Made by a program: the position numbers and the translations under genes. A DNA stretch of 64,000 nucleotides, taken from NCBI GenBank assembly GCA_947499635.1, contig CANMPD010000006.1, forward strand, positions 1 through 64,000. Direction: 5' to 3'. Of the stretch, positions 1 to 64,000 are shown one piece after another; positions within the stretch are counted from its first letter, which is position 1; each line of letters starts with the position of its first letter. Origin of the DNA: an uncultured Paracoccaceae bacterium. GTDB lineage: Bacteria; Pseudomonadota; Alphaproteobacteria; Rhodobacterales; Rhodobacteraceae. The notes under the pieces were generated by a model. The model saw only the letters and a list, made by a program, of their open reading frames with translations, did not search any database and was not told the origin of the DNA.

Positions 1-1
1 T

Positions 2-202
2 TCTGATCAAGGCGCACAATTCACAAGCAGAGAATGGGCTGCGTTCTTGCGCGACCACAATCTGGAACATTCGATGAGCCGCAGGGGCAATTGTCATGAC
101 AACGCAGTCGCCGAGAGCTTCTTTCAACTCCTGAAACGAGAAAAAGTCAGACGGCGAAAATATCGGACGCGCGAAGACGCACGGCGAGATGTCTTCGAGT
201 AG
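2..202 (+). pseudogene. IS3-family transposase OrfB, C-terminal fragment
   Basis: The frame is open from the window edge and reads SDQGAQFTSREW, then SRRGNCHDNAVAESFF and LKREK, the conserved stretch of the IS3-family DDE integrase around the last catalytic acidic residue (the E of AESFF). The reading ends at TAG in RRDVFE-stop, where intact family members continue for roughly 30 more residues with the aromatic- and proline-rich tail. The 3' part of the element is therefore missing, and the sequence that follows belongs to another gene on the opposite strand. Upstream parts lie outside the window. I call it a truncated, non-functional insertion-sequence remnant. Confidence 0.85.
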
Positions 203-211
203 CTGCATTTC

Positions 212-763
212 CTAGGTCCGCATCTCCTGATGCACCACCTGATGATTTCCAATGAACTGCATAATTGACAACCCGTTCTCGAGGTCTACGCGCAGGAAGC
301 CCCTAGAGGGCTGTGTGTCCGAATCAAGTGTGAGCGCAAGAGAAAGGGTTTCAGTGGTTACAGATGTATCAGAGACACGTGGGTCGTAATTGTCTCTTGT
401 CGTGTCCCATTCCGCAACATGACTGAATGGCTCGTCACTCAGGATTGCGACCTCCAAAGACTTGAACCATTTTCTGGTTACGGAAATTGGAGGAGAAAAG
501 TCGCTTATTGCCCAATGGGTGTATCCAAGGCGGTCAGCAATCTCGGCGACCTGTTGCGAGGAGATGACTTCTTGAAGTACGAGAATAGTTGCCTTGCCGA
601 CGTCATTTTGCATTTCAAGGGCATTTTCTGCCAATATATCCTTGTCCTGCTCACCTCTGTTGATGTTCCAAGTCGTCAAGGTTGGTGCGCCCGCAATCGC
701 TGAGGTTGCTAGCCAAGTGGTTGCCAAAAAGGTTTAGAAAGACAGGGTAAAACTCTTTTTCAT
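212..763 (-). pseudogene. Broken secreted endonuclease/exonuclease/phosphatase-family gene
   Basis: Residues TLTTWNINRGEQ and ATILVLQEV are the N-terminal motifs of the EEP (DNase I-like) superfamily, with Asn and Glu at the metal-binding positions. A good ribosome site (AGGAG, 7 nt from ATG at 763-761) starts MKKSFTLSF, but the tenth codon is TAA (736-734). Reading through in the same frame gives TFLATTWLATSAIAGA, which completes a typical signal peptide. The gene therefore has an in-frame nonsense codon inside its signal sequence. It also lacks most of the catalytic domain: the frame stops after about 170 residues next to the IS3 fragment, where the family needs about 250 or more. Any TTG restart (727) would make an unexported stub. 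Confidence 0.75.
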
Positions 764-1863
764 CGTGAATCTCCTAAAGTAAGGTTAACGTTCACAAACG
801 GCGGGCGCACAGAATCTTGTTGGCGCATTTCCATGCACATCGCCCCAAAGGTGTTTTGTCAAGCTTTTAGTTAAGCCTTCAATTGAAAGAAACTTAAAGC
901 GCTCTGTGATAGAGGCGCTGCGAACGGCAGCTTGGTCTCCGATTTATCCGCTTTCGTTCCGGTTTTGAATGTCTCTCAGGATCGTCAGGCGTCACTTGAG
1001 GCCCGGAACTAATTGAAAACGAGCTGGAGACCTGTTTTCCGTAACTGATGGCATCCAGATTTGTTACACCTTGCTAGATCGTGATCTCAACTCGCAGAAA
1101 TTCGCGACAATCTCTTCGGGATCGGGACGCTTGTTGACCAAGTGTTGCATTCTTGTCCCAAGACATGGCGGAAGACCTCTTCGGTGAAAGAGGATCAGAT
1201 CGGATATTAGGCATGAAGCGACCATTTGCATAAATGGTGGTGTTTTCAAAAGATTAAGCTTTGCGAAATTTTGGCAATAGGCATTAACGTGTATTGAGGT
1301 TCATCACTACTTCTAGATCGAACCTTTGGGACAGTGTTGGCGATTATTTTTTGGTGATTTCTAAGTATGCTAGAGCATGTATTTTTTGCGTCTTTTCCTT
1401 CTGGAAAACGAGCACCGCGATGGCGGGCTATACAAACATACGACAACAATCGCGGAAGCCGATCGTCCGGTATTCGCAAGAACTTGGAAAGCCACGCGGG
1501 CTCGTATTGCGTATTGCAGAAGGCTGTTTTGACATGCTTCTGTATCTGTTAGTGAACCGAACTTCAAAAAATAAATTGGATAAGGCGAGGTGCTTCGAAG
1601 GGAAATAATTTTATGATCCGTTTTGGCAAAAGATCGTACAACAGCGTGATTGCAGTCCTCAGCGGAACGGCGTCCAGGATGTCTAAGCTCTTGTGTCGAG
1701 CTCTGTGTGACACGACGCGCAACCCCTGCGCGAAATCAATGGAATTCCCGACGCAACCTAACTTTGTGATTCATAGGGACGTGACCTCAGTAGCTCGATC
1801 TCACCACATCAAATCCTTCTGAGCACTTTATGTATCAGCGTGCACTAACTGGGAGCCAAAAAT
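764..1863. other. Long accessory intergenic stretch, no convincing gene
   Basis: About 1.1 kb with only short frames on both strands and no recognisable domain or strong ribosome site until the large gene at 1864. One minus-strand stretch near 1137-1060 reads RPDPEEIVA, then after a possible frame slip something like LRVE...QGV. This is weakly reminiscent of the start of an IS3-type OrfA. I treat it as a possible insertion-sequence scar, not as a gene. Confidence 0.4.
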
Positions 1864-4800
1864 TTGACGAGTGATAATGAAAACAACAAGAAATCGCCCG
1901 AACAAGTTTGGTTTGATGAGTTGCGCTATTGGCCGTACACCATACATCAAATCGATGACACGCTTGATGCTGAACTAATCGAAGGCCGGGCAAAACAGAT
2001 TTTATTCCAATCTCTTAACAACCAGTCCGTTACGGCATTTGTTGGCTCAGGTGTGTCAGCGGCTTACGGTCGGATGGGGTGGTCGGAATGGAAAGACGAG
2101 CAACTAAGAACCGCAAATGATCTTGGGAAAAAGTTCTCTGCGCTCACACAGGCAAGCTCTGACCTTATTGGTGAGATCGTACCTAGACTCGAGACATACC
2201 AACCTCAAAGCGCCGATCTCCTGCTTATAGGGAGCTGGCTAAGAAATCGCCGGCAAGTCATTCAACGCGCGCAGTGGGATGTAACAAACCTGCTCGCGAC
2301 CTTTCGAGCCTGCGACAGTAAAAGTGGTAGTTTTCCCGGTGGCGAAGATGCGCCAGTCCTCTTTGAGGTGGCGAAAAAACTCCATGATTTGATCATTCGA
2401 AACCACCAGCTGTTCTATCTGTCAACAAGGGTTCACCCTGACGAGCCGGTATTTTGGAGCAAATTCAAGAGCGAAACGATACCGTCGAAAAAAAAGGAGC
2501 TTTTGGAAAATGTCGCCGAAGAAATAAAACAAGAGTTGCCAACGAAGCGTGACGCGCTGCGGGGCAAGCTAGCATATTTTCTAGGCTGCACGGTATCCGA
2601 AGATAACGGTGCCCCGGTCAACAGTCTGCAGTCCTATTTCGACATGCTCGTCGAGAAACAATTCGTTTCAGAGTACGAACTATCGTTCACTAAATACGGC
2701 GTCGCATTAACGGACTTCTGTGAGCACTTGGGAGATGAGTTCGCGATGCTCAAGTTTGACGACTTGGCAAAGTCGCTGCTGGTAGACGAATGCGCACATG
2801 CAAAATCGTTGCTTCAGATTGGCCTGTCAAGCAGGGCTAAAGGCGGGCGACTCATTGAAAAATCGCAAAATTATGACGACGAAGCAAAGAAACTACTGTC
2901 TAAGCAGATCCCCGGCCCGCTGGATAATCTCAAGCGGGATCTGGATGGAATCCGAAAACGGCCTGAACGATACAAGGTACTTGGCTATTTCCAGATCAAA
3001 GCCCTGAAGGAGTTCATTGACAATAATAGTGATGAGTTCCCAGAAATTTGGCAGCCTCTGTTTGAAGACTTCAAGAACAATTGGCAAAGGTATACCGCGA
3101 CGCTTTCGCCAGCTCCGTTGGAGGCAAAGCGACAATATCTTACTCCCACATCGCGTTTTTTAGTGCCTGTCGTACTCCAACTACTGAAAAACCCGTTGCA
3201 ACACACCGATCAAACAAATGCGACAATTAAGGAACTTTGCCAGCCAACCAAGCCCGACGATTTCGTCAGTCGGCGATCGATCATTGCCCGGTCACTGGAT
3301 CCGATTGAACGGCTAAGTGAAAAACTGCAGGTCTCACGATATTTAACAACAAACTATGACTTTGAACTGGAAAGGTTTTTCGAAGACAAAGGGTATCGCC
3401 GTTTTGATCCGCACCAGTCTCTGCCTGAAGGTGTCCGAGCTTCAGATGATCCAGGATTGTTCCGAACCAATGGTCTTGGTGGTGTAATGCATGACTTGAC
3501 TTTCCAGAGTCAAACTGCAGCGGATTTGGTCGCGTTTTCCGCAGTAAGCGATGATGCTGACGTTTCTATTTTTCACCTGCATGGTAGGGCTACCACCGAG
3601 GATGATATTGTCGTCACAGAACGCGACTATCTTGACCTTTATTTGCGCAACAACGAAGGACGCGAAGTGTCCGACGAAAGCATTCTCATGGCATTTGCCG
3701 CAAACACAATGCTTTTTACAGGGCTCGGCATGACAGAGGCTGATGTCTTACGCCCCTTGCGACAGTTCATGTCGGATCAAGATCGTTCAGTAGGATATAA
3801 CGCGATTGTACTGTTGCCAGCGGATCAGGATTACGCCAGCCGCGCAAAAATGTCAGCCGGACTCTATGTGCGCTATGGTGCCCACACGATCCACTTTGGT
3901 AGCGGCGAAGTTGACGTTAGAGATGGCCGAACACAAAGAAAACAGCCTATTGATTGGCTCCATCGCCTCTCCAAATTGATCAAGACCCTAACAGAGTCGG
4001 CGGAAAAGCGTCTTAAGGATCTGGGCGAGCGCAAAGATTTACGCGATCCTCTGGAGCAGTATCACGATCCGGATGCGTTTGCTGCGCTGGTGACCTCCAA
4101 GAAACTGGCCGAGAGCGTCGGAACTTTGGGGCCTGACTTAATGCGTCACGGTAGCGCAAAACCGGATCACCTAGCTCTTCCATACCTCCTGGGAATTCAA
4201 GACGACCAATGGGAAACCTTGGAAAAGTTGAAACAACCGGAAGATTCAAAGGCCTTTCAAGAGAGAGTCCTAGACGCCACAACCAAAATCCAGAACTGCC
4301 ATTTCACGTCACATCGCCACCAAAGCGGAGAAGTCCCTGAAAGCGCGCGGACGATCAGGATAAATAGTACGACATACACAGAGTTTTACGTCGACCTGCT
4401 GACCCAACTGATGCGCATTGGACTACAAAAACAGTCATATACGGATCTGGCCGAGGCGCACCGCAGTCTCAACGCCTATATTACGGCATTGAATGGCGTG
4501 AAGGGCGCGTTGATGACCGCATGTTTCAACGCAGCTCTCGACGGTATTGCCTCTGAGTGGCGCGCATGGTGGCAGGACTGGCAATCCATGCCCCCCGAAC
4601 GCGAAGCTCGGTTACAGATTTTGGCCTCGTCCGACAACAGTAAGTCTAGCTCGGTCTTCATGCCCCGCCGTGAGGTTCGCCATAGGGTTGTCAGCGTAAT
4701 CACAGATTTGCGTAGAATGGAAGATCTCATCGCCCCAGAGCTTGATCTACAGGATCTGGACTATAACGGGGAACGGGCCTTCAAATCGAAAATTGAATTC

Positions 4801-7800
4801 CAGACCGGTGTACGTATGTATGACAGGTTCGTTTTCGATCAGGCGCTCATGCATCGAGAACGCGCGGACCGTGATGGCCGAGTTGTCACAACAATCGATG
4901 CAACCCGCGGCCAAGGTAAGGGCGTGTTTTTCTCGATCTTATCGACGCAGTTGGGGTTAAGCAGCTATATTCAAGCAACGCACCCTAGCCGTAAAGACAA
5001 ACAGTCGAATACCCTGTTTGTCACAGCGACCTTCATCAATTTCGGCTTCGCAACCGAGGTCGGATCGATCTACGAAATGTTGCTTGAAAGCCTAATTCGC
5101 ACCACTTGGCAGCTGCGGGTTGCTGTAAAAGACATCAAAATTGATAATAAACTTAAACCGTTTGACAAAGACTATTGGTCTGAACTGGTAAATTTCGATG
5201 TCAAACGCTACCCCTGTATGCCACCAAATGATCCCGAGCGAGCAAAGCGGCACAAAGCTGAAGAGGAAAATCTCAGGGAGGAAATCCAGGGCCTCTCCCG
5301 CTTTGAAAAGATAAGATATTTGTTGCTGGCCTTCAAAGCGGAGTCCGATAAAATTTGTGATCCAAGTATTTCAAACAATCAATTTCGTCCCCGCATTCTT
5401 ATCGCATTGAACGCCACAGATCTGTTGTTTGATCAAAGGAGAAAACCCAAAAATCGAGAAATAGCGGACTATCTGGGCTTACTGTCATCTGATGAAATGA
5501 AAAAAGTGCCCTTTGATCTTGTCACTATCGGATCCTTATCCGAGATGGGTCATTTTTACGGCTCAGATACGATACTACAACGCAAAACATACATCTGGTC
5601 GTCACTCCACGAGGCTCGGAAAACCGCGCTCCAGCACAGGGCACGGTCGGTTGGCCTTGAGTGCAAGACGGAGGACATAAGTTCTGATCACCTGCAGTCT
5701 TGCCGCCCCGAGCCACCGGCCAAGCCCACTCACTTTGTTCATATTGCCCGCCGCACTGAAGCACTCCAATTTATCGTTGATAACTTTCCTCTGCTGGCTA
5801 CCGCTCTTTATTTGGCTCGACGTAATCGACAAGGGCAATTGCTTAAAGTGTCGCCCGACAGCCAAGAAATACTGGCTTCTTACCGCAGGTTAAAGCGCGT
5901 TCGCGACTATTGGTGGTCGTCAGTAAACCCACCGGATTGCAATCGGATTTACCTAAATTCACGGGCTAATTTCAATAGACGGGTCATTTCCTGTGTCCAT
6001 CGTGCGATCAAGTCAGCCAAAGATGCCAGAGAAGTGCCCGCAAATCTACAGGTGGTGACTGATGCATTTATAGAATTTAAATTCAGTGGAGCCCCCATTG
6101 ATCAACTGCGAGATTATATCAACTGTCTCTATGGGGTGTTCCGACCCCGGCCTCACACAGCGGATGAAGACGACTGGGAACAGCTTGATCAAGCCCTTTC
6201 AGGCAATCGGTTCTGTCTAACCATTTTGCTTTCTGCGGCCGAGCAGCTGGTCTTGACCCAACATGATTTCAAAGTGGGCGGTGAAAAGGCCAATGAGATG
6301 TTGAAATCCGTTGTCGCCTCGTTGAGAAGCGCGAGTCAGGAAAAGCGCGAAGAGACCGTGATGTCTGCGGTCATGTCTGTCAATCGGCAGATTGCTCAAA
6401 TCGGAGATCCTGCTTTTGATTATGAGCTGCATCAGTTGTTGCTAAGAAATATTGCCGTTTTGGGCTGCCCGGTCAGCCCCAATGTGCTAGTGCGCCTGCC
6501 AGATATTCGCGACTATTTTAATGCGGTTACCTTCTCAGGCAAAATAAGTCGCCGCCGCATCGTCGCACGCGCGCTGGCAACCTTGGCCGAACGCGGGTTG
6601 GTGTTTCGCCTTGGGCCGCACCCAAAATTGCTATCACTTGCCGATTACGTGAAAGACTATGAAGACGCAGTGCATGACGACAGCAACCTTAACGATGAAA
6701 AATACTATGGCAAGGAACTGGACAAAAAGCGAAGCAAATGCAGCGATACCAATAGTGATAAGCAAGCCGCCATAAATCGTATCGAGCATTTTCGCCAACT
6801 GAAAAAGACATTTGACGGCTGGCCACCTCATTACGAATATCGCTATGCGTTGCACCGTCAGGTGCAAAGCCACTGTTTCCGCCGTCTCGGCCTATTGACC
6901 GCACCACCGATCACCGCGAACAATTTTTCTCCAACGTTGTTCGCCGCTATGCCAAGCCGCGTTGTCCGTCTCTCCTCAGAAGGTTATCTGTTTTTGAGGC
7001 GGTTGCTCCTCGGGCTCAGCCAATATCCCGACATTCGCCACGGCGACAACGCGCGTACGGTTAAAATATTTAACGATGAAGATTCCATTACCAGAGTGCA
7101 GGCTCTACGGGCTGCTCTTTCGCTGGCGCGCACCTGCTACTCCATCGCTGCGGTCTCCCGATTTGATCGCGACGGCACCGGGCTAGGAGTGATCCGCAAG
7201 CGTGGGCATTTTGAAACCTATCGCGTACGCCTTCGCTGGATACTGCGCAAAGCCTGGGAGGTGCATGAGCCCCGAACCAAATTGGATGCCGATTTAGAAG
7301 AGCGCCCGCGCAAGATAAACTTCCGTCGTATCAACGCGCTTTATGTTGATGAAATCGTTTGGCTCTATAACGAGGTCGCCGTGACTTGTCTGGTGCAAGG
7401 GGCGCTCGCCGAAGCGCTGGCGCATATACGTCAAGCCATCCATGTAAATAGGCAGATCGAGCATTCTGAAGACCACGGCCGGATGCACAATCTACTGTCT
7501 TTGAACTGCGCGATCATACAGTTGGAGCGCGGCCATCTGGCGGCCGCAGAAAAGCGCCTCAATCAAATTGTGGCCAGCGAAGGTGAACCTGGACGGCGTC
7601 TTTCGCATCTCGCGCGAGGCTATCTCGCTCTCATTACCCAACTTCGCGGTCGTGGGAGCGAAGCTGAAACCCTAATGCTGAAAGTGATAGAGAAGCTCGA
7701 AAAGGAAAATCAAGATCGAGCACTTGCCATTTTCTTGCAACATCTAGCGCGTTTGGTGTCGCGGAAAGACAGTATTTTGGCGCAAGCGTATATGAATAGA

Positions 7801-8277
7801 GCACGCGACTACGCCGAAAAAGGCGGTCATGAAGACGTTCGGTATCGCATTTTGGTCAGCGAGGTCTGGGTGTCACAGGAACTAACACCCGATCCTCAGG
7901 ATCGCATGAAACGCGACCGGGCGAAGCTACGTGAAGCGGAGCAATACGCAGAAGCCATGGGCATCTATGCATTATTTGTCGAAAGCCTCCATGCCCAGGG
8001 AATGATCCTATTGCGGGCTGGAGACTATTCTCGGGCTGGTCGCCTTATGACCAAGGCCATGGCTATAGCAAGACGTAACGATATGACCCTACGCCTAAAC
8101 TCTATCATGACCAATTACGCCAAAGTCCTCTTGGCTCGCCGTCGCATAGCCTCAGCCCAAAGGTTATTAAAGGCGTCTTTGGCACTAGCTAAACGGTGCG
8201 AATATTCGACGGAGGTCGTGCGTATCCATGCGGTTATGGATGACGTGGAAGAGCACTCATCGACAGAAAAACAGTAA
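1864..8277 (+). CDS. Giant SIR2-domain / P-loop-like / TPR protein, probable antiphage NADase sensor
   Basis: 2137 residues from TTG, preceded by GGGAG about 10 nt upstream; no ATG lies nearby in frame. The N-terminal third is a SIR2-like fold: nucleotide loop TAFVGSGVSAAYG (residues 57-69), TTNYD (Asn497), FHLHG (His571/His573) and TGLGMTEADV (about 618). The Asn and His positions used for NAD hydrolysis are kept. A second nucleotide-binding-like region has ATRGQGKGV (1013-1021) and a hydrophobic Walker B-like strand RILIALNATDLLFD (about 1177-1190). From about 1830 to the end the sequence is helical with alternating Ala/Leu/Tyr pairs typical of TPR repeats. SIR2 effectors fused to STAND-type NTPases with C-terminal repeats (Avs5-like and relatives) are known defence proteins that deplete NAD on phage sensing. 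That role is inferred here from architecture and from the mobile-element context. The Walker A is imperfect. Confidence 0.8.
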   Translation: MTSDNENNKKSPEQVWFDELRYWPYTIHQIDDTLDAELIEGRAKQILFQSLNNQSVTAFVGSGVSAAYGRMGWSEWKDEQLRTANDLGKKFSALTQASSDLIGEIVPRLETYQPQSADLLLIGSWLRNRRQVIQRAQWDVTNLLATFRACDSKSGSFPGGEDAPVLFEVAKKLHDLIIRNHQLFYLSTRVHPDEPVFWSKFKSETIPSKKKELLENVAEEIKQELPTKRDALRGKLAYFLGCTVSEDNGAPVNSLQSYFDMLVEKQFVSEYELSFTKYGVALTDFCEHLGDEFAMLKFDDLAKSLLVDECAHAKSLLQIGLSSRAKGGRLIEKSQNYDDEAKKLLSKQIPGPLDNLKRDLDGIRKRPERYKVLGYFQIKALKEFIDNNSDEFPEIWQPLFEDFKNNWQRYTATLSPAPLEAKRQYLTPTSRFLVPVVLQLLKNPLQHTDQTNATIKELCQPTKPDDFVSRRSIIARSLDPIERLSEKLQVSRYLTTNYDFELERFFEDKGYRRFDPHQSLPEGVRASDDPGLFRTNGLGGVMHDLTFQSQTAADLVAFSAVSDDADVSIFHLHGRATTEDDIVVTERDYLDLYLRNNEGREVSDESILMAFAANTMLFTGLGMTEADVLRPLRQFMSDQDRSVGYNAIVLLPADQDYASRAKMSAGLYVRYGAHTIHFGSGEVDVRDGRTQRKQPIDWLHRLSKLIKTLTESAEKRLKDLGERKDLRDPLEQYHDPDAFAALVTSKKLAESVGTLGPDLMRHGSAKPDHLALPYLLGIQDDQWETLEKLKQPEDSKAFQERVLDATTKIQNCHFTSHRHQSGEVPESARTIRINSTTYTEFYVDLLTQLMRIGLQKQSYTDLAEAHRSLNAYITALNGVKGALMTACFNAALDGIASEWRAWWQDWQSMPPEREARLQILASSDNSKSSSVFMPRREVRHRVVSVITDLRRMEDLIAPELDLQDLDYNGERAFKSKIEFQTGVRMYDRFVFDQALMHRERADRDGRVVTTIDATRGQGKGVFFSILSTQLGLSSYIQATHPSRKDKQSNTLFVTATFINFGFATEVGSIYEMLLESLIRTTWQLRVAVKDIKIDNKLKPFDKDYWSELVNFDVKRYPCMPPNDPERAKRHKAEEENLREEIQGLSRFEKIRYLLLAFKAESDKICDPSISNNQFRPRILIALNATDLLFDQRRKPKNREIADYLGLLSSDEMKKVPFDLVTIGSLSEMGHFYGSDTILQRKTYIWSSLHEARKTALQHRARSVGLECKTEDISSDHLQSCRPEPPAKPTHFVHIARRTEALQFIVDNFPLLATALYLARRNRQGQLLKVSPDSQEILASYRRLKRVRDYWWSSVNPPDCNRIYLNSRANFNRRVISCVHRAIKSAKDAREVPANLQVVTDAFIEFKFSGAPIDQLRDYINCLYGVFRPRPHTADEDDWEQLDQALSGNRFCLTILLSAAEQLVLTQHDFKVGGEKANEMLKSVVASLRSASQEKREETVMSAVMSVNRQIAQIGDPAFDYELHQLLLRNIAVLGCPVSPNVLVRLPDIRDYFNAVTFSGKISRRRIVARALATLAERGLVFRLGPHPKLLSLADYVKDYEDAVHDDSNLNDEKYYGKELDKKRSKCSDTNSDKQAAINRIEHFRQLKKTFDGWPPHYEYRYALHRQVQSHCFRRLGLLTAPPITANNFSPTLFAAMPSRVVRLSSEGYLFLRRLLLGLSQYPDIRHGDNARTVKIFNDEDSITRVQALRAALSLARTCYSIAAVSRFDRDGTGLGVIRKRGHFETYRVRLRWILRKAWEVHEPRTKLDADLEERPRKINFRRINALYVDEIVWLYNEVAVTCLVQGALAEALAHIRQAIHVNRQIEHSEDHGRMHNLLSLNCAIIQLERGHLAAAEKRLNQIVASEGEPGRRLSHLARGYLALITQLRGRGSEAETLMLKVIEKLEKENQDRALAIFLQHLARLVSRKDSILAQAYMNRARDYAEKGGHEDVRYRILVSEVWVSQELTPDPQDRMKRDRAKLREAEQYAEAMGIYALFVESLHAQGMILLRAGDYSRAGRLMTKAMAIARRNDMTLRLNSIMTNYAKVLLARRRIASAQRLLKASLALAKRCEYSTEVVRIHAVMDDVEEHSSTEKQ

Positions 8278-8452
8278 CGTTGAACCCGGCGTCTGTTTTC
8301 GCCACCTTAACGCAGCCGTCCATCTTTTGACTGCTGTCATCGTATCACTCGTGGCTACATTTTATTCCTTGTAGCATGAGCAGACTTTCATTGAGTCGAT
8401 ACAGTTAATGGTCGCTCTCAGGATCGGGTCAAGCTTTATATAGCAGTACTGA

Positions 8453-8557
8453 CTAGAACGGCCACCATCCATGGTGAGCTCTTTCCATCAGCACCAACGT
8501 GATCCCAGCGAGAGATAGAAGTATAGAGCTCCAAGCGGTTTTGTTTTCCTTAAGCAT
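8453..8557 (-). CDS. Putative 34-residue single-pass membrane peptide
   Basis: A short ORF that begins MLKENKTAWSSILLSLAG, continues with a hydrophobic ITLVLM and ends HHGWWPF. AAAGGG stands 6 nt before the ATG (8557-8555). Residues 8-24 are hydrophobic enough to cross a membrane once, with a charged N-terminus and an aromatic C-terminus. It lies between the SIR2 gene and the tni-like fragment, on the opposite strand. I do not recognise a family. It may be an independent small protein or chance; the ribosome site and clean membrane segment favour a real peptide. Confidence 0.45.
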   Translation of the reverse strand: MLKENKTAWSSILLSLAGITLVLMERAHHGWWPF

Positions 8558-8595
8558 ATTTTACCCTTTCTTGATAAAGTTAATTCGCGTACGGA

Positions 8596-8613
8596 CCAGC
8601 TCGTTCGAGCTGG
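8596..8613. repeat. Perfect 8-bp-arm inverted repeat
   Basis: CCAGCTCG-TT-CGAGCTGG, a perfect inverted repeat in the intergenic region ahead of the tni-like genes. No T-run follows on either strand, so an operator or cruciform site is as likely as a terminator. Confidence 0.5.
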
Positions 8614-8718
8614 ATTTCTCCGTCTCAACCTGTCGGGCTTCTCGAAACACCCACATCTAGTTGTTTTGTGACATTTACATATTACGTATACTGGCCCCTA
8701 ACTGCGAGGCGTACCGTC

Positions 8719-9330
8719 ATGACCCTCAACGAAGCTATCGGCGGTGCGCTTGTTGAACACAAAGCTCTTGAAATCCGAGAGAAAAACGGTGCGCGGATAG
8801 CCTGTGTGGGTGCAATCGAGGCCTTCAACAGGGATTACACCGTCTGTGTTGATCCGGACGATATTTCCCACGCCACCATTTTGGCAGAAGGACAACCTGA
8901 ACCCATCCTTGCGGATCTGTCGTGGACAGCTGTGAAAGACCTCACTCTGCAGGAGTTCCTGAACTACGCCAAGATAGCGCGCGCAGAAGATCCAGAACTC
9001 ACGGCCGATTTTGAGCGGACGATTGCTCGAGTACGTCGTGAACGATCCGATCACATGCGTCAAATCACAGCTGATCGGAAATTGCCACGCAGCTACCTTA
9101 CAGCAGCAGAAGCTACCAAAATGGCGGAGCAAATCCTTGCAGGTGTCCCATCAGCGCAAGCCGAGCTCTTGCCGGGAACCGTCGCGCCCGGTTCTTTAGA
9201 CAATGAGGACCTTTGCGAAGGCGCATGGGATATCGGCCCAGGGTTTGACCCATCTATTGACGGTAAGAGTGGCGACGATGAGGTTCAGCCTGACTTTGAT
9301 CGTCCGAATGTGACGGGAAAACTGACATGA
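8719..9330 (+). CDS. TniA/Mu-transposase C-terminal-like fragment
   Basis: 203 residues from ATG at 8719 (an upstream GTG at 8668 is possible). The first half contains GARIACVGAIEAF...YTVCVDPDDIS, which resembles the small beta-barrel of the Mu-transposase C-terminal region in TniA proteins (typical pattern DPxDL/I followed by a short strand). It is followed by a charged helical stretch (ADFERTIARVRRERSDHMRQ) and an acidic tail. Full-length TniA is about 600 residues with an integrase DDE core; nothing of that core is present here or just upstream. The stop overlaps the start of the next gene (TGACATGA), as tniA-tniB usually do. Probably a decayed transposase whose 3' end survives in frame; alternatively an independent accessory protein of the ATPase. 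Confidence 0.45.
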   Translation: MTLNEAIGGALVEHKALEIREKNGARIACVGAIEAFNRDYTVCVDPDDISHATILAEGQPEPILADLSWTAVKDLTLQEFLNYAKIARAEDPELTADFERTIARVRRERSDHMRQITADRKLPRSYLTAAEATKMAEQILAGVPSAQAELLPGTVAPGSLDNEDLCEGAWDIGPGFDPSIDGKSGDDEVQPDFDRPNVTGKLT

Positions 9331-10295
9331 GCTTTGTAAACAGTGCGACCGTCGATCACACCGCCAGCCTCACGAGCGCGCATTATGCATTCCCCCGCGC
9401 GAAACTTCTGCGCGAGGGATTGACTTGGATGATCACAGACTATTACGCCAAGATGTCGCTCTCGCAGCCCTTCGAGGCACGTGGACTTTTGGTAACCGGC
9501 CCTTCACGGTCAGGAAAATCGACCGAAATCCGCAAGCTATTGTCCGAGGTGAATTCGGGAGACACGTTAATGCCCGACGGCAGGCCAGCAAAAATCGCAT
9601 CGGTGATTTTGAAAGGTTCCCTGACTTGGAAAGATCTTGGGATGTACACGCTGCAAACGGGCCTCAAGTACCCTGCAACCGGACGATTGACGCAGCGAGA
9701 GGTCTGGGAGCGCGTTGTCCTGCAAGCCAAATTGCAGGGTGTTGTTGGTATTCACTACGATGAGTGCCAGCATATTTTTCCGACAAAAGGGGGCGATTCA
9801 AGCGCCAAAATTCTGGACAGCTTCAAGTCTCTGCTTAAACAGTCCGAGTGGCCTTTGATGTTGATCTTGTCGGGCGTTGAAACGCTTGCACGACAGATCA
9901 CACAAGAGGAGCAATTGGCCTATTTGCTTCGACCATTGGCATTTTCTGAAATCTCCATGGCCAGCAAAGCCGATCAATCGGAACTGCACACCCTTTGCCA
10001 TGCCTACGCTCAAAAGGCTGAACTCGATCTCGGAGGGCTTCCCTCTCACGACTTCTACAACAGGTTAGAAACCGCCTGCGCGTTTCGTTGGGGCCTCGCG
10101 ATTGAGCTACTCATTGATGCCTGCATCGTCGCGCTTTCAGCAAAGCGAACAAAATTGGCTACATCAGATTTTTGTAAGGCCTTCACAGATGCGACCGGCT
10201 TGCGGCCAGGCTATTCGCCGTTTTCGATCGACGACTATGAAGTCCTTTTTGAACCCCAAAAGATCTTTGAATTATGGGAGGGAAAACACCTCTAA
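9327..10295 (+). CDS. tniB: TniB-family transposition ATPase
   Basis: 322 residues, start ATG overlapping the previous stop. Walker A is LLVTGPSRSGKST (about residues 55-67) and Walker B is GIHYDECQHIF (about 142-152). A sensor-type segment (LILSGVETLARQI) follows, as in TniB/TnsC-type AAA+ regulators, which select target DNA and activate the TniA transposase. Length matches TniB (about 300). The C-terminal helices are intact, so the ATPase could still fold. A strong terminator follows. No tniQ, resolvase or intact tniA is visible, so the element is unlikely to move on its own. Confidence 0.75.
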   Translation: MSFVNSATVDHTASLTSAHYAFPRAKLLREGLTWMITDYYAKMSLSQPFEARGLLVTGPSRSGKSTEIRKLLSEVNSGDTLMPDGRPAKIASVILKGSLTWKDLGMYTLQTGLKYPATGRLTQREVWERVVLQAKLQGVVGIHYDECQHIFPTKGGDSSAKILDSFKSLLKQSEWPLMLILSGVETLARQITQEEQLAYLLRPLAFSEISMASKADQSELHTLCHAYAQKAELDLGGLPSHDFYNRLETACAFRWGLAIELLIDACIVALSAKRTKLATSDFCKAFTDATGLRPGYSPFSIDDYEVLFEPQKIFELWEGKHL

Positions 10296-10323
10296 GCCAA
10301 ATTCGCCAGAACGGTTTTAAGTG

Positions 10324-10349
10324 GCCCACTCTTCGGAGTGGGCTTTTTT
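10324..10349 (+). terminator. Rho-independent terminator after tniB
   Basis: GCCCACTC-TTCG-GAGTGGGC with a stable TTCG tetraloop, followed at once by six T. It lies 29 nt after the tniB stop. Confidence 0.9.
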
Positions 10350-10779
10350 GTTGGTTCTATCTGGGTGCAAAATCGGGAAAGTTTATGCTTTAAATGGGCA
10401 ATGAATTGATGTGCGACTTCAATCACCCAATTTATCGAATTAAAAACAATATGTTACATGTGATTCGATTTATTGCAGCGTGGATTTGGCACTGATATGC
10501 TGTAATGATAATTATCCTTTTTATTCTGAGGTTTCGTATCGTAATTGACGATCCCTTTTGTAGGTTCGTCAAATTGCGTTCACCATTTGGGCAGGCGACA
10601 AGTTTCTTCATAAATGAGTTTTATACGACGCTGTTCTTCGCATTGAAAACAATCAAGCAGGTGGCGAGAATACAGGCCGGTACGGTTGTATGTGTGGAGT
10701 TTCATTTGAGGTCACATTATAATCTCGCTTGTATAGGGTTGATATTTATCTAGCATAGATTGCATTTAGTAATCTATGG
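10350..10779. other. A+T-rich intergenic stretch, nothing recognised
   Basis: About 430 bases, visibly richer in A and T than the genes to the right. One short frame (10505-10753) has no family likeness or ribosome site. This probably marks the right edge of the accessory region. Confidence 0.5.
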
Positions 10780-11499
10780 ATGTTATGTATGGCGAATTGT
10801 CTTATACGATTGTGGAGCATAGCCATCGCGGTGTCCCTTTCGTGCGGGCCGCTTTGGGCCGGGGCATGGTTACATGAGGCCGGGCAGGGGTTTACGTCCG
10901 CCTCTTTGCGTCAGCGTGCAGGTTTTACCGAAATTGGGCATTTCACCAGCTATGGGTTAACGCCTGATGTAACAGTTGGGCTGGATCTCAATGATACCAA
11001 TACCGGTGTTGCGCATGTCCTAGGCTTTGTGCGGTTCCCCATACGACAGCTTCAGGACCATCGCCGCGTCGCGGTTGAGTTCGGGCTTGGGGCGAATGTG
11101 TCGCCCAGTCAGGGTTGGGGGTTGTTACATCGCATTACGCTTTCACTGGGTCAGACCTTACAGTTTAAATCTCTGAGTGGTTGGGCATCGGTGGATGTAT
11201 CGCGTGAATTTCGTGATAACGGTACCTCTGCGGCGTGGAAATTGGACACAACGATTGGCTTGGGTCATGGGATCAATGTTTGGGGGATATCGACCTATGA
11301 AGCTGCTCCGATTTTGCAGGTCGAAGTGTACAAAGCGGATGCTGCCGATCTGAGCTATACAGTGTTGCCTGCCTTGCGTTTGAATCTTAGGAACCGCCGG
11401 ACGCTTGTGGCAGGGATCAGCTATCAGGCGCAAAGATCAAGCAGGCAGCAAAGACGCGGCGAATTTGGTCTGCGTCTTGAACTTTGGCAACGTTTCTAG
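10780..11499 (+). CDS. Putative outer-membrane beta-barrel protein
   Basis: 239 residues with an N-terminal signal peptide (LIRLWSIAIAVSLSCGPLWAGA). After cleavage the protein begins AWLHEAGQGFTSASL and runs as alternating polar and hydrophobic strands with many Gly and aromatic residues (GLGANVSPSQGWGLLHRITLSLG, VAGISYQAQRSS), ending in an aromatic residue (LELWQRF), as outer-membrane barrels do. Conserved proteins of this kind occur in Roseobacters without known function. The start could also be the ATG at 10789; neither has a strong ribosome site. Confidence 0.65.
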   Translation: MLCMANCLIRLWSIAIAVSLSCGPLWAGAWLHEAGQGFTSASLRQRAGFTEIGHFTSYGLTPDVTVGLDLNDTNTGVAHVLGFVRFPIRQLQDHRRVAVEFGLGANVSPSQGWGLLHRITLSLGQTLQFKSLSGWASVDVSREFRDNGTSAAWKLDTTIGLGHGINVWGISTYEAAPILQVEVYKADAADLSYTVLPALRLNLRNRRTLVAGISYQAQRSSRQQRRGEFGLRLELWQRF

Positions 11500-11537
11500 C
11501 ATTGCTGTTGTAAACCGCCCACTTTGGGAGACAGGCG

Positions 11538-12017
11538 ATGACAAACCCTATCCGTACGACAGATGACACGGCCCGCGCATTGGCGCAGGATTTGATGCAA
11601 AAGGCTCGTTTTGCAGCCTTGGCAACTCTGACTCCTGAAGGCCTACCTGCAGTGACCCGCGTAGCTTTTGGTTTGGCACCTGATGGCGCGCCGGTCAGTC
11701 TGATCTCAACCTTGGCTGCGCATACTCAGGCGTTGCAACACTGTGCGGCTTGTTCTTTGTTGATCGGCGAACCTGGCGACAAAGGGGATCCGCTGACCCA
11801 CCCACGCCTTACTTTAAATGGACAGTCAAAAATTTTGCCCAACAATGACGCTGATCATCGTAGGCTCGCGGATCATTACCTGCAAACACACCCCAAATCC
11901 AAGTTGTACATCGGTTTTGGAGATTTTCATTTTTTGAAAATGGATATCACTGACGCGATGCTAAATGGGGGATTTGGCAAAGCATTTCACCTAACCCCCG
12001 CCGATTTAGGGCTGTAG
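11538..12017 (+). CDS. HugZ/pyridoxamine-5'-phosphate-oxidase-like protein
   Basis: 159 residues, GGGAGACAGG ahead of the ATG. The sequence RFAALATLTPEGLPAVTRV...SLISTLAAHTQAL is the split-barrel flavin/heme-binding core of the PNPOx-like HugZ family. HugZ proteins take part in heme utilisation. The length suits a single barrel without the extra C-terminal DUF2470 domain of longer homologues. No heme-uptake genes are next to it, so the ligand is unknown. It converges with the beta-helix gene 7 nt downstream. Confidence 0.75.
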   Translation: MTNPIRTTDDTARALAQDLMQKARFAALATLTPEGLPAVTRVAFGLAPDGAPVSLISTLAAHTQALQHCAACSLLIGEPGDKGDPLTHPRLTLNGQSKILPNNDADHRRLADHYLQTHPKSKLYIGFGDFHFLKMDITDAMLNGGFGKAFHLTPADLGL

Positions 12018-12024
12018 GCACAGC

Positions 12025-14316
12025 TTAGGCGTGGCGGTCCATACGGACTGTGACTTGCACTTGGCCGTTGACGGATTCGGGCCAAACCAAATCGACTTGG
12101 TCGCGGTTACTCCCTTGCTCGGTGTTAACATAAGGCATGGAGTAAACCGCGTTTCCTGAACCGTTCCGAATGGCGTTTTTCGCGGTGACAGCATCTACGC
12201 CGCGAGCCCAGCCGCCAAAAGGTAAGGTGTCGTTCGTGTCGACAACCCAGCGATTGGTTGAGGTGCTTTGCACGTGCTCAATGCGCAATGGGTTCACCGC
12301 TGGGGTGTCGATATTATGAAACGTGTTGCCGGCAAATAAAACATCACGCGCACGGTTAAAGTCGAGATCAGAAAAACTGGTATCGACACGTTCCACCCGG
12401 TCAATAGATCCGTTGATGGATCGGAATTTGTTGTCGGTGACTGAAAACCCATTCAGGAAATGGCCCGTGCCATAGGGTTTGATGACAAGATAGGTGAACC
12501 AATCTGCCACATCTCCGCTGAGGAAAATATTGCCGCTGATTGAGAGGGACGAGAACGAGAAACCAGTGTCAAAATCGGGTGTTGCGTCATATTCATTGCT
12601 CCACTCAACCCAGCAATTGTCGATGTAATTGTCTGAAATCACACAGGAGCTAAAGGTTTGCGTCAGGATAATTCCGGCCGAACGGATGCCGCCTGCAACC
12701 GTATCACCTTGGAAAAAGTGATTGCCGGTAATCACGTGATTCTGCCCCGACATGACGGCCCAGTGTAAAAAACGTGTCGCTCGGTTGTGGCGCAGTTTTG
12801 TATCGTTCGCATTGACGTTGAGGGCGATTGAGGTGCGATCAGACACATTCAACGCATCTTCGGCAGATAAGAACTGGCAGTTGTCGACCAGCATCCCCTG
12901 ACAACCGGTCCCGATCGAGGTTATGCCGCGATCCTTAGGGCGGGTGACAAAGCAATCGTGAAGCGCAAAAACTTTGCCCGACGGTGGGAGTTTGATACCA
13001 CTGGCACGGCTGTTACATTGAAACTCAACCCCTGAGATGCCGAATTTTTCCATCGAGGAAAAGCCGCTAAAGTCCAGCATGTATTTAAACAAGGTAAAGG
13101 TGAATGTCTGAGTCCCTTGTGCGTCATATAAGGGCGCACTGAGGGTGAGTTCGCTTGTGGCGTTGTTTTTGGATTTCACATAGATTTCACGCCCAACACC
13201 AGCCCCTGTGACCAAGGATCCCACAGGTACTGCATTGATATTGCTGACGTTCGTTAATGTACGTGTGTTGCTGGTAGAATAGGTCGCACGTGAGGTGACG
13301 GTTTCTGTATCCCAATCCGAATTGGACAATGCGCTGAGTTGTCCATTACGGATCACGCGTCGTGTGGCATAGCTGGTGCGATTAGGCACGGCAGCTTGCA
13401 TATCCACAGGCCCGCTCAGAGAGATCATGCGCCCGCCCAGATCCAAGGTTTCGTGATCGACATTGTTTAACAGCGCCTGAAAAGCTTTTTTAAACGCAAG
13501 CTCTTCGTCAGCAAAGGCGGCGGCATAGGGGGGGTAAGAAAAATTCTTGGTCAGCAATAAAATCGCATCTGTGGGCATGCTGAGCGTGCCTTCAAAGATG
13601 ACTTCGTGGTTCAACGACAAGGTGTCGGCGATGTAGTATTCGCCTGCGGGGACTAGAATTTTGCGGCCATCAGCGTCGTCATCGGCTGCCTCAAACGCGG
13701 CTGTGTCATTCGTGCTGCCATTTCCCACCGCGCCGTAATCTGTAACATCCACAACGTTTTGCATGTCGCGCAGAAAATAATTGGTCACATCGGTAATTTC
13801 GATGTCGTCAATGCGAACCACGCCACCACTTGCGCCTTCGAGGGTGAGACCAAAGTGACCGTAATCCGCATTAACGCCCCACGCCATATCAACGCCGCTG
13901 CGGGATCCTGTACCGACAATTGCGGTGATTTCGACGACGTCACCATAGCTGGATAAGGTTGATCCACCACCGCGCGTATTGACGCCAGACAGAGCGTTCC
14001 CGCTGCTATTGGCCGCGTAGGCACTGATGCGTAAAGTTGGCAATGCGCCACTCATGGCTTTGACGCGTGCTTTGATTTGATAATAGACGCCGGGGTAAAT
14101 TGGGGTTTCCCCCATATAGCGCAGATACTGTGTGCTTGCGGTTTTTTGCAATTCAAGACAGGTGCCGAAATCACCATCTCCTGCCACAAGTGCGGCATTG
14201 GCAGCGCCGTCATAGGTGTCTGACCCAGGCGTACCATCACCGCTGGACCAAACATTCAGCCCCTGCGTAAAGGTGGCCGGCGTAAGATTGATGCCTTCGG
14301 TCACTGCAATATTCAT
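12025..14316 (-). CDS. Right-handed beta-helix (pectate-lyase-superfamily) protein
   Basis: 763 residues from the ATG at 14316, chosen because AAGGGA lies about 6 nt upstream; the frame stays open further upstream only from a poor TTG. Residues 1-190 form a jelly-roll-like carbohydrate-binding type segment. VDVTDYGAVGNGSTNDTAAFEAA then opens the Pectate_lyase_3 / GH28-related beta-helix, with repeated strand-turn units such as NVNANDTKLRHN and SGQNHVITGNHFFQGD. Such proteins bind or cleave acidic polysaccharides. No signal peptide is visible at this start, so export would need another route or the protein is a surface/phage-type spike. No catalytic residues can be assigned by eye. Confidence 0.7.
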   Translation of the reverse strand: MNIAVTEGINLTPATFTQGLNVWSSGDGTPGSDTYDGAANAALVAGDGDFGTCLELQKTASTQYLRYMGETPIYPGVYYQIKARVKAMSGALPTLRISAYAANSSGNALSGVNTRGGGSTLSSYGDVVEITAIVGTGSRSGVDMAWGVNADYGHFGLTLEGASGGVVRIDDIEITDVTNYFLRDMQNVVDVTDYGAVGNGSTNDTAAFEAADDDADGRKILVPAGEYYIADTLSLNHEVIFEGTLSMPTDAILLLTKNFSYPPYAAAFADEELAFKKAFQALLNNVDHETLDLGGRMISLSGPVDMQAAVPNRTSYATRRVIRNGQLSALSNSDWDTETVTSRATYSTSNTRTLTNVSNINAVPVGSLVTGAGVGREIYVKSKNNATSELTLSAPLYDAQGTQTFTFTLFKYMLDFSGFSSMEKFGISGVEFQCNSRASGIKLPPSGKVFALHDCFVTRPKDRGITSIGTGCQGMLVDNCQFLSAEDALNVSDRTSIALNVNANDTKLRHNRATRFLHWAVMSGQNHVITGNHFFQGDTVAGGIRSAGIILTQTFSSCVISDNYIDNCWVEWSNEYDATPDFDTGFSFSSLSISGNIFLSGDVADWFTYLVIKPYGTGHFLNGFSVTDNKFRSINGSIDRVERVDTSFSDLDFNRARDVLFAGNTFHNIDTPAVNPLRIEHVQSTSTNRWVVDTNDTLPFGGWARGVDAVTAKNAIRNGSGNAVYSMPYVNTEQGSNRDQVDLVWPESVNGQVQVTVRMDRHA

Positions 14317-14391
14317 AGAAATCCCTTTCCCACATGAGGCGGGGCCATTGGCCCGTATCTGATCCGTGGAAAGAGATATCAAATGCAGTTT

Positions 14392-14438
14392 AATCCCCCC
14401 CAAGCAGGGCGCACGCAGGGGGCGCAACAGGGGGGATT
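14392..14438 (-). terminator. Hairpin after lysS, possible terminator
   Basis: Arms AATCCCCCC and GGGGGGATT enclose a G+C-rich loop, starting 27 nt after the lysS stop on the minus strand. There is no clear T-run after it, so factor-independent termination is uncertain. Confidence 0.4.
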
Positions 14439-14464
14439 TACGTTGTTACGTTGGTGTTTCTAGT

Positions 14465-16108
14465 TCACACTAATTCGCCGGCGAGGCCTTTTTCGATCAA
14501 GGTAATTGTCTCTTCGACACCGTATAATGCGATAAAGCTGCCAAAGCGCGGGCCTTGAGTGGCTCCCAATAGGACCTCGTACAGGGTCGAGAACCACGCG
14601 CGCAGCGGGTCGAATTCGTGGATTTTCCCGATGGCAAAGACCACGGATTGCAAGAATTCGTCGCTGGTAAAATCGGCTTCGGGCAGGGAGTCTTCGTTGC
14701 CAACAATGGCGTTTTTCTTGGCGATCACCTCAAGCGCGGCTTGCGGAGAGCGTAGCGCTGCGACCAGATCGGTCAGCGCGGCGCGTTCTTGATCGGTGGG
14801 CAGACGGTAGGTTTTGGCTGGTTTCACAAAGTCGTTGAAATAAGCCACGGCAAAACCCGCCGCCTGATCCATTGTTGGGTTCGTTTCCGGCGTCGCATCA
14901 GGCGCATATTTCTGGATAAAGCCCCAAAGCGTCTCTTTGTCTTCGGCATTTGAGACGCTGGCGATATTGAGCAGCATCGAGAACGGCACCAGCATATCAG
15001 AGCTTGGTACATCGCCGCCGTGGATATGCCAGACGGGATTGTTCAACCGCGCTTTTGTATCCTGCGTTGCATAGGCGCGCAGCTGTTGGTGGTATTCATC
15101 TACCGCTTTGGGGATCACATCGAAATGCATCCGCTTGGCGGTTTTAGGCTTTTGGTACATGAAGTAGGCCAAGCTCTCGGTCGAGGCATAGGTCAGCCAT
15201 TGGTCAATCGACACACCATTGCCCGAAGATTTCGAGATTTTCTGTCCGCTTTCATCCAAGAACAGCTCGTAGGAGAAATGTTCAGGTTGGCGGCCACCCA
15301 ATGCGCGGCAGATCGCGTCATAGATTTTTTCGTTGGTGGCGTGTTCCTTACCGTACATTTCAAAATCAACGCCAAGCGCGGCCCAGCGTGCGCCAAAATC
15401 CGGTTTCCACTGCAATTTCACATTGCCACCGGTGACGGGCAGGGTCCATTCGCGGCCATCTTCGTCATCAAATGTGACGCTGTAGGTCTCGGCGCAAACT
15501 TTTTTCATTGGCACGTATAAGACGCGGCCAGTTTCAGGGTGGATCGGCAAAAAGATCGAATAGCTGGCGGCACGTTCTTCGCGCAAGCTTTTCAACATGA
15601 TCTTCATGATCGCATCGTAATTGTCGACGGCACGTTTCAGAATTTCGTCGAACTGGCCAGATTGGTAGAATTCTTTGGCCGAGTAGAAATCGTATTCGAA
15701 CCCGAAGGTATCCAAGAACCGGCGCAACATCGCGTTGTTATGGGCGCCAAAGCTGTCGTGGGTGCCAAACGGATCCGGGACAGATGTCAGCGGACGCTGC
15801 AGGTGATCTTCCATCATCTCAGGGTTGGGCACATTTGAGGGAACTTTGCGCAGCCCGTCCAGATCGTCGGAAAAACAAATCAGTTTGGTTGGGATATCTG
15901 AGATTTCCTCAAACGCACGTTTGATCATTGTCGTCCGGGCAACTTCGCCAAAGGTGCCGATATGAGGCAGGCCAGACGGGCCGTAGCCGGTTTCAAACAG
16001 AACATAGCCCTTGTCCGGCGCGCCTTTGGCGTAACGTTTGGCGAGGCGACGTGCTTCTTCAAACGGCCAGGCTTTGCTCTTGAGAGCTTCTTCGCGCAGT
16101 TCAGACAT
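14465..16108 (-). CDS. lysS: Lysyl-tRNA synthetase, class I
   Basis: 547 residues starting [16 protein letters not shown] at 16108, with GGAG 7 nt upstream. It charges tRNA-Lys with lysine. The class I signatures are present: HIGH-like [11 protein letters not shown] (about residues 40-50) and KMSKS-like [11 protein letters not shown] (about 290). This archaeal-type enzyme replaces the class II LysRS in many alphaproteobacteria. An upstream in-frame ATG (16129) lacks a ribosome site. It lies downstream of the MocR-type regulator on the same strand, about 210 nt apart, probably with its own promoter. Confidence 0.95.
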
Positions 16109-16321
16109 AGGGTTGCTCCAGTGGTGCAAATGAGAGTGGTGTGCAGGGTGGATACGCCAAGCGATCCGACGCTCTCGTTTATTGTGCCTGTTGGGGCGGA
16201 GTCAACAATATGCGATAGAATTGCTGCCTCGTTCGTTGGAAAAGCTGCGACTATGAGGTGCGGCAGAGATGAGAACGGGGATGGTCGACTGTATTTCGGG
16301 GTGCAGATCTGTTTGCGTCCG

Positions 16322-17821
16322 CTACACGCGCCTTTGCTGTGGCCACTTTGCCGCCTGCGTACTTTCGATCGTTTGCGCCAGAATTTCGATGCCCTTGGGG
16401 ATCCGGTCTTTGGGTATCGAGGAATATCCCAGACGGTAGAAATGTTTGAGCCGCGTATCGGATGTGAAAAACGCAGCACCCGGTTCAATCATCACGCCTT
16501 TTGATCGCAAGGTCGATGCCAGCTCAGTCATGTCGACAAAGTCCGGTGCTTGCATCCACAGGGAAGACCCTCCACCGGTCCTGCCTTTTGGGCCCGCAAG
16601 GCTGAGGCCGTAATCTGCGATGGCCTTGTCCAAGACAGCGCGCCGTTCTCCTAGGATCTTGCCCGTCTTTCGAATTTGCGCGTCGTAGTGGCCTAGGGAT
16701 AGGAAATAGGCGATGGTGCGCTGCACATGCCCGGGCGCGTGGCGCAATACGCTGGCGCGCAATGCACGGGCATGACGGATAAAGGTCTCGGATCCCACAA
16801 GATACCCTAACCTTAATCCTGGGAACAAAGATTTGGAGAAACTGCCGACATAAACAACCCGCCCGTCGCTATCGATAGATTTCAACGCAGGCGATGGGTT
16901 AGCCTGAAACGTCATTTCAAACTCGTAATCATCCTCGACGATGATTGCATCAATCTCCTGAGCCCGGTTTAGCAACGCCTTGCGGCGCTCCATTGGCATT
17001 GTTACGGTCGTCGGGCTTTGATGGCTGGGGGTGGTGAAAATCACGTGGCTGTCCGCCGCAATCATCTCTGGGGGCAGGCCATGCGCATCCACTGGGACAG
17101 TATTAATGGTACAGCCGATATGGTTCAGCTGATCGCGCAACATATAATATCCCGGATCTTCGACGGTGGCCTTGCGCCCGCGTCCCAACAAAAGCTGTGC
17201 CACCAACCACAGCCCGTTTTGTGCACCCATGGTGATCAGGATCTCTTCGGGGCGTGCCGTGATACCGCGTCGTGGCAGAGTATGGCGCGCGATATGTTCG
17301 ATCAGAAGCGGATCGTCTTGGTCAAAATAATCCCCGGTCATGGCGGCGAAATCTTTTTTCCCTAAGGCCCGCAAGGCACATTGTCGCCAGTTCATATGAT
17401 CAAATAGGGTTGCGTCTGCCTCGCCATAAATAAAGGGATAGCGCAGATTGCGCCAGTCTTGGGGTTTGCGGGGGGTGTCTCCGCCGATATAGTTGTTGGT
17501 CAGTTTTTGACCCCAGTCGATTTGCTCGCCACCGCGCAGGGCAGGGGCGTAGCTGGGGGGGACCGGTGCGGTTTGCGAGACAAAATACCCAGACCGTCCC
17601 TGCGATGTTAGGTAATCATTGGCGACCAATTCCGTATAGGCCAATGTCACAGTGATGCGACTAACACTAAGCTGCGCGGCAAGTCTGCGCGACGAGGGCA
17701 TTTTTTCACCCACACCAAAGCGGCCAGACAGAATGCCGGCAGCGATGATCTCTTGGATCTGCGATTGCAACGTGCCTTGCGCATCAGATTTGAGAAAGAA
17801 TGTTTCTACGGAAATAGCCAT
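16322..17821 (-). CDS. MocR-type GntR/aminotransferase-fold transcription regulator
   Basis: 499 residues. Residues 15-80 form a GntR winged helix (LQSQIQEIIAAGILSGRFGVGEKMPSSRRLAAQLSVSRITVTLAYTEL). The rest is a fold-type I PLP-dependent domain with VEDDYEFEM and the PLP-lysine motif SFSKSLFPGLRLGYLVG. MocR proteins (PdxR, TauR, GabR) sense PLP or amine ligands and control adjacent genes. The neighbours here are an AbrB-type permease behind it and lysS in front, so the target is not obvious; there are no tau, gab or pdxST genes nearby. Confidence 0.9.
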   Translation of the reverse strand: MAISVETFFLKSDAQGTLQSQIQEIIAAGILSGRFGVGEKMPSSRRLAAQLSVSRITVTLAYTELVANDYLTSQGRSGYFVSQTAPVPPSYAPALRGGEQIDWGQKLTNNYIGGDTPRKPQDWRNLRYPFIYGEADATLFDHMNWRQCALRALGKKDFAAMTGDYFDQDDPLLIEHIARHTLPRRGITARPEEILITMGAQNGLWLVAQLLLGRGRKATVEDPGYYMLRDQLNHIGCTINTVPVDAHGLPPEMIAADSHVIFTTPSHQSPTTVTMPMERRKALLNRAQEIDAIIVEDDYEFEMTFQANPSPALKSIDSDGRVVYVGSFSKSLFPGLRLGYLVGSETFIRHARALRASVLRHAPGHVQRTIAYFLSLGHYDAQIRKTGKILGERRAVLDKAIADYGLSLAGPKGRTGGGSSLWMQAPDFVDMTELASTLRSKGVMIEPGAAFFTSDTRLKHFYRLGYSSIPKDRIPKGIEILAQTIESTQAAKWPQQRRV

Positions 17822-17914
17822 CGGCCAATAATAGTTTGGACTTAAGTGGAATGCAAATTGGACTGATGGAGTATTTCTGTATCGCCACGAAAGCGGCAGA
17901 TACAGGTAAAGCGG

Positions 17915-18982
17915 TTAGTTTTCATCTGATGACGGGGTAAACCGCGACAAAAGGCCTGCAACGATAGGGGCGCCGATGATGACCAATATAATGCGTGTCA
18001 GATGGTGGGTGACAACAAAGCCGAGATCGGTCCCTGTTACAATCGCCAGCAAAGTCATTTCGGCTTGTCCACCAGGCGCAAAAGCCAAGAATGCAGAAAT
18101 CGGATCACTTAGTCCCAAACCGCTGACGATACCTGTAAATATGGTTGTGATGACTGATAGCAAAAGCACATAGGCGACGCCTGCTGCGACAAAACGCGTC
18201 AGCTCTGTCCATGTGACCCCTAGGAAGTTGATCCCAATCCCACACCCAATGAGGAACTGCGCGGCGAGGATCGCTTCGGCGGGTGGGCGAAAGTGAACGA
18301 CCCCGCTGAGGGATAACGCGGCGGTGACGATCATTGGGCCCAAAATGGATGCACCAAACAGGCCGATACGCTCTCCGCCTTTCCAGCCAAGCCATGCCGC
18401 GGCCACCATAATTCCTAATTCATACCAGGGCAGAGCAGAAAGCGGCACACCAATTGGGTTGTCTAAATCTGTGTCATAGAAATGAGACAGGATAAAAGGC
18501 GCAAGGGAGATAACAATCAAAACGCGTGTTGCATGGACGAGCGACAGTGCCCTTGGGTCCGCGCCTGCCTCGGTTCCGAAAATCACCATATCCTGCAAAC
18601 CGCCGGGCATGGCTGCGTAATAGGCGGTGGGGCCGTCAAAGCGCCAAAGCTTGCGGAAAAACGGGATGCCGATCAGGGCGATAATTGCGATGTATATTGG
18701 AATAAGAGCCACAGACAGTGTCATACGAGGCAGCTGCGCGATGACGTCGGGCGTTATAGATGCACCGACGGCCACACCAAGGACGGTGCGCGCTGCGGTG
18801 GACAGTTCGCCGAAACCCTTAAGCGGAACGTTTGCGAGCGCGCCACATAGGCAGAAGATCATTGGCCCAAATAGAAAGGGCAGGGGCAGAGACAAGGCCC
18901 AAAACACAGCTGTGCCAATGGTTGCGAGCAACAAGGTTTTGATGCGTGCAGGGATGAATGCGGATCTCATTTGGAAACTCAA
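17915..18982 (-). CDS. AbrB-family membrane protein (putative permease)
   Basis: 355 residues with about ten hydrophobic helices arranged as two similar halves, each with a Gly/Pro-rich motif: PTAYYAAMPGGLQDMVIFGTEAGAD and SAFLAFAPGGQAEMTLLAIVTGTD. That is the duplicated AbrB / former ammonia-monooxygenase family (an early misannotation; it is not an Amo enzyme). The start is set by GGAGG exactly 5 nt before TTG at 18982; the later ATG at 18970 would be 17 nt away. A TGTAT/ATACA operator-like palindrome lies just upstream. Substrate unknown. Confidence 0.8.
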   Translation of the reverse strand: MSFQMRSAFIPARIKTLLLATIGTAVFWALSLPLPFLFGPMIFCLCGALANVPLKGFGELSTAARTVLGVAVGASITPDVIAQLPRMTLSVALIPIYIAIIALIGIPFFRKLWRFDGPTAYYAAMPGGLQDMVIFGTEAGADPRALSLVHATRVLIVISLAPFILSHFYDTDLDNPIGVPLSALPWYELGIMVAAAWLGWKGGERIGLFGASILGPMIVTAALSLSGVVHFRPPAEAILAAQFLIGCGIGINFLGVTWTELTRFVAAGVAYVLLLSVITTIFTGIVSGLGLSDPISAFLAFAPGGQAEMTLLAIVTGTDLGFVVTHHLTRIILVIIGAPIVAGLLSRFTPSSDEN

Positions 18983-19006
18983 ATTGACCTCCTTGGCTGT
19001 TTTTAA

Positions 19007-19024
19007 TGTATACCATTGCATACA
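19007..19024 (-). promoter_or_regulatory. GntR/FCD-type operator candidate upstream of the AbrB gene
   Basis: TGTATACCATTGCATACA: arms TGTAT and ATACA with 8 bases between, 25 nt upstream of the TTG start. Spaced GTATAC-type arms are typical of FadR/FCD regulators. It shares GTATACCA and ATACAAT with the site at 56575-56593. Confidence 0.4.
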
Positions 19025-19138
19025 ATTATTCAAGAGGGAGATCACAACACGTGGCGCGACAGTGTCTTGCAAGGAGGTGACGCGTCCCAAAACCAATTGC
19101 GTGGCTGCTTGGGTCTTTCACTGTTAACCAAGGTTGGC

Positions 19139-19170
19139 ACAAAAAACGGGCCCGGAAGAACCGAGCCCGT
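19139..19170 (-). terminator. Terminator of icd
   Basis: Read on the minus strand: ACGGGCTCGG-TTCTT-CCGGGCCCGT followed by TTTTT, starting 25 nt after the icd stop. One mismatch pair in the stem. Confidence 0.85.
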
Positions 19171-19194
19171 GATCTTGTTGTTTTGAAGACCGGT

Positions 19195-21408
19195 TTATCC
19201 GATGATCGCGTTCAATGTGGTCGAAGGACGCATAACTTTGGCCTTTAGCTCAACACTTGGGTGGTAGTACCCACCGATGTCGGCTGCAGGGCCTTGGGCC
19301 GCTGCGAGCTCGCTTAGGATTGCGGCTTCGCCATCAACCAATGCTTTGGCAACTGGGGCAAACTCTGTTGCCAGATCAGCATCCTCAGACTGTGCCGCAA
19401 GAGCTTCGGCCCAGTAACGTGCAAACCAGTAATGGCTGTCACGGTTGTCGGGTTGACCAACTTTGCGATCCGGGGATTTGTTGTTGTCCAAGATACCCTG
19501 TGTGGCAACTTCGGCTGCGGTTCCCAGAACGCCAGCTTTGACGTTGCCCTTTAGGTCGGCCAAGAACTTGAGGCTCTCGCTGAGGGCGCAGAATTCACCC
19601 ATAGAGTCCCAACGCAGGTGGTTTTGTTCGACAAGCTGCTGAACGTGCTTAGGGGCCGAGCCACCCGCGCCAGTTTCAAACAGACCGCCGCCTTGCATCA
19701 GTTTAACGATCGACAGCATTTTGGCCGAGGTACCCAGTTCCAAGATGGGGAACAGATCGGTTAGGTAATCACGCAGAACGTTGCCTGTGATCGCGATGCT
19801 GTCCTTGCCGCTTGTGATGGTTTCCAGCGACTGGCGTGTTGCTTCACGTGGCGCGAGGATCACAAACTTATCTGCGACACCGGCGGCCTCTAGGGCAGGG
19901 GTGACGTATTTGATCAGCTCTGCGTCATGCGCGCGGTTTGCGTCCAGCCAGAAGATGGATTCAGAACCTGTGAGACGTTGACGGTCAAGTGCCAGTTGGA
20001 TCCAGTTTTCGATAGGCGCTTGTTTCACAGTGCACGAACGCCAGATATCGCCTGCCTCAACTGCGTGGCTTAACAATGTTTCGCCATTGGCCAAAACGAT
20101 ACGGATTTCACCGTCGTCAGGTGCTTCAAAGGTGGTGGGGTGGCTGCCATACTCTTCTGCTTTTTGCGCCATCAGACCAACATTTGCAACGGAACCCGCT
20201 GTGGTGACGTCAAGCGCACCATTGGCTTTGAAGAAATTGACGGATTCATCATAGATCGTGGAGTAGCAGCGATCAGGGATAACACAGTTGGTGTCGCCCT
20301 TGGCGCCGTTTTCGTCCCAACCTTTGCCGCCCGCACGAATAACCGCAGGCATAGAGGCGTCGATGATGACGTCAGACGGGACATGCAGGTTGGTGATGCC
20401 TTTGTCGCTGTCCACCATATACATCGCTGGGCGGTCAGATTTAAGCGCATCGATTGCGGCCATGATATCGGCGTTGTCTTTTACGCGGTCCAGCAGGTCA
20501 CCCATGCCAGAGTTTGCGTTTACGCCCAATGCATCCAGCTCGGCACCGAATTTTTCAAACACAGGGGCCAGCCATGCTTTAACGGCATAACCAAAGATGA
20601 TGGGGTCAGAGACCTTCATCATGGTGGCTTTCATGTGCAAAGAGAACATTGTGCCGTCTGCTTTGGTGTCCGCGATGGCCTCTGCAAGGAAGGCAGACAA
20701 GGCTTTGACAGACATAAAGGTCGCGTCGGTCACAGTGCCTTCAGCCAGCGGATAGCTGTCTTTTAGAACCGTGACAGAGCCGTCTTTGGCAACAAATTCG
20801 ATCTTTGCATCACCCGCCTGTGCTGCGGTGATCGTTGCGGATTTCTCATTCGCGTAGAAATCGTTATCCGACATGGACGAGACTTTGGTTTTGCTGTCAG
20901 CTGTCCATGCGCCCATAGAATGCGGATTGTTTTGGGCATAGTTTTTGACGGCCTTTGCAGAGCGGCGGTCAGAGTTGCCTTCGCGCAGAACCGGGTTCAC
21001 CGCAGAGCCTTTGATGGTGTCGTAACGCGCTCGGACTGCTTTTTCAGCGTCTGTTGCGGGCTCCGCAGGGTAGGACGGAATGTCATAACCTTGGCTTTGC
21101 AGCTCTTCGACAGCGGCAACCAACTGAGGAACAGAGGCTGAGATATTGGGAAGCTTGATGACGTTTGCGTCTGGTGTTTTCACCAATTCGCCCAGCTCTG
21201 CCAGATCATCGCTTTGGCGTTGATCGTCGGTTAGGTTCTCGGGAAATGTTGCAAGGATACGGGCCGCCAGAGAGATGTCTTTGGTGCCGACTGTTACACC
21301 TGCAGAGGAGGCAAACTTGCGGATGATTGGTAAGAAAGACGCCGATGCAAGCTCGGGGGCTTCGTCCACGATGGTATACAAAATGTCCGGCGTTGATTTA
21401 TCTGCCAT
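19195..21408 (-). CDS. icd: Isocitrate dehydrogenase (NADP), monomeric type
   Basis: 737 residues from [12 protein letters not shown] at 21408, with AAAGG about 9 nt upstream. It converts isocitrate to 2-oxoglutarate in the TCA cycle and makes NADPH. Hallmarks of the roughly 740-residue monomeric family are visible: [10 protein letters not shown] and NNPHSMGAW near residues 130-155, [28 protein letters not shown] and [11 protein letters not shown]. The next gene upstream (21659, SH3) is about 250 nt away, and a strong terminator follows. Confidence 0.97.
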
Positions 21409-21658
21409 GTTCCACAACCTTTCTACGATAACGGATGCTGTTGGTTTTAAGACGGTGCATTGACCGAATTTACAGGGGAAACATCAAAAGCCTGTGCGTG
21501 TTGATGGGGCACAGACTCTAAAAATAAGCCCAGTTATGACCTCTAGTAAATCAGCCAAGGCCACAAGGCAATTCACAAGGCACCCGTCCGATGATTTTTC
21601 GTCTCACCAAATGTGGAAATTTGATCATAAACTGGGGCGGGTTGCCGAAATACAGGCT

Positions 21659-22210
21659 TTATTCGCGAATTTCGTCGTCAAAAACGCCCCATATTGCTGA
21701 TTTTGGGACCCAACCCATATAGCCGCCAGCAGAGATCTCGCACCACTCTAATGTGCAACGTTCAAGTTGGGCGACAACCCCGAGTTCAAAAGAGGCTAAA
21801 ACATCGGCATCCGCTTGGGGGCGGGCCAGCACCTGGATCATGTCATGTTCGACGATCACAGTTCTGGTGCCCGATAACAGCGCATAATGCACCCAACCGC
21901 CGGAACCATCGAGGAACTGGACCCGTCGCCAATGGCCATATTCAGCGGTTATCTCAAGAGGCAATCCCTTGCGTTTGAAAACCCAGTCGATCCGGTGGTT
22001 CAAGGATGGACCTCGGCGCACATTCCCTGTGGCGGACTTCATAGAGACAAAACGGGGCAAGGGTAGATTTGTCACGGATCCGCGCTGCTCCGAGGTTTGT
22101 TGAGCGTGCGCCGTACCGGCCAGTAGGGGTAGGCATGTGGCCATGATTGCGATCATCATGCGCAGCCGTTGCACCGCATTTAATATGGTTGTCGCCGTTT
22201 GGGTTTGCAA
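21659..22210 (-). CDS. Secreted SH3-domain protein
   Basis: 183 residues. The TTG start at 22210 has GAGG about 7 nt upstream; an ATG at 22159 (MMIAIMATCLPLLAGTAHAQ) begins right at the signal peptide. After cleavage there are two bacterial SH3-like repeats: SATGNVRRGPSLNHRIDWVF...WRRVQF...GWVHYALLSG (about 58-115) and VLARPQADADVLASFE...GWVPKSAIWG (about 125-175). Such proteins bind peptidoglycan or partner proteins in the periplasm. No operon partner. Confidence 0.8.
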   Translation of the reverse strand: MQTQTATTILNAVQRLRMMIAIMATCLPLLAGTAHAQQTSEQRGSVTNLPLPRFVSMKSATGNVRRGPSLNHRIDWVFKRKGLPLEITAEYGHWRRVQFLDGSGGWVHYALLSGTRTVIVEHDMIQVLARPQADADVLASFELGVVAQLERCTLEWCEISAGGYMGWVPKSAIWGVFDDEIRE

Positions 22211-22624
22211 AAACGCACCTCATTGCGTGAGTATATGAATCTGTTCGGCTTGGGTTCAAATGATCCCAAAAGTATATTCTATCACTGTGTATAGGAGCCA
22301 CGCAGCCCTTTCACCACTCTATATGCGACCATGAGATGAAAATGAAAGCTTCGTCGCGTCTAAGGCTATGCCAAATGCATATGACACTGTGCGCACTGCG
22401 TTGGTGCCTAACATATGGCTATCTTGATATGTATTTCCCTATTCTCGACCCGTTGTGATCTTATTTCTGCCCCGAGTTGTCACCAATATCGTTCCCCACA
22501 GGTAATCGTATCAAGCTGAAGTCGGCGGTGCAGTTTGGCCCTGACATGGACTAGATTGCTAAAATTTAAATAAAAATTAATCGGCTAACCCGCTGTTCAC
22601 AAACTATGTAGTAGGATGAGCGTC
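22211..22624. other. Intergenic region between divergent genes, nothing firm
   Basis: About 410 bases with no open frame of note. It must hold promoters for the SH3 gene (minus) and the small secreted protein (plus); I cannot assign them securely. Confidence 0.4.
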
Positions 22625-22894
22625 ATGAAGTATCATTTTCTCTTTCTTATGTCATGCGCGGCAGTCGCTCTTGGAGTGGGGGTCGAAAATCTGACTGATG
22701 TGTCAGATGCTGAAACAAGTGCAAAGCTGGGCAGTCAGTCAGGATTCGAACAGATCTTGGGGCTGAACACGCAAGAGGCGCATGCATCTTTGTTTGATGA
22801 TACGCTGGATCAGGGTGTTGTCCTGACCGAAGTTGTTCAGCTGCGAGGCACCTTACCGGTAATGCCCTTTGATGAGACCCTATCGGACTGGTAG
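22625..22894 (+). CDS. Small putative secreted protein
   Basis: 89 residues from ATG at 22625 (AGGA 8 nt upstream; ATG 22616 also possible). MKYHFLFLMSCAAVALGVG is a signal-peptide-like start; a Cys at position 11 is not in a convincing lipobox. The remainder is acidic (FDDTLDQGVVLTEV, MPFDETLSDW). No family recognised. It converges with the broken RES gene. Confidence 0.5.
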   Translation: MKYHFLFLMSCAAVALGVGVENLTDVSDAETSAKLGSQSGFEQILGLNTQEAHASLFDDTLDQGVVLTEVVQLRGTLPVMPFDETLSDW

Positions 22895-22965
22895 AGTGAA
22901 GGTTACGATCTCTCTTTTCAAATAAGGGCCTGCTCAGCGCCGTTGATGAAAACTGCGTGGTCGCA

Positions 22966-23434
22966 TCAGTACTCAAATGGGCTGATTGGACCGACGAAGC
23001 TAAGGCAGCTTGGGTCAAAGAGGGCGATGTGACTTAAATCTGGGCGCGATCGCGAAGAATACAGTATTGCTTTGGCTCCAATTGCTCTAGCGGCGTCTGA
23101 AAACGCCCAGGTTGGTGAGCGTTTTCCATCTCCCCTGATATCTTGCCAAATCACAGATGCTTCAGGGTTTCCGCGTTCATCGACCACACAGTCAGCTTTG
23201 ACGTGCATTGGGATGAGTTTCCGTTTTACTGCATCCGTAAGGTAACGTTGAATTGCCACACCGGCGCCTTCGGCACTGAGGGAGGCATAGGCGGCGATCT
23301 GACCTGAGTGATGGAAACGACCTTATGGCGCTTTGGCAGGAGAACGGCGCTTTGGCAGGAGAACAAGGCGTTTCGATCAAATCGGTTGGAAGAATTCTCC
23401 AGACTGGAAACTCAATTAGTTTTAAGACTTTCAT
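22966..23434 (-). pseudogene. Broken RES-domain (NAD phosphorylase-type toxin) gene
   Basis: The N-terminal frame reads MKVLKLIEFPVWRILPTDLIETPCSPAKAP. A different frame continues FHHSGQIAAYASLSAEGAGVAIQRYLTD and ends ILYSSRSRPDLSHIALFDPSCL. Together these are the RES domain of Xre-RES toxin-antitoxin toxins, which degrade NAD. The two parts are separated by a 19-bp tandem duplication. If one copy is removed the frames join, but with TAA in place of the expected sense codon before GRFHHSGQ. So there are two inactivating lesions. Bases just upstream (…NIALEGETAL-stop overlapping the ATG) could be the tail of a lost DUF2384 antitoxin; that is weak. Confidence 0.75.
23327..23364. repeat. Exact 19-bp tandem duplication
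   Basis: GGCGCTTTGGCAGGAGAAC occurs twice head to tail (23327-23345, 23346-23364). Nineteen bases shift the frame of the RES gene. Confidence 0.95.
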
Positions 23435-23625
23435 AACGCCGTTTCACCCTCGAGTGCGATATTTCTCGCGTCGCAATTGCAAAATTGACCTACGCGCCGT
23501 GGTGGATTTGAGTTGAGTTAGGTCGGTTTTAGCAAATTTTGGGTCGGCTGTCTTTTTGCCAGTTGCGTCTGAGTTGGGCAATAACGGGCTTAACCTTGAT
23601 TCAAAGACGTCGGAGACCGGGCATT

Positions 23626-26133
23626 ATGAAAACGCAAGTGAAAGCATTGGTTGTTGGTGGTGGGGCCATCGGTACATCGATCGCCTACCATCTGGCCAAA
23701 GCGGGCTGGGATGATGTGATGCTGATTGAGCGTGACGAGCTTACTTCGGGGTCGACATGGCATGCGGCCGGTTTGTTACCGCTGTTCAATATGTCCTATG
23801 CGACGACGCATATCCACAAATACTCAGTTGATTTTTACAAAAGCCTAGAGGCTGAAACAGGTTTGAACGCGGGTTTCGCGGTTGTTGGTAACCTGCGTAT
23901 GGCACAAACCGATGAGCGTATGGACGAGTATATGCTCTATGCGTCGACGGCGGAAACCTGTGGCGTTCCCTACCAGTGGCTCAGCCCTGATGAGATCAAA
24001 GAACGTTGGCCTTTGATCAAAACCGAAGACCTGAAAGGCGCGCTGTACCATCACACCGATGGCTATATTAACCCGGCAGACGTGACACAGGCGATGGCCA
24101 AAGGCGCGCGCCAGCGTGGTGTCGAGATTGTTCGCAAATTGCAGGCGGATGAGTACAACTGGACCGGAACCCATTGGGAAGTCACATGTACCCAAATGGT
24201 TGAAAAGGGTGGTAACCTGGTCGAGAGCGACGAAAAGGTTGTGATCACCGCGGAACATGTTGTGACGGCCTCTGGGAACCATGCACAGCGTACCGCCAAA
24301 AAGCTGGGTATTAAAATCCCTGCGATCCCGGTTGAGCACCAGTTTATCGTCACGGATGTGGATCCCGCGCTGCAGAAATGGCGCGAAGATGGAAACCCTG
24401 AGCATCCGGTGATCCGTGATGCGGATGCGCAATCCTATGTTCGCGAGGAACGCGGCGGTTGGATCTTGGGTGTCTATGAGAAAAATGCGCCCGCGTGCTT
24501 TGAGTATGGTGTGCCAGACAGTTTCCGAGCGGATCTGTTCCCATTGGATCTGGACCGTATCGAAGACCAGTACATGGCGATGATCCACCGTATGCCGTCT
24601 TGCGAGGAAAGTGGTCTGAAAGACGACTTTAACGGCCCGATTTGCTATACGCCCGATGGCAACCCATTGGTTGGCCCTGCTCCGGGGTTGCGGAACATGT
24701 GGTTGGCCGAAGGGTTCTCGTTTGGGATCACCGCCGCGGGCGGGACGGGCTATTATCTTGCCCAGATGATGGTCGAAGGCGAAGCCGAAATCGACATGGC
24801 CTCATTGGACCCCAAACGTTATTCTTCGAACTGGATGACCACAGAATTTGCGGCGCGTAAAAACGAAGAATGCTATGACCACGTTTATATCCTGCACCAC
24901 CCTGACGAGGAACGCCCGGCTGCACGCCCGTTGCGCACTTCACCAGCTTATGACCGCCAAGCCGCGCGTGGTGCTCAATTTGGTTGGGTGAACGGATGGG
25001 AGCGCCCGAACTATTTTGGTCCACTGGACGCCCCTGAGAATTTCGACGAGGAAAGCCGGTCTTTCCGCCGTGGCAAGTGGTGGGAGTATGCCGTTGCCGA
25101 AGCCAAGGCCATCCGTGAAGGCGTCGGTCTGGTCGATGCATCCGCCTTTACCAAGCATATCGTCAAAGGGGCTGGCGCGACGGCGTTTTTGGATTGGTTC
25201 ACGTGTAACAAACTGCCCAAAGTTGGCCGGATCAATCTGACATATGCGCTGACGGCGCTGGGCACCACGCGGACGGAATACACAATCGTGCGTCTTAAGG
25301 ACGACGAATATTACCTCGTTTCTGCTGGTGCATGGACGGAATATGACGCCGATTACCTGAAAAAGGCCATCGAAGACAAAGAGGCCGAGTTTGGCCGTAT
25401 TGATTTGCAGGATGTCACCACTCAGTGGGGTGTTTTTGCCATTGCAGGTCCCAAATCCCGCGATGTTCTGCGTGAGGTCATCAAAGATGCAGACCCTGAC
25501 ACAGCCCTGTCAAACAAGCGGTTTCCATGGCTGTCTGCGCGGCAGATCGAATTGGGCATGTGTCCGGTAAATGCGATCCGTGTTGCCTACACGGGAGAGC
25601 TGGGCTGGGAGTTGCACCACCCTATCGAGATGCAGAACTATCTGTTTGATCTGCTGGAGAAGGCAGGCGAAAAGCATGGTATGAAACTGGTGGGCGCACG
25701 AGCACAAAACTGGTTGCGTCAGGAAAAATCTTACCGCGCGTTTGGCAATGAATTGGGGCGTGATGCCTCGCCACTCGAGGCTGACTTGCCGCGTTTCGTC
25801 GATTTGAACAAAGAATTCTTTGGCAAAGAGAAGATGGTTGAAACAGGCGTACGCGTTAAATGCTGTACCCTGTTGATCGATGGACCTGCGGATGCAGATC
25901 CTTGGGGACGTGAGGTGCTTTATACCGCAGAAGGGGAGCGCGTCGGGCGCTTGACGTCAGGTGGCTATTCTGTCGCGTTTGAGAAATCTATCGGCATGGG
26001 ATACGTCAAACCAGAATTTGCGGTCGAAGGAACCAAGCTCAAAGTGAAGTTGCAAGACAAGCTTTGGGATGCGACCGTGACCTGTGACAGCCCTTATGAT
26101 CCCAAGAATGCCGTAATTCGCAAAGACGGCTAA
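23626..26133 (+). CDS. FAD-dependent dimethylglycine/sarcosine-type dehydrogenase with GcvT domain
   Basis: 835 residues from ATG at 23626 (GGAG 11 nt upstream; frame open earlier without a site). The N-terminal half is a DAO-type oxidoreductase: ALVVGGGAIGTSIAYHLAKAGW nucleotide fold and SGSTWHAAGLLP, whose His is the usual covalent FAD attachment in this family. After an FAO-type middle segment the C-terminal half (about 440-830) is a tetrahydrofolate-binding aminomethyltransferase (GcvT) domain (GLVDASAFTKHIVKG, VAYTGELGWELHHP, GRLTSGGYS). It would demethylate an N-methylated amino acid and pass the one-carbon unit to folate. The exact substrate among dimethylglycine, sarcosine or others cannot be read from sequence. 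Confidence 0.88.
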   Translation: MKTQVKALVVGGGAIGTSIAYHLAKAGWDDVMLIERDELTSGSTWHAAGLLPLFNMSYATTHIHKYSVDFYKSLEAETGLNAGFAVVGNLRMAQTDERMDEYMLYASTAETCGVPYQWLSPDEIKERWPLIKTEDLKGALYHHTDGYINPADVTQAMAKGARQRGVEIVRKLQADEYNWTGTHWEVTCTQMVEKGGNLVESDEKVVITAEHVVTASGNHAQRTAKKLGIKIPAIPVEHQFIVTDVDPALQKWREDGNPEHPVIRDADAQSYVREERGGWILGVYEKNAPACFEYGVPDSFRADLFPLDLDRIEDQYMAMIHRMPSCEESGLKDDFNGPICYTPDGNPLVGPAPGLRNMWLAEGFSFGITAAGGTGYYLAQMMVEGEAEIDMASLDPKRYSSNWMTTEFAARKNEECYDHVYILHHPDEERPAARPLRTSPAYDRQAARGAQFGWVNGWERPNYFGPLDAPENFDEESRSFRRGKWWEYAVAEAKAIREGVGLVDASAFTKHIVKGAGATAFLDWFTCNKLPKVGRINLTYALTALGTTRTEYTIVRLKDDEYYLVSAGAWTEYDADYLKKAIEDKEAEFGRIDLQDVTTQWGVFAIAGPKSRDVLREVIKDADPDTALSNKRFPWLSARQIELGMCPVNAIRVAYTGELGWELHHPIEMQNYLFDLLEKAGEKHGMKLVGARAQNWLRQEKSYRAFGNELGRDASPLEADLPRFVDLNKEFFGKEKMVETGVRVKCCTLLIDGPADADPWGREVLYTAEGERVGRLTSGGYSVAFEKSIGMGYVKPEFAVEGTKLKVKLQDKLWDATVTCDSPYDPKNAVIRKDG

Positions 26134-26153
26134 GGCTGATCTTTCGAGTTTTG

Positions 26154-26185
26154 ATCCTCCGCCGTTTTGACTGCGGGGGATTTTT
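26154..26185 (+). terminator. Terminator after the dehydrogenase
   Basis: ATCCTCCGC and GCGGGGGAT pair (one G-T) around a 10-nt loop, then a T-run. It lies 20 nt after the stop. Confidence 0.85.
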
Positions 26186-26248
26186 GTTGCAAACTCCACG
26201 CGTGAACGTGAGTGGCTATTGAGGTGGTTCAACCTTATAGTAGGTCAC

Positions 26249-26860
26249 ATGTTTGATGCAAAAATACGTCCATTTATTGATCCACCGTTGAACCGCCAAG
26301 GCCGTGTATTGGCCTCTTATGGTGTGACTGCGGATCAGGTCACCTTGGCAGGTTTGGCCTGTGGTTTGTCTGCTGCTGTTTTGATTGCGGTGGGCTTGCC
26401 AGTTTGCGCGCTGATCGCGATTGCTTTGTCAAGGCTTGCAGACGGATTGGACGGTGCCGTTGCACGGGCGAGCCAACCCAGCGATTTTGGCGGATACCTT
26501 GATATCGTCTGTGATTTCATCTTTTACGGTGCGGTGCCATTTGCCTTTGCTGTGATGGATCTAGAGGCAAACGGCCTTGCCGCCGCGTTTTTGCTCTGTG
26601 CGTTTTATGTAAACGGGGCTACGTTTTTGGGGTTTGCAATTTTGGCCGAAAAACGAGAGATGAAGACGGATGCACGTGGTGTGAAGACGCTTTATTACAC
26701 AGGCGGACTGCTGGAAGGCTTTGAAACTATTGGGTTTTTCATTGTGCTTTGCATAGTCCCAGCATTGTTTTCCCCGCTCGCGTGGATTTTTGGCAGCCTG
26801 TGTTTCGTGACTGCAATCGCACGACTTGTGCTGGCCTCTAAGGTTTTTCGTGACGCTTAG
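26249..26860 (+). CDS. CDP-alcohol phosphatidyltransferase-family protein
   Basis: 203 residues from ATG at 26249 (AGG 4 nt before; TTG at 26219 is an alternative). The catalytic pattern DGLDGAVARASQPSDFGGYLDIVCD matches the family signature DGx2AR...Gx3Dx3D, so it should transfer a phosphatidyl group from CDP-diacylglycerol, or act similarly, in the inner membrane. Five or six hydrophobic segments follow. The acceptor alcohol is not deducible. Confidence 0.88.
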   Translation: MFDAKIRPFIDPPLNRQGRVLASYGVTADQVTLAGLACGLSAAVLIAVGLPVCALIAIALSRLADGLDGAVARASQPSDFGGYLDIVCDFIFYGAVPFAFAVMDLEANGLAAAFLLCAFYVNGATFLGFAILAEKREMKTDARGVKTLYYTGGLLEGFETIGFFIVLCIVPALFSPLAWIFGSLCFVTAIARLVLASKVFRDA

Positions 26861-26904
26861 AAGCCAGATGTTATCTGTATGAATTAAGTGGATGGACGGT
26901 CGTC

Positions 26905-27738
26905 CTAATCCGGGTGTCGTGCTGAATCCGTGCCTTGCCCCGCAGTGTCCCAAATATGTTGGACCCAAGTCGCAGGCTTGAAATATTGACGGATCGCACG
27001 CCATTTCTTGGGGCTTTTTAAAGCACGAGAGATATGTGCCGCCGGCGCAAGATGCGGCACTTTGGCGCTATATTGGCCTTTGATTGCATCCGGTGGATTA
27101 AGGGTTCCTGCAAAGATGATGACCCTTGATCCTGTGCGGGGTCGTGAGGGCATGAGGTAATTCAGCGGGAACGGGGGAATGCAGTCAATTCTGAAGTGTC
27201 TGACCCAGGCCCGTGGCCAGAACCGTATTCCATTGGGGGCGTTTTTTGTAACAAAGTGCTGCTCAAACCGATATTTATCGGCCACGGCCTGCGGATCTTT
27301 GGCAAATAAATCCTGCAGCGGCGCCAAAGCACCAACAGGCATCCGGTAGATCGAGGTCTGTCCTAACTTGTGAAACGGCTTTGCTGGGTTACGCGCGAGG
27401 ATCACATCATCGGGGTGACCAAATTCGAAAAACGGATCCAGTGAATCTGTGATAACCACATCCAAATCAACAAACAGAAATGGTCCCTGAATATCGCCCA
27501 ACTCGGGCGCCCAGAGACGTGATTTGGGCCATTTCCCCATTGTGTTTTTAGGCATAAAGCCGGGCATGGGCGGCAGGTCGAAACATGTTACATCTGGATG
27601 CACCCCATCGCGCGTATCGGTAAAGCACACAAAGCGGAATGGAGGGGTAATATTTTGTTGCACCATGCTGAACAGGCGATTGATGTAGGGGGCTCCGTAT
27701 CTGGTGCCCCAATTGATACATACGATCTGTTTTTCCAT
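26905..27738 (-). CDS. Glycosyltransferase-like protein (GT-A type)
   Basis: 277 residues. The start MEKQIVCINWGTRYGAPYINRLFSMV is followed by FRFVCFTDTRDG and the acidic metal-binding motif FLFVDLDVVITDSL (about residues 88-101). This arrangement is seen in GT8/GT-A-like proteins of Roseobacters; the donor sugar is unknown. It stands alone, convergent with the CDP-alcohol transferase and divergent from dapE. Confidence 0.65.
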   Translation of the reverse strand: MEKQIVCINWGTRYGAPYINRLFSMVQQNITPPFRFVCFTDTRDGVHPDVTCFDLPPMPGFMPKNTMGKWPKSRLWAPELGDIQGPFLFVDLDVVITDSLDPFFEFGHPDDVILARNPAKPFHKLGQTSIYRMPVGALAPLQDLFAKDPQAVADKYRFEQHFVTKNAPNGIRFWPRAWVRHFRIDCIPPFPLNYLMPSRPRTGSRVIIFAGTLNPPDAIKGQYSAKVPHLAPAAHISRALKSPKKWRAIRQYFKPATWVQHIWDTAGQGTDSARHPD

Positions 27739-27969
27739 CTCAGTGCCTTTGCGAAATCATGTCGACAGCGCCCATTCGGCCTAGGGGTCATCGCGCCTTA
27801 ACTCATATTAGGGTCGGCAAAAAGAGGCCGATTAACTGCTTGGGTTACAGGATGGGCCTCGTCACAGCAATCTGTTTTCGATCTCTGATTGCGTTGGCAA
27901 TGCAGAGAGAATTGCGTCTACACTGCATTCTGCGTTAAATCGCATGAAATGACTACAGCGAGGATGAAA

Positions 27970-29115
27970 ATGCCCCCTATTGATCCAGTGGCTTTGACTG
28001 CGGATTTAATCCGTTGCCCATCTGTGACTCCTGTCGAGGGGGGCGCATTAGTTCTATTGGAAACCCTGCTTCAAGGTGCAGGGTTTGATTGTGCGCGCGT
28101 TGATCGCGGCGAGACGGCAAATTTGATTGCGCGTTGGGGGCAAAAGGGCCATCCGCGCAGTTTCGGTTTCAACGGGCATACGGATGTTGTTCCGGTCGGA
28201 GATGCCGCAGCCTGGACTGTGGATCCGTTTGGAGCCGAGATTAAGGACGGCGTGCTATATGGGCGCGGGGCCACGGATATGAAATCGGGCGTTGCGGCGT
28301 TTGCGGCGGCTGCGATTGATTTTGTTCGTGACACCCCGCCCGATGGCGCAGTGATTTTAACAATCACGGGTGACGAAGAAGGTGATGCAACCGACGGTAC
28401 TGTTGCATTGTTGGACTATATGGCGAAGCACGACGAGCAAATGTCGGTGTGCCTCGTGGGTGAGCCGACCTGCCCGAACCACATGGGTGAGATGATGAAA
28501 ATCGGCCGCCGGGGATCTCTGACGTGCTGGTTTACGGTAACAGGTGTGCAGGGGCATGCTGCTTATCCGCACCGCGCGAACAATCCGCTGAATGCAATGG
28601 TACGTTTGATGGATCGTTTGGCTGGTTATGAATTGGACCAAGGTTCGGACCATTTTGATGCCTCGACCTTGGCGGTTGTAACCATTGATACCGGCAATCC
28701 AGCAACGAATGTGATCCCGTCACAGACACATGCGACGGTGAATATTCGGTTTAATGACCTGCATTCGGGCGCGTCTCTGAGTGAATGGTTGCAAAGTGAA
28801 GCAGACAAAATCACTGCTGAATTTGGGGTGCAAACGGAGCTGAAGATCAAAATATCAGGCGAGAGTTTTATTACCCCGCCCGGTGCACTTAGCGATATGG
28901 TGGCACAGGCTGTGGAGGCTGAAACAGGTGTTGTGCCCGAGTTGTCGACGACAGGCGGCACATCTGATGCACGGTTTGTCAAAAGCCACTGTCCGGTGGT
29001 CGAATTTGGCTTGGTTGGAAAGACCATGCATCAGGTAGATGAATGTATCGAGGTCGCCCAGATTGAGCAGCTTAAATCGATCTATGGCCGTATCTTGCGG
29101 GATTATTTTGCGTGA
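27970..29115 (+). CDS. dapE: Succinyl-diaminopimelate desuccinylase
   Basis: 381 residues from ATG at 27970; GCGAGG lies 6 nt upstream, better than the ATGs at 27949 and 27964. It hydrolyses N-succinyl-LL-diaminopimelate in lysine and peptidoglycan precursor synthesis. M20 metallopeptidase motifs: [36 protein letters not shown] (catalytic Glu), [10 protein letters not shown], and [30 protein letters not shown] with the last metal His. The stop overlaps the next start (GTGA), so it is coupled to the GNAT gene. Confidence 0.96.
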
Positions 29116-29552
29116 GCTTTCAAATCAACGTCACTCATGATTTAGAGCGATGCCTCAAGTTGCGCTTTGCCGTTTTCGTGGATGAGCAAGGCGTGCCAAT
29201 CGACGAAGAACGAGACGCGTTAGACGATGACGCAGTCCACATTATTGCCGAAGAACCAGACGTGCCATGCGTATTGCCCATGGCGACGGCACGTATGGTG
29301 TGCAAAGGCGATGTGGCTAAAATCGGTAGGGTTTGCGTGCGGCAAGACCAGCGGGGGCAGGGACTGGGGGCCGAGGTTATTCGCCACTGTCTGATGCTCG
29401 CGCGCGAATGGGAGGGGATAACGCAGGTTGTCTTAGGGAGTCAAATTCACGCGCTTGGCTTTTATGAGGCACTTGGCTTTGAAGCGTTCGGACCAATTTA
29501 TCTGGATGCGGGGATTGAACACCAAGATATGCGGCTGCGTCTAAAGGATTAG
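29112..29552 (+). CDS. GNAT-family N-acetyltransferase
   Basis: 146 residues from GTG overlapping dapE by 4 bases. [29 protein letters not shown] and [21 protein letters not shown] (acetyl-CoA pyrophosphate loop RGQGLG) and [19 protein letters not shown] are the ElaA/GNAT motifs. It transfers an acetyl group from acetyl-CoA to an unknown amine. Co-transcription with dapE suggests no specific role. Confidence 0.9.
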
Positions 29553-29662
29553 GCGTCTGGGTGTCTGGTTTTGCGGATCCAGCGTCATATTTCGTGCGAA
29601 GAGCAGCAAAGAAAGTTGCTTTTCGACATGACGACGGGGCAGCGACATGATACCTCGAATTT

Positions 29663-31957
29663 ATGGCGCGTATCCCCACAAAAGCCGAGATTCTAGATTG
29701 GATCTCCGCACACCCGACAGAAACCTCCAAACGAGACATTGCCAAGGCCTTTGGTATCAAAGGTGCAGAGCGCATTGAGCTTAAGCGCGTGCTAAAAGAG
29801 CTAGAGGCCGAAGGGCATCTTGAAAAGCGCAAGCGCAGCTATAGCGATCCGGATCGTTTGCCGCCTGTCAGTGTTTTGCTTGTGAAAGCGCCCGACAGCG
29901 AAGGAGATCTTTTTGCACAGCCGTTGGAGTGGCAAGGTAAAGGTGCGGAACCAGTTGTGCTGGTTATACCGCGTGCTTCGGATCCGGCGTTGGGCGAGGG
30001 GGACCGCATTCTTGCGCGATTAACCGCAGTCACAGATCAAGATCACAATTACGAGGCGCGGCTTATTCGTCGGATTGGCACCAATCCCAAACGTGTGCTT
30101 GGGATCTTTCGCCAAGCCTCCGAAGGGGGGCGTATTGTTCCTATCGATAAAGCTGGATCTGTTGAATGGCAGGTCCCCGAAGGGCACACGCAGGACGCGC
30201 GCGATGGCGAGTTGGTTGAGGCTGAACAGGCCGGTCCAAAATCGCGGATGGGCTTGCCCAAAGCACGTGTTGTTGAACGTCTTGGCGATCCCAGTGCCCC
30301 TAAAGCCGTGTCTCTCATTGCTATTCACCAGCACGCGATCCCGGATCATTTTCCCGACCGCGTGATCGAAGAGGCAGATGCCGCCAAGCCCATGGGGCTA
30401 AGCGGACGCACTGATATGCGCGATATGTTGTTGGTGACCATCGATCCGGCTGATGCACGTGATCACGATGACGCGTGTTTCGCCCAAGCTGATGATGATC
30501 CCGAGAACCCCGGTGGTCATATTATCTGGGTCGCTATTGCTGATGTTGCGGCCTATGTCCGCCCGGGAACACCGTTGGATCGCGAGGCGCGCAAACGTGG
30601 CAACTCTAGCTACTTCCCAGATCGCGTGGTGCCGATGTTGCCGGATCGGCTATCGGGGGATTTATGTTCGTTACACGAGGGTGTCCCGCGTCCGTGTCTT
30701 GCGGTGCGTATGAAGATTGATGCCGAGGGCAACAAAATCTCGCATCGTTTCCAGCGTGGATTGATGAAATCGGCGGCCAGCCTGCATTACGAAGAGGTGC
30801 AGGATGCAATGGATGGCCGTGTGACAGATCGCACTGCGCCGTTTCTCGATCCGGTTATCAAACCGCTTTATGCCGCCTATAACGCATTGGTCGACGCACG
30901 TTCACGCCGTCAGCCTTTGGATTTAGACCTGCCCGAACGTAAAATTGTTCTGGACGATGACGGCAATGTGGCATCGGTTAACTTTCGTGACCGCCTTGAT
31001 GCGCATAAGCTGATTGAAGAGTTCATGGTCCTCGCCAATGTTGCGGCGGCTGAGACGCTGATTAAAAAACGTCAGCCCTTGCTGTTTCGCATCCATGAAG
31101 AGCCTGCGGCGGATAAACTGGATAACTTACGCGAAACCGCACGTGCTGCAGGTTTAAACCTCGCCAAGGGGCAGGTGCTACAGACACGGCATTTGAATGC
31201 GCTGCTTAATGCTGCTGCGGGCACGGACGATGCGGAGTTGATCAATATTTCGACGCTGCGGTCTATGCAGCAGGCGTATTATACGCAGGAAAACCTGGGC
31301 CACTTTGGCTTGGCTTTGCGCAATTATGCGCATTTTACGTCGCCTATCCGTCGTTATGCCGATTTGATTGTCCACCGTGCTTTGATTGCTGCCCACGGGT
31401 GGGGTGATGACGGGTTAAGCCACGAGGAAATCGAGCGCCTAGAAGAGACCGCGACACATATTTCTTCAACCGAGCGGCGCTCTATGGTGGCGGAACGGGA
31501 TACGACGGATCGGTATTTGGCGTATTACCTGTCTGAGCGGGTCGGAAATGAGTTTACGGGCCGTATTTCTGGCATTGCCCGGTTTGGTGCATTCGTGAAG
31601 CTGGATGAGACGGGGGCGGATGGGCTGGTTCCCGTGCGCACAATCGGGCGAGAGTTCTTTCACTTTGATGCGCAGGCCGGATCTTTGATGGGGTCAAATA
31701 CGGGTCTGATGATTGAGGTCGGCATGCGGGTTCTTGTTCGGCTGACACAGGCTGCACCTGTGACTGGTGGGCTTGAGTTAGAGCTATTGGAGCTGGATGG
31801 CGCAGCATTGCCCAGCGGCGGATCATCGGGCCGCGGAGGGCGCCGCCCAAGCCCGGCAGGCCGCAGTACGCCACGGCGCAAGGTGGGAAAAGCATCCCGC
31901 AAGGCCAAGGATGGCAAGAGTAAAGCCAAACGCACTGTTGTGCGAAAGCGAAAATAG
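29663..31957 (+). CDS. rnr: Ribonuclease R
   Basis: 764 residues, 3'-5' exoribonuclease for structured RNA. Order: N-terminal helix-turn-helix-like part (KAEILDWISAHPTETSKRDIAKAFGI), cold-shock OB folds, the RNB catalytic domain with LVTIDPADARDHDDACFA (metal-binding Asps, about 255-272) and RRYADLIVHRAL, the S1 domain (FTGRISGIARFGAFVKLDETGADGLV, about 635-660), and a Lys/Arg-rich tail (KASRKAKDGKSKAKRTVVRKRK) for RNA binding. Length is normal. Confidence 0.96.
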   Translation: MARIPTKAEILDWISAHPTETSKRDIAKAFGIKGAERIELKRVLKELEAEGHLEKRKRSYSDPDRLPPVSVLLVKAPDSEGDLFAQPLEWQGKGAEPVVLVIPRASDPALGEGDRILARLTAVTDQDHNYEARLIRRIGTNPKRVLGIFRQASEGGRIVPIDKAGSVEWQVPEGHTQDARDGELVEAEQAGPKSRMGLPKARVVERLGDPSAPKAVSLIAIHQHAIPDHFPDRVIEEADAAKPMGLSGRTDMRDMLLVTIDPADARDHDDACFAQADDDPENPGGHIIWVAIADVAAYVRPGTPLDREARKRGNSSYFPDRVVPMLPDRLSGDLCSLHEGVPRPCLAVRMKIDAEGNKISHRFQRGLMKSAASLHYEEVQDAMDGRVTDRTAPFLDPVIKPLYAAYNALVDARSRRQPLDLDLPERKIVLDDDGNVASVNFRDRLDAHKLIEEFMVLANVAAAETLIKKRQPLLFRIHEEPAADKLDNLRETARAAGLNLAKGQVLQTRHLNALLNAAAGTDDAELINISTLRSMQQAYYTQENLGHFGLALRNYAHFTSPIRRYADLIVHRALIAAHGWGDDGLSHEEIERLEETATHISSTERRSMVAERDTTDRYLAYYLSERVGNEFTGRISGIARFGAFVKLDETGADGLVPVRTIGREFFHFDAQAGSLMGSNTGLMIEVGMRVLVRLTQAAPVTGGLELELLELDGAALPSGGSSGRGGRRPSPAGRSTPRRKVGKASRKAKDGKSKAKRTVVRKRK

Positions 31958-32059
31958 CAACTATTTGCCTGAACGTTTGATTGGGAAAATCAAGCCTTTC
32001 TTGTAGCGTTGTGCGCGGCTAGGTTGGCTATTAATATGGTTGAGATAAGGGTGGGCATA

Positions 32060-33397
32060 ATGTGTAGATCGTTGATTGTAGCGCTTGCGTCAGTACTGAC
32101 GCTTACACCTGCCATGGCGGCGGTTGCTCAGGTGCAGACTGGCGAACCCCGCCCACAGCTGCGCCCCGTTGCGCCCGAGGTGATCCAGCTGGCTGCCGTG
32201 TCCTTGCCGCGTCCACAGCTACGTCCCGTTGAAAGTGCAAAAATTGCCCCGGAGGAAACAGCGACATTGGCGGCGTCCAATGCGGGTTTTCAAAACTGGG
32301 TGAACGGGTTTTATCGACGCGCACGTGCGCAGGGGATTTCACAACAAACGCTGGATCGCGCCTTTCGTAATGTCAGCTATGATGCCGAGGTTATCCGTCG
32401 CGATAGCAACCAGTCGGAGTTTACAAAAACCATATGGCAATATCTCGACAGTGCTGCATCGGACACGCGTGTGAAAAACGGCGGCAAGGCCCTTCGTCAA
32501 AACAGCAAAACGCTTGATGCGATCCAAGCGCATTACGGTGTCGATAAAGAGGTCGTTGTCGCGGTCTGGGGCTTGGAAAGCTCCTATGGCACATATCGCG
32601 GCGATATGGATGTGATCCGTTCGCTTGCGACATTGGCTTATGACGGACGACGTGGCAAATTTTTCGAAAGCCAGTTGATCGCAGCGTTGAAGATCCTTCA
32701 ATCTGGTGATGTGGCCCCCCGTAAGATGACGGGCAGCTGGGCGGGGGCGATGGGGCACACCCAATTTATTCCCACCTCTTACGAGGCTTTTGCCGTTGAT
32801 TTTACCGGCGATGGCAAGCGTGATATTTGGTCGGATGACCCGACGGACGCCTTGGCCTCTACGGCGGCTTATCTAAAGCGTTCGGGCTGGGTTGCTGGGC
32901 AACCTTGGGGGGTTGAGGTACGTTTGCCCAGTGGTTTTGACTTTGCGTTGGCAAGCCGCAAAATTAAAAAATCCCCGTCAGAGTGGGGGCGCTTGGGGGT
33001 CAAAGACACCTCTGGCCGTGCAGTTAAAAACTATGGACAAGCATCGATTTTGCTGCCGGCAGGCGGAAACGGTGCGGCTTTCATGATCTTTAAGAATTTT
33101 TCGGTCATCGAGCGCTATAATGCTGCGGATGCTTATGTCATCGGTGTGGGGCATTTAAGTGACCGTTTAAAAGGCGGAGACGAGATCAAAGGGCGCTGGC
33201 CACGTGGTGATCGTGCCTTGAATGCGCGCGAGCGTCGCGAAATGCAACGGCGCCTGACCCGTGCTGGTTTTAATACCCAAGGGGTGGATGGCAAAGTGGG
33301 CCCCAATACGATCACTGCCATTCGCCAGTATCAAAAAGCCAAGGGCTTGGCCCCCGACGGTTATGCATCGCTGAGCCTGTTAAAGCACCTGCGTTAA
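32060..33397 (+). CDS. Lytic murein transglycosylase (MltB type) with peptidoglycan-binding domain
   Basis: 445 residues from ATG at 32060 (AAGGG upstream); the signal peptide is MCRSLIVALASVLTLTPAMAA. It cleaves the glycan strand of peptidoglycan in the periplasm. The catalytic Glu is in VAVWGLESSYGTYRG; AGAMGHTQFIPTSYEAFAVDFTGDG is the second family motif. The last 60 residues (MQRRLTRAGFNTQGVDGKVGPNTITAIRQYQ) are a PG_binding_1 domain. Odd feature: two copies of PRPQLRPV just after the signal peptide, a Pro-rich linker. Confidence 0.92.
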   Translation: MCRSLIVALASVLTLTPAMAAVAQVQTGEPRPQLRPVAPEVIQLAAVSLPRPQLRPVESAKIAPEETATLAASNAGFQNWVNGFYRRARAQGISQQTLDRAFRNVSYDAEVIRRDSNQSEFTKTIWQYLDSAASDTRVKNGGKALRQNSKTLDAIQAHYGVDKEVVVAVWGLESSYGTYRGDMDVIRSLATLAYDGRRGKFFESQLIAALKILQSGDVAPRKMTGSWAGAMGHTQFIPTSYEAFAVDFTGDGKRDIWSDDPTDALASTAAYLKRSGWVAGQPWGVEVRLPSGFDFALASRKIKKSPSEWGRLGVKDTSGRAVKNYGQASILLPAGGNGAAFMIFKNFSVIERYNAADAYVIGVGHLSDRLKGGDEIKGRWPRGDRALNARERREMQRRLTRAGFNTQGVDGKVGPNTITAIRQYQKAKGLAPDGYASLSLLKHLR

Positions 33398-33474
33398 CAG
33401 GCCGCTTGGCTAAAGGTTAAAATATACACGTATTTGACGCTATCCAGTGGCTTTGTTGGCCTGTGTGAGCTGTG

Positions 33475-33488
33475 GTTATGGCCATAAC
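33475..33488. promoter_or_regulatory. Perfect 14-bp palindrome before the Anbu cluster
   Basis: GTTATGGCCATAAC is its own reverse complement. It lies 118 nt upstream of the ATP-grasp gene, a plausible operator position. Confidence 0.4.
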
Positions 33489-33498
33489 AGACGTTGAG

Positions 33499-33517
33499 AT
33501 GCCCATTTGAAGGGCAT
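33499..33517 (+). terminator. Small hairpin between the transglycosylase and ATP-grasp genes
   Basis: ATGCCC-ATTTGAA-GGGCAT. The bases after it are A-rich rather than T-rich on the plus strand, so it may be a weak terminator or a leader structure. Confidence 0.3.
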
Positions 33518-33605
33518 TGATTAAAAAACGTGCAAATAATATAGCTTCGCAGCTTATCGTGTTATGATCTCTTGTCGTCACCGAAAACTTGTCGACTATG
33601 AATGT

Positions 33606-35036
33606 ATGAAAACTGAACCGACCTGTTTTGACGAGATGTTGCTGGGCAATGATCTTGTTCGCGATCCTTACGGCCAATATTTTGACTGGTTCAAGATGGC
33701 TGATGTGAAACGATTACGTAGAAAATCGGAGGACGCAGAAGCGTTTTTTCGAAAAATCGGCATTACGTTTAATGTCTATGGACAAGACGAAGCTGACGAA
33801 CGTTTGATCCCATTCGATATCGTGCCGCGTATCATAGCGGCCAAAGAATGGCGCCAGCTAGAACGTGGTATTGAACAGCGTGTGCGTGCGATAAATGCGT
33901 TTTTGCGCGACATTTATCATCGGCAAGAAATTATACGTGCGGGTCGTATTCCCAAAAAACTTATTGCGGGCAACGCGGCCTTTACGCCTGAGATGATCGG
34001 TGTGACGCCTCCAGCAGGTGTATATACACATATCGCTGGTGTTGATCTTGTGCGCACCGGTGAAAACGATTTTTACGTGCTTGAGGATAATGTCCGCACA
34101 CCATCTGGGGTCTCTTATATGTTAGAGAACCGGGAAACGATGCTGCATATGTTCCCTGAGCTTTTTACAAAAATGAAAGTCCGCTCGGTTAGTTCTTATC
34201 CTGATTTGCTACGTCGGTCTCTTGCGGATTGCGCGCCAGATCGGACACGAACAGATATGCCAACCGTTGCTGTTTTGACGCCGGGTATTCATAATTCGGC
34301 CTATTTTGAGCACGCCTTTTTGGCGGATCAAATGGGGGCGGAATTGGTGGAAAGCCATGATTTGCGTGTCCAGGACGGTTATGTCGCAATGCGGACCACA
34401 CGTGGATATCAGCGGTTGGACGTGATTTATCGCCGTGTCGATGACGAATATCTTGATCCTTTGACGTTTAACCCAAACAGCATGTTAGGGGTTCCGGGCA
34501 TCATGGATGTCTACCGTGCGGGAAATGTCACCATTGCCAATGCGCCGGGAACAGGTATCGCGGATGACAAGGCTTTGTATTCTTACATGCCGGATATTAT
34601 TGAGTTTTATACTGGTGAAAAAGCCATCTTAAAGAACGTGCCAACATGGCGATGCTCTGAGGCGGACTCGCTGTCGTATGTGTTGGAAAACCTCAAAGAC
34701 CTTGTGGTCAAAGAGGTCCATGGTTCTGGCGGCTATGGTATGCTGGTTGGCCCAGCAGCGAGCAAAAAGGAGCTCTCTGCCTTTGAAGCTAAACTGCGTG
34801 CCACACCTGACAATTATATTGCACAACCCACGTTGGCATTGTCGACTGTGCCGATCCTATCGAAATCAGGACTTGCGCCGCGACATGTGGATTTGCGTCC
34901 GTTTGTATTGATGGCACCAAACCGAGTTGAGATTACGGCGGGTGGTTTAACGCGCGTGGCGCTCAAAAAGGGATCCCTTGTGGTGAACTCGTCTCAAGGT
35001 GGAGGCACCAAGGACACTTGGGTGCTGGAGGATTAA
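33606..35036 (+). CDS. Circularly permuted ATP-grasp protein
   Basis: 476 residues from ATG at 33606 (in-frame ATG at 33564 possible; neither has a clear ribosome site). FDEMLLGNDLVRDPYGQYFDWF, FLRDIYHRQEI, YVLEDNVRTPSGVSYMLENRE, VVKEVHGSGGYGMLVGP and the C-terminal SSQGGGTKDTWVLED are the CP_ATPgrasp_1 motifs. The family is thought to ligate an amine to a carboxylate with ATP. It heads a four-gene cluster (6 nt to the next gene) ending in Anbu, an association known from many bacteria; the substrate is unknown. Confidence 0.9.
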   Translation: MKTEPTCFDEMLLGNDLVRDPYGQYFDWFKMADVKRLRRKSEDAEAFFRKIGITFNVYGQDEADERLIPFDIVPRIIAAKEWRQLERGIEQRVRAINAFLRDIYHRQEIIRAGRIPKKLIAGNAAFTPEMIGVTPPAGVYTHIAGVDLVRTGENDFYVLEDNVRTPSGVSYMLENRETMLHMFPELFTKMKVRSVSSYPDLLRRSLADCAPDRTRTDMPTVAVLTPGIHNSAYFEHAFLADQMGAELVESHDLRVQDGYVAMRTTRGYQRLDVIYRRVDDEYLDPLTFNPNSMLGVPGIMDVYRAGNVTIANAPGTGIADDKALYSYMPDIIEFYTGEKAILKNVPTWRCSEADSLSYVLENLKDLVVKEVHGSGGYGMLVGPAASKKELSAFEAKLRATPDNYIAQPTLALSTVPILSKSGLAPRHVDLRPFVLMAPNRVEITAGGLTRVALKKGSLVVNSSQGGGTKDTWVLED

Positions 35037-35042
35037 AGACAG

Positions 35043-35984
35043 ATGTTAGGAAGAACCGCTGGTGGTCTGTTTTGGATGTTTCGCTATCTAGAGCGAGCCG
35101 AAAACACCGCACGCCTGCTAGAAGCAGGTCATCACATGGCGCTTACGCGTTCAGAATCCGCCGAAAGTGAATGGGAATCTATTGTTCGTACCGCGGGTAT
35201 GAATATGGGATACGACGCGAAATACGACAGCTATACCGCGAAGCAGGTGATAGATTATCTGCTGCGTGACAAAGACAATGCATCCAGTGTGATGTCGTCG
35301 ATAGATCTTGCGCGTTCAAATGGGCGTCAGGTTCGGACGGCCTTGTCCAGCGAAGTGTGGGAAGCCACAAACGAATGTTGGATGGACCTGAAAAAGACCC
35401 TATCGCAGCCCATCGAAGAAAGTGCGTTGCATGACACTTTGATTTTGATCCGGAACCGGGCTGCTATTGTGCGCGGCGCGCTGCACGGGACAATGTTGCG
35501 CAATGATATTTTCTCTTTTGCGCGTCTGGGGACGTTTATTGAACGCGCGGATAATACGGCCCGCATTTTAGATGTGAAATATTATGTCTTGTTGCCCTCG
35601 GCCGCCTTTGTCGGAACAACGATGGATAATGCGCAATGGGAAGTGATCTTGCGATCGGTTTCAGCAGAGCGTTCATATCGCTGGCTGAATGCAGGGGCTG
35701 CCTCTCCGGTGGGTGTTGCGGATTTCTTGATATTGGATGAACGTATGCCGCGGTCTTTGGCGTTTTGTACGCGTAAAGTGGGCCATTTTCTGCAGCATTT
35801 GGAAAATGATTATGAACTGCGCCAGACCAGCCAAATCAAGGCGGCGGTGCTTCTTGCCCGTATTGAAGAGATGACAATCGAAGATATTTTCAACGATGGC
35901 TTGCACGAATATTTAGGCGAATTTATCGAGGGAATAACGGAATTGGCACGGCACATTGAGCAGGATTTTAGGTTCTATGGCTGA
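35043..35984 (+). CDS. Alpha-E domain protein (DUF403)
   Basis: 313 residues starting MLGRTAGGLFWMFRYLERAENTARLLEAG, the family hallmark. The same RxxxxERAxNTARIL pattern recurs at FARLGTFIERADNTARILD, showing the internal repeat of this all-helical family. No enzymatic function is established; it always travels with the ATP-grasp and transglutaminase partners seen here. Confidence 0.92.
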   Translation: MLGRTAGGLFWMFRYLERAENTARLLEAGHHMALTRSESAESEWESIVRTAGMNMGYDAKYDSYTAKQVIDYLLRDKDNASSVMSSIDLARSNGRQVRTALSSEVWEATNECWMDLKKTLSQPIEESALHDTLILIRNRAAIVRGALHGTMLRNDIFSFARLGTFIERADNTARILDVKYYVLLPSAAFVGTTMDNAQWEVILRSVSAERSYRWLNAGAASPVGVADFLILDERMPRSLAFCTRKVGHFLQHLENDYELRQTSQIKAAVLLARIEEMTIEDIFNDGLHEYLGEFIEGITELARHIEQDFRFYG

Positions 35985-36795
35985 TAGTAAGACGCTTTCT
36001 ATCCGGCACGTCACGACATATTCATACGACGAACCGGTCTCTTATGCTTTACAGCAGCTACGCCTCACGCCGCGCGCGACGGCAGGGCAGGTTGTGCGTG
36101 ACTGGAGCTGCACCATTCGTGGCGGCACCAAGCAACTCTCTTTTACCGACAGTTATCGCAATATGGTTGAATTGGTGTTGTTAGCGGATGGCGTGACTGA
36201 GGTCGAAATTGAGTGCGCAGGGGTTGTTGACGTCGAAGACCGCAATGGTGTGGTTGGCAAACTTCGTGGCTTTGCACCTCTTTGGTTGTATCTCGAAGAA
36301 ACGGCTTTGACAGCCGCCGGGAACAATATCGGGCAATTGGTGGCGCGATTGAAGCAGAACTGCGCTGATATGGACGAGGTGTCGCTTTTGCATGTGCTTT
36401 CGGCCGAGATCCTAGGGCTGGTAAAGTACGAGATTGGCCAAACGGATGCTTCTACCACTGCTGAGGGGGCAATGACGGTGGGGCATGGTGTCTGTCAGGA
36501 TCATGCGCATATTATGATTTCTGCTGCGCGCCAGCTTGGCATGCCTGCCCGCTACGTGAGTGGCTATTTGTTGATGGATGGGCAGACACAGCAAGATGCA
36601 AGCCACGCGTGGTGCGAGGTTTGGACCAAAGGATTGGGGTGGATCGGGTTTGACGTGTCTAACGGCATATGTCCGGATGCACGTTATGTTCGCGTGGGTG
36701 TCGGCCGAGATTATGCTGACGCCGCACCAATTCGTGGCCTTCGTCAAGGAAATGGGGCAGAAAATCTTCATGTTTCCTTGCAGGTTCAGCAATAG
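35977..36795 (+). CDS. Transglutaminase-like cysteine protease family protein
   Basis: 272 residues from ATG at 35977, overlapping the previous gene by 8 nt, with AGG just upstream. The N-terminal beta-domain (LSIRHVTTYSYDEPVSYALQQLRLTPR) precedes the transglutaminase core, whose triad is visible: Cys in GHGVCQDHAHI, His in DASHAWCEVW, Asp in WIGFDVSNG. It probably hydrolyses or forms isopeptide/amide bonds on a small peptide made by the ATP-grasp partner; that is inference from the conserved cluster. Confidence 0.92.
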   Translation: MADSKTLSIRHVTTYSYDEPVSYALQQLRLTPRATAGQVVRDWSCTIRGGTKQLSFTDSYRNMVELVLLADGVTEVEIECAGVVDVEDRNGVVGKLRGFAPLWLYLEETALTAAGNNIGQLVARLKQNCADMDEVSLLHVLSAEILGLVKYEIGQTDASTTAEGAMTVGHGVCQDHAHIMISAARQLGMPARYVSGYLLMDGQTQQDASHAWCEVWTKGLGWIGFDVSNGICPDARYVRVGVGRDYADAAPIRGLRQGNGAENLHVSLQVQQ

Positions 36796-36830
36796 GCTGA
36801 TTGAAGACTTTTTCAAAGGAGTCTTGAACT

Positions 36831-37589
36831 ATGACTTATTGTGTTGGCCTCATGCTAAACACGGGTATCGTTTTCATGTCAGATACCCGAACCAATTCAG
36901 GTGTCGATAATATTTCGACCTTTCGTAAGATGTTTACCTGGGAGGTCCCAGGGGATCGCTCTATTACGTTGATGACAGCAGGCAATCTGGCAACCACGCA
37001 ATCCGTTGTCAGTCTGCTTCGCGAACGCACCAAAGAACCCAGCGAACGCCATCCGGATATCTTGGGCATGTCATCCATGTTTCAAGTAGCGGGCCACGTG
37101 GGAAATCTGTTGAGAGATGTGATTGCCACACATGCCGAGGCCGGACAGCGTGCAGACGCTGCATTTAATGCCACGATGATTTTGGGCGGGCAGATCGGGG
37201 ATGGTGAGCCGTGCTTGTTTCTCATTTATCCCGAGGGAAATTTTATCGAGGCAAGCTTTGATACGCCATTTTTCCAAATAGGCGAGACGAAATACGGACG
37301 GCCAATTTTATTGCGGGCTTATGATCAAGATATGAGTTTTGAAGAGGCGATAAAATTGCTTATCGTTTCATTTGACTCAACTATTAAGGCCAATTTATCT
37401 GTCAGCCTTCCATTGGACGTACATGTCTATGAGGCAGGTAGCCTTAGAAATGGTCGAACGTTTCGGGTGAAAGAAGATGACCCCTACTTTAACGATGTCT
37501 CCAATGGCTGGGGCGCAGCATTAAAGGATGCATTTGGGCAGTTATCTGATTTCCGTTTCCCTGACGCAGATGATGAAAATGATCGATAA
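36831..37589 (+). CDS. Anbu-type proteasome-like peptidase
   Basis: 252 residues, AAAGGAG about 11 nt before the ATG. After Met removal the chain begins TYCVGLMLNTGIVFMSDTRTNSGVDNISTFRKMF, the Anbu (ancestral beta subunit) start with N-terminal Thr nucleophile, Asp in SDTRTN and Lys in FRKM of the proteasomal active site. It is not HslV: HslV is about 180 residues and pairs with HslU, which is absent. Anbu assembles into open rings; its substrates are unknown. Last gene of the ATP-grasp, alpha-E, transglutaminase cluster. Confidence 0.92.
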   Translation: MTYCVGLMLNTGIVFMSDTRTNSGVDNISTFRKMFTWEVPGDRSITLMTAGNLATTQSVVSLLRERTKEPSERHPDILGMSSMFQVAGHVGNLLRDVIATHAEAGQRADAAFNATMILGGQIGDGEPCLFLIYPEGNFIEASFDTPFFQIGETKYGRPILLRAYDQDMSFEEAIKLLIVSFDSTIKANLSVSLPLDVHVYEAGSLRNGRTFRVKEDDPYFNDVSNGWGAALKDAFGQLSDFRFPDADDENDR

Positions 37590-37635
37590 AGTGTAATTAC
37601 TCTATTTAGAAATGGAATTGGGTGCTCGTGCTTTT

Positions 37636-37675
37636 GGGGTATGGTTGGTGCGCGCGGGGTATAGTTGGCGCGCCA
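37636..37675 (+). repeat. Two imperfect 20-bp tandem repeats
   Basis: GGGGTATGGTTGGTGCGCGC (37636-37655) is followed directly by GGGGTATAGTTGGCGCGCCA (37656-37675), 16 of 20 identical. The second ends in the palindrome TGGCGCGCCA. They lie in the promoter region of the gene at 37824. Confidence 0.75.
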
Positions 37676-37744
37676 TACTTAATATCAACCTAGGGGGTTA
37701 ATTAGGGGTATCTACCATATGTTGACTTATTTCGAAAAAAATGG

Positions 37745-37760
37745 TTAATATTTAGTTAAC
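37745..37760 (+). promoter_or_regulatory. CtrA box
   Basis: TTAA-TATTTAG-TTAAC fits the full alphaproteobacterial CtrA site TTAA-N7-TTAAC exactly. It lies 63 nt upstream of the start at 37824, suggesting control of that gene by the CckA-ChpT-CtrA phosphorelay. Confidence 0.6.
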
Positions 37761-37823
37761 TGATGGCGAGAGCTCGCAAGTTAGCGAATTTGTTGCGGCT
37801 GACTGAGTTTCACAGGAGATATC

Positions 37824-38585
37824 ATGACGCAAGTAAAGTATTTACATGCTGCAGACCGGGCAAAACCTGAAAAAGTGAGCATGCCAACCCGGATTGAGGC
37901 TATCTCCTCGTCTAATAACATTAAAGTTACTCTAAAGTCTGCAACTGATAAGACGGGTCACGAGACCTATCAGAATGAAGCTAAAGATGCCGATCCATCC
38001 CCGGCACCTTTAGATGACCAAGCCATCATAAAACCTTTGTCGGGCGTAAAGCCAAAAGGCGCATCGCTGCCCACACCTGGGGTACGTTCAGGGCAATATC
38101 GTATTGCTGCTGGTGTTGCTGTTATGGCTCTGCTTGGTGCGGTGGGTGCGCATTTGTTGTTGAAGGGGAATGGGGCACAAGAGGATGCCCTGTCATCCTC
38201 AGCCTCGGCACAAGATGACTTTTTGACCTTTGTTGCGTCGGCGTCTGCCGCTGATGCCGAGCCTGCACCCGTGTCGAATGTTTCAAAAAGCGATGAGCGT
38301 ATTGCAAAACTGGCGGCGGGTACGTTAACGGCGTTGCGTACTCATAATACAGGCCAAACGGCTGTTGCGGCGGTTACACAGAAAACAGCGAATGATGCCG
38401 CGGCTGTTTCTGCGCTTTATCGTTTGGTTGTGACCGCGCATTCGCAAGGGCAATCCATGAGCTATATCGATCAGATGTTGAATGACGCCTATGCTCGTGG
38501 AGAAGTCAGTGTGCCCGCGGGGCTGATCACTGCGGACAACCGCGTCGATACCAAGGCAATTCTGAGCTTGTTCATCGCGCAGTAA
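37824..38585 (+). CDS. Membrane-anchored protein of unknown function
   Basis: 253 residues, ACAGGAGATATC just before the ATG. A cytosolic, charged, low-complexity N-terminal part (residues 1-93) is followed by one membrane helix (IAAGVAVMALLGAVGAHLLL, about 93-112). Next come an Ala/Ser-rich linker and a C-terminal segment predicted helical (ERIAKLAAGTLTALRTHNTGQTAV...ALYRLVVTAHSQGQSMSYIDQMLNDAY). No known domain. The preceding CtrA box links it to motility, cell-cycle or surface functions. Two LysM proteins follow on the same strand. Confidence 0.75.
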   Translation: MTQVKYLHAADRAKPEKVSMPTRIEAISSSNNIKVTLKSATDKTGHETYQNEAKDADPSPAPLDDQAIIKPLSGVKPKGASLPTPGVRSGQYRIAAGVAVMALLGAVGAHLLLKGNGAQEDALSSSASAQDDFLTFVASASAADAEPAPVSNVSKSDERIAKLAAGTLTALRTHNTGQTAVAAVTQKTANDAAAVSALYRLVVTAHSQGQSMSYIDQMLNDAYARGEVSVPAGLITADNRVDTKAILSLFIAQ

Positions 38586-38702
38586 TACCAATCACAGCGC
38601 TATCTTTTGTATGTGGAGGTCATCGGTCTTTTGGGCAGGGGGGCTCTGTCTATGTACAATGATACTGCCTGTTTCAAATATCAAATTCTTCAGGGGGAAG
38701 AA

Positions 38703-39782
38703 ATGAATAAAATATTCGCAGTCATGGCTTTGGGCGTTTCTGTGTTTTCGGCTCAAAGTGCGATGGCTGAGACATGTGGCGGTACATATACTGTACAAAG
38801 CGGTGACAGCCTGTCTGTGATTGCGGATAAGTTGTATAAGGATGCGGGCAAGTGGAGCGTTATCCATAACCGTAATATCACAGCGATTGGCCCGAAACCG
38901 AACGCAATCCAGGTGGGGATGAAACTTAACCTGACGTGCATCGATGGCCTGCCAGTCGGGCTTGAGGGGGGACGTAGTCTTGCAGAGGCGGTCCCAACCG
39001 AGGCTGAGCCAATGGAGATCGAAGCCGGAACTGCGGCGGTTCGTCATAAAATCAATCTTTTAACTGGCGGGAATTACCGACCCTTCACAGATCAAAGCCT
39101 GCACAATGGGGGCTTTCTTCACGATCTGGTAAATGCATCGATGGAGGCAAGCGCGCCTGAGCAAGGCTATGCAATTCACTGGGTTGATGATTGGAGTGCG
39201 CATTTCGATCCGTTGTTGTCCAACGCGCTGCTGGATGCGGGTTTCCCTTGGTTTAAGCCTTATTGCGACGAAGTTACGAATAACTACCGCTGTGACAACC
39301 TTCTGTTTTCCGAGCCGCTGTTTGAAGCATTAAGACTTTTGTTTGTAGATGCATCCAATCCGCTAACGTTTGAAAATGACGAAGATCTGTATAACAAGCG
39401 CTTTTGCGTTCCCAAAGAATACGACACGTCGCTGTTTGATGCGCAGGGCCGCAACTGGCTGCGTGATGGGAAAATCACAGTTGTTGAGGGGCTGTCACCG
39501 GCTGACTGTATCAGAATATTGGTAGATGGCGGCGCAGATGGGGCGGTTTTGAACGAATTTATCGGGCGAGCGGCCATAAAAGAGATCGGTGTTACAGATC
39601 GTGTCCAAATCGTACCGCAACCGCTTTCTATTGATGCGCTTCATCTTGTTGTCCATAAATCTCACCCTGAAGCCGATCAAATTCTTGGTTTGATTAATGA
39701 TGGTCTCCACAAAATTCATGACGACGGCACGTATCAAGCAATTGTAGAAGATCATCTGGCCCGTATCTGGGCTGGTTTTTAA
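38703..39782 (+). CDS. Secreted LysM / solute-binding-protein-like fusion, copy 1
   Basis: 359 residues from ATG at 38703 with GGGGAAG 3-8 nt upstream. Signal peptide MNKIFAVMALGVSVFSAQSAMA. The LysM motif is GGTYTVQSGDSLSVIADKLYKDAGKW...PNAIQVGMKLNLTC (about 24-80). Residues 130-359 look like a family-3 periplasmic solute-binding fold: INLLTGGNYRPFTDQSLHNGGFLHDLVNASME, DAGFPWFKP, FSEPLFEALRLLFV, GGADGAVLNEFIG. Cysteines at conserved positions suggest disulphides. LysM would anchor it to peptidoglycan. No permease is adjacent, so a sensing or wall-binding role is more likely than transport. It is paralogous to the next gene. Confidence 0.8.
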   Translation: MNKIFAVMALGVSVFSAQSAMAETCGGTYTVQSGDSLSVIADKLYKDAGKWSVIHNRNITAIGPKPNAIQVGMKLNLTCIDGLPVGLEGGRSLAEAVPTEAEPMEIEAGTAAVRHKINLLTGGNYRPFTDQSLHNGGFLHDLVNASMEASAPEQGYAIHWVDDWSAHFDPLLSNALLDAGFPWFKPYCDEVTNNYRCDNLLFSEPLFEALRLLFVDASNPLTFENDEDLYNKRFCVPKEYDTSLFDAQGRNWLRDGKITVVEGLSPADCIRILVDGGADGAVLNEFIGRAAIKEIGVTDRVQIVPQPLSIDALHLVVHKSHPEADQILGLINDGLHKIHDDGTYQAIVEDHLARIWAGF

Positions 39783-39793
39783 CGGAGCGTCTG

Positions 39794-40831
39794 ATGCAAC
39801 GTATAGTGTTTCCAAACATCTTTCGCATTGCAGTGGCTCTTGGGTTCGCCCCTACGGCTGCGCTGGCCATATGTGATGTCGAATATGTCGTGCAGCCCAG
39901 TGATGATCTGTTCAAAATAGCAGATGAGCATTATGGTGATCGCAGCCGTTGGACGTTGATTTATTATCGCAACCAAGGCGAACTTGTTGGACCCTCTGCT
40001 GTCCCCGGGGTGACATTGTACATCCCTTGCCCTCCCGAAGGTGAGGCCCCCGTTGATGTGGTCGCAATACCTTCACCTGAGGTAAAGGCAGACATTAACT
40101 TTCTGACGGGTGGTGGTTATGCACCCTTTGCGGATCAAAGCCTCCCAGGACAGGGGTTGGTAACTGAACTCTTGGGCGCCGCAATGGAATTTGCGCCTTC
40201 GCCGGTTTCACACTCGGTGACGTGGGAAAATGATTGGAGCAGACATCTTGCTCCAATGCTGGACAGCAAGGAGTTCGATATGGGGTTTCCCTGGTCGAAG
40301 CCCGATTGCACGGCGGATCCGTCGCATGAATTATGTGTTAAATTCCATTTCTCTGAGCCGTTACTGGTCGTCCCAACAATGTTATTTGTGCAGGTTGGCA
40401 GTGATATGGTGTTTGAGACAGATGCAGATATCATTGGTAAAACGTTGTGCCGTCCGGCCGTAAATCATACGCATGACCTAGATGGCCCAGATCGCCGTTG
40501 GCTAACCGATGATAAAATCACTTTGCTTGAGTTAAACACACCGGCGGATTGTTTGAAATTAGTCGCCGAAGGGCGGGCGGATGCTGCGGTGTTGAATTTG
40601 TTTGTTGGGGCCGAGGCTTTGGTTGCAATGCAGATGCGAGATCAGGTTGAGCCACTTGAAAAACCTTTGTCCGAAGCCGGGTTACATGTGATTATTTCAA
40701 AAACGCATTGGCGTGGTACGGCACATCTATACCGAGTAAATGCAGGCCTGAAAAACCTGCACGAAAGTGGCCGTTTCGACGAAATTATGGAACGTCATTT
40801 TGAAGTGTTTCAGGAAAAAATAGGCGAATGA
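39794..40831 (+). CDS. Secreted LysM / solute-binding-protein-like fusion, copy 2
   Basis: 345 residues, starting 11 nt after copy 1, so co-transcribed. Signal peptide ends AALA; LysM-like VEYVVQPSDDLFKIADEHYGDRSRWTLIYYRNQG (about 30-63). The solute-binding-like region has the same landmarks as copy 1: INFLTGGGYAPFADQSLPGQGLVTELL, DMGFPWSKPDC, FHFSEPLLVVPTMLFV, GRADAAVLNLFVG. Divergence is high but colinear throughout, so this is an old tandem duplication. Function unknown. Confidence 0.8.
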   Translation: MQRIVFPNIFRIAVALGFAPTAALAICDVEYVVQPSDDLFKIADEHYGDRSRWTLIYYRNQGELVGPSAVPGVTLYIPCPPEGEAPVDVVAIPSPEVKADINFLTGGGYAPFADQSLPGQGLVTELLGAAMEFAPSPVSHSVTWENDWSRHLAPMLDSKEFDMGFPWSKPDCTADPSHELCVKFHFSEPLLVVPTMLFVQVGSDMVFETDADIIGKTLCRPAVNHTHDLDGPDRRWLTDDKITLLELNTPADCLKLVAEGRADAAVLNLFVGAEALVAMQMRDQVEPLEKPLSEAGLHVIISKTHWRGTAHLYRVNAGLKNLHESGRFDEIMERHFEVFQEKIGE

Positions 40832-40845
40832 CTTAAAATCTTGTT

Positions 40846-40870
40846 TTAGGCGTTGTATTGCAACGCCTAA
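40846..40870 (+). terminator. Perfect 10-bp hairpin after the LysM pair
   Basis: TTAGGCGTTG-TATTG-CAACGCCTAA, 15 nt after the stop. The stem is perfect but the following bases (GATATTTCG) are only weakly T-rich. Confidence 0.6.
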
Positions 40871-41334
40871 GATATTTCGTATCTACCTTTGCGGGTCTTG
40901 GATATGTAGTTTGCACGGGTCTAATCTCAAACAGTGCCCGTCGATAAAATCGATATGCGCCGCAGGGGACAGTCTGACAGGATCAGGACCTGTGTCTCGA
41001 ACGCCTCAAAGCAGAGACGCTTAATTTGATGAGCCCGACGTTGCATTTTGAGGTTTTAACAATAGATTTACATGCAAATGGGAATTTTAGCGTGCAGGCA
41101 CGTGTGCCTGATATTGCCTTTTAATTCTATTAAATCGCCTAGATAAACTTTGGGAATTTATTTGTAAGTCCGCAAGAAACTTGAGTGTTTCAGTTGTGGG
41201 TCCGGCGTCATGCGCAGGTATTATACTTTGATAATGAGCTATTTTTGAAGTTGTCACACTTGCGTTTCGTGATCTAACGTTGAAGTCTGTGATAAGAATT
41301 AAAGACATAAATTACTCAACTTAGGAGGTGTTTT
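40871..41334. other. Regulatory region upstream of the cox locus
   Basis: About 460 bases without a gene. It contains an inverted repeat CAGGCAC-GT-GTGCCTG (41095-41110) and one copy of GCGTTTCGTG (41262-41271), which differs by one base from the repeat found before coxM. AGGAGG at 41323-41328 is the ribosome site for the start of the locus. Confidence 0.45.
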
Positions 41335-41409
41335 TTGAACATAGACTTGAGGGTTCGCTTCGCTCATATATTTGGATTTTTCAAATTTTGGCGCCATCAA
41401 TCGATATGA
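41335..41409 (+). CDS. Putative 24-residue leader ORF coupled to coxC
   Basis: The very strong AGGAGG (41323-41328) is spaced 6 nt from TTG at 41335. That frame encodes 24 residues (MNIDLRVRFAH..., then Phe/Trp/Arg-rich) and stops at TGA 41407-41409, overlapping the coxC ATG as ATGA. The coxC ATG has no ribosome site of its own. Translational coupling through a short leader is the simplest reading. The alternative is that coxC starts at GTG 41328, overlapping AGGAGG itself, which is less likely. Confidence 0.45.
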   Translation: MNIDLRVRFAHIFGFFKFWRHQSI

Positions 41410-42530
41410 ATTTTTTAGATGTTAGTCATAATGTGGCGCTCGTAATCGCGTCTGTCGTCATTGCAAGTGTTGCGGGTTTTACGGGGCTGACGCTTTCCAA
41501 AGACCTCTCGAAGCAGAACGTATTGCGCCGTAAGGGATCTGTAGCAATGTCTGCCATTGCTTTGGGTGGTGGCATTTGGTCCATGCATTTCGTTGCAATG
41601 CTGGGCATTCAGATGCCTATCTTGTTCTATTATGACGCAGCGGTCACGCTTGCTTCTGCGTTGTTTGCTATCTTGGTCGTTGGAACGGCTTTGTTGCTTT
41701 TGCATTTTCGAGAACGCACGCCGTTCACCTTAACCGCAGCGGGGAGTTTGGTTGGATGCGGTATTTTGGGGATGCATTATATTGGCATGGCAGGGCTGCA
41801 GTTCTGTCGCGCGGTATATACACCGCTTGGCGTCGCGACGGCGGTTGTGGCTGCTATCGGATTTAGCATCGCGGCGTTTTGGATTGCCTATGGGCAACGC
41901 AACAACCGCAGCATTTTGCTAGGAACGTTTTGCTTCGGCTTTGCTGTGAGTGCCGTGCATTTCGTCGCAATTGCGGGAACCCGTTTTGTTGCTGTTCCTA
42001 CACTAAGTGAATTCGGCCCGGTTATGAGCAATGAAACCCTCGCCATGGGCGTGATTATCTCAAGCTTTGTTATCTTTGGGACGTTCTTGTGGATGGGGGT
42101 GACGTTTCTCGCACCGACTGTGCCTGCACCGGCCCATGCGCCTCTTGAAATGGAGATGAAGTCCACCATAGATCCTGAAACGGCAGAGTTGGCTCCGGTT
42201 GCTGTACGTATCCCATGCGAGCGCAACGGGAGCACGCAGTTTATTGATCCGACACTGGTCGCTTGTGTGCGCGCTGAAGGGCATTACACCAATGTCTACA
42301 CCAACGACGCAAAGCTATTATGCGCATGGCCGATTGCCGAAGCCGCTGAACGGTTGGAAGGTGCCGGTTTTATCAAGACGCATCGAAGCTATCTGGTTAA
42401 CCCTGCGCATGTTGAGCACTTTGAAAGACGTAAAGATAACGGAGTTTGCCGTTTCGCATCTGCTGATTTGCCAGCCGTGCCAGTGAGCCGTTCAAATCTA
42501 AAGATGGTACGCGACGCACTGGGGATATAG
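41406..42530 (+). CDS. coxC: MHYT-LytTR membrane sensor/regulator of the cox operon
   Basis: 374 residues from ATG at 41406. The first 240 residues form about seven membrane helices with the MHYT repeats SMHFVAM, GMHYIGM and a degraded AVHFVAI; these His/Met motifs are proposed to bind a copper or gas-sensing site in the periplasmic half. Residues about 270-374 are a LytTR DNA-binding domain (FIDPTLVACVRAEGHYTNVYT...FIKTHRSYLVNPAHVEHFERR). CoxC and CoxH of Oligotropha carboxidovorans have this architecture. Position directly before coxM argues for CO- or metal-responsive control of the operon. The GTG at 41328 would add 26 residues. Confidence 0.85.
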   Translation: MNFLDVSHNVALVIASVVIASVAGFTGLTLSKDLSKQNVLRRKGSVAMSAIALGGGIWSMHFVAMLGIQMPILFYYDAAVTLASALFAILVVGTALLLLHFRERTPFTLTAAGSLVGCGILGMHYIGMAGLQFCRAVYTPLGVATAVVAAIGFSIAAFWIAYGQRNNRSILLGTFCFGFAVSAVHFVAIAGTRFVAVPTLSEFGPVMSNETLAMGVIISSFVIFGTFLWMGVTFLAPTVPAPAHAPLEMEMKSTIDPETAELAPVAVRIPCERNGSTQFIDPTLVACVRAEGHYTNVYTNDAKLLCAWPIAEAAERLEGAGFIKTHRSYLVNPAHVEHFERRKDNGVCRFASADLPAVPVSRSNLKMVRDALGI

Positions 42531-42535
42531 GGGTT

Positions 42536-42567
42536 CGCATTTCGTGCGTCCTCAGGCGCATTTCGTG
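42536..42567 (+). promoter_or_regulatory. Candidate LytTR operator: 11-bp direct repeat
   Basis: CGCATTTCGTG occurs at 42536-42546 and again at 42557-42567, start to start 21 bp (two helical turns). LytTR-domain regulators bind short direct repeats with this periodicity. It lies just after coxC and about 100 nt before coxM. Confidence 0.6.
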
Positions 42568-42665
42568 AAAAAACGAGATGTTTTCGTTGGTTATAGCGGG
42601 TGCTGAAAATTTAATGCGTCCACCTTTTCATCCTAACTTGTATTTGCGGGACGGGAGGCGGAACA

Positions 42666-43520
42666 ATGATACCAGCGGCGTTTGAGTATTACAGACCAGC
42701 TAGTATGGAAGGCGTAATTGCCCTCTTAGAAGAACACGGAGATGAAGCACGGGTCATAGCAGGTGGCCATAGCTTAATCCCGATGATGAAGCTTCGGATG
42801 GCCGAAGTTGCCCACTTGATTGATTTACAGGATATCGCAAGCCTTAGCGGTATTACGATTGATAGCGACGGAATTCGCCTTGGCGCGATGACAACGCAGC
42901 ATGATATTATTGGATCGGCGGCACTGACCGCTGCGGCGCCAATCATTAAAGAAGCGGCGTTGCAAATTGCAGACCCACAGGTGCGCTATATGGGGACTGT
43001 TGGCGGTAATGTTGCCAACGGTGATCCCGGAAATGATATGCCTGGGTTGATGCAATGTTTGGATGCACAGTTTCATTTGCTTGGCCCAGATGGCGAACGT
43101 GTGGTCGCAGCACGTGACTTCTACGAGGCGGCTTATATGACTGACCGCGAAGACGAAGAAGTGCTGGTCGAAATCACATTTGCGGCGCCCACTGGCGGTT
43201 ACGCATATGAGAAGCAAAAGCGTAAAATCGGTGACTATGCGACTGCGGCGGCTGCGGTACAGATGTCCAAAGTGGATGGCAAAGTTGCGACAGCTTCGAT
43301 TGCGATGACCAACCTGAGCGATACGCCGATCTGGTCCGAAGAAACCGCAGAGGCATTGATCGGCACCACTTGTGATGATGCGGCGATCAAATCTGCGATC
43401 GCTGCGATGCTTGGCGATATTGACCCAACTGAAGACAACCGCGGGCCTATTGCATTCAAATGCCACGCCGCTGGTATCGTCCTTGGCCGCGCAATCAAAC
43501 GCGCTTGGTCACGGGCATAG
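42666..43520 (+). CDS. coxM: Aerobic CO dehydrogenase, medium FAD subunit
   Basis: 284 residues; GGGAGGCGG precedes the ATG. It carries FAD and passes electrons from the iron-sulphur subunit towards the quinone pool. FAD-binding motifs: [15 protein letters not shown] (about 31-45) and [20 protein letters not shown] (about 107-126), both of the CoxM type. First structural gene of the cox operon, 13 nt before coxS. Confidence 0.95.
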
Positions 43521-43533
43521 GGAGGAGAACACC

Positions 43534-44028
43534 ATGTCAAACAAGATGCACGTTAAATTAAACGTGAACGGCGAGGATCACGAATTCCTCGCGGAGCCAC
43601 GCGAACTGCTGATCTACGCACTGCGTGAGAAATTGAACATTACCGGCCCGCATGTTGGTTGTGAAACCACCCATTGCGGTGCTTGCACTGTCACGATGAA
43701 CGGTAAGTCTGTAAAATCTTGTACCGTTTTTGTGGCACAAGCCAATGGTGCAGAGGTAACGACCATCGAAGGCCTTGGTCAACCCGACGCACTGCATGTT
43801 CTGCAAGAGAATTTCAAAGAGCATCATGGTCTTCAATGTGGCTTTTGCACACCGGGGATGATCACACGTGCGGCCAAGCTGCTCGAAGAAAACCCGAACC
43901 CTACGGAAGAAGAAGTCCGCTTTGGTATCTCAGGCAACATCTGTCGCTGTACCGGTTACCAAAATATTGTGAAATCTATTCTGTCAGCGGCGTCTGAGTT
44001 GAATTCAGCCAAGGAGGCCGCGCAATGA
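43534..44028 (+). CDS. coxS: Aerobic CO dehydrogenase, small [2Fe-2S] subunit
   Basis: 164 residues from ATG at 43534 (GGGAGGAG upstream). The plant-ferredoxin-type cluster is [22 protein letters not shown] and the second, helical cluster is CGFCTPGM...[13 protein letters not shown], giving two [2Fe-2S] centres. Its stop overlaps the coxL start by 4 nt. Confidence 0.97.
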
Positions 44029-46439
44029 AGGACGAAATCACACGCGAAGATCGCGTCGCCAACCTCAAGGGTATGGGCTGTTCCCGCAAACGGGTTGAAG
44101 ATGCCCGGTTCACGCAGGGCCAAGGCAACTATGTCGATGATGTAAAGCTGCCGGGTATGTTGCATGCGGATTTCGTGCGGTCGCCTTACGCGCATGCACG
44201 GATTAAATCGATCAATATTGACGCTGCGATGGCTTTGCCTGGTGTAAAAGCAGTTCTAACGGCTCAGGATCTTGAGCCACTTGGATTGCACTGGATGCCA
44301 ACGCTGGCTGGCGATAAGCAGATGGTTTTGGCAGATGGAAAAGTTCTTTTCCAAGGTCAGGAAGTGGCTTTTGTCGTCGCCGCAGATCGCTATATTGCTG
44401 CCGATGCCGTGGAACTGGTCGAGGTCGAGTACGAAGAGCTTGAGGTCGTTGTTGACCCATTCAAAGCACTCGAATCCGATGTGGTTCTGCGCGAAGATTT
44501 AGACCTGTCGGTGCCCGGCGCACATGGTCCACGCAAACATGCGAACCATATCTTTACATGGGAAATGGGAGACCAAGAAGCGACGGAACAGGTGCTTGAT
44601 AGTGCCGAGGTCGTGGCAACAGAAGAAATGTACTATCACCGTACCCATCCTTGCCCGCTGGAAACATGCGGTTCTGTGGCGTCGATGGATAAGGTGAACG
44701 GCAAACTGACCCTTTGGGGCACATTCCAAGCACCGCATGTGGTGCGCACAGTGGCCTCTTTGTTGTCAGGGATCGAAGAACATAACATCCGCGTCATTGC
44801 ACCGGATATCGGTGGCGGCTTTGGCAATAAAGTTGGCGTATATCCCGGTTACATCTGTTCTATCGTCGCCTCCATTGTGACGGGTGCTCCTGTTAAATGG
44901 ATCGAAGACCGTATGGAAAATCTGATGTCTACGGCCTTTGCGCGGGACTATTGGATGAAGGGCAAGATCAGCGCCACCAAAGAAGGTAAAATCACAGGGC
45001 TACATTGCCATGTGACGGCTGATCACGGCGCCTTTGATGCCTGTGCGGACCCCAGCAAATTCCCTGCGGGCTTTATGAACATCTGTACGGGCTCCTATGA
45101 TATCCCTGTCGCGTATTTGGGCGTTGACGGTGTCTATACCAACAAAGCACCCGGCGGCGTGTCGTATCGGTGTTCTTTCCGTGTGACGGAGGCTGTATAT
45201 TTCATTGAACGTATGATCGAAGTTCTTGCGATTGAACTGGATATGGATCCGGCCGAGTTGCGCTCGATCAACTTTATCAAGAAGGAGCAGTTTCCCTATC
45301 AGGCGCCTCTGGGCTGGGAATACGACTCGGGCGATTATCAACCTGCGTGGGACAAAGCACTGAAAGCGGTGGACTACAAAGGGCTGCGTGCAGAACAAGC
45401 TGAACGTGTCGAAGCGTTCAAACGTGGCGAAACGCGTAAAATCATGGGTATTGGACTGTCGTTCTTTACAGAAATCGTCGGCGCGGGGCCGGTGAAGAAC
45501 TGTGACATCCTGGGGATGGGCATGTTTGACAGCTGTGAAATTCGCATCCACCCGACGGGATCAGCCGTTGCGCGCCTTGGTACGATTTCTCAGGGGCAGG
45601 GCCATGCGACGACATTTGCGCAAATCCTTGCAACCGAAATTGGCCTATCAGCAGATAGTATCACAATTGAGGAAGGCGATACCGATACAGCGCCTTATGG
45701 TCTTGGCACCTACGGGTCTCGTTCCACGCCTGTTGCAGGGGCTGCAACTGCTATGGCAGGGCGCAAGATCCGTGCCAAAGCGCAGATGATTGCAGCTTAT
45801 CTTCTTGAAGTTCACGACGATGATGTGGAATTTGATGTGGATCGGTTTGTTGTCAAAGGTGCGCCAGAGCGGTTTAAGACAATGAAAGACATTGCTTACG
45901 CTGCCTATAATCAGGCCATTCCTGGACTGGAGCCCGGGCTAGAAGCGGTCAGTTATTATGATCCACCAAACATGACCTATCCGTTTGGCGCCTATGTCTG
46001 TGTGATGGACATTGACGTTGATACAGGTGTTCCTGAAATCCGCCGTTTTTACGCGCTGGATGATTGCGGCACCCGGATTAATCCGATGGTGATCGAAGGC
46101 CAAGTGCATGGTGGTTTGACAGAGGCTCTTGCCGTGGCTTTGGGACAAGAGATTGCCTATGATGATTTGGGCAACGTGAAAACCGGTACGTTGATGGATT
46201 TCTTCCTGCCAACAGCATGGGAAGTGCCCAACTACGAGACCGATTACACGGTTACACCCAGCCCACATCATCCGATCGGAGCCAAAGGCGTTGGCGAAAG
46301 CCCGCATGTCGGCGGTGTACCATGCTTTTCAAACGCGGTTCAGGATGCGTTCCGCCCGTTTGGGAATCGTCACACCAACATGCCCCATGATCACTGGCGC
46401 ATTTGGCAGACAGCCAACGATCTTGGCTTGCATGACTAA
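44025..46439 (+). CDS. coxL: Aerobic CO dehydrogenase, large molybdenum subunit (form I type)
   Basis: 804 residues, with the Mo-copper active site that oxidises CO to CO2. The active-site loop is SYRCSFR (380-386), with the copper-binding Cys at 383. Form I enzymes usually read AYxCSFR and form II AYRGAGR, so this is form I with Ala replaced by Ser. [14 protein letters not shown] and the C-terminal [17 protein letters not shown] (catalytic Glu region) are present. Length matches form I (about 800). Order M-S-L is the form I order. Confidence 0.95.
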
Positions 46440-46491
46440 ACGATAGGATGCGGGTCGCGTGATTGCGGCCCGTTCCATCGGGAGGACTCTG

Positions 46492-47367
46492 ATGACTTGG
46501 ACTACGTTACAAACGGCCATGGCCGAACAGGGGTATATTGCCTCTGGGGACTTGGCGATGGCACTACATTTGTCGCTTACGTTAGGGCGCCCGTTGTTGC
46601 TGGAAGGGGCGGCGGGTGTTGGCAAGACCGAGGTCGCACGCGTTTTGGCGAGCGTGCATGACACGCAGCTGATCCGCTTGCAGTGTTACGAGGGGCTTGA
46701 TGCCGCGCAGTCGATCTATGAGTGGAACTATCAACGTCAGCTTTTGGCAATTCGTGCTGCGTCCGAGGACGGAGAGACCGGTAAAACCGTTGAGGCGCGC
46801 ATCTTCTCGGATGAATTTTTACTGGAACGCCCTTTGCTCAAGGCAATTCGGCAAGACAAAGCACCGGTGTTGCTGATCGACGAGATTGACCGCGCCGACG
46901 AAGAATTCGAAGCTTACTTACTGGAGATCCTCTCTGAGTTTCAGGTTACCATTCCTGAGATCGGGACGATCACGGCCAAAACGCGACCGATTGTCATTCT
47001 GACTGCCAACGGCACCCGAGATCTAAGCGACGCGTTGCGGCGCCGATGTCTGTATGCGCATGTACCGTATCCTGATCTGGAAACCGAACTCTCGATCCTT
47101 GTGTCGAGGTATCCCGATATCTCTGATCGCCTGTGCGCGCAGATTGTGGGGTTCGTACAATCCCTACGTAAGCAGGATTTGGAAAAAAAGCCCGGCATTG
47201 CTGAGATGCTTGATTTTGCAGGCGCCTTGATGGGGCTTGGCGTTGCCGATTTGACGGGTGACCCGGCGTTGTTACAGGCGATTTTGACGACGTTATTGAA
47301 AACTCAGGCGGACAAAGATGCAGTTCCGACTGAAATTGCACAACGTTTGGCTGGAAAAGCAGCATGA
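46492..47367 (+). CDS. coxD: MoxR-type AAA+ ATPase, CO dehydrogenase maturation
   Basis: 291 residues from ATG at 46492 (GGGAGGAC upstream). Walker A LLLEGAAGVGKTEVARVLA (about 36-54), Walker B PVLLIDEIDRADEEFEAYLLE (about 124-144), sensor ILTANGTRDLSDALRRRCLYAH. CoxD is required to insert sulphur and copper into the CoxL active site. Overlaps coxE by 4 nt. Confidence 0.93.
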   Translation: MTWTTLQTAMAEQGYIASGDLAMALHLSLTLGRPLLLEGAAGVGKTEVARVLASVHDTQLIRLQCYEGLDAAQSIYEWNYQRQLLAIRAASEDGETGKTVEARIFSDEFLLERPLLKAIRQDKAPVLLIDEIDRADEEFEAYLLEILSEFQVTIPEIGTITAKTRPIVILTANGTRDLSDALRRRCLYAHVPYPDLETELSILVSRYPDISDRLCAQIVGFVQSLRKQDLEKKPGIAEMLDFAGALMGLGVADLTGDPALLQAILTTLLKTQADKDAVPTEIAQRLAGKAA

Positions 47368-48551
47368 GTCATGTCACTAAATTTGCCGCGCGCGACCCGG
47401 GTCCGGCCGCACGAATGACCGGATTTGTTGCGCATTTACGTGACAACGGTCTGCGCTTGGGGGTGAGTGAAACCGGTGTTGCGCTGGAGGCTTTGACGCA
47501 TATCAATTCTGCCAATCCCAGTGAGACCCGCCGCGCGCTGAAAACCGTCTTTACCGGTTGCGCCGAAGAGGCCGCGCAGTTTGATGGTCTGTTTGACAGC
47601 TATTGGATGAATGGCGGGCGTGTCACGACACGGGTCATGCCAAAGGCAAAACCTAGTTTGAATGAAAATGTGCATTCTTCACGCGATGCCAAGGCTGACG
47701 CTGACACCAGCGGCGGGGCTGGCGATATCAGCGCTCCAGATGGGGGTGAGGGCGCGGCACAAAGCGATGGTGAAGGGAAACTGGTCGCCACGGATGTGTC
47801 GAATTTATTCAAAAAGGATCTGCGCAGTATCGTACGTCCCGAAGATATCGCCGAGGCAGAGAAAGTTGCCCTGCGCCTTGGGGCCAGCCTGCGTGATCGT
47901 CGGTCGCGACGTAGAAAGGCCGCTCGCAAGGGGGATCAAATTCATTTCCGTAAGGTGATGCGGCAAAGCCTTGCAACTGGCGGTGAACCTATCGCTTTGC
48001 CAAAGCGTCGCCGACCTGATCGCACTTTGCGGATTACGGCTATTTGCGATGTTTCCGGGTCGATGACCGTTTACTCGCAAGTTTTTCTGGCGTTCTTGGC
48101 TGGATTGATGCGGGCAGATACACGTGCGGATGCTTATTTGTTTCATACGCGTCTGGTTCGGATCACTGAAGCCCTGCGGGATAAAGACGCGTTGCGTGCC
48201 CTGTCACGTTTGTCGCTGCTTGCGGATGGGTATGGCGGTGGATCCAATATAGGCGGCAGCCTTGACCGTTTTTCCAGAACCTATGGGCGTCGCTTTGTTG
48301 ATAATCGAACGGTGGTTCTGATCCTGTCGGATGGGTATGACACTGGATCACCCGAGGGTATCTCAAACGCGTTAAACCGCCTCAAAAAACGTGGCTGTAA
48401 AATCATTTGGCTGAACCCGCTCAAGGGATGGGATGGTTATGAGCCAATTGCCAATGCGATGGCTCAGGCTTTGCCTTATCTTGATTTGTTTCGTGCTGCG
48501 AACACGCTAGGCGATTTGGCGTCGCTCGAACCGGAGCTGGCCCGACTATGA
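47364..48551 (+). CDS. coxE: VWA-domain protein, CO dehydrogenase maturation
   Basis: 395 residues. The C-terminal half is a von Willebrand A domain with MIDAS motif AICDVSGSMTVYS (about 230-242) and VLILSDGYDTG. The middle is acidic and Gly-rich (ADADTSGGAGDISAPDGGEG). MoxR ATPases act with VWA partners, and CoxD-CoxE is such a pair for active-site assembly. Overlaps coxF by 4 nt. Confidence 0.92.
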   Translation: MSHVTKFAARDPGPAARMTGFVAHLRDNGLRLGVSETGVALEALTHINSANPSETRRALKTVFTGCAEEAAQFDGLFDSYWMNGGRVTTRVMPKAKPSLNENVHSSRDAKADADTSGGAGDISAPDGGEGAAQSDGEGKLVATDVSNLFKKDLRSIVRPEDIAEAEKVALRLGASLRDRRSRRRKAARKGDQIHFRKVMRQSLATGGEPIALPKRRRPDRTLRITAICDVSGSMTVYSQVFLAFLAGLMRADTRADAYLFHTRLVRITEALRDKDALRALSRLSLLADGYGGGSNIGGSLDRFSRTYGRRFVDNRTVVLILSDGYDTGSPEGISNALNRLKKRGCKIIWLNPLKGWDGYEPIANAMAQALPYLDLFRAANTLGDLASLEPELARL

Positions 48552-49327
48552 TAAGCACCTATCTCGAAAAACACGGTTTGACAGAGGGCGAAGACTGCTT
48601 TGCCATTGCAACAATTGTGCGCACGTCCGGAACCACAGCGGCCAAACCCGGCGCCAAAGCGGTGCTGGGGCAAGATGGCGCAATTTTAGACGGATGGCTT
48701 GGCGGTGGCTGTGTCCGAGGCGCAATCAAGGCGGCAAGCCTGCGTGCCTTTGCATCAAGAAAACCGCAATTGATATCGGTGACCCCAGAAGAGGCGTTGA
48801 TCGCAATGAACATCAAAGCCGGAGATGACGTTGATGGTCTAAGCTATGTCAGAAACGGTTGCCCCTCCAAGGGGACGATTGACGTCTTTATTGAACCTTA
48901 TTTGCCCAAACCTGATTTATTCATTTTTGGAGAGTCGCCGGTGGCGTTAAAGTTGCAAGCACTTGCTCCGCAATTTGGCTGGGTCGTGTCTTGTGCCAGT
49001 CTCGATGCGCCGTTGGCACCGCCAAGGCCACATGGCGCGCGATATGTTGTGATCGCAACACAAGGCCAAGGTGACCTGGCGGCGCTTAAACTTGGATTGG
49101 CTGACGCCACGGATTATATTGCCTTTGTTGGCAGTTCTAAGAAATTTGCCAGTCTCTCCCAAAAATTGATTGCGGCTGGCGTGAGTGATGACAAAATTGC
49201 CAAAGTTCGTGCCCCTGCGGGAGTACAAATAGGAGCAGAAACCCCGGCAGAAATCGCCTTGTCAATTCTGGCAGAGCTTACCCAGGTCAAGCGCAGTCAT
49301 TTATTGCAGGTGACCCACAGTGGATAG
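48548..49327 (+). CDS. coxF: XdhC/CoxF-type maturation protein
   Basis: 259 residues. The N-terminal XdhC segment has FAIATIVRTSGTTAAKPGAKAVL and GWLGGGCVRGAIKAAS (conserved GGC). The C-terminal Rossmann part (PDLFIFGESPVALKLQALAPQFGWVVSCAS) resembles the XdhC_C domain. XdhC proteins bind and sulphurate molybdopterin cofactor. CoxF differs from the second XdhC-like gene at 50475; both are normal in form I clusters. Confidence 0.88.
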   Translation: MISTYLEKHGLTEGEDCFAIATIVRTSGTTAAKPGAKAVLGQDGAILDGWLGGGCVRGAIKAASLRAFASRKPQLISVTPEEALIAMNIKAGDDVDGLSYVRNGCPSKGTIDVFIEPYLPKPDLFIFGESPVALKLQALAPQFGWVVSCASLDAPLAPPRPHGARYVVIATQGQGDLAALKLGLADATDYIAFVGSSKKFASLSQKLIAAGVSDDKIAKVRAPAGVQIGAETPAEIALSILAELTQVKRSHLLQVTHSG

Positions 49328-49931
49328 GGTGGGTGCCATTATCCTCGCTGCGGGTCTGTCGCGCCGTATGCAAGAGCGCAACAAACTGTTGTTGCCCATA
49401 GCCGGTGTGCCAATGATCCGGCACATGGTGCAAACCTATCTCGGTGCGGTGAACAGCGAAATTTGCGTGGTCACGGGATATGAGGCTGAACGGGTCAAAG
49501 CGGTGCTTTCTGATCTGCCTATTCGGCTGGTCCACAACGACGATTTTGAAAAAGGCCAACCTTTTTCAGTGCGGGTGGGCTTAGAGAATGCACCACAAGC
49601 CGAGCATTTTTTGATTGGTCTTGGGGATCAGCCACAACTCACGGCGAGCGACCTGCGCACATTGATTGCGGCACATTTGGCGGGAGATAAAGGCAAAATA
49701 TCAATCCCCTTTCGTGGCGAAACACGGGGCAATCCGATTGTTATCCCTGCATGCCTGCGCTCGCAGCTTCTTGCGGACAAGGTGAACCCTGGTTGTGGAA
49801 AATTCACACGAGCCAATCCTGATTTGGCGCAACATATTTCTTTATCGCAGCCTGGTTTTTTTGAAGACATCGACACGCCGGCTGCGTTTTCAACTTTCCA
49901 AAAAATGACATCACAAGGAGTACCAAGATGA
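49320..49931 (+). CDS. MobA-like molybdopterin nucleotidyltransferase
   Basis: 203 residues from GTG overlapping coxF by 8 nt. VGAIILAAGLSRRMQERNKLLLPIAGVPMIRHMV is the NTP-binding start (GxxLAAGxxxRM...K) of the MobA/MocA family; LIGLGDQPQLTASDL carries the metal-binding Asp. CO dehydrogenase uses molybdopterin cytosine dinucleotide, so this is probably the CTP:molybdopterin cytidylyltransferase for CoxL (MocA-like). The stop overlaps the ATG of the 33-codon ORF that follows. Confidence 0.88.
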   Translation: MDRVGAIILAAGLSRRMQERNKLLLPIAGVPMIRHMVQTYLGAVNSEICVVTGYEAERVKAVLSDLPIRLVHNDDFEKGQPFSVRVGLENAPQAEHFLIGLGDQPQLTASDLRTLIAAHLAGDKGKISIPFRGETRGNPIVIPACLRSQLLADKVNPGCGKFTRANPDLAQHISLSQPGFFEDIDTPAAFSTFQKMTSQGVPR

Positions 49932-50029
49932 AACGATTACGCCGATATTTTGGCGCTGTACGTCAAAAATGGACCCTCACACCCAAGCAGGCAGACATGC
50001 TTGCGACAATAAAATTTCCCTGCTGTTAA
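49928..50029 (+). CDS. Putative 33-residue cox-operon peptide ending in Cys-Cys
   Basis: AAGGAG stands 7 nt before the ATG (49928), which overlaps the previous stop as ATGA; the frame ends 12 nt before coxG. The product starts MKRLRRYFGAVRQKW, then LTPKQADMLATIK, and ends FPCC. It is basic, soluble and has only the two terminal cysteines. Both the ribosome site and the coupling are as good as for the operon's large genes, so translation is likely. I know no family. A C-terminal Cys pair inside an operon for a Cu-S-Mo enzyme suggests metal or sulphur handling, but that is inference. Confidence 0.65.
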   Translation: MKRLRRYFGAVRQKWTLTPKQADMLATIKFPCC

Positions 50030-50041
50030 AAAGGTAAGACT

Positions 50042-50494
50042 ATGGAACTTAAAGACGAAATCGTTATCAATGCTCCTAAAGAACAGGTGTATGCGGCTTT
50101 GAACGATCCTGAAATTCTGCAAAAATGCATACCGGGATGCGAAGAACTTATCCAGAATTCAGACACCGAGCTGGAGGCTAAAATTGTTCTTAAAGTTGGC
50201 CCTGTAAAGGCGCGTTTTAGTGGCGATGTGCAACTCGACAAAAGCGGCGCACCTGATGGGTTTTCTCTGACTGGCCAAGGGAACGGAGGGACCGCAGGGC
50301 ATGCTAAAGGTGGAGCTGATGTCACACTGGTTGCAGATGGGGACACAACGATCCTAACTTATGATGCCAAGGCGCAAATCGGGGGTAAGTTGGCGCAACT
50401 GGGGAGCCGTTTGATCCAAAGCACTGCTAAAAAGCTTGCTGCTAAATTCTTTAAGAGTTTTGCCGCTATTTTGGATGCCGAAAAAAGTGACTAA
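50042..50494 (+). CDS. coxG: CoxG, SRPBCC-fold protein
   Basis: 150 residues. MELKDEIVINAPKEQVYAALNDPEILQKCIPGCEEL opens the CoxG family (START/Bet v 1-like), with VGPVKARFSGDV as second hallmark. CoxG helps attach CO dehydrogenase to the cytoplasmic membrane. The C-terminal membrane-anchor region of longer homologues is short here. Confidence 0.93.
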   Translation: MELKDEIVINAPKEQVYAALNDPEILQKCIPGCEELIQNSDTELEAKIVLKVGPVKARFSGDVQLDKSGAPDGFSLTGQGNGGTAGHAKGGADVTLVADGDTTILTYDAKAQIGGKLAQLGSRLIQSTAKKLAAKFFKSFAAILDAEKSD

Positions 50495-51431
50495 CCTCAT
50501 CACCTATAAAGACCATGCGGTCGACGTTCTGGCACAGGTTTCCACCTATGTCAGAGCGGGCCGCCCCTTTGTGTTGATCACCTCTGTCGAAATCAAAGGT
50601 GGCAGCGCACGGGATGTCGGGTCGTTGGCTGTTGTGTCTGAAAAAGGTGATATGACGGGTTACATGTCAAACGGCTGCATCGACCAAGATATTTTGTTTC
50701 ATGCGACCGAATGTTTGCGATCTGGCAAAGCCCAATTGCTTCGCTATGGGGTCGGGTCTCCCTTTCATGATTTGACCTTGCCATGTGGCGGGTCTTTGTC
50801 GGTTTGGATAGATCCCAACCCTGACAAAACGACGCTGATGCAAGCGTATACTGATTTGTTAGCGCGGCGACCTGCAACTTTGACTTTCCAGCCCCAGCAA
50901 GGCGTTACCTCTCTCGATTTCCCAAAACTCACGGTTGCATATCAGCCTAAAGTGGCTTTGTCGCTTGCGGGGCGGGGGGCAATTTTTCGGGCAACTGCCA
51001 AAATCGGGTATACAATCGGCTTTGATATCTCAGCTTTTTCACCAGACCCTGCAGATCTTGAAGTGGTTGATCCTTATTGCCGCGAAGCCCCGACACATTT
51101 GTTATCAAATAAAAGCGCAGTGCCATTAAATCTGGATCAAAACAGTGGTTTTTTGACCTTGTTTCATGACCATGATTGGGAACCGGCTTTTATCGCCGCG
51201 GCTTTAGAAACCCCTGCAAGTTTTATCGGAGCGCTTGGAAGTCGGCGGACACAGGCCGCCAGACTTGCTCAGCTTTCTGAGATGGGTGTCTCTGAGGAAA
51301 ACCTCAAGCGTGTACGTGGGCCGATCGGGCTTGTCCCTTCCTTACGGGATGCAAACTTGATCGCAATTTCAGCCCTTGCCGAAGTCTCAGAGGCTTTTGC
51401 TTATGAGCAACAAGTGGTTCTTGATGTTTAA
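50475..51431 (+). CDS. coxI: XdhC/CoxI-family molybdenum enzyme maturation protein
   Basis: 318 residues if started at ATG 50475, overlapping the end of coxG; GTG at 50487 is possible and neither has a clear ribosome site. N-terminal XdhC_CoxI motifs: FVLITSVEIKGGSARDVGSLAVVSEKGDMTGYMSNGCIDQDI, with LPCGGSLSV. C-terminal Rossmann domain ends PASFIGALGSRRTQAARLAQL...RGPIGLVPSLRDANLIAISALAEV, the conserved XdhC_C tail. Presumed role: sulphuration and insertion of the Mo cofactor. Last gene of the cox operon. Confidence 0.85.
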   Translation: MPKKVTNLITYKDHAVDVLAQVSTYVRAGRPFVLITSVEIKGGSARDVGSLAVVSEKGDMTGYMSNGCIDQDILFHATECLRSGKAQLLRYGVGSPFHDLTLPCGGSLSVWIDPNPDKTTLMQAYTDLLARRPATLTFQPQQGVTSLDFPKLTVAYQPKVALSLAGRGAIFRATAKIGYTIGFDISAFSPDPADLEVVDPYCREAPTHLLSNKSAVPLNLDQNSGFLTLFHDHDWEPAFIAAALETPASFIGALGSRRTQAARLAQLSEMGVSEENLKRVRGPIGLVPSLRDANLIAISALAEVSEAFAYEQQVVLDV

Positions 51432-51437
51432 GGCAGG

Positions 51438-51908
51438 TTAGCTGTTCGCCACGCAAAGATAATCTTTGACGCGAGGGCCAACTTTAGAAAAGTCCATTTG
51501 ACCAATATACTTGGCCTTTAACACGGTCATAACTTTGCCCATGTCACGGATTGAGCTTGCTGCGACTTCTAATACAGCGGCTTTGACGGCCTCATCAATC
51601 TCAGCTTCACCGAGTTGTTTTGGCAGAAATTCCTCAATGATTGCGATTTCGCTTAATTCGCGTTCGGCTAAATCTAACCGTCCGCCTTCTTCATAAGCGC
51701 GCGTGCTTTCTTGACGTTGTTTCGTCATTTTTCCAAGAATTTCGAGGATCTCGCCATCGCCGATGTTGCTGTCTTCATCGTTACCACGTGCAGCAATTTC
51801 ACGATCTTTAATGGCAGCATTGATCAATCTCAGTGTCGTGAGACGATCAGTCGCTTTGTCTTTCATGGCTTGTTTCAAGGCTTGATTAACCTGTGTACGG
51901 GTATCCAT
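51438..51908 (-). CDS. GatB/YqeY-domain protein
   Basis: 156 residues. LKQAMKDKATDRLTTLRLINAAIKDREIAARG and ELSEIAIIEEFLPKQLGEAEIDEAV and SIRDMGKVMTVLKAKYIGQMDFSKVGPRVKDYL cover the whole YqeY family. It resembles the tRNA-contacting tail domain of GatB; a free-standing YqeY role is not settled. It converges with coxI at 6 nt. Confidence 0.95.
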   Translation of the reverse strand: MDTRTQVNQALKQAMKDKATDRLTTLRLINAAIKDREIAARGNDEDSNIGDGEILEILGKMTKQRQESTRAYEEGGRLDLAERELSEIAIIEEFLPKQLGEAEIDEAVKAAVLEVAASSIRDMGKVMTVLKAKYIGQMDFSKVGPRVKDYLCVANS

Positions 51909-52180
51909 GAGCTCTCATTTACTTATCTAAATCAAAGACTTTTTGATATACAAATTTATTTACTTTTTCAAGGCAGCTTAAACGCTTCGCCATTTGTGAC
52001 GAGCCATTTTACGAAATAATACTGGTTAAATAATGCGTTGCGCCACGCACATGTGGGCGCTAGGGGGCATGGGACCGCTTTTTAGGATGAGTTAACCTTT
52101 AAGAAATTCAGAATGTTCGTTGGCCAGATGATTTATGTTTAGCGTAAAACAAGAACGCATCGTTGGGAGGGATTCGCCAA

Positions 52181-52831
52181 ATGGCCTACAAGTTATATTA
52201 TGCGCCAGACAGTGCAGCGCTGGGCGTCAGAGTCATACTTGAAGAGATTGGTTACGAGTATGAACTTCTCCCAACCAATATCGACATGGACGCACCCCGA
52301 GGACCAGATCATCTGGCATTGAACCCAAATGGCTGGGTGCCTGTTTTGGTCTGGGAGGAGAATGCGATGTATGAATGTGCCGCAATAACGATGTTTCTTT
52401 GTGATCGCCACCCGGCGTCGCAGCTCGCTCCTGCGATTGACGAACCTGAACGCGGATTGTTTCTTCAGACACTGGTTTATTTTTCCAGTACTGTGCAAAA
52501 CGCATTTCAGCTTGATTATTATCCTGACCGTTTTGCCGACACACCCGAAACCGAACCGAGTGCGCAGCGCCGAGGGGGTCGGCGGTTGCGTGAAGTTTGG
52601 AAGATCATTGATGATCAGATCGGAGACAACACATGGGTAATTGGCGACCGTTTCAGTGCCGCGGATATCTATTTGTTCATGCTGACCACTTGGCTTGCGC
52701 CCTCACGTGGGCAACCTGCCGTAGACGCGTTTCCAAATGTCAAACGTATCGCTGATGCTGTGATGCAAAGACCCAGTGTAAAGCTTGTGTACGAGGACTG
52801 GATATCGGAACAGACAAACAGGATGGGTTAG
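52181..52831 (+). CDS. Glutathione S-transferase family protein
   Basis: 216 residues from MAYKLYYAPDSAALGVRVILEEIGYEYEL at ATG 52181 (GGGAGGG about 9 nt upstream). Thioredoxin-like N-terminal domain with NPNGWVPVLVWEENAMYECAAITMFLCDRH (the cis-Pro and glutathione Glu/Cys region), then an all-helical C-terminal domain with WVIGDRFSAADIYLFML. It conjugates or reduces with glutathione; substrate unknown. Stands alone. Confidence 0.9.
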   Translation: MAYKLYYAPDSAALGVRVILEEIGYEYELLPTNIDMDAPRGPDHLALNPNGWVPVLVWEENAMYECAAITMFLCDRHPASQLAPAIDEPERGLFLQTLVYFSSTVQNAFQLDYYPDRFADTPETEPSAQRRGGRRLREVWKIIDDQIGDNTWVIGDRFSAADIYLFMLTTWLAPSRGQPAVDAFPNVKRIADAVMQRPSVKLVYEDWISEQTNRMG

Positions 52832-52856
52832 GTCATAGCTTAGAACGCGACACTTT

Positions 52857-53141
52857 TTATTGTCCCGGATGCACAGGCGACCGGTTCGTGTACTTGTCAC
52901 GCGCGAGGGTCCGGGTTTCAGCCTGACACAGAACCGCGAGTGCTGCATCCGCATCAAGGCCTTTCGCTTGCGCGCGTTTCCATATTTTACGTGCAGAGGT
53001 GGGCGACCAAGGTAACGCAGCCTGAGATAACCAATGGCGTAGCGGAGCCGGTAGAGTGTCATAGATTTCCATCGGATCTGTTGAGCGCTGTTTTCTGCGC
53101 AGGCTTGTTTGTCCCAGATTACGATCGGTTTTTTTTGGCAT
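52857..53141 (-). CDS. DUF6525-family protein
   Basis: 94 residues. DPMEIYDTLPAPLRHWLSQAALPWSPTSARKIWKRA is the conserved core of this Rhodobacterales-restricted family of unknown function. No Shine-Dalgarno is visible; instead a perfect 10-bp-arm inverted repeat occupies the bases before the ATG, so the transcript may be leaderless or the start structured. Confidence 0.8.
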   Translation of the reverse strand: MPKKTDRNLGQTSLRRKQRSTDPMEIYDTLPAPLRHWLSQAALPWSPTSARKIWKRAQAKGLDADAALAVLCQAETRTLARDKYTNRSPVHPGQ

Positions 53142-53147
53142 GCTGTA

Positions 53148-53175
53148 TATGTAATAAATGTGATGTTATTACATA
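53148..53175. promoter_or_regulatory. Perfect inverted repeat upstream of the DUF6525 gene
   Basis: TATGTAATAA and TTATTACATA, 10-bp perfect arms around 8 bases, 7-34 nt upstream of the ATG at 53141. Operator geometry, and it replaces any ribosome site. Confidence 0.6.
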
Positions 53176-53215
53176 ACTATCGCAACTCTTGTACATACAC
53201 AAGCCAGCATGTGTT

Positions 53216-53239
53216 GGGCCGACATAAAGAGGTCGGCCC
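53216..53239 (-). terminator. Hairpin after the SnoaL-like gene
   Basis: GGGCCGAC and GTCGGCCC pair perfectly around 8 nt, 17 nt after the stop at 53256. No T-run follows, so termination is plausible but not classic. Confidence 0.5.
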
Positions 53240-53255
53240 GGTTTGATGACTGAGC

Positions 53256-53720
53256 TTATGGAAGTAAGCGCCCACCATGTGGGTTGTCGATGACCATTTT
53301 CCAGCTGCCATCTGCTTGTTTACGTAAAACAGCTATTGAGAGGCCTGATTGTGCGATCTCTTGGCCATCCGGTGTTCGACCCGTCATATCCCAAGGTGCA
53401 ATGTGAATCGCGATGTCGTCGTTCACGATCACTTCATGGCCCGCGTAATCGAAAACAGGGCTGAGCGTTGCCATGCCAGCAAACATTTGCTCAAGCTGAG
53501 CAGCCTCTGACACGGGAGAGCCGGGTTCAAAAAGAACAGTCGCTTTGCTTTCATAGCTTTCCATGACAGCCGGGATATTGTTTTCCTGGAAGTTACGGGT
53601 CATTGTTTGGATTGCGTTTAGTACATCTTGTTGATCTTGTGTCATATTTTGTCCTTCTGCGATTGAGATTTGAGGGAATGCCAAGGCAAGCGCCGTCAGC
53701 CATGCAAATGCATGTTTCAT
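53256..53720 (-). CDS. Secreted SnoaL-like/DUF4440 protein
   Basis: 154 residues. Signal peptide MKHAFAWLTALALAFPQISIA, then an NTF2-like fold: QDVLNAIQTMTRNFQENNIPAVMESYESKATVLFEPGSPV...SGLSIAVLRKQADGSWKMVIDNPHG. This family binds small hydrophobic ligands or is an enzyme of unknown substrate. It starts 32 nt after the ECF sigma gene and is probably transcribed with it. Confidence 0.8.
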   Translation of the reverse strand: MKHAFAWLTALALAFPQISIAEGQNMTQDQQDVLNAIQTMTRNFQENNIPAVMESYESKATVLFEPGSPVSEAAQLEQMFAGMATLSPVFDYAGHEVIVNDDIAIHIAPWDMTGRTPDGQEIAQSGLSIAVLRKQADGSWKMVIDNPHGGRLLP

Positions 53721-53752
53721 TGATTTTCCTTTTGGATTGAGGGTGGGGTGGT

Positions 53753-54562
53753 CTAGCCGGGAGGTTCTACAAGTTTCAGAACTTCGGCGGCATAGTCTTT
53801 GGGTGACGTCAACGGACCTGTTGCACGTTGAAGTTTTGCCGTCACAAGATTGGCCTGAGTTCGAGATGCAAGCGCTTCGATCTCAGAAAAACGGGGGGCT
53901 TCTTGTAAATTTGCTGATGGATACGCGCCAATCCGTCCAACAGCCATGGCCTGCGGTAGGCGTTTTTTACACGAGCAAGGCGCGGTCTTCTGGGCCAGAC
54001 CGCAGATTTTGGCGGTAAAATCCTGTACACGTGTTCGGGCCCGGGACAGACGTTTACGATAGGTGCTGGGTGTGATCTCTAATATCTCTGCCGCTTCGAC
54101 ATGATCAAATTCCAACACGTCCCCCAAAACATAGGCGGCACGGTGGTCTCGATCCAAGCAAAGTAACATGGCCATCGTACATTTCACACGCAGTTCATTA
54201 AGCATCACGTGATCTTCGGGTGCAGAGGTGTCTTCGTCTGCAAGCCCATCTAGTAGGTCGTCCGCAAAGACCTGAAACGAAAGCCCCGGATCATTTGCAA
54301 CGACTTTTCGCGCTGTCAGGAGATAGTTGGTTGCGACGCGATACATCCACGTTTCAAATCGGCTATCGCCGCGGTAAGTCGACAGTTTCGTAACAATGCG
54401 GATTAAAATTTCCTGCGTCGCATCCTGCGCGGCATTTTGATCTGCAAGCATCCGCAGGGCCAGTTTGTAAACACGGTTTTGAATGGACCGGACAATCGTC
54501 TCCAGCGCTTTGGCATCGCCATCTTGGGCCAATTTTATATCGGTCTTGCTTACGCCGGTCAT
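53753..54562 (-). CDS. ECF-type RNA polymerase sigma factor with Cys-rich C-terminal extension
   Basis: 269 residues. Region 2: YKLALRMLADQNAAQDATQEILIRIVTKLSTYRGDSRFETWMYRVATNYLL. Region 4: DHRAAYVLGDVLEFDHVEAAEILEITPSTYRKRLSRARTRV. Beyond region 4 lies a segment with CGLAQKTAPCSCKKRLPQAM and about 70 further residues; such C-terminal cysteines can make a zinc or redox switch within the sigma factor, replacing a separate anti-sigma, none of which is adjacent. Downstream partner is the secreted SnoaL-like protein. Confidence 0.85.
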   Translation of the reverse strand: MTGVSKTDIKLAQDGDAKALETIVRSIQNRVYKLALRMLADQNAAQDATQEILIRIVTKLSTYRGDSRFETWMYRVATNYLLTARKVVANDPGLSFQVFADDLLDGLADEDTSAPEDHVMLNELRVKCTMAMLLCLDRDHRAAYVLGDVLEFDHVEAAEILEITPSTYRKRLSRARTRVQDFTAKICGLAQKTAPCSCKKRLPQAMAVGRIGAYPSANLQEAPRFSEIEALASRTQANLVTAKLQRATGPLTSPKDYAAEVLKLVEPPG

Positions 54563-55129
54563 GTTTCTGTCTAAGCCTCTCGAGGATACATATTCTATTA
54601 GACAGTGGTGCAGAGCAATGTGTGACCGAAAAAATGAATTATGATTGAAAAATCAATGCCAGCAGTTCAGGCTGAGAGGAGAGCGATATCCTTCGTCCTG
54701 CACCAGACATTGTTAGCTTGGTTCTGAATGGTGAATTAAACAGGGTTCTCGAGATACTACGGTCCGTGGTATCGTAGGTTTTTGAGTGAAACCACATGAG
54801 GTGCGCGCTTGCCTACCCTACTGGAGAAGGACGGCTTGTGTACAAGCGGCTACTGCTGCCGCAGGCGCAGTACGTATTTTATTGTAATACAGAAAATACT
54901 GCCGAAGCGGTCGCCCAAGGGCAGCGATGTGGCCCAGACCGATACTACACTTTCGCTGCGTCCTGATCCGGCAACACAGTTGCGGGCTTTGCTGCCGTTC
55001 TGTTGCATTCTGTATTGGGGCACGCGGGAGCGCTGCATCGTGATCTGCACAGCATTTTGCGGCAAACGGGAGCTTCGAAAAGATTTTGTCTTCTGACGAT
55101 CGGCATCTCAGAGATTGGAGTTTTGACTG
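54563..55129. other. Intergenic stretch, no gene recognised
   Basis: About 570 bases. Short frames on both strands have no family likeness. It holds the promoter of the sigma factor on its left; the rest is unexplained and could be a scar of an excised element. Confidence 0.4.
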
Positions 55130-55525
55130 TTATGTTGCCTCAGGGGTGTTTTCGGACAGGACTTTTTTCGCAGCACGAAAACACTCAAGCGCCTGCGGCA
55201 CGCCGCAATAGATCGCGATGACATGGATGATGGCGCGGATTTCTTCTGGCGTGACCCCATTATTGAGAGCGCCGCGGCAATGCAGCTCCCATTCGTGCAT
55301 TTTTCCCAATGCGCCGATCATTGAGAGGTTCATCATAGATCGGGTTTTGGCATCAATAACGTCATCCCCCCAGCCAAATCCCCAGCACCAGGCTGTCATT
55401 GCTTCTTGAAAGGGGCGCGTGAACTCATCTGCGGCGGCCAGGTTGCTTTCTACATATTCTGCGCCAAGCGTGGACTTACGCTGTTCCAAGCCCTTTAGGA
55501 AAAGATCTTCGTCAAAAATAGTCAT
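55130..55525 (-). CDS. Carboxymuconolactone-decarboxylase-family protein
   Basis: 131 residues starting MTIFDEDLFLKGLEQRKSTLGAEYVE. WCWGFGWGDDVIDAKTRSMMNLSMIGALGKMHEWELHCRGALNNGVTPEEIRAIIHVIAIYCGVPQALE is the CMD/AhpD-like fold; the AhpD CxxC is absent, so it is closer to gamma-carboxymuconolactone decarboxylase types. Third gene of a minus-strand set after the GntR regulator and DUF1330. Probably an accessory enzyme of the divergent catabolic operon. Confidence 0.88.
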   Translation of the reverse strand: MTIFDEDLFLKGLEQRKSTLGAEYVESNLAAADEFTRPFQEAMTAWCWGFGWGDDVIDAKTRSMMNLSMIGALGKMHEWELHCRGALNNGVTPEEIRAIIHVIAIYCGVPQALECFRAAKKVLSENTPEAT

Positions 55526-55547
55526 GGGGTCGGTGTCCTGTACAAAA

Positions 55548-55841
55548 TCAATCAGAGAGGCCTTCGACGATTGTGATCGTCGCAGTGCAAGCGTTGTCTC
55601 GTTCGGCGCGGGCGGCTTGGTATGCATCAGAATTATAGCAGGCGAGCGCTTGTTCCTTGCTGTCGAATTCAATGACCACATGGCGCTCGTGCTTGGTTCC
55701 CTCAACGGACGTGGCATCACCTCCGCGCACCAAAAAACGTGCGTTAAATTCGGCAAAGGCTGCCGGTGCCAGCGCCTGATAACCGGCGTAGCGTGCGGGG
55801 TCTGTTACGGTTACGAATGCTATCCAATATCCCTTAGCCAT
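55548..55841 (-). CDS. DUF1330-family protein
   Basis: 97 residues. AKGYWIAFVTVTDPARYAGYQALAPAAFAEFNARFLVRGGDATSVEG and HVVIEFDSKEQALACYNSDAYQAARAERDNACTATITIVEG match the whole family, a dimeric ferredoxin-like (antibiotic-monooxygenase-type) barrel. Overlaps the regulator gene by 8 nt and precedes the CMD-like gene, so the three are one transcript. Catalytic role unknown. Confidence 0.92.
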   Translation of the reverse strand: MAKGYWIAFVTVTDPARYAGYQALAPAAFAEFNARFLVRGGDATSVEGTKHERHVVIEFDSKEQALACYNSDAYQAARAERDNACTATITIVEGLSD

Positions 55842-56526
55842 CTTGTGCCTTCATTTCCAATTGTTGCTTCGCCCGTGTCGCAGCCTCGGTGATATGGTTT
55901 TCTATGGCCTGCCGCGCATGTTGCGGGTTGCCTCCGCGAATGGCGTCATGAATGGCGGTCATGTGGTGCATGCCAGATAGATCGTGATTGCGGGCAGCTA
56001 TGGTCAAGGCGCGCAACCTGTTGATCCGCCCGTTCAAACGCTGAACAATACCCCATGCAATATCCTGTCCGGCTTCCTCGAAAATGAGTTCGTAAAACCG
56101 CGAGGTTGCCTCGAGAAGGCCGGACCATTCCGTGTCATCCATCGTCTCAGCGATGTCTTTTAATGCTTGGGACAATGCAACCGCAAACGCATCAGAGTGC
56201 GAAGCCGCGCAGGCAGCTGCGGCTGACCCCTCAAGCAATTTGCGAATGTCATAAATCTGTTGTGCCTGTTCCCAGCTAAGCGTGGCCACAATTGGGCCTT
56301 TGTTGGGGAGGATTTCAACCAATCCCTCGGCCTCGAGATAGCGGATTGTTTCGCGCAACACTGTGCGGCTCACGCCAAGCTGTTCACAAAGAGGGCGTTC
56401 GACCAACCGCTCGCCAGGGGCGAAATGTCCGCCAATGATGGCCTCACGCATTCTGGTTTGTACGACATCTCGCAGTGTCTGCGGGGCCTTATCAATCTTT
56501 AAAAGGGTGTTTTTGCCTACATTCAT
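55834..56526 (-). CDS. GntR-family (FCD) transcription regulator
   Basis: 230 residues from ATG at 56526. Winged helix: VVQTRMREAIIGGHFAPGERLVERPLCEQLGVSRTVLRETIRYLEAEGLVEILPNKGPIVA. FCD ligand domain: IYDIRKLLEGSAAAACA...FYELIFEEAG...LNGRINRLRALTI...MTAIHDAIRGGNPQHARQAIENHI, with the metal-binding Asp and His residues typical of carboxylate sensors. It is divergent from the catabolic operon and most likely represses it through the palindrome at 56575-56584 until a pathway acid binds. Confidence 0.9.
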   Translation of the reverse strand: MNVGKNTLLKIDKAPQTLRDVVQTRMREAIIGGHFAPGERLVERPLCEQLGVSRTVLRETIRYLEAEGLVEILPNKGPIVATLSWEQAQQIYDIRKLLEGSAAAACAASHSDAFAVALSQALKDIAETMDDTEWSGLLEATSRFYELIFEEAGQDIAWGIVQRLNGRINRLRALTIAARNHDLSGMHHMTAIHDAIRGGNPQHARQAIENHITEAATRAKQQLEMKAQDG

Positions 56527-56566
56527 GGCATCGCAATAACAGTCTCGCTCGCTTGGCACAATAGTA

Positions 56567-56593
56567 TTGACACATGGTATACCAACATACAAT
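56567..56593 (+). promoter_or_regulatory. Promoter and GntR operator of the catabolic operon
   Basis: TTGACA (56567-56572) and TACAAT (56588-56593) are spaced 15 bases. Between them lies TGGTATACCA (56575-56584), a perfect 10-bp palindrome of the FCD-GntR type, ideally placed to block the polymerase. Confidence 0.6.
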
Positions 56594-56623
56594 CGTACAA
56601 TAGCACCAAAAGGAAAGAATGAA

Positions 56624-57226
56624 ATGCCAGCTGAGATTCGCAAAACACTGCTTCATGTAGAAACGACATTGATTGAGGGTGGCAAAGCTGCGCCCAAGCC
56701 GCTCAAGATGATTGCGGCGATGGCAGTGATTAAAAACCCCTGGGCGGGGCGAGGGTTTGTGGAGGATTTGTCGCCAGAAATTCGCGATTGCGCGCCAGGG
56801 CTTGGAGCCATGCTGACCGAGATGATCCTCGAGGCCAGCGGGGGCGGTGACAATGTCGAAGGCTATGGCAAGGCAGGCATCGTCGGCTTGAACGGAGAGG
56901 TCGAACACGTCTCTGGCTTGATCCACACGCTGCATTTTGGCAATCACTATCGCCACGCTGTCGGCGCGAAATCCTACCTGTCGTTCTGCAATACCCGTGG
57001 TCCTGCAAATGCGCCGTTGATGATCCCGTTGATGGACAAAAATGACGGCGGTAAGCGCTCACATTACCTGACCATTCAGACCTCAGTCGCTGATGCGCCG
57101 GCATCAGACGAAACCCTCATCGCGCTTGGCGCATCGATTGGTGGGCGCCCCCATCATCGGATCGGAGATCGCTACAAGGACCTTGAGGAGTTGGGCCATG
57201 ACCTCGACAATCCAGCGTCTGTCTAA
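56624..57226 (+). CDS. Amino-acid-synthesis-family protein (DUF1185/PF06684)
   Basis: 200 residues from ATG at 56624 with AAAGGAAAG upstream. VETTLIEGGKAAPKPLKMIAAMAVIKNPWAGRGFVEDLSPEI...GKAGIVGLNGEVEHVSGLIHTLHFGNHYRHAVGAKSYLSFCNTRGPANAPLMIPLMDKNDGGKRSHYLTIQTSVADAPA covers the family. Its reaction is not established; it often sits beside flavin-dependent ring-opening monooxygenases and amidohydrolases. First gene of the operon; overlaps the hydrolase by 29 nt. Confidence 0.85.
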   Translation: MPAEIRKTLLHVETTLIEGGKAAPKPLKMIAAMAVIKNPWAGRGFVEDLSPEIRDCAPGLGAMLTEMILEASGGGDNVEGYGKAGIVGLNGEVEHVSGLIHTLHFGNHYRHAVGAKSYLSFCNTRGPANAPLMIPLMDKNDGGKRSHYLTIQTSVADAPASDETLIALGASIGGRPHHRIGDRYKDLEELGHDLDNPASV

Positions 57227-58010
57227 GTCAGGAGCACTTTTTGCGTTTCGCGATCACGGCAGCGGCGCGCCGCTTCTCTTGATCCATGGCGTTGGTATGC
57301 AATCTGCGGCTTGGACACCGCAGATTGAAACGCTGAGCAAGACGCATCGCGTCATCGCGGTAGACATGCCCGGGCACGGACAAAGTGCACCGCTGCCCGA
57401 GGGGAGCCAACTGCCGGATTTTGTGGCTTGGGCGTGCGACGTGGTACAAACGCTTGCTCTTGGTGCCATGAATGTGGCTGGGCATTCTATGGGGGCGTTG
57501 ATTGCCGGGGGGCTTGCGGTTGAGCATCCTGACCTGACCTTACGTGTCGCATTGTTGAACGGGGTCTATCGTCGCGATGCTGCGGCCAGAAAAGCCGTGA
57601 TTGCCCGTGCGACTGACATTCGCTCTGGTAAAATCGACCTTGAAACGCCACTGACAAGGTGGTTCGGGGAAACGCCCACGGATCTGGCGGCACGCGCTCA
57701 GGTCGCAGGTTGGCTGCAGTCGGTTGATCCTGAGGGGTACGCGACCGCCTATACGGCCTTTGCCCACGGCGATTCCACCTATGCAGATCACTATCGTGAA
57801 ATCTCCTGCCCGTTTCTTGCGATCACAGGAGATGGCGATCCCAATTCAACCCCGGCTATGTCCCAAGCTATGGCGCAACAGATGCACTACGGTGAAGCGG
57901 TCGTTCTGGAAGGCCATAGGCATATGGTGAATTTGACCGCACCTGATGTCGTTTCTGCACAATTGGCCTCTTGGCTCAAGCTTGCTCCCTCACGAAAGGA
58001 ACTGCAATGA
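57198..58010 (+). CDS. Alpha/beta-fold hydrolase
   Basis: 270 residues. LLLIHGVGMQSAAW (oxyanion region), nucleophile elbow AGHSMGALIAGG (Ser about 95), ITGDGDPNSTP (acid) and LEGHRHMVNLTAP (His). In pyridine-ring catabolism related hydrolases cleave the N-acyl enamide made by ring opening, for example the acetamidomethylene-succinate hydrolase of vitamin B6 degradation. Its place between ring-opening monooxygenase genes fits that role, as inference. The stop overlaps the next ATG. Confidence 0.88.
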   Translation: MTSTIQRLSKSGALFAFRDHGSGAPLLLIHGVGMQSAAWTPQIETLSKTHRVIAVDMPGHGQSAPLPEGSQLPDFVAWACDVVQTLALGAMNVAGHSMGALIAGGLAVEHPDLTLRVALLNGVYRRDAAARKAVIARATDIRSGKIDLETPLTRWFGETPTDLAARAQVAGWLQSVDPEGYATAYTAFAHGDSTYADHYREISCPFLAITGDGDPNSTPAMSQAMAQQMHYGEAVVLEGHRHMVNLTAPDVVSAQLASWLKLAPSRKELQ

Positions 58011-58915
58011 CCGCTTTTGACACCCGCGATCTGCGAAATGCGTTTGGTACGTTTATGACGGGCGTTACCGTGGTGACGTCTCATACTGCGCAGGGCGAGC
58101 CGATTGGTTTTACTGCGAATTCTTTCACATCTGTTTCGCTCGATCCGCCGATGATTTTGGTCTGCTTGGCCAAGACCTCGCAAAACTACGACACACTGGT
58201 GAATGGCGAAGGTTTTGCGGTGAACATTCTATCTGAACACCAGACAGAGATCTCAAATACCTTCGCACGGCCGGTCGAAGACAGATATGCCGGCATTGCT
58301 TGGCACAAAGGTCCGGCAGGTTCGCCTATTATTGGAGATGTCTCTGCTTGGTTTGATTGCAAAATGCATAAAGCCGTTGATGCTGGTGATCATGTGATCT
58401 TGATCGGATTGGTTGAGGCATTTGACAGCACGACGACTCCGGGGCTTGGCTATGCGCGCGGGGCCTATGTAACACCGTCCGCGACCACCGATACGCTGGT
58501 GCAAAATACCACACTCGTTGTCTCCGCTTTGATTGAACGCAACGGCGAAGTCCTCTTGGTCGATGACGGGGTTGGCGGCGCCATGCTTCCTGAGGCCATT
58601 GTTAGCAAAGAGGGTACTTCAACAGCCGTAAAAAGGCTCATCACTGAGACGGGTTTGGTGGCACAACCCGGTTTTGTTTACTCAGTTTTTGAAGATCCCA
58701 AGCGCAAAAGACAGCATATTTCGTTCTTGTGTCAAGCGGCCGAGGGCGACCCCAAGACAGGGACATTCGTGCCTTTAAACCACGCCAACCTAACCGATGT
58801 GACAGATCCCGCAATCAAGACGATGTTGGAACGCTTTGCAGCAGAATCCGTGCTTGGAAATTACGGGATTTATTGCGGAAACCAAGACAGCGGCGAAGTC
58901 CGCTCAATCGCATAA
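58007..58915 (+). CDS. Flavin reductase fused to a Nudix-like domain
   Basis: 302 residues, AAGGA upstream. Residues 1-165 are the flavin reductase-like domain (NAFGTFMTGVTVVTSHTAQGEPIGFTANSFTSVSLDPPMILVCLAKTSQNYD). Residues about 170-300 have a Nudix-like shape (LVVSALIERNGEVLLVDDGVGGAMLPEAIVSKEGTSTAVKRLITETGLVAQPG), but the REUXEEXGU box is degraded (RLITETGL). The reductase supplies reduced flavin to the next gene's monooxygenase. The added domain may sense NAD or flavin nucleotide levels. Standalone flavin reductases are about 170 residues. Confidence 0.85.
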   Translation: MTAFDTRDLRNAFGTFMTGVTVVTSHTAQGEPIGFTANSFTSVSLDPPMILVCLAKTSQNYDTLVNGEGFAVNILSEHQTEISNTFARPVEDRYAGIAWHKGPAGSPIIGDVSAWFDCKMHKAVDAGDHVILIGLVEAFDSTTTPGLGYARGAYVTPSATTDTLVQNTTLVVSALIERNGEVLLVDDGVGGAMLPEAIVSKEGTSTAVKRLITETGLVAQPGFVYSVFEDPKRKRQHISFLCQAAEGDPKTGTFVPLNHANLTDVTDPAIKTMLERFAAESVLGNYGIYCGNQDSGEVRSIA

Positions 58916-58928
58916 GGAGACGTCTGAA

Positions 58929-59966
58929 ATGCGCTTTTCATTATTCGTGCACATGGAACGTACCTCTCCCGATCAGGATGAACGTCAGCTCTACGAAGAC
59001 TTTGTGGCCTTGGCCAAAATTGCCGACGCGGGTGGTATGCATGCGGTTTGGACGGGTGAACACCACGGGATGAGCTTTACCATCGCACCCAACCCATTTT
59101 TGAATCTTGTTGATCTTGCGCGGCAGACCAAAAATGTACGCCTAGGGACAGGCACGATTATTGCACCGTTTTGGCACCCGATCCGCCTCGCTGGCGAAGC
59201 TGCTATGGCTGATATGATCGTCGAAGGTCGTCTTGAGCTGGGCATTGCACGCGGCGCGTACAATTATGAGTACGAACGCATGATCCCAGGGATGGATGCG
59301 TGGGATGCGGGTCAGCGGATGCGCGAGCTCATTCCCGCCGTGCAAGGGATTTGGGCAGGAGATTACGCGCAAGACGGAGAGTATCATTCATTCCCCGCAA
59401 CGACGTCTGCGCCGAAACCTGTGCAACAGGATGGTCCTCCGATCTGGGTTGCGGCCCGTGATCCCAACAGCCATGAATTTGCGGTCTCTCATGGGTGCAA
59501 CGTGCAGGTTACGCCGCTTTGGCAAGGCGATGAAGAAATCAACAAACTGATGGATACATTTAACACCGCTTGCGCCAAATTTCCGGATGTAGAGCGGCCC
59601 CAGATCATGTTGTTGAACCACACCTACATCGCCGCAAACGCCGCAGATGCACAGGTCGCGGCCGAAGAGATCAACGAGTTTTACTGTTATTTCGGCGCTT
59701 GGTTCAAAAACGAACGCCCGGTGTCACAAGGGTTGATCCAACCTCTGTCACCAGACGAAATCGCGTCTCACCCGTTCTATTCTACCGAAGCCATGCTGCG
59801 CGATAATGTCATTGCCACTGCAGACGACGCAATTGCACGGATCAAGACGTACGAAGCGCTCGGTTATGACGAATACTCCTTCTGGATCGACAGTGGAATG
59901 AGCTTTGAACGCAAGAAAGCCTCGCTTGAGCGGTTCATCAACGACGTCATGCCAGCTTTTACCTGA
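58929..59966 (+). CDS. Luciferase-like (LLM) flavin-dependent monooxygenase
   Basis: 345 residues from ATG at 58929, AAGGAGA upstream. MRFSLFVHMERTS, AVWTGEHHGMSFTIAPNPFLNLVDLARQTKNVRLGTGTIIAPFWHPIRLAGEAAMADMIVEGRLELGIARGAYNYEYERM are classic group C monooxygenase features. It takes reduced flavin from the reductase encoded just before. The pairing matches two-component ring-opening oxygenases such as TgnAB of trigonelline degradation. Substrate not proven. Confidence 0.9.
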   Translation: MRFSLFVHMERTSPDQDERQLYEDFVALAKIADAGGMHAVWTGEHHGMSFTIAPNPFLNLVDLARQTKNVRLGTGTIIAPFWHPIRLAGEAAMADMIVEGRLELGIARGAYNYEYERMIPGMDAWDAGQRMRELIPAVQGIWAGDYAQDGEYHSFPATTSAPKPVQQDGPPIWVAARDPNSHEFAVSHGCNVQVTPLWQGDEEINKLMDTFNTACAKFPDVERPQIMLLNHTYIAANAADAQVAAEEINEFYCYFGAWFKNERPVSQGLIQPLSPDEIASHPFYSTEAMLRDNVIATADDAIARIKTYEALGYDEYSFWIDSGMSFERKKASLERFINDVMPAFT

Positions 59967-59976
59967 GGAAATGATC

Positions 59977-61443
59977 ATGCAGCAATTTCAGCAATATATT
60001 GGAGGCGTGTTCTCGAACGGCTCCGCAACCTTCGAAAGCATGGATCCGGCCACGGGTACCCCTTGGGCACTGATGCCTGAGGCCAAGACTGAGGATGTGA
60101 ACGCCGCGGTCAAAGCCGCACGCGATGCGTTCTTTGCGCCTGAATGGGCTATGATGACCGCCTCTGCCCGTGGTAAATTACTGCTACGACTAGCGGATTT
60201 GATCGCTGATAACGCTGAAACGCTGGCTAAGCTGGAAACGCGTGACACGGGTAAAATTATTCGCGAAACCTCGGCCCAGATTGCCTATGTAGCCGAGTAT
60301 TATCGCTACTATGCGGGTCTGGCTGATAAAATTGAAGGCGCGCATCTTCCCATCGACAAGCCTGACATGGACGTTTGGTTACGGCGCGAACCCGTTGGCG
60401 TTGTCGCGGCCGTTGTGCCTTGGAATTCGCAGCTTTTTCTGTCCGCGGTGAAAGTCGGTCCAGCTTTGGCAGCGGGGTGTACCGTCGTGTTGAAGGCCTC
60501 CGAAGATGGGCCGGCCCCGATGCTGGAGTTCGCCCGTATCTTTGATCAGGCTGGATTTCCGGCTGGTGTTTTGAACATCATCACGGGCTTTGGTGCCGAA
60601 TGTGGCGCTGTACTGACAAGCCACCCGGATGTGGATCATGTGGCCTTTACCGGTGGGCCCGAAACCGCGCGACACATCGTGCGCAATTCAGCAGAAAACC
60701 TGGCCTCGACCTCACTGGAGCTGGGCGGCAAATCACCTTTTATCGTCTTCGACGATGCTGATATCGACAGTGCCGTCAACGCGCAGATATCAGGCATTTT
60801 TGCGGCCACTGGCCAAAGTTGCGTGGCTGGATCGCGATTGATTATTTCAAATAGGATCAAGGATGTATTCCTTGAACGTCTCAAGGCAAAAGCCGAAGCG
60901 ATCGTCATTGGCGCACCTGACGATATGACAACCGAGGTCGGCCCGCTTTGCACTGTTGGGCAAGTTGACACGGCAACACAACTTTGCGCGGCATCTGAGG
61001 CGGCAGGCGCCACAATCATCACAGGCGGCACACCGCTGAAACGGGCAGGAACATATTTTCCACCGACGATTATCGACTGTTCGGACGTACCCCAAGCGCC
61101 TTGCGTCACAACTGAAATTTTCGGCCCTGTCTTATCCCTGCTCAGCTTTGACACCGAGGCCGAGGCGCTTCGCCTTGCGAATGATACGGTCTTTGGCCTT
61201 GCCTCTGGTGTCTTCACCAAGGATTTAACCCGCGCACACCGGATGATCCGGGGCATTCGCGCGGGTATTGTCTGGGTGAACACATACCGCGCAGTCAGCC
61301 CGATTGCGCCGTTTGGCGGACATGGGCTGAGTGGCCACGGCCGCGAAGGCGGTCTGCAGGCGGCTCTTGATTACACAAAGGTCAAATCGGTCTGGTTGCG
61401 CACCAGTGACGACCCGATCCCTGATCCATTTGTGATGAGGTAA
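59977..61443 (+). CDS. NAD(P)-dependent aldehyde dehydrogenase
   Basis: 488 residues from ATG at 59977 (GAGGA upstream). PVGVVAAVVPWNSQLFLSAVKVGPALAAGCTVVLKASEDGP, the catalytic Glu in SLELGGKSPFIVFDDADID, nucleophile Cys in FAATGQSCVAGSRL, and the TEIFGPVLSLLSFDTEAEAL tail are complete. It should oxidise the semialdehyde produced by ring opening. Starts 10 nt after the monooxygenase gene, so it is part of the same operon. Confidence 0.93.
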   Translation: MQQFQQYIGGVFSNGSATFESMDPATGTPWALMPEAKTEDVNAAVKAARDAFFAPEWAMMTASARGKLLLRLADLIADNAETLAKLETRDTGKIIRETSAQIAYVAEYYRYYAGLADKIEGAHLPIDKPDMDVWLRREPVGVVAAVVPWNSQLFLSAVKVGPALAAGCTVVLKASEDGPAPMLEFARIFDQAGFPAGVLNIITGFGAECGAVLTSHPDVDHVAFTGGPETARHIVRNSAENLASTSLELGGKSPFIVFDDADIDSAVNAQISGIFAATGQSCVAGSRLIISNRIKDVFLERLKAKAEAIVIGAPDDMTTEVGPLCTVGQVDTATQLCAASEAAGATIITGGTPLKRAGTYFPPTIIDCSDVPQAPCVTTEIFGPVLSLLSFDTEAEALRLANDTVFGLASGVFTKDLTRAHRMIRGIRAGIVWVNTYRAVSPIAPFGGHGLSGHGREGGLQAALDYTKVKSVWLRTSDDPIPDPFVMR

Positions 61444-61481
61444 AAATAACAAAAAAAGAAAATGCCAACAAGGGGGAAACC

Positions 61482-61905
61482 ATGGCACTAAAACCACCAA
61501 TGACTGACCTTGATATCAAGACAGAAGATAGCGGATTCTATGAGGGCTCATTCTCTGGACAATTGCATTTCCGGCGGCTGCGGGCGAGGTGCTAAAAGGT
61601 CTCCGAGCCCGGATCGACGCGAACACCGGCAGTTGGTATATGTAAGCCATAGCATTCTATATCGTGGTCTGCCTTGTATTGGCCTTGTGGCTCGCGACCG
61701 GGAAAATCCGATTGGGCGGCGATGAAATAAATCCAGATGTGATTATGGGCGAGACCGCGGCATCCAGCGTCGATAATGTGCGGACAACGCTGAAATGGGC
61801 CTTTCTCCATTGAGGTTTCTCGGCCTAGGGATGTTATGCGCTTATCGGGCCGACTTTGGCGTTTTCAGCTATTCACGTGGTTTAGCTTTGTCTTTGATTG
61901 ATGGA
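61482..61905 (+). pseudogene. Decayed BCCT-family betaine transporter
   Basis: A perfect start remains: AAGGGGGAAACC then ATG and MALKPPMTDLDIKTEDSGFYEG, the usual N-terminus of Roseobacter BCCT carriers. Then a deletion and frameshift; fragments IAFPAAAGEVLKGLRARIDANTGSWYM, stop, AIAFYIVVCLVLALWLATGKIRLGGDE, a jump to NPDVIMGETAASSVDNV, then TTLKWAFLH-stop-GFSA-stop. Each piece aligns by eye to successive BCCT segments with about four stops and at least two internal deletions; everything after the third helix is gone. BCCT carriers import betaines, so the operon's dedicated uptake gene has probably been lost. Confidence 0.8.
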
Positions 61906-62027
61906 GATGGTGTCTATCATGACTACCCTTTCAAAACTAGTTTTGAGCAAAGCACTTGAGCACGCCCACCTCTAAAACCTGGCCCCGGCTAGACTAGGAC
62001 AAGATTTCAGCAATACATTCGGCTAGG

Positions 62028-64000
62028 TCAGGCTGCGACGTGGACAGTAGTGTCAGAGTGCTCTGAAGCGGTCTTAGGTTCAGTTGAGAACTGCGACATT
62101 AAACCAGACAGATTGCTGGCATCTGATTTTAGCAACTGGCTTGCAGCTGTTGCTTCTTCAACCATCGCCGCGTTTTGTTGCGTTACTTGATCCAACTGAG
62201 ACATTCCGACGTTGATTTCGTTGAGGCCAAGGGACTGCTCCTCGGCACCCGTTGCGATTTGAGAGACGAGTTGAGAAATAGCATTCACACGCTCCATAAT
62301 TTTCTGGAGTGCTCCACCTGCTTTTCCAACCAAATCCACCCCTGATTCAACTTGTGTTGAACTCGCGGAAATTAGTGTTTTGATCTCCATGGCTGCATCG
62401 GATGAACGCTGTGCCAATGCGCGAACTTCAGAAGCCACAACCGCAAAGCCACGCCCTGCCTCGCCTGCCCGGGCTGCTTCGACACCTGCATTGAGGGCCA
62501 AAAGGTTGGTTTGGAAAGCGATATCATCGATGACACCGATGATTTGCGAGATATGATTTGAGCTTTGCTCAATTTCGGTCATGGCCCCTACGGCGCTTTT
62601 AACCACGGCTTCGCTTTCGGCGGCTTGATCGCGGGCATCTGAGACTGTTCGTTCTACGTTTCGGGCACTTTCGGCGGCAGCCTTTACACTCATGGTTAGC
62701 TCGTCAAGGGCTGCTGCTGTCTCTTCTAATGTAGCGGCTTGGCTTTCAGTCCGGTGAGACAGATCATCTGAGGCTTGACTGATTTCGCCAGCGCCACCAA
62801 GAAGCGACGCAGCCGCATCAACGGCTTGGCCGATAGTTTCATTCAACGTCGTTACTGAATTGTTGAAATCGGTGCGTAATTGTTCATAGCCTTCAGCGAG
62901 CGGAGTATCGAGACGCGCCCCCAGGTCGCCCTGAGCGAGGCGTGACAAACCTTCGGCCAAAGCTCGAACTGCGACGTCTTGTTCTTCTTGATGTGCTTGA
63001 CGCGTGCGTTCCGCTTCGGCGTTTCGGGCTTCATGCTCAACGATTCCATCGCGAAATACGGACAGCGATTGCGCAATTGCAAAGATCTCACTGCTGGCGC
63101 GGTCAAAACCTGTGATAGGTTCGCGATTGCCCGAGGCCAAGCGTTCTGTTGCAGTTGAAATACGCTTGAGCGGACGCGAGACCCAAAGTTGCATAAGCAG
63201 AAGTGATACAACAAATATACCTGCAACAGTGGCTACCAGCGCCGTCATGTATTTTTCGACTTCCTTCATTTCGTCAGAAATATCTGCAGCCATTGTGCCG
63301 ATGCCATTTCTGACTTGGAGGCTAAGGCTATTTGAAATCTGAGAGATCTTCGAAACGGCAGCAGCAGTTTCGGTCATAGCCTGATGTTCGCGCTCATTCG
63401 CAGCCAACACACGCTTTTTCAAGCTGACGATCCCGGTTTCTGGGTGGTTCAGCGCTTGCAGTGCTTCGTATTCTTCGTCTAGGACATCCAGCTCGAAGCG
63501 TTTATATAAGTCAATTGTATTCATTGCCTCGGCCATATTGACCTGAGCTGCGTCTACGTCTGCTGATGTTTCTGCAGCGACGACGCCCAGAACGCCGACT
63601 TGGTATCCTGAAATCGCATTGGTGGTTACCAAAATGCGGTTCAATGAGATCACTTCATTTTGCAGCAAAGAGACGACCGCATCTTTATTTTCAGCTTTTA
63701 CATGTTCGGCACGTATCGCAGATTTGGCTTCCAGAACTTCAATAGCTGTTGAGAGAACCTGATCTGCCTGGTGATGTGCATCAATGGCAGTTCGCATCAA
63801 TCCTATCGAAGATACAGTACCTTGGCGTACGACTGTCGTAAGTGTTGTCACTGCATCTGCCAACACTGTGACGTCGATCAAGTTTTGTTCTCTGGTTCCG
63901 ATTGCTTCTAGGAGGGTCTCGAGGCGGTCTTGCGATGTTAACGCCATTTCGCGCAACGCTGATTTTACGACAGGATCTTGCGATAAACTAAGGGCAACAG
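62028..64000 (-). CDS. Methyl-accepting chemotaxis protein (5' end outside window)
   Basis: At least 657 residues; the frame is open through the right edge without a start, so the N-terminus and probably the first membrane helix are missing. The visible order: helical periplasmic sensor region, membrane helix MTALVATVAGIFVVSLLLMQLWV, HAMP domain (SRPLKRISTATERLASGNRE), a second HAMP-like segment (LSRLAQGDLGARLDTPLAEGYEQL), and the signalling domain with the highly conserved tip IGVIDDIAFQTNLLALNAGVEAARAGEAGRGFAVVASEVRALAQRSS. No pentapeptide for CheR is visible at the C-terminus (TVHVAA). Confidence 0.93.
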   Translation of the reverse strand, partial: VALSLSQDPVVKSALREMALTSQDRLETLLEAIGTREQNLIDVTVLADAVTTLTTVVRQGTVSSIGLMRTAIDAHHQADQVLSTAIEVLEAKSAIRAEHVKAENKDAVVSLLQNEVISLNRILVTTNAISGYQVGVLGVVAAETSADVDAAQVNMAEAMNTIDLYKRFELDVLDEEYEALQALNHPETGIVSLKKRVLAANEREHQAMTETAAAVSKISQISNSLSLQVRNGIGTMAADISDEMKEVEKYMTALVATVAGIFVVSLLLMQLWVSRPLKRISTATERLASGNREPITGFDRASSEIFAIAQSLSVFRDGIVEHEARNAEAERTRQAHQEEQDVAVRALAEGLSRLAQGDLGARLDTPLAEGYEQLRTDFNNSVTTLNETIGQAVDAAASLLGGAGEISQASDDLSHRTESQAATLEETAAALDELTMSVKAAAESARNVERTVSDARDQAAESEAVVKSAVGAMTEIEQSSNHISQIIGVIDDIAFQTNLLALNAGVEAARAGEAGRGFAVVASEVRALAQRSSDAAMEIKTLISASSTQVESGVDLVGKAGGALQKIMERVNAISQLVSQIATGAEEQSLGLNEINVGMSQLDQVTQQNAAMVEEATAASQLLKSDASNLSGLMSQFSTEPKTASEHSDTTVHVAA

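Follow-up and report, generated by a model that had tools for sequence, protein, structure and literature searches.

A 2137-residue SIR2-STAND-TPR protein that probably works as a single-protein bacterial immune receptor

Our analysis favors a model in which the giant protein encoded near the left end of the window (the whole stretch of 64,000 nucleotides analyzed, from an uncultured Paracoccaceae bacterium) works like a SIR2-STAND receptor, a one-protein immune receptor through which the infected cell is killed or stalled; we give this reading a probability of roughly 70%. It draws on the SIR2 and STAND folds in predicted models, on sequence motifs, on the TPR region, on conservation among homologues and on the accessory position of the gene. 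At rest, the STAND module, with its NB-ARC-like nucleotide-binding, winged-helix and TPR parts, would keep the protein inactive. Once the TPR part has bound a trigger produced by a phage or by cell damage, the STAND module would open and assemble protomers, and the clustered SIR2 domains would hydrolyze NAD+, leaving the phage unable to multiply. We infer NADase activity, assembly, a trigger and an antiphage role for the protein, and a role for the long insert in its SIR2 domain.

An initial annotation had described a 2137-residue protein joining a SIR2 domain, a second nucleotide-binding-like module and a C-terminal TPR-like array. The open reading frame was located exactly (Table 1), and its frame comprises 2142 open codons with zero internal stops; being uninterrupted, it rules out a broken copy or a frameshift artefact. 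By eye, GGGAG at 1851-1855 lies immediately 5' of the TTG codon. The protein matched no NCBIfam model at E ≤ 1 and gave only weak matches to ThsA, Dsr1, LmuA and PDC-S25 in PADLOC, signs in keeping with the distinct subfamily that had been suggested, and a PDB sequence search with the single 2137-aa sequence returned no relevant chain. The structural evidence comes from two separately predicted parts, built with 26 and 23 sequences.

Table 1 Features of the SIR2-STAND-TPR gene and its product (positions in the window)
Feature	Position	Strand	Basis or remark
SIR2-STAND-TPR protein, 2137 aa, TTG start	1864..8277	+	ORF list, open frame
SIR2 domain including insert, residues ~34-704	1963..3975	+	
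GSGVS loop, residues 61-65, first SIR2 nucleotide-binding motif	2044..2058	+	alignments, profile alignment
Almost all-helical insert within SIR2 domain, residues ~73-440	2080..3183	+	secondary structure of model; alignment gap
TTNYD, residues 495-499, predicted catalytic Asn497	3346..3360	+	alignments, profile alignment
HLHG, residues 571-574, predicted catalytic His573	3574..3585	+	alignments, profile alignment
Helical linker, residues ~705-922	3976..4629	+	conserved W902, W906, P910, R913
STAND NTPase module, NB-ARC/Apaf-1 type with winged-helix part, residues ~923-1719	4630..7020	+	predicted model
P-loop RGQGKG, residues 1015-1020, Gly replaces Walker A Ser/Thr	4906..4923	+	alignment
Walker-B-like strand RILIALNATD, residues 1177-1186	5392..5421	+	alignment
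TPR region, residues ~1834-2110, presumed sensor	7363..8193	+	Pfam TPR models below cut-offs

The effector part is the best marked. Pfam SIR2_2 (PF13289) matches residues 492-659 with 50.8 bits against a cut-off of 24.5, the motifs G[SA]GxS, TTNxD and HG are all present and in order, and no row of the 26-row alignment of the SIR2 part departs from N497, H571, H573 or G574, in agreement with the annotated Asn497 and His571/His573. A profile alignment pairs TTNYD and HG of ThsA with those of the 2137-aa protein, H573 being the His of the HG motif. The predicted model has a SIR2 fold, and the structures closest to it in the fold search belong mostly to antiphage-system proteins; profile match and model together suggest a SIR2 domain of the antiphage type, predicted to hydrolyze NAD+. 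The limits first drawn for the SIR2 core needed correction, as they overlooked the start at about residue 34 and the GSGVS loop: profile alignment and model show the domain split by about 370 mostly helical residues, and because of this internal insert it is about 670 residues long. The spacing from GSG to TTN is 434 residues here and ranges from 146 to 492 over the 26 rows. The insert is likely either to mediate protomer contacts or to obstruct the active site of the resting protein.

The stretch of about 350 residues before the P-loop-like motif, initially left unassigned, can be divided: residues 705-922 are modeled as a helical linker, while residues ~923-1012 already fall within the range aligned with Apaf-1. 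A fold search with the model of the STAND part found an NB-ARC/AP-ATPase STAND fold plus a winged helix, bearing out the proposed second nucleotide-binding module; Avs5 lies outside the top 50 matches for this model, which excludes nothing. At the level of sequence, no Pfam NTPase model matches the protein at E ≤ 1, a profile of residues 700-1720 matched no STAND chain among PDB sequences, and AAA_22 matches the region of the P-loop motif in two short homologues, below its cut-off. The putative Walker B acidic residue is D1186 here, and this position has D or E in 22 of the 26 rows.

A canonical Walker A motif, GxxxxGK[ST], is absent, and all 26 aligned members have GxG[KR]G, with Gly in place of Ser/Thr. 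This substitution would suit a degenerate STAND switch, in which the GKG P-loop holds nucleotide firmly without hydrolysis and control is exerted by the SIR2 insert or the TPR region alone; another odd P-loop, with the signature GG[T/S], was reported for SAMD9-family STAND-like proteins (PMC5445408). Strict conservation of the P-loop speaks against degeneracy, as it points to nucleotide binding. Adenylate kinases, which are enzymatically active, likewise have a GKG P-loop. We consider a degenerate switch unlikely. The last element of the receptor model, the TPR region, is covered by several Pfam TPR models between residues 1834 and 2110, each under its Pfam cut-off in this protein; TPR_12 is found in 22 of 24 members including the window protein (E ≤ 0.1), in agreement with the TPR-like array first noted. 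We presume that this region is the sensor.

The SIR2-STAND-TPR family is rare and patchily distributed. Protein searches at E ≤ 0.001 gave matches in 7 of 394 same-family and 8 of 385 same-class genomes, counts that include weak or partial matches as well as the genome of the window itself, and matches occurred in 2 of 72,556 plasmid records and 0 of 50,697 phage records. Scanning genome contigs with a profile of the family alignment yielded 31 loci, mostly labeled Alphaproteobacteria, with single loci labeled Granulosicoccaceae, Derxia, Binataceae and Mesoflavibacter, the Binataceae-labeled locus carrying the same protein as a Xanthobacteraceae locus (L074); the same scan of viral contigs yielded none, and neither these contigs nor the phage records give a sign of viral origin. 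Lengths range from 1358 to 2439 aa in the 26-row set and from 2026 to 2439 aa in the protein's own clade, so that the view of a protein at the long end holds against ThsA, DSR2 and Avs5 but not within the clade, where 2137 aa is ordinary. The nearest relative, from Labrenzia sp. OB1 (L052), is 51% identical in the family alignment and 61% identical in the columns retained for the tree, and the window protein groups with L052, L059 and L051 (SH-aLRT 98), all four without the AAA+ partner described below.

The gene occupies an accessory position in its genome. The window begins at the first base of the contig, and five loci from the ten other same-genus genomes searched share DNA similarity with it from about 12,303 rightward and have no DNA match left of that point (E ≤ 1e-10). 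Because relatives carry genes like those at 10780-11499 and 11538-12017, which by eye come next in order in at least one of them, the accessory stretch probably starts left of 10,780. The gene pair 8668-9330 and 9327-10295 overlaps by 4 bases; the first product has no Pfam match, and the second matches AAA_22 (36.4 bits, cut-off 27) and, under threshold, TniB, with remote homologues appearing in 58 plasmid records. Transposon cargo may be considered here; a related Leisingera gene pair lies next to efflux genes, and the part examined carries no annotated transposase.

Homologue context had been named earlier as a check on the defence role. Genes of Septu (PtuA 873.9 bits, PtuB 324.7 bits) lie about 1.1 kb from the Ahrensia homologue L065, separated from it by a 282-aa ORF with no PADLOC match, and an ATPase resembling those of several defence systems adjoins homologue L056; the defence context is thin, and the tally of 99 neighbors, which listed 25 of 133 PADLOC families, may conceal further single defence genes. 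Many neighbors resemble ordinary metabolic or housekeeping genes (top 25 of 116 Pfam families among the 99 neighbors; five loci and L052 by eye), as might be seen if the protein were a regulatory or stress protein using SIR2 and TPR in host physiology rather than in defence. The rare and patchy distribution, the stretch lacking DNA matches in same-genus loci and the closest structures, which belong mostly to antiphage-system proteins, all tell against such a role, which we regard as very improbable.

A second protein recurs beside the family. A profile built from seven neighbor proteins of SIR2-STAND-TPR homologues detects an AAA+ partner adjoining the SIR2 gene in 10 of 36 loci, in the same direction at L049, L050, L053, L055, L057, L058 and L061 and on the opposite strand at L060 and L069/L016. 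These represent about seven separate partner lineages, because L016 and L069 carry the same SIR2 gene and L049, L055 and L058 are close kin. The DNA examined holds no partner at the other 26 loci, the window included, three of which (L067, L070 and the window) have <2 kb upstream. The C-terminal part of the partner is AAA+, with PF00004 above cut-off in three of the seven proteins scanned with Pfam; one of the seven, from Methylobacterium, also has an RyR domain (PF02026, 55.8 bits, cut-off 27.4). PADLOC matched none of nine partners at E ≤ 0.01, and among the matches listed in the open-licence PMC literature, none names the SIR2-STAND-TPR family or its AAA+ neighbor. By eye, the N-terminal motifs GDxxxD and GG of the partner resemble ribokinase (PfkB). 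Identity with PfkB is not supported: there was no Pfam PfkB match at E ≤ 0.5 and no ribokinase among the PDB matches, and six PfkB proteins of the same genome, compared by hhalign, gave a probability of 1% (E 0.053).

The association is recurrent yet not exclusive. Across 394 same-family genomes, the partner profile found one full-length protein (G346), located next to the SIR2 gene; L089 and L090 were relatives in the AAA part only, and two other matches were weak. Across 385 same-class genomes it gave two weak matches; in most genomes of both sets, only two candidates were scored. The AAA part thus has relatives in places that lack this SIR2 gene, one of which lies beside a SIR2-HerA pair, and further partner relatives, with no SIR2-STAND-TPR gene in view, lie on a Streptomyces plasmid and a viral-labeled contig. 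Exclusive linkage is thereby rejected, and we therefore treat a functional bond between partner and SIR2 protein as a hypothesis. Partner presence requires 6 changes on the tree, a number also reached by 58 of 500 shuffles. A partner remnant was sought in the window, where the contig begins 1863 bases upstream of the SIR2 gene, and gave no match; a search of the window's own genome likewise found no partner.

In one rival reading, the SIR2 domain would make or modify an ADP-ribose signal (ADPR or a cyclic form of it) instead of depleting NAD+, with the AAA+ neighbor as receiver or brake. The recurrent adjacency and the RyR domain of the Methylobacterium partner would fit, and according to PMC13232231, cyclic ADPR signals are broken down or sequestered by RyR-domain proteins of phages. 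Against this signaling scheme stand the 26 partnerless loci, the absence of a partner elsewhere in all 14 partnerless genomes searched (both control genomes matched), the restriction of RyR to one of seven scanned partners, and the lack of support for partner-SIR2 co-divergence in a Mantel test: with seven of nine partner lineages, excluding the near copies L049 and L058, 647 of 5040 permutations reached the observed value, and the value turned negative once L069 was dropped. We judge it improbable. Also unlikely is a bolder idea, in which the family supplies the effector for a two-part system not yet described: a SIR2-STAND-TPR protein with a helical control insert and a non-hydrolyzing GKG P-loop would be regulated by an AAA+ ATPase whose N-terminal domain is kinase-like, in some cases with an RyR domain reading SIR2-made ADP-ribose, and the window's branch would have become partner-free.

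The family extends the SIR2-STAND idea beyond Avs5, to proteins with an NLR/Apaf-1-like module, a split SIR2 domain and a P-loop of uncommon type, and it draws attention to an AAA+ neighbor that recurs beside the gene and is absent from PADLOC. If it works as proposed, the protein would be an NLR-like receptor of bacteria whose effector is an NADase, and a test case for a non-canonical P-loop.

Among known systems, the layout is shared with Avs5 (AVAST type 5), which has the same order of SIR2, STAND and repeats; proteins of this kind answer phage by NAD+ hydrolysis (PMC12931631). The Avs5 chains listed in the fold search have 764 and 833 residues, far from the 2137 here, and SIR2 spans about 262 chain residues in Avs5 structures but about 643 here, interrupted by the insert. 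The P-loop of PaAvs5 is GPAGSGKT (PMC12931631), in contrast to RGQGKG. No Avs5-named match appeared in PADLOC or among profile matches to PDB sequences (E ≤ 1 for PDB), searches that a true Avs5 might also escape. In the group of ThsA (Thoeris) and DSR1/DSR2, the listed ThsA chains (<500 residues) and DSR2 chains (~1000) are shorter, and here STAND and TPR parts follow SIR2; the SIR2 fold scores nearer to ThsA and DSR2 than to Avs5. Compared with NB-ARC/AP-ATPase STAND proteins (plant NLRs, Apaf-1 and the bacterial STAND-TPR protein 6mfv), the protein has no Ser/Thr after the P-loop Lys and has SIR2 as its effector. The SAMD9 family shows the same order of SIR2-like part, STAND-like P-loop and TPR (PMC5445408) and also has AlbA_2 and OB-fold parts, none of which Pfam detects here at E ≤ 1, a level that weak matches could escape; its GG[T/S] signature is not found here. 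Given the shared order of parts, a SIR2 fold that scores closer to ThsA and DSR2, and a P-loop unlike that of Avs5, we file the protein as probably working like a SIR2-STAND receptor and not as Avs5.

Within the window, the overlapping gene pair downstream of the SIR2-STAND-TPR gene was not found to adjoin a recognised transposase, and a related pair on a Leisingera plasmid adjoins heavy-metal efflux genes. The minus-strand ORF upstream, which gave no Pfam match at E <= 1, is possibly a broken gene close to the contig edge. Outside the window in the same genome, a second match to SIR2_2 (PF13289) lies within a 594-codon frame, and in another genome of the family a homologue of the SIR2-STAND-TPR protein is present only as several pieces that together span about residues 18-885.

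Relatives of the AAA+ partner that adjoins the SIR2-STAND-TPR gene in some loci were also found in other settings. Near the relative on a viral-labelled contig (L108) we saw no SIR2-like motif pair; some of the surrounding genes resemble conjugation genes by eye. In the loci L089 and L090, from two same-family genomes, an AAA-only partner relative stands opposite a gene that by eye resembles a Nudix hydrolase, behind which lie three more genes with sizes alike in both loci.

Neither the AAA protein nor the Nudix-like protein of L089 matched the PADLOC defence-system models at E <= 1e-4. The same models identified a SIR2-HerA pair that comes next in L089 (SIR2, 430.3 bits; HerA, 509.4 bits) and a Septu system ~1.1 kb downstream of the Ahrensia SIR2-STAND-TPR homologue.

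Coordinates of the features in the window and in related loci
Feature	Location	Strand	Remarks
ORF	window:212-727	minus	resembles part of endonuclease/exonuclease/phosphatase (by eye)
Two overlapping genes	window:8668-10295		second, AAA_22 with weak TniB match
Second SIR2_2 match	G000:C6:128540-128893 (L048)		50.9 bits
SIR2-STAND-TPR homologue in pieces	L041:6538-9410		same-family genome
Partner relative, 964 aa	L108:7245-10139		viral-labelled contig
AAA+ partner relative, Nudix-like gene, three more genes	L089:3835-14586		genome G215; SIR2-HerA pair comes next
AAA+ partner relative, Nudix-like gene, three more genes	L090:1430-8497		genome G031
Septu (PtuA/PtuB)	L065:11917-15194	opposite to Ahrensia homologue
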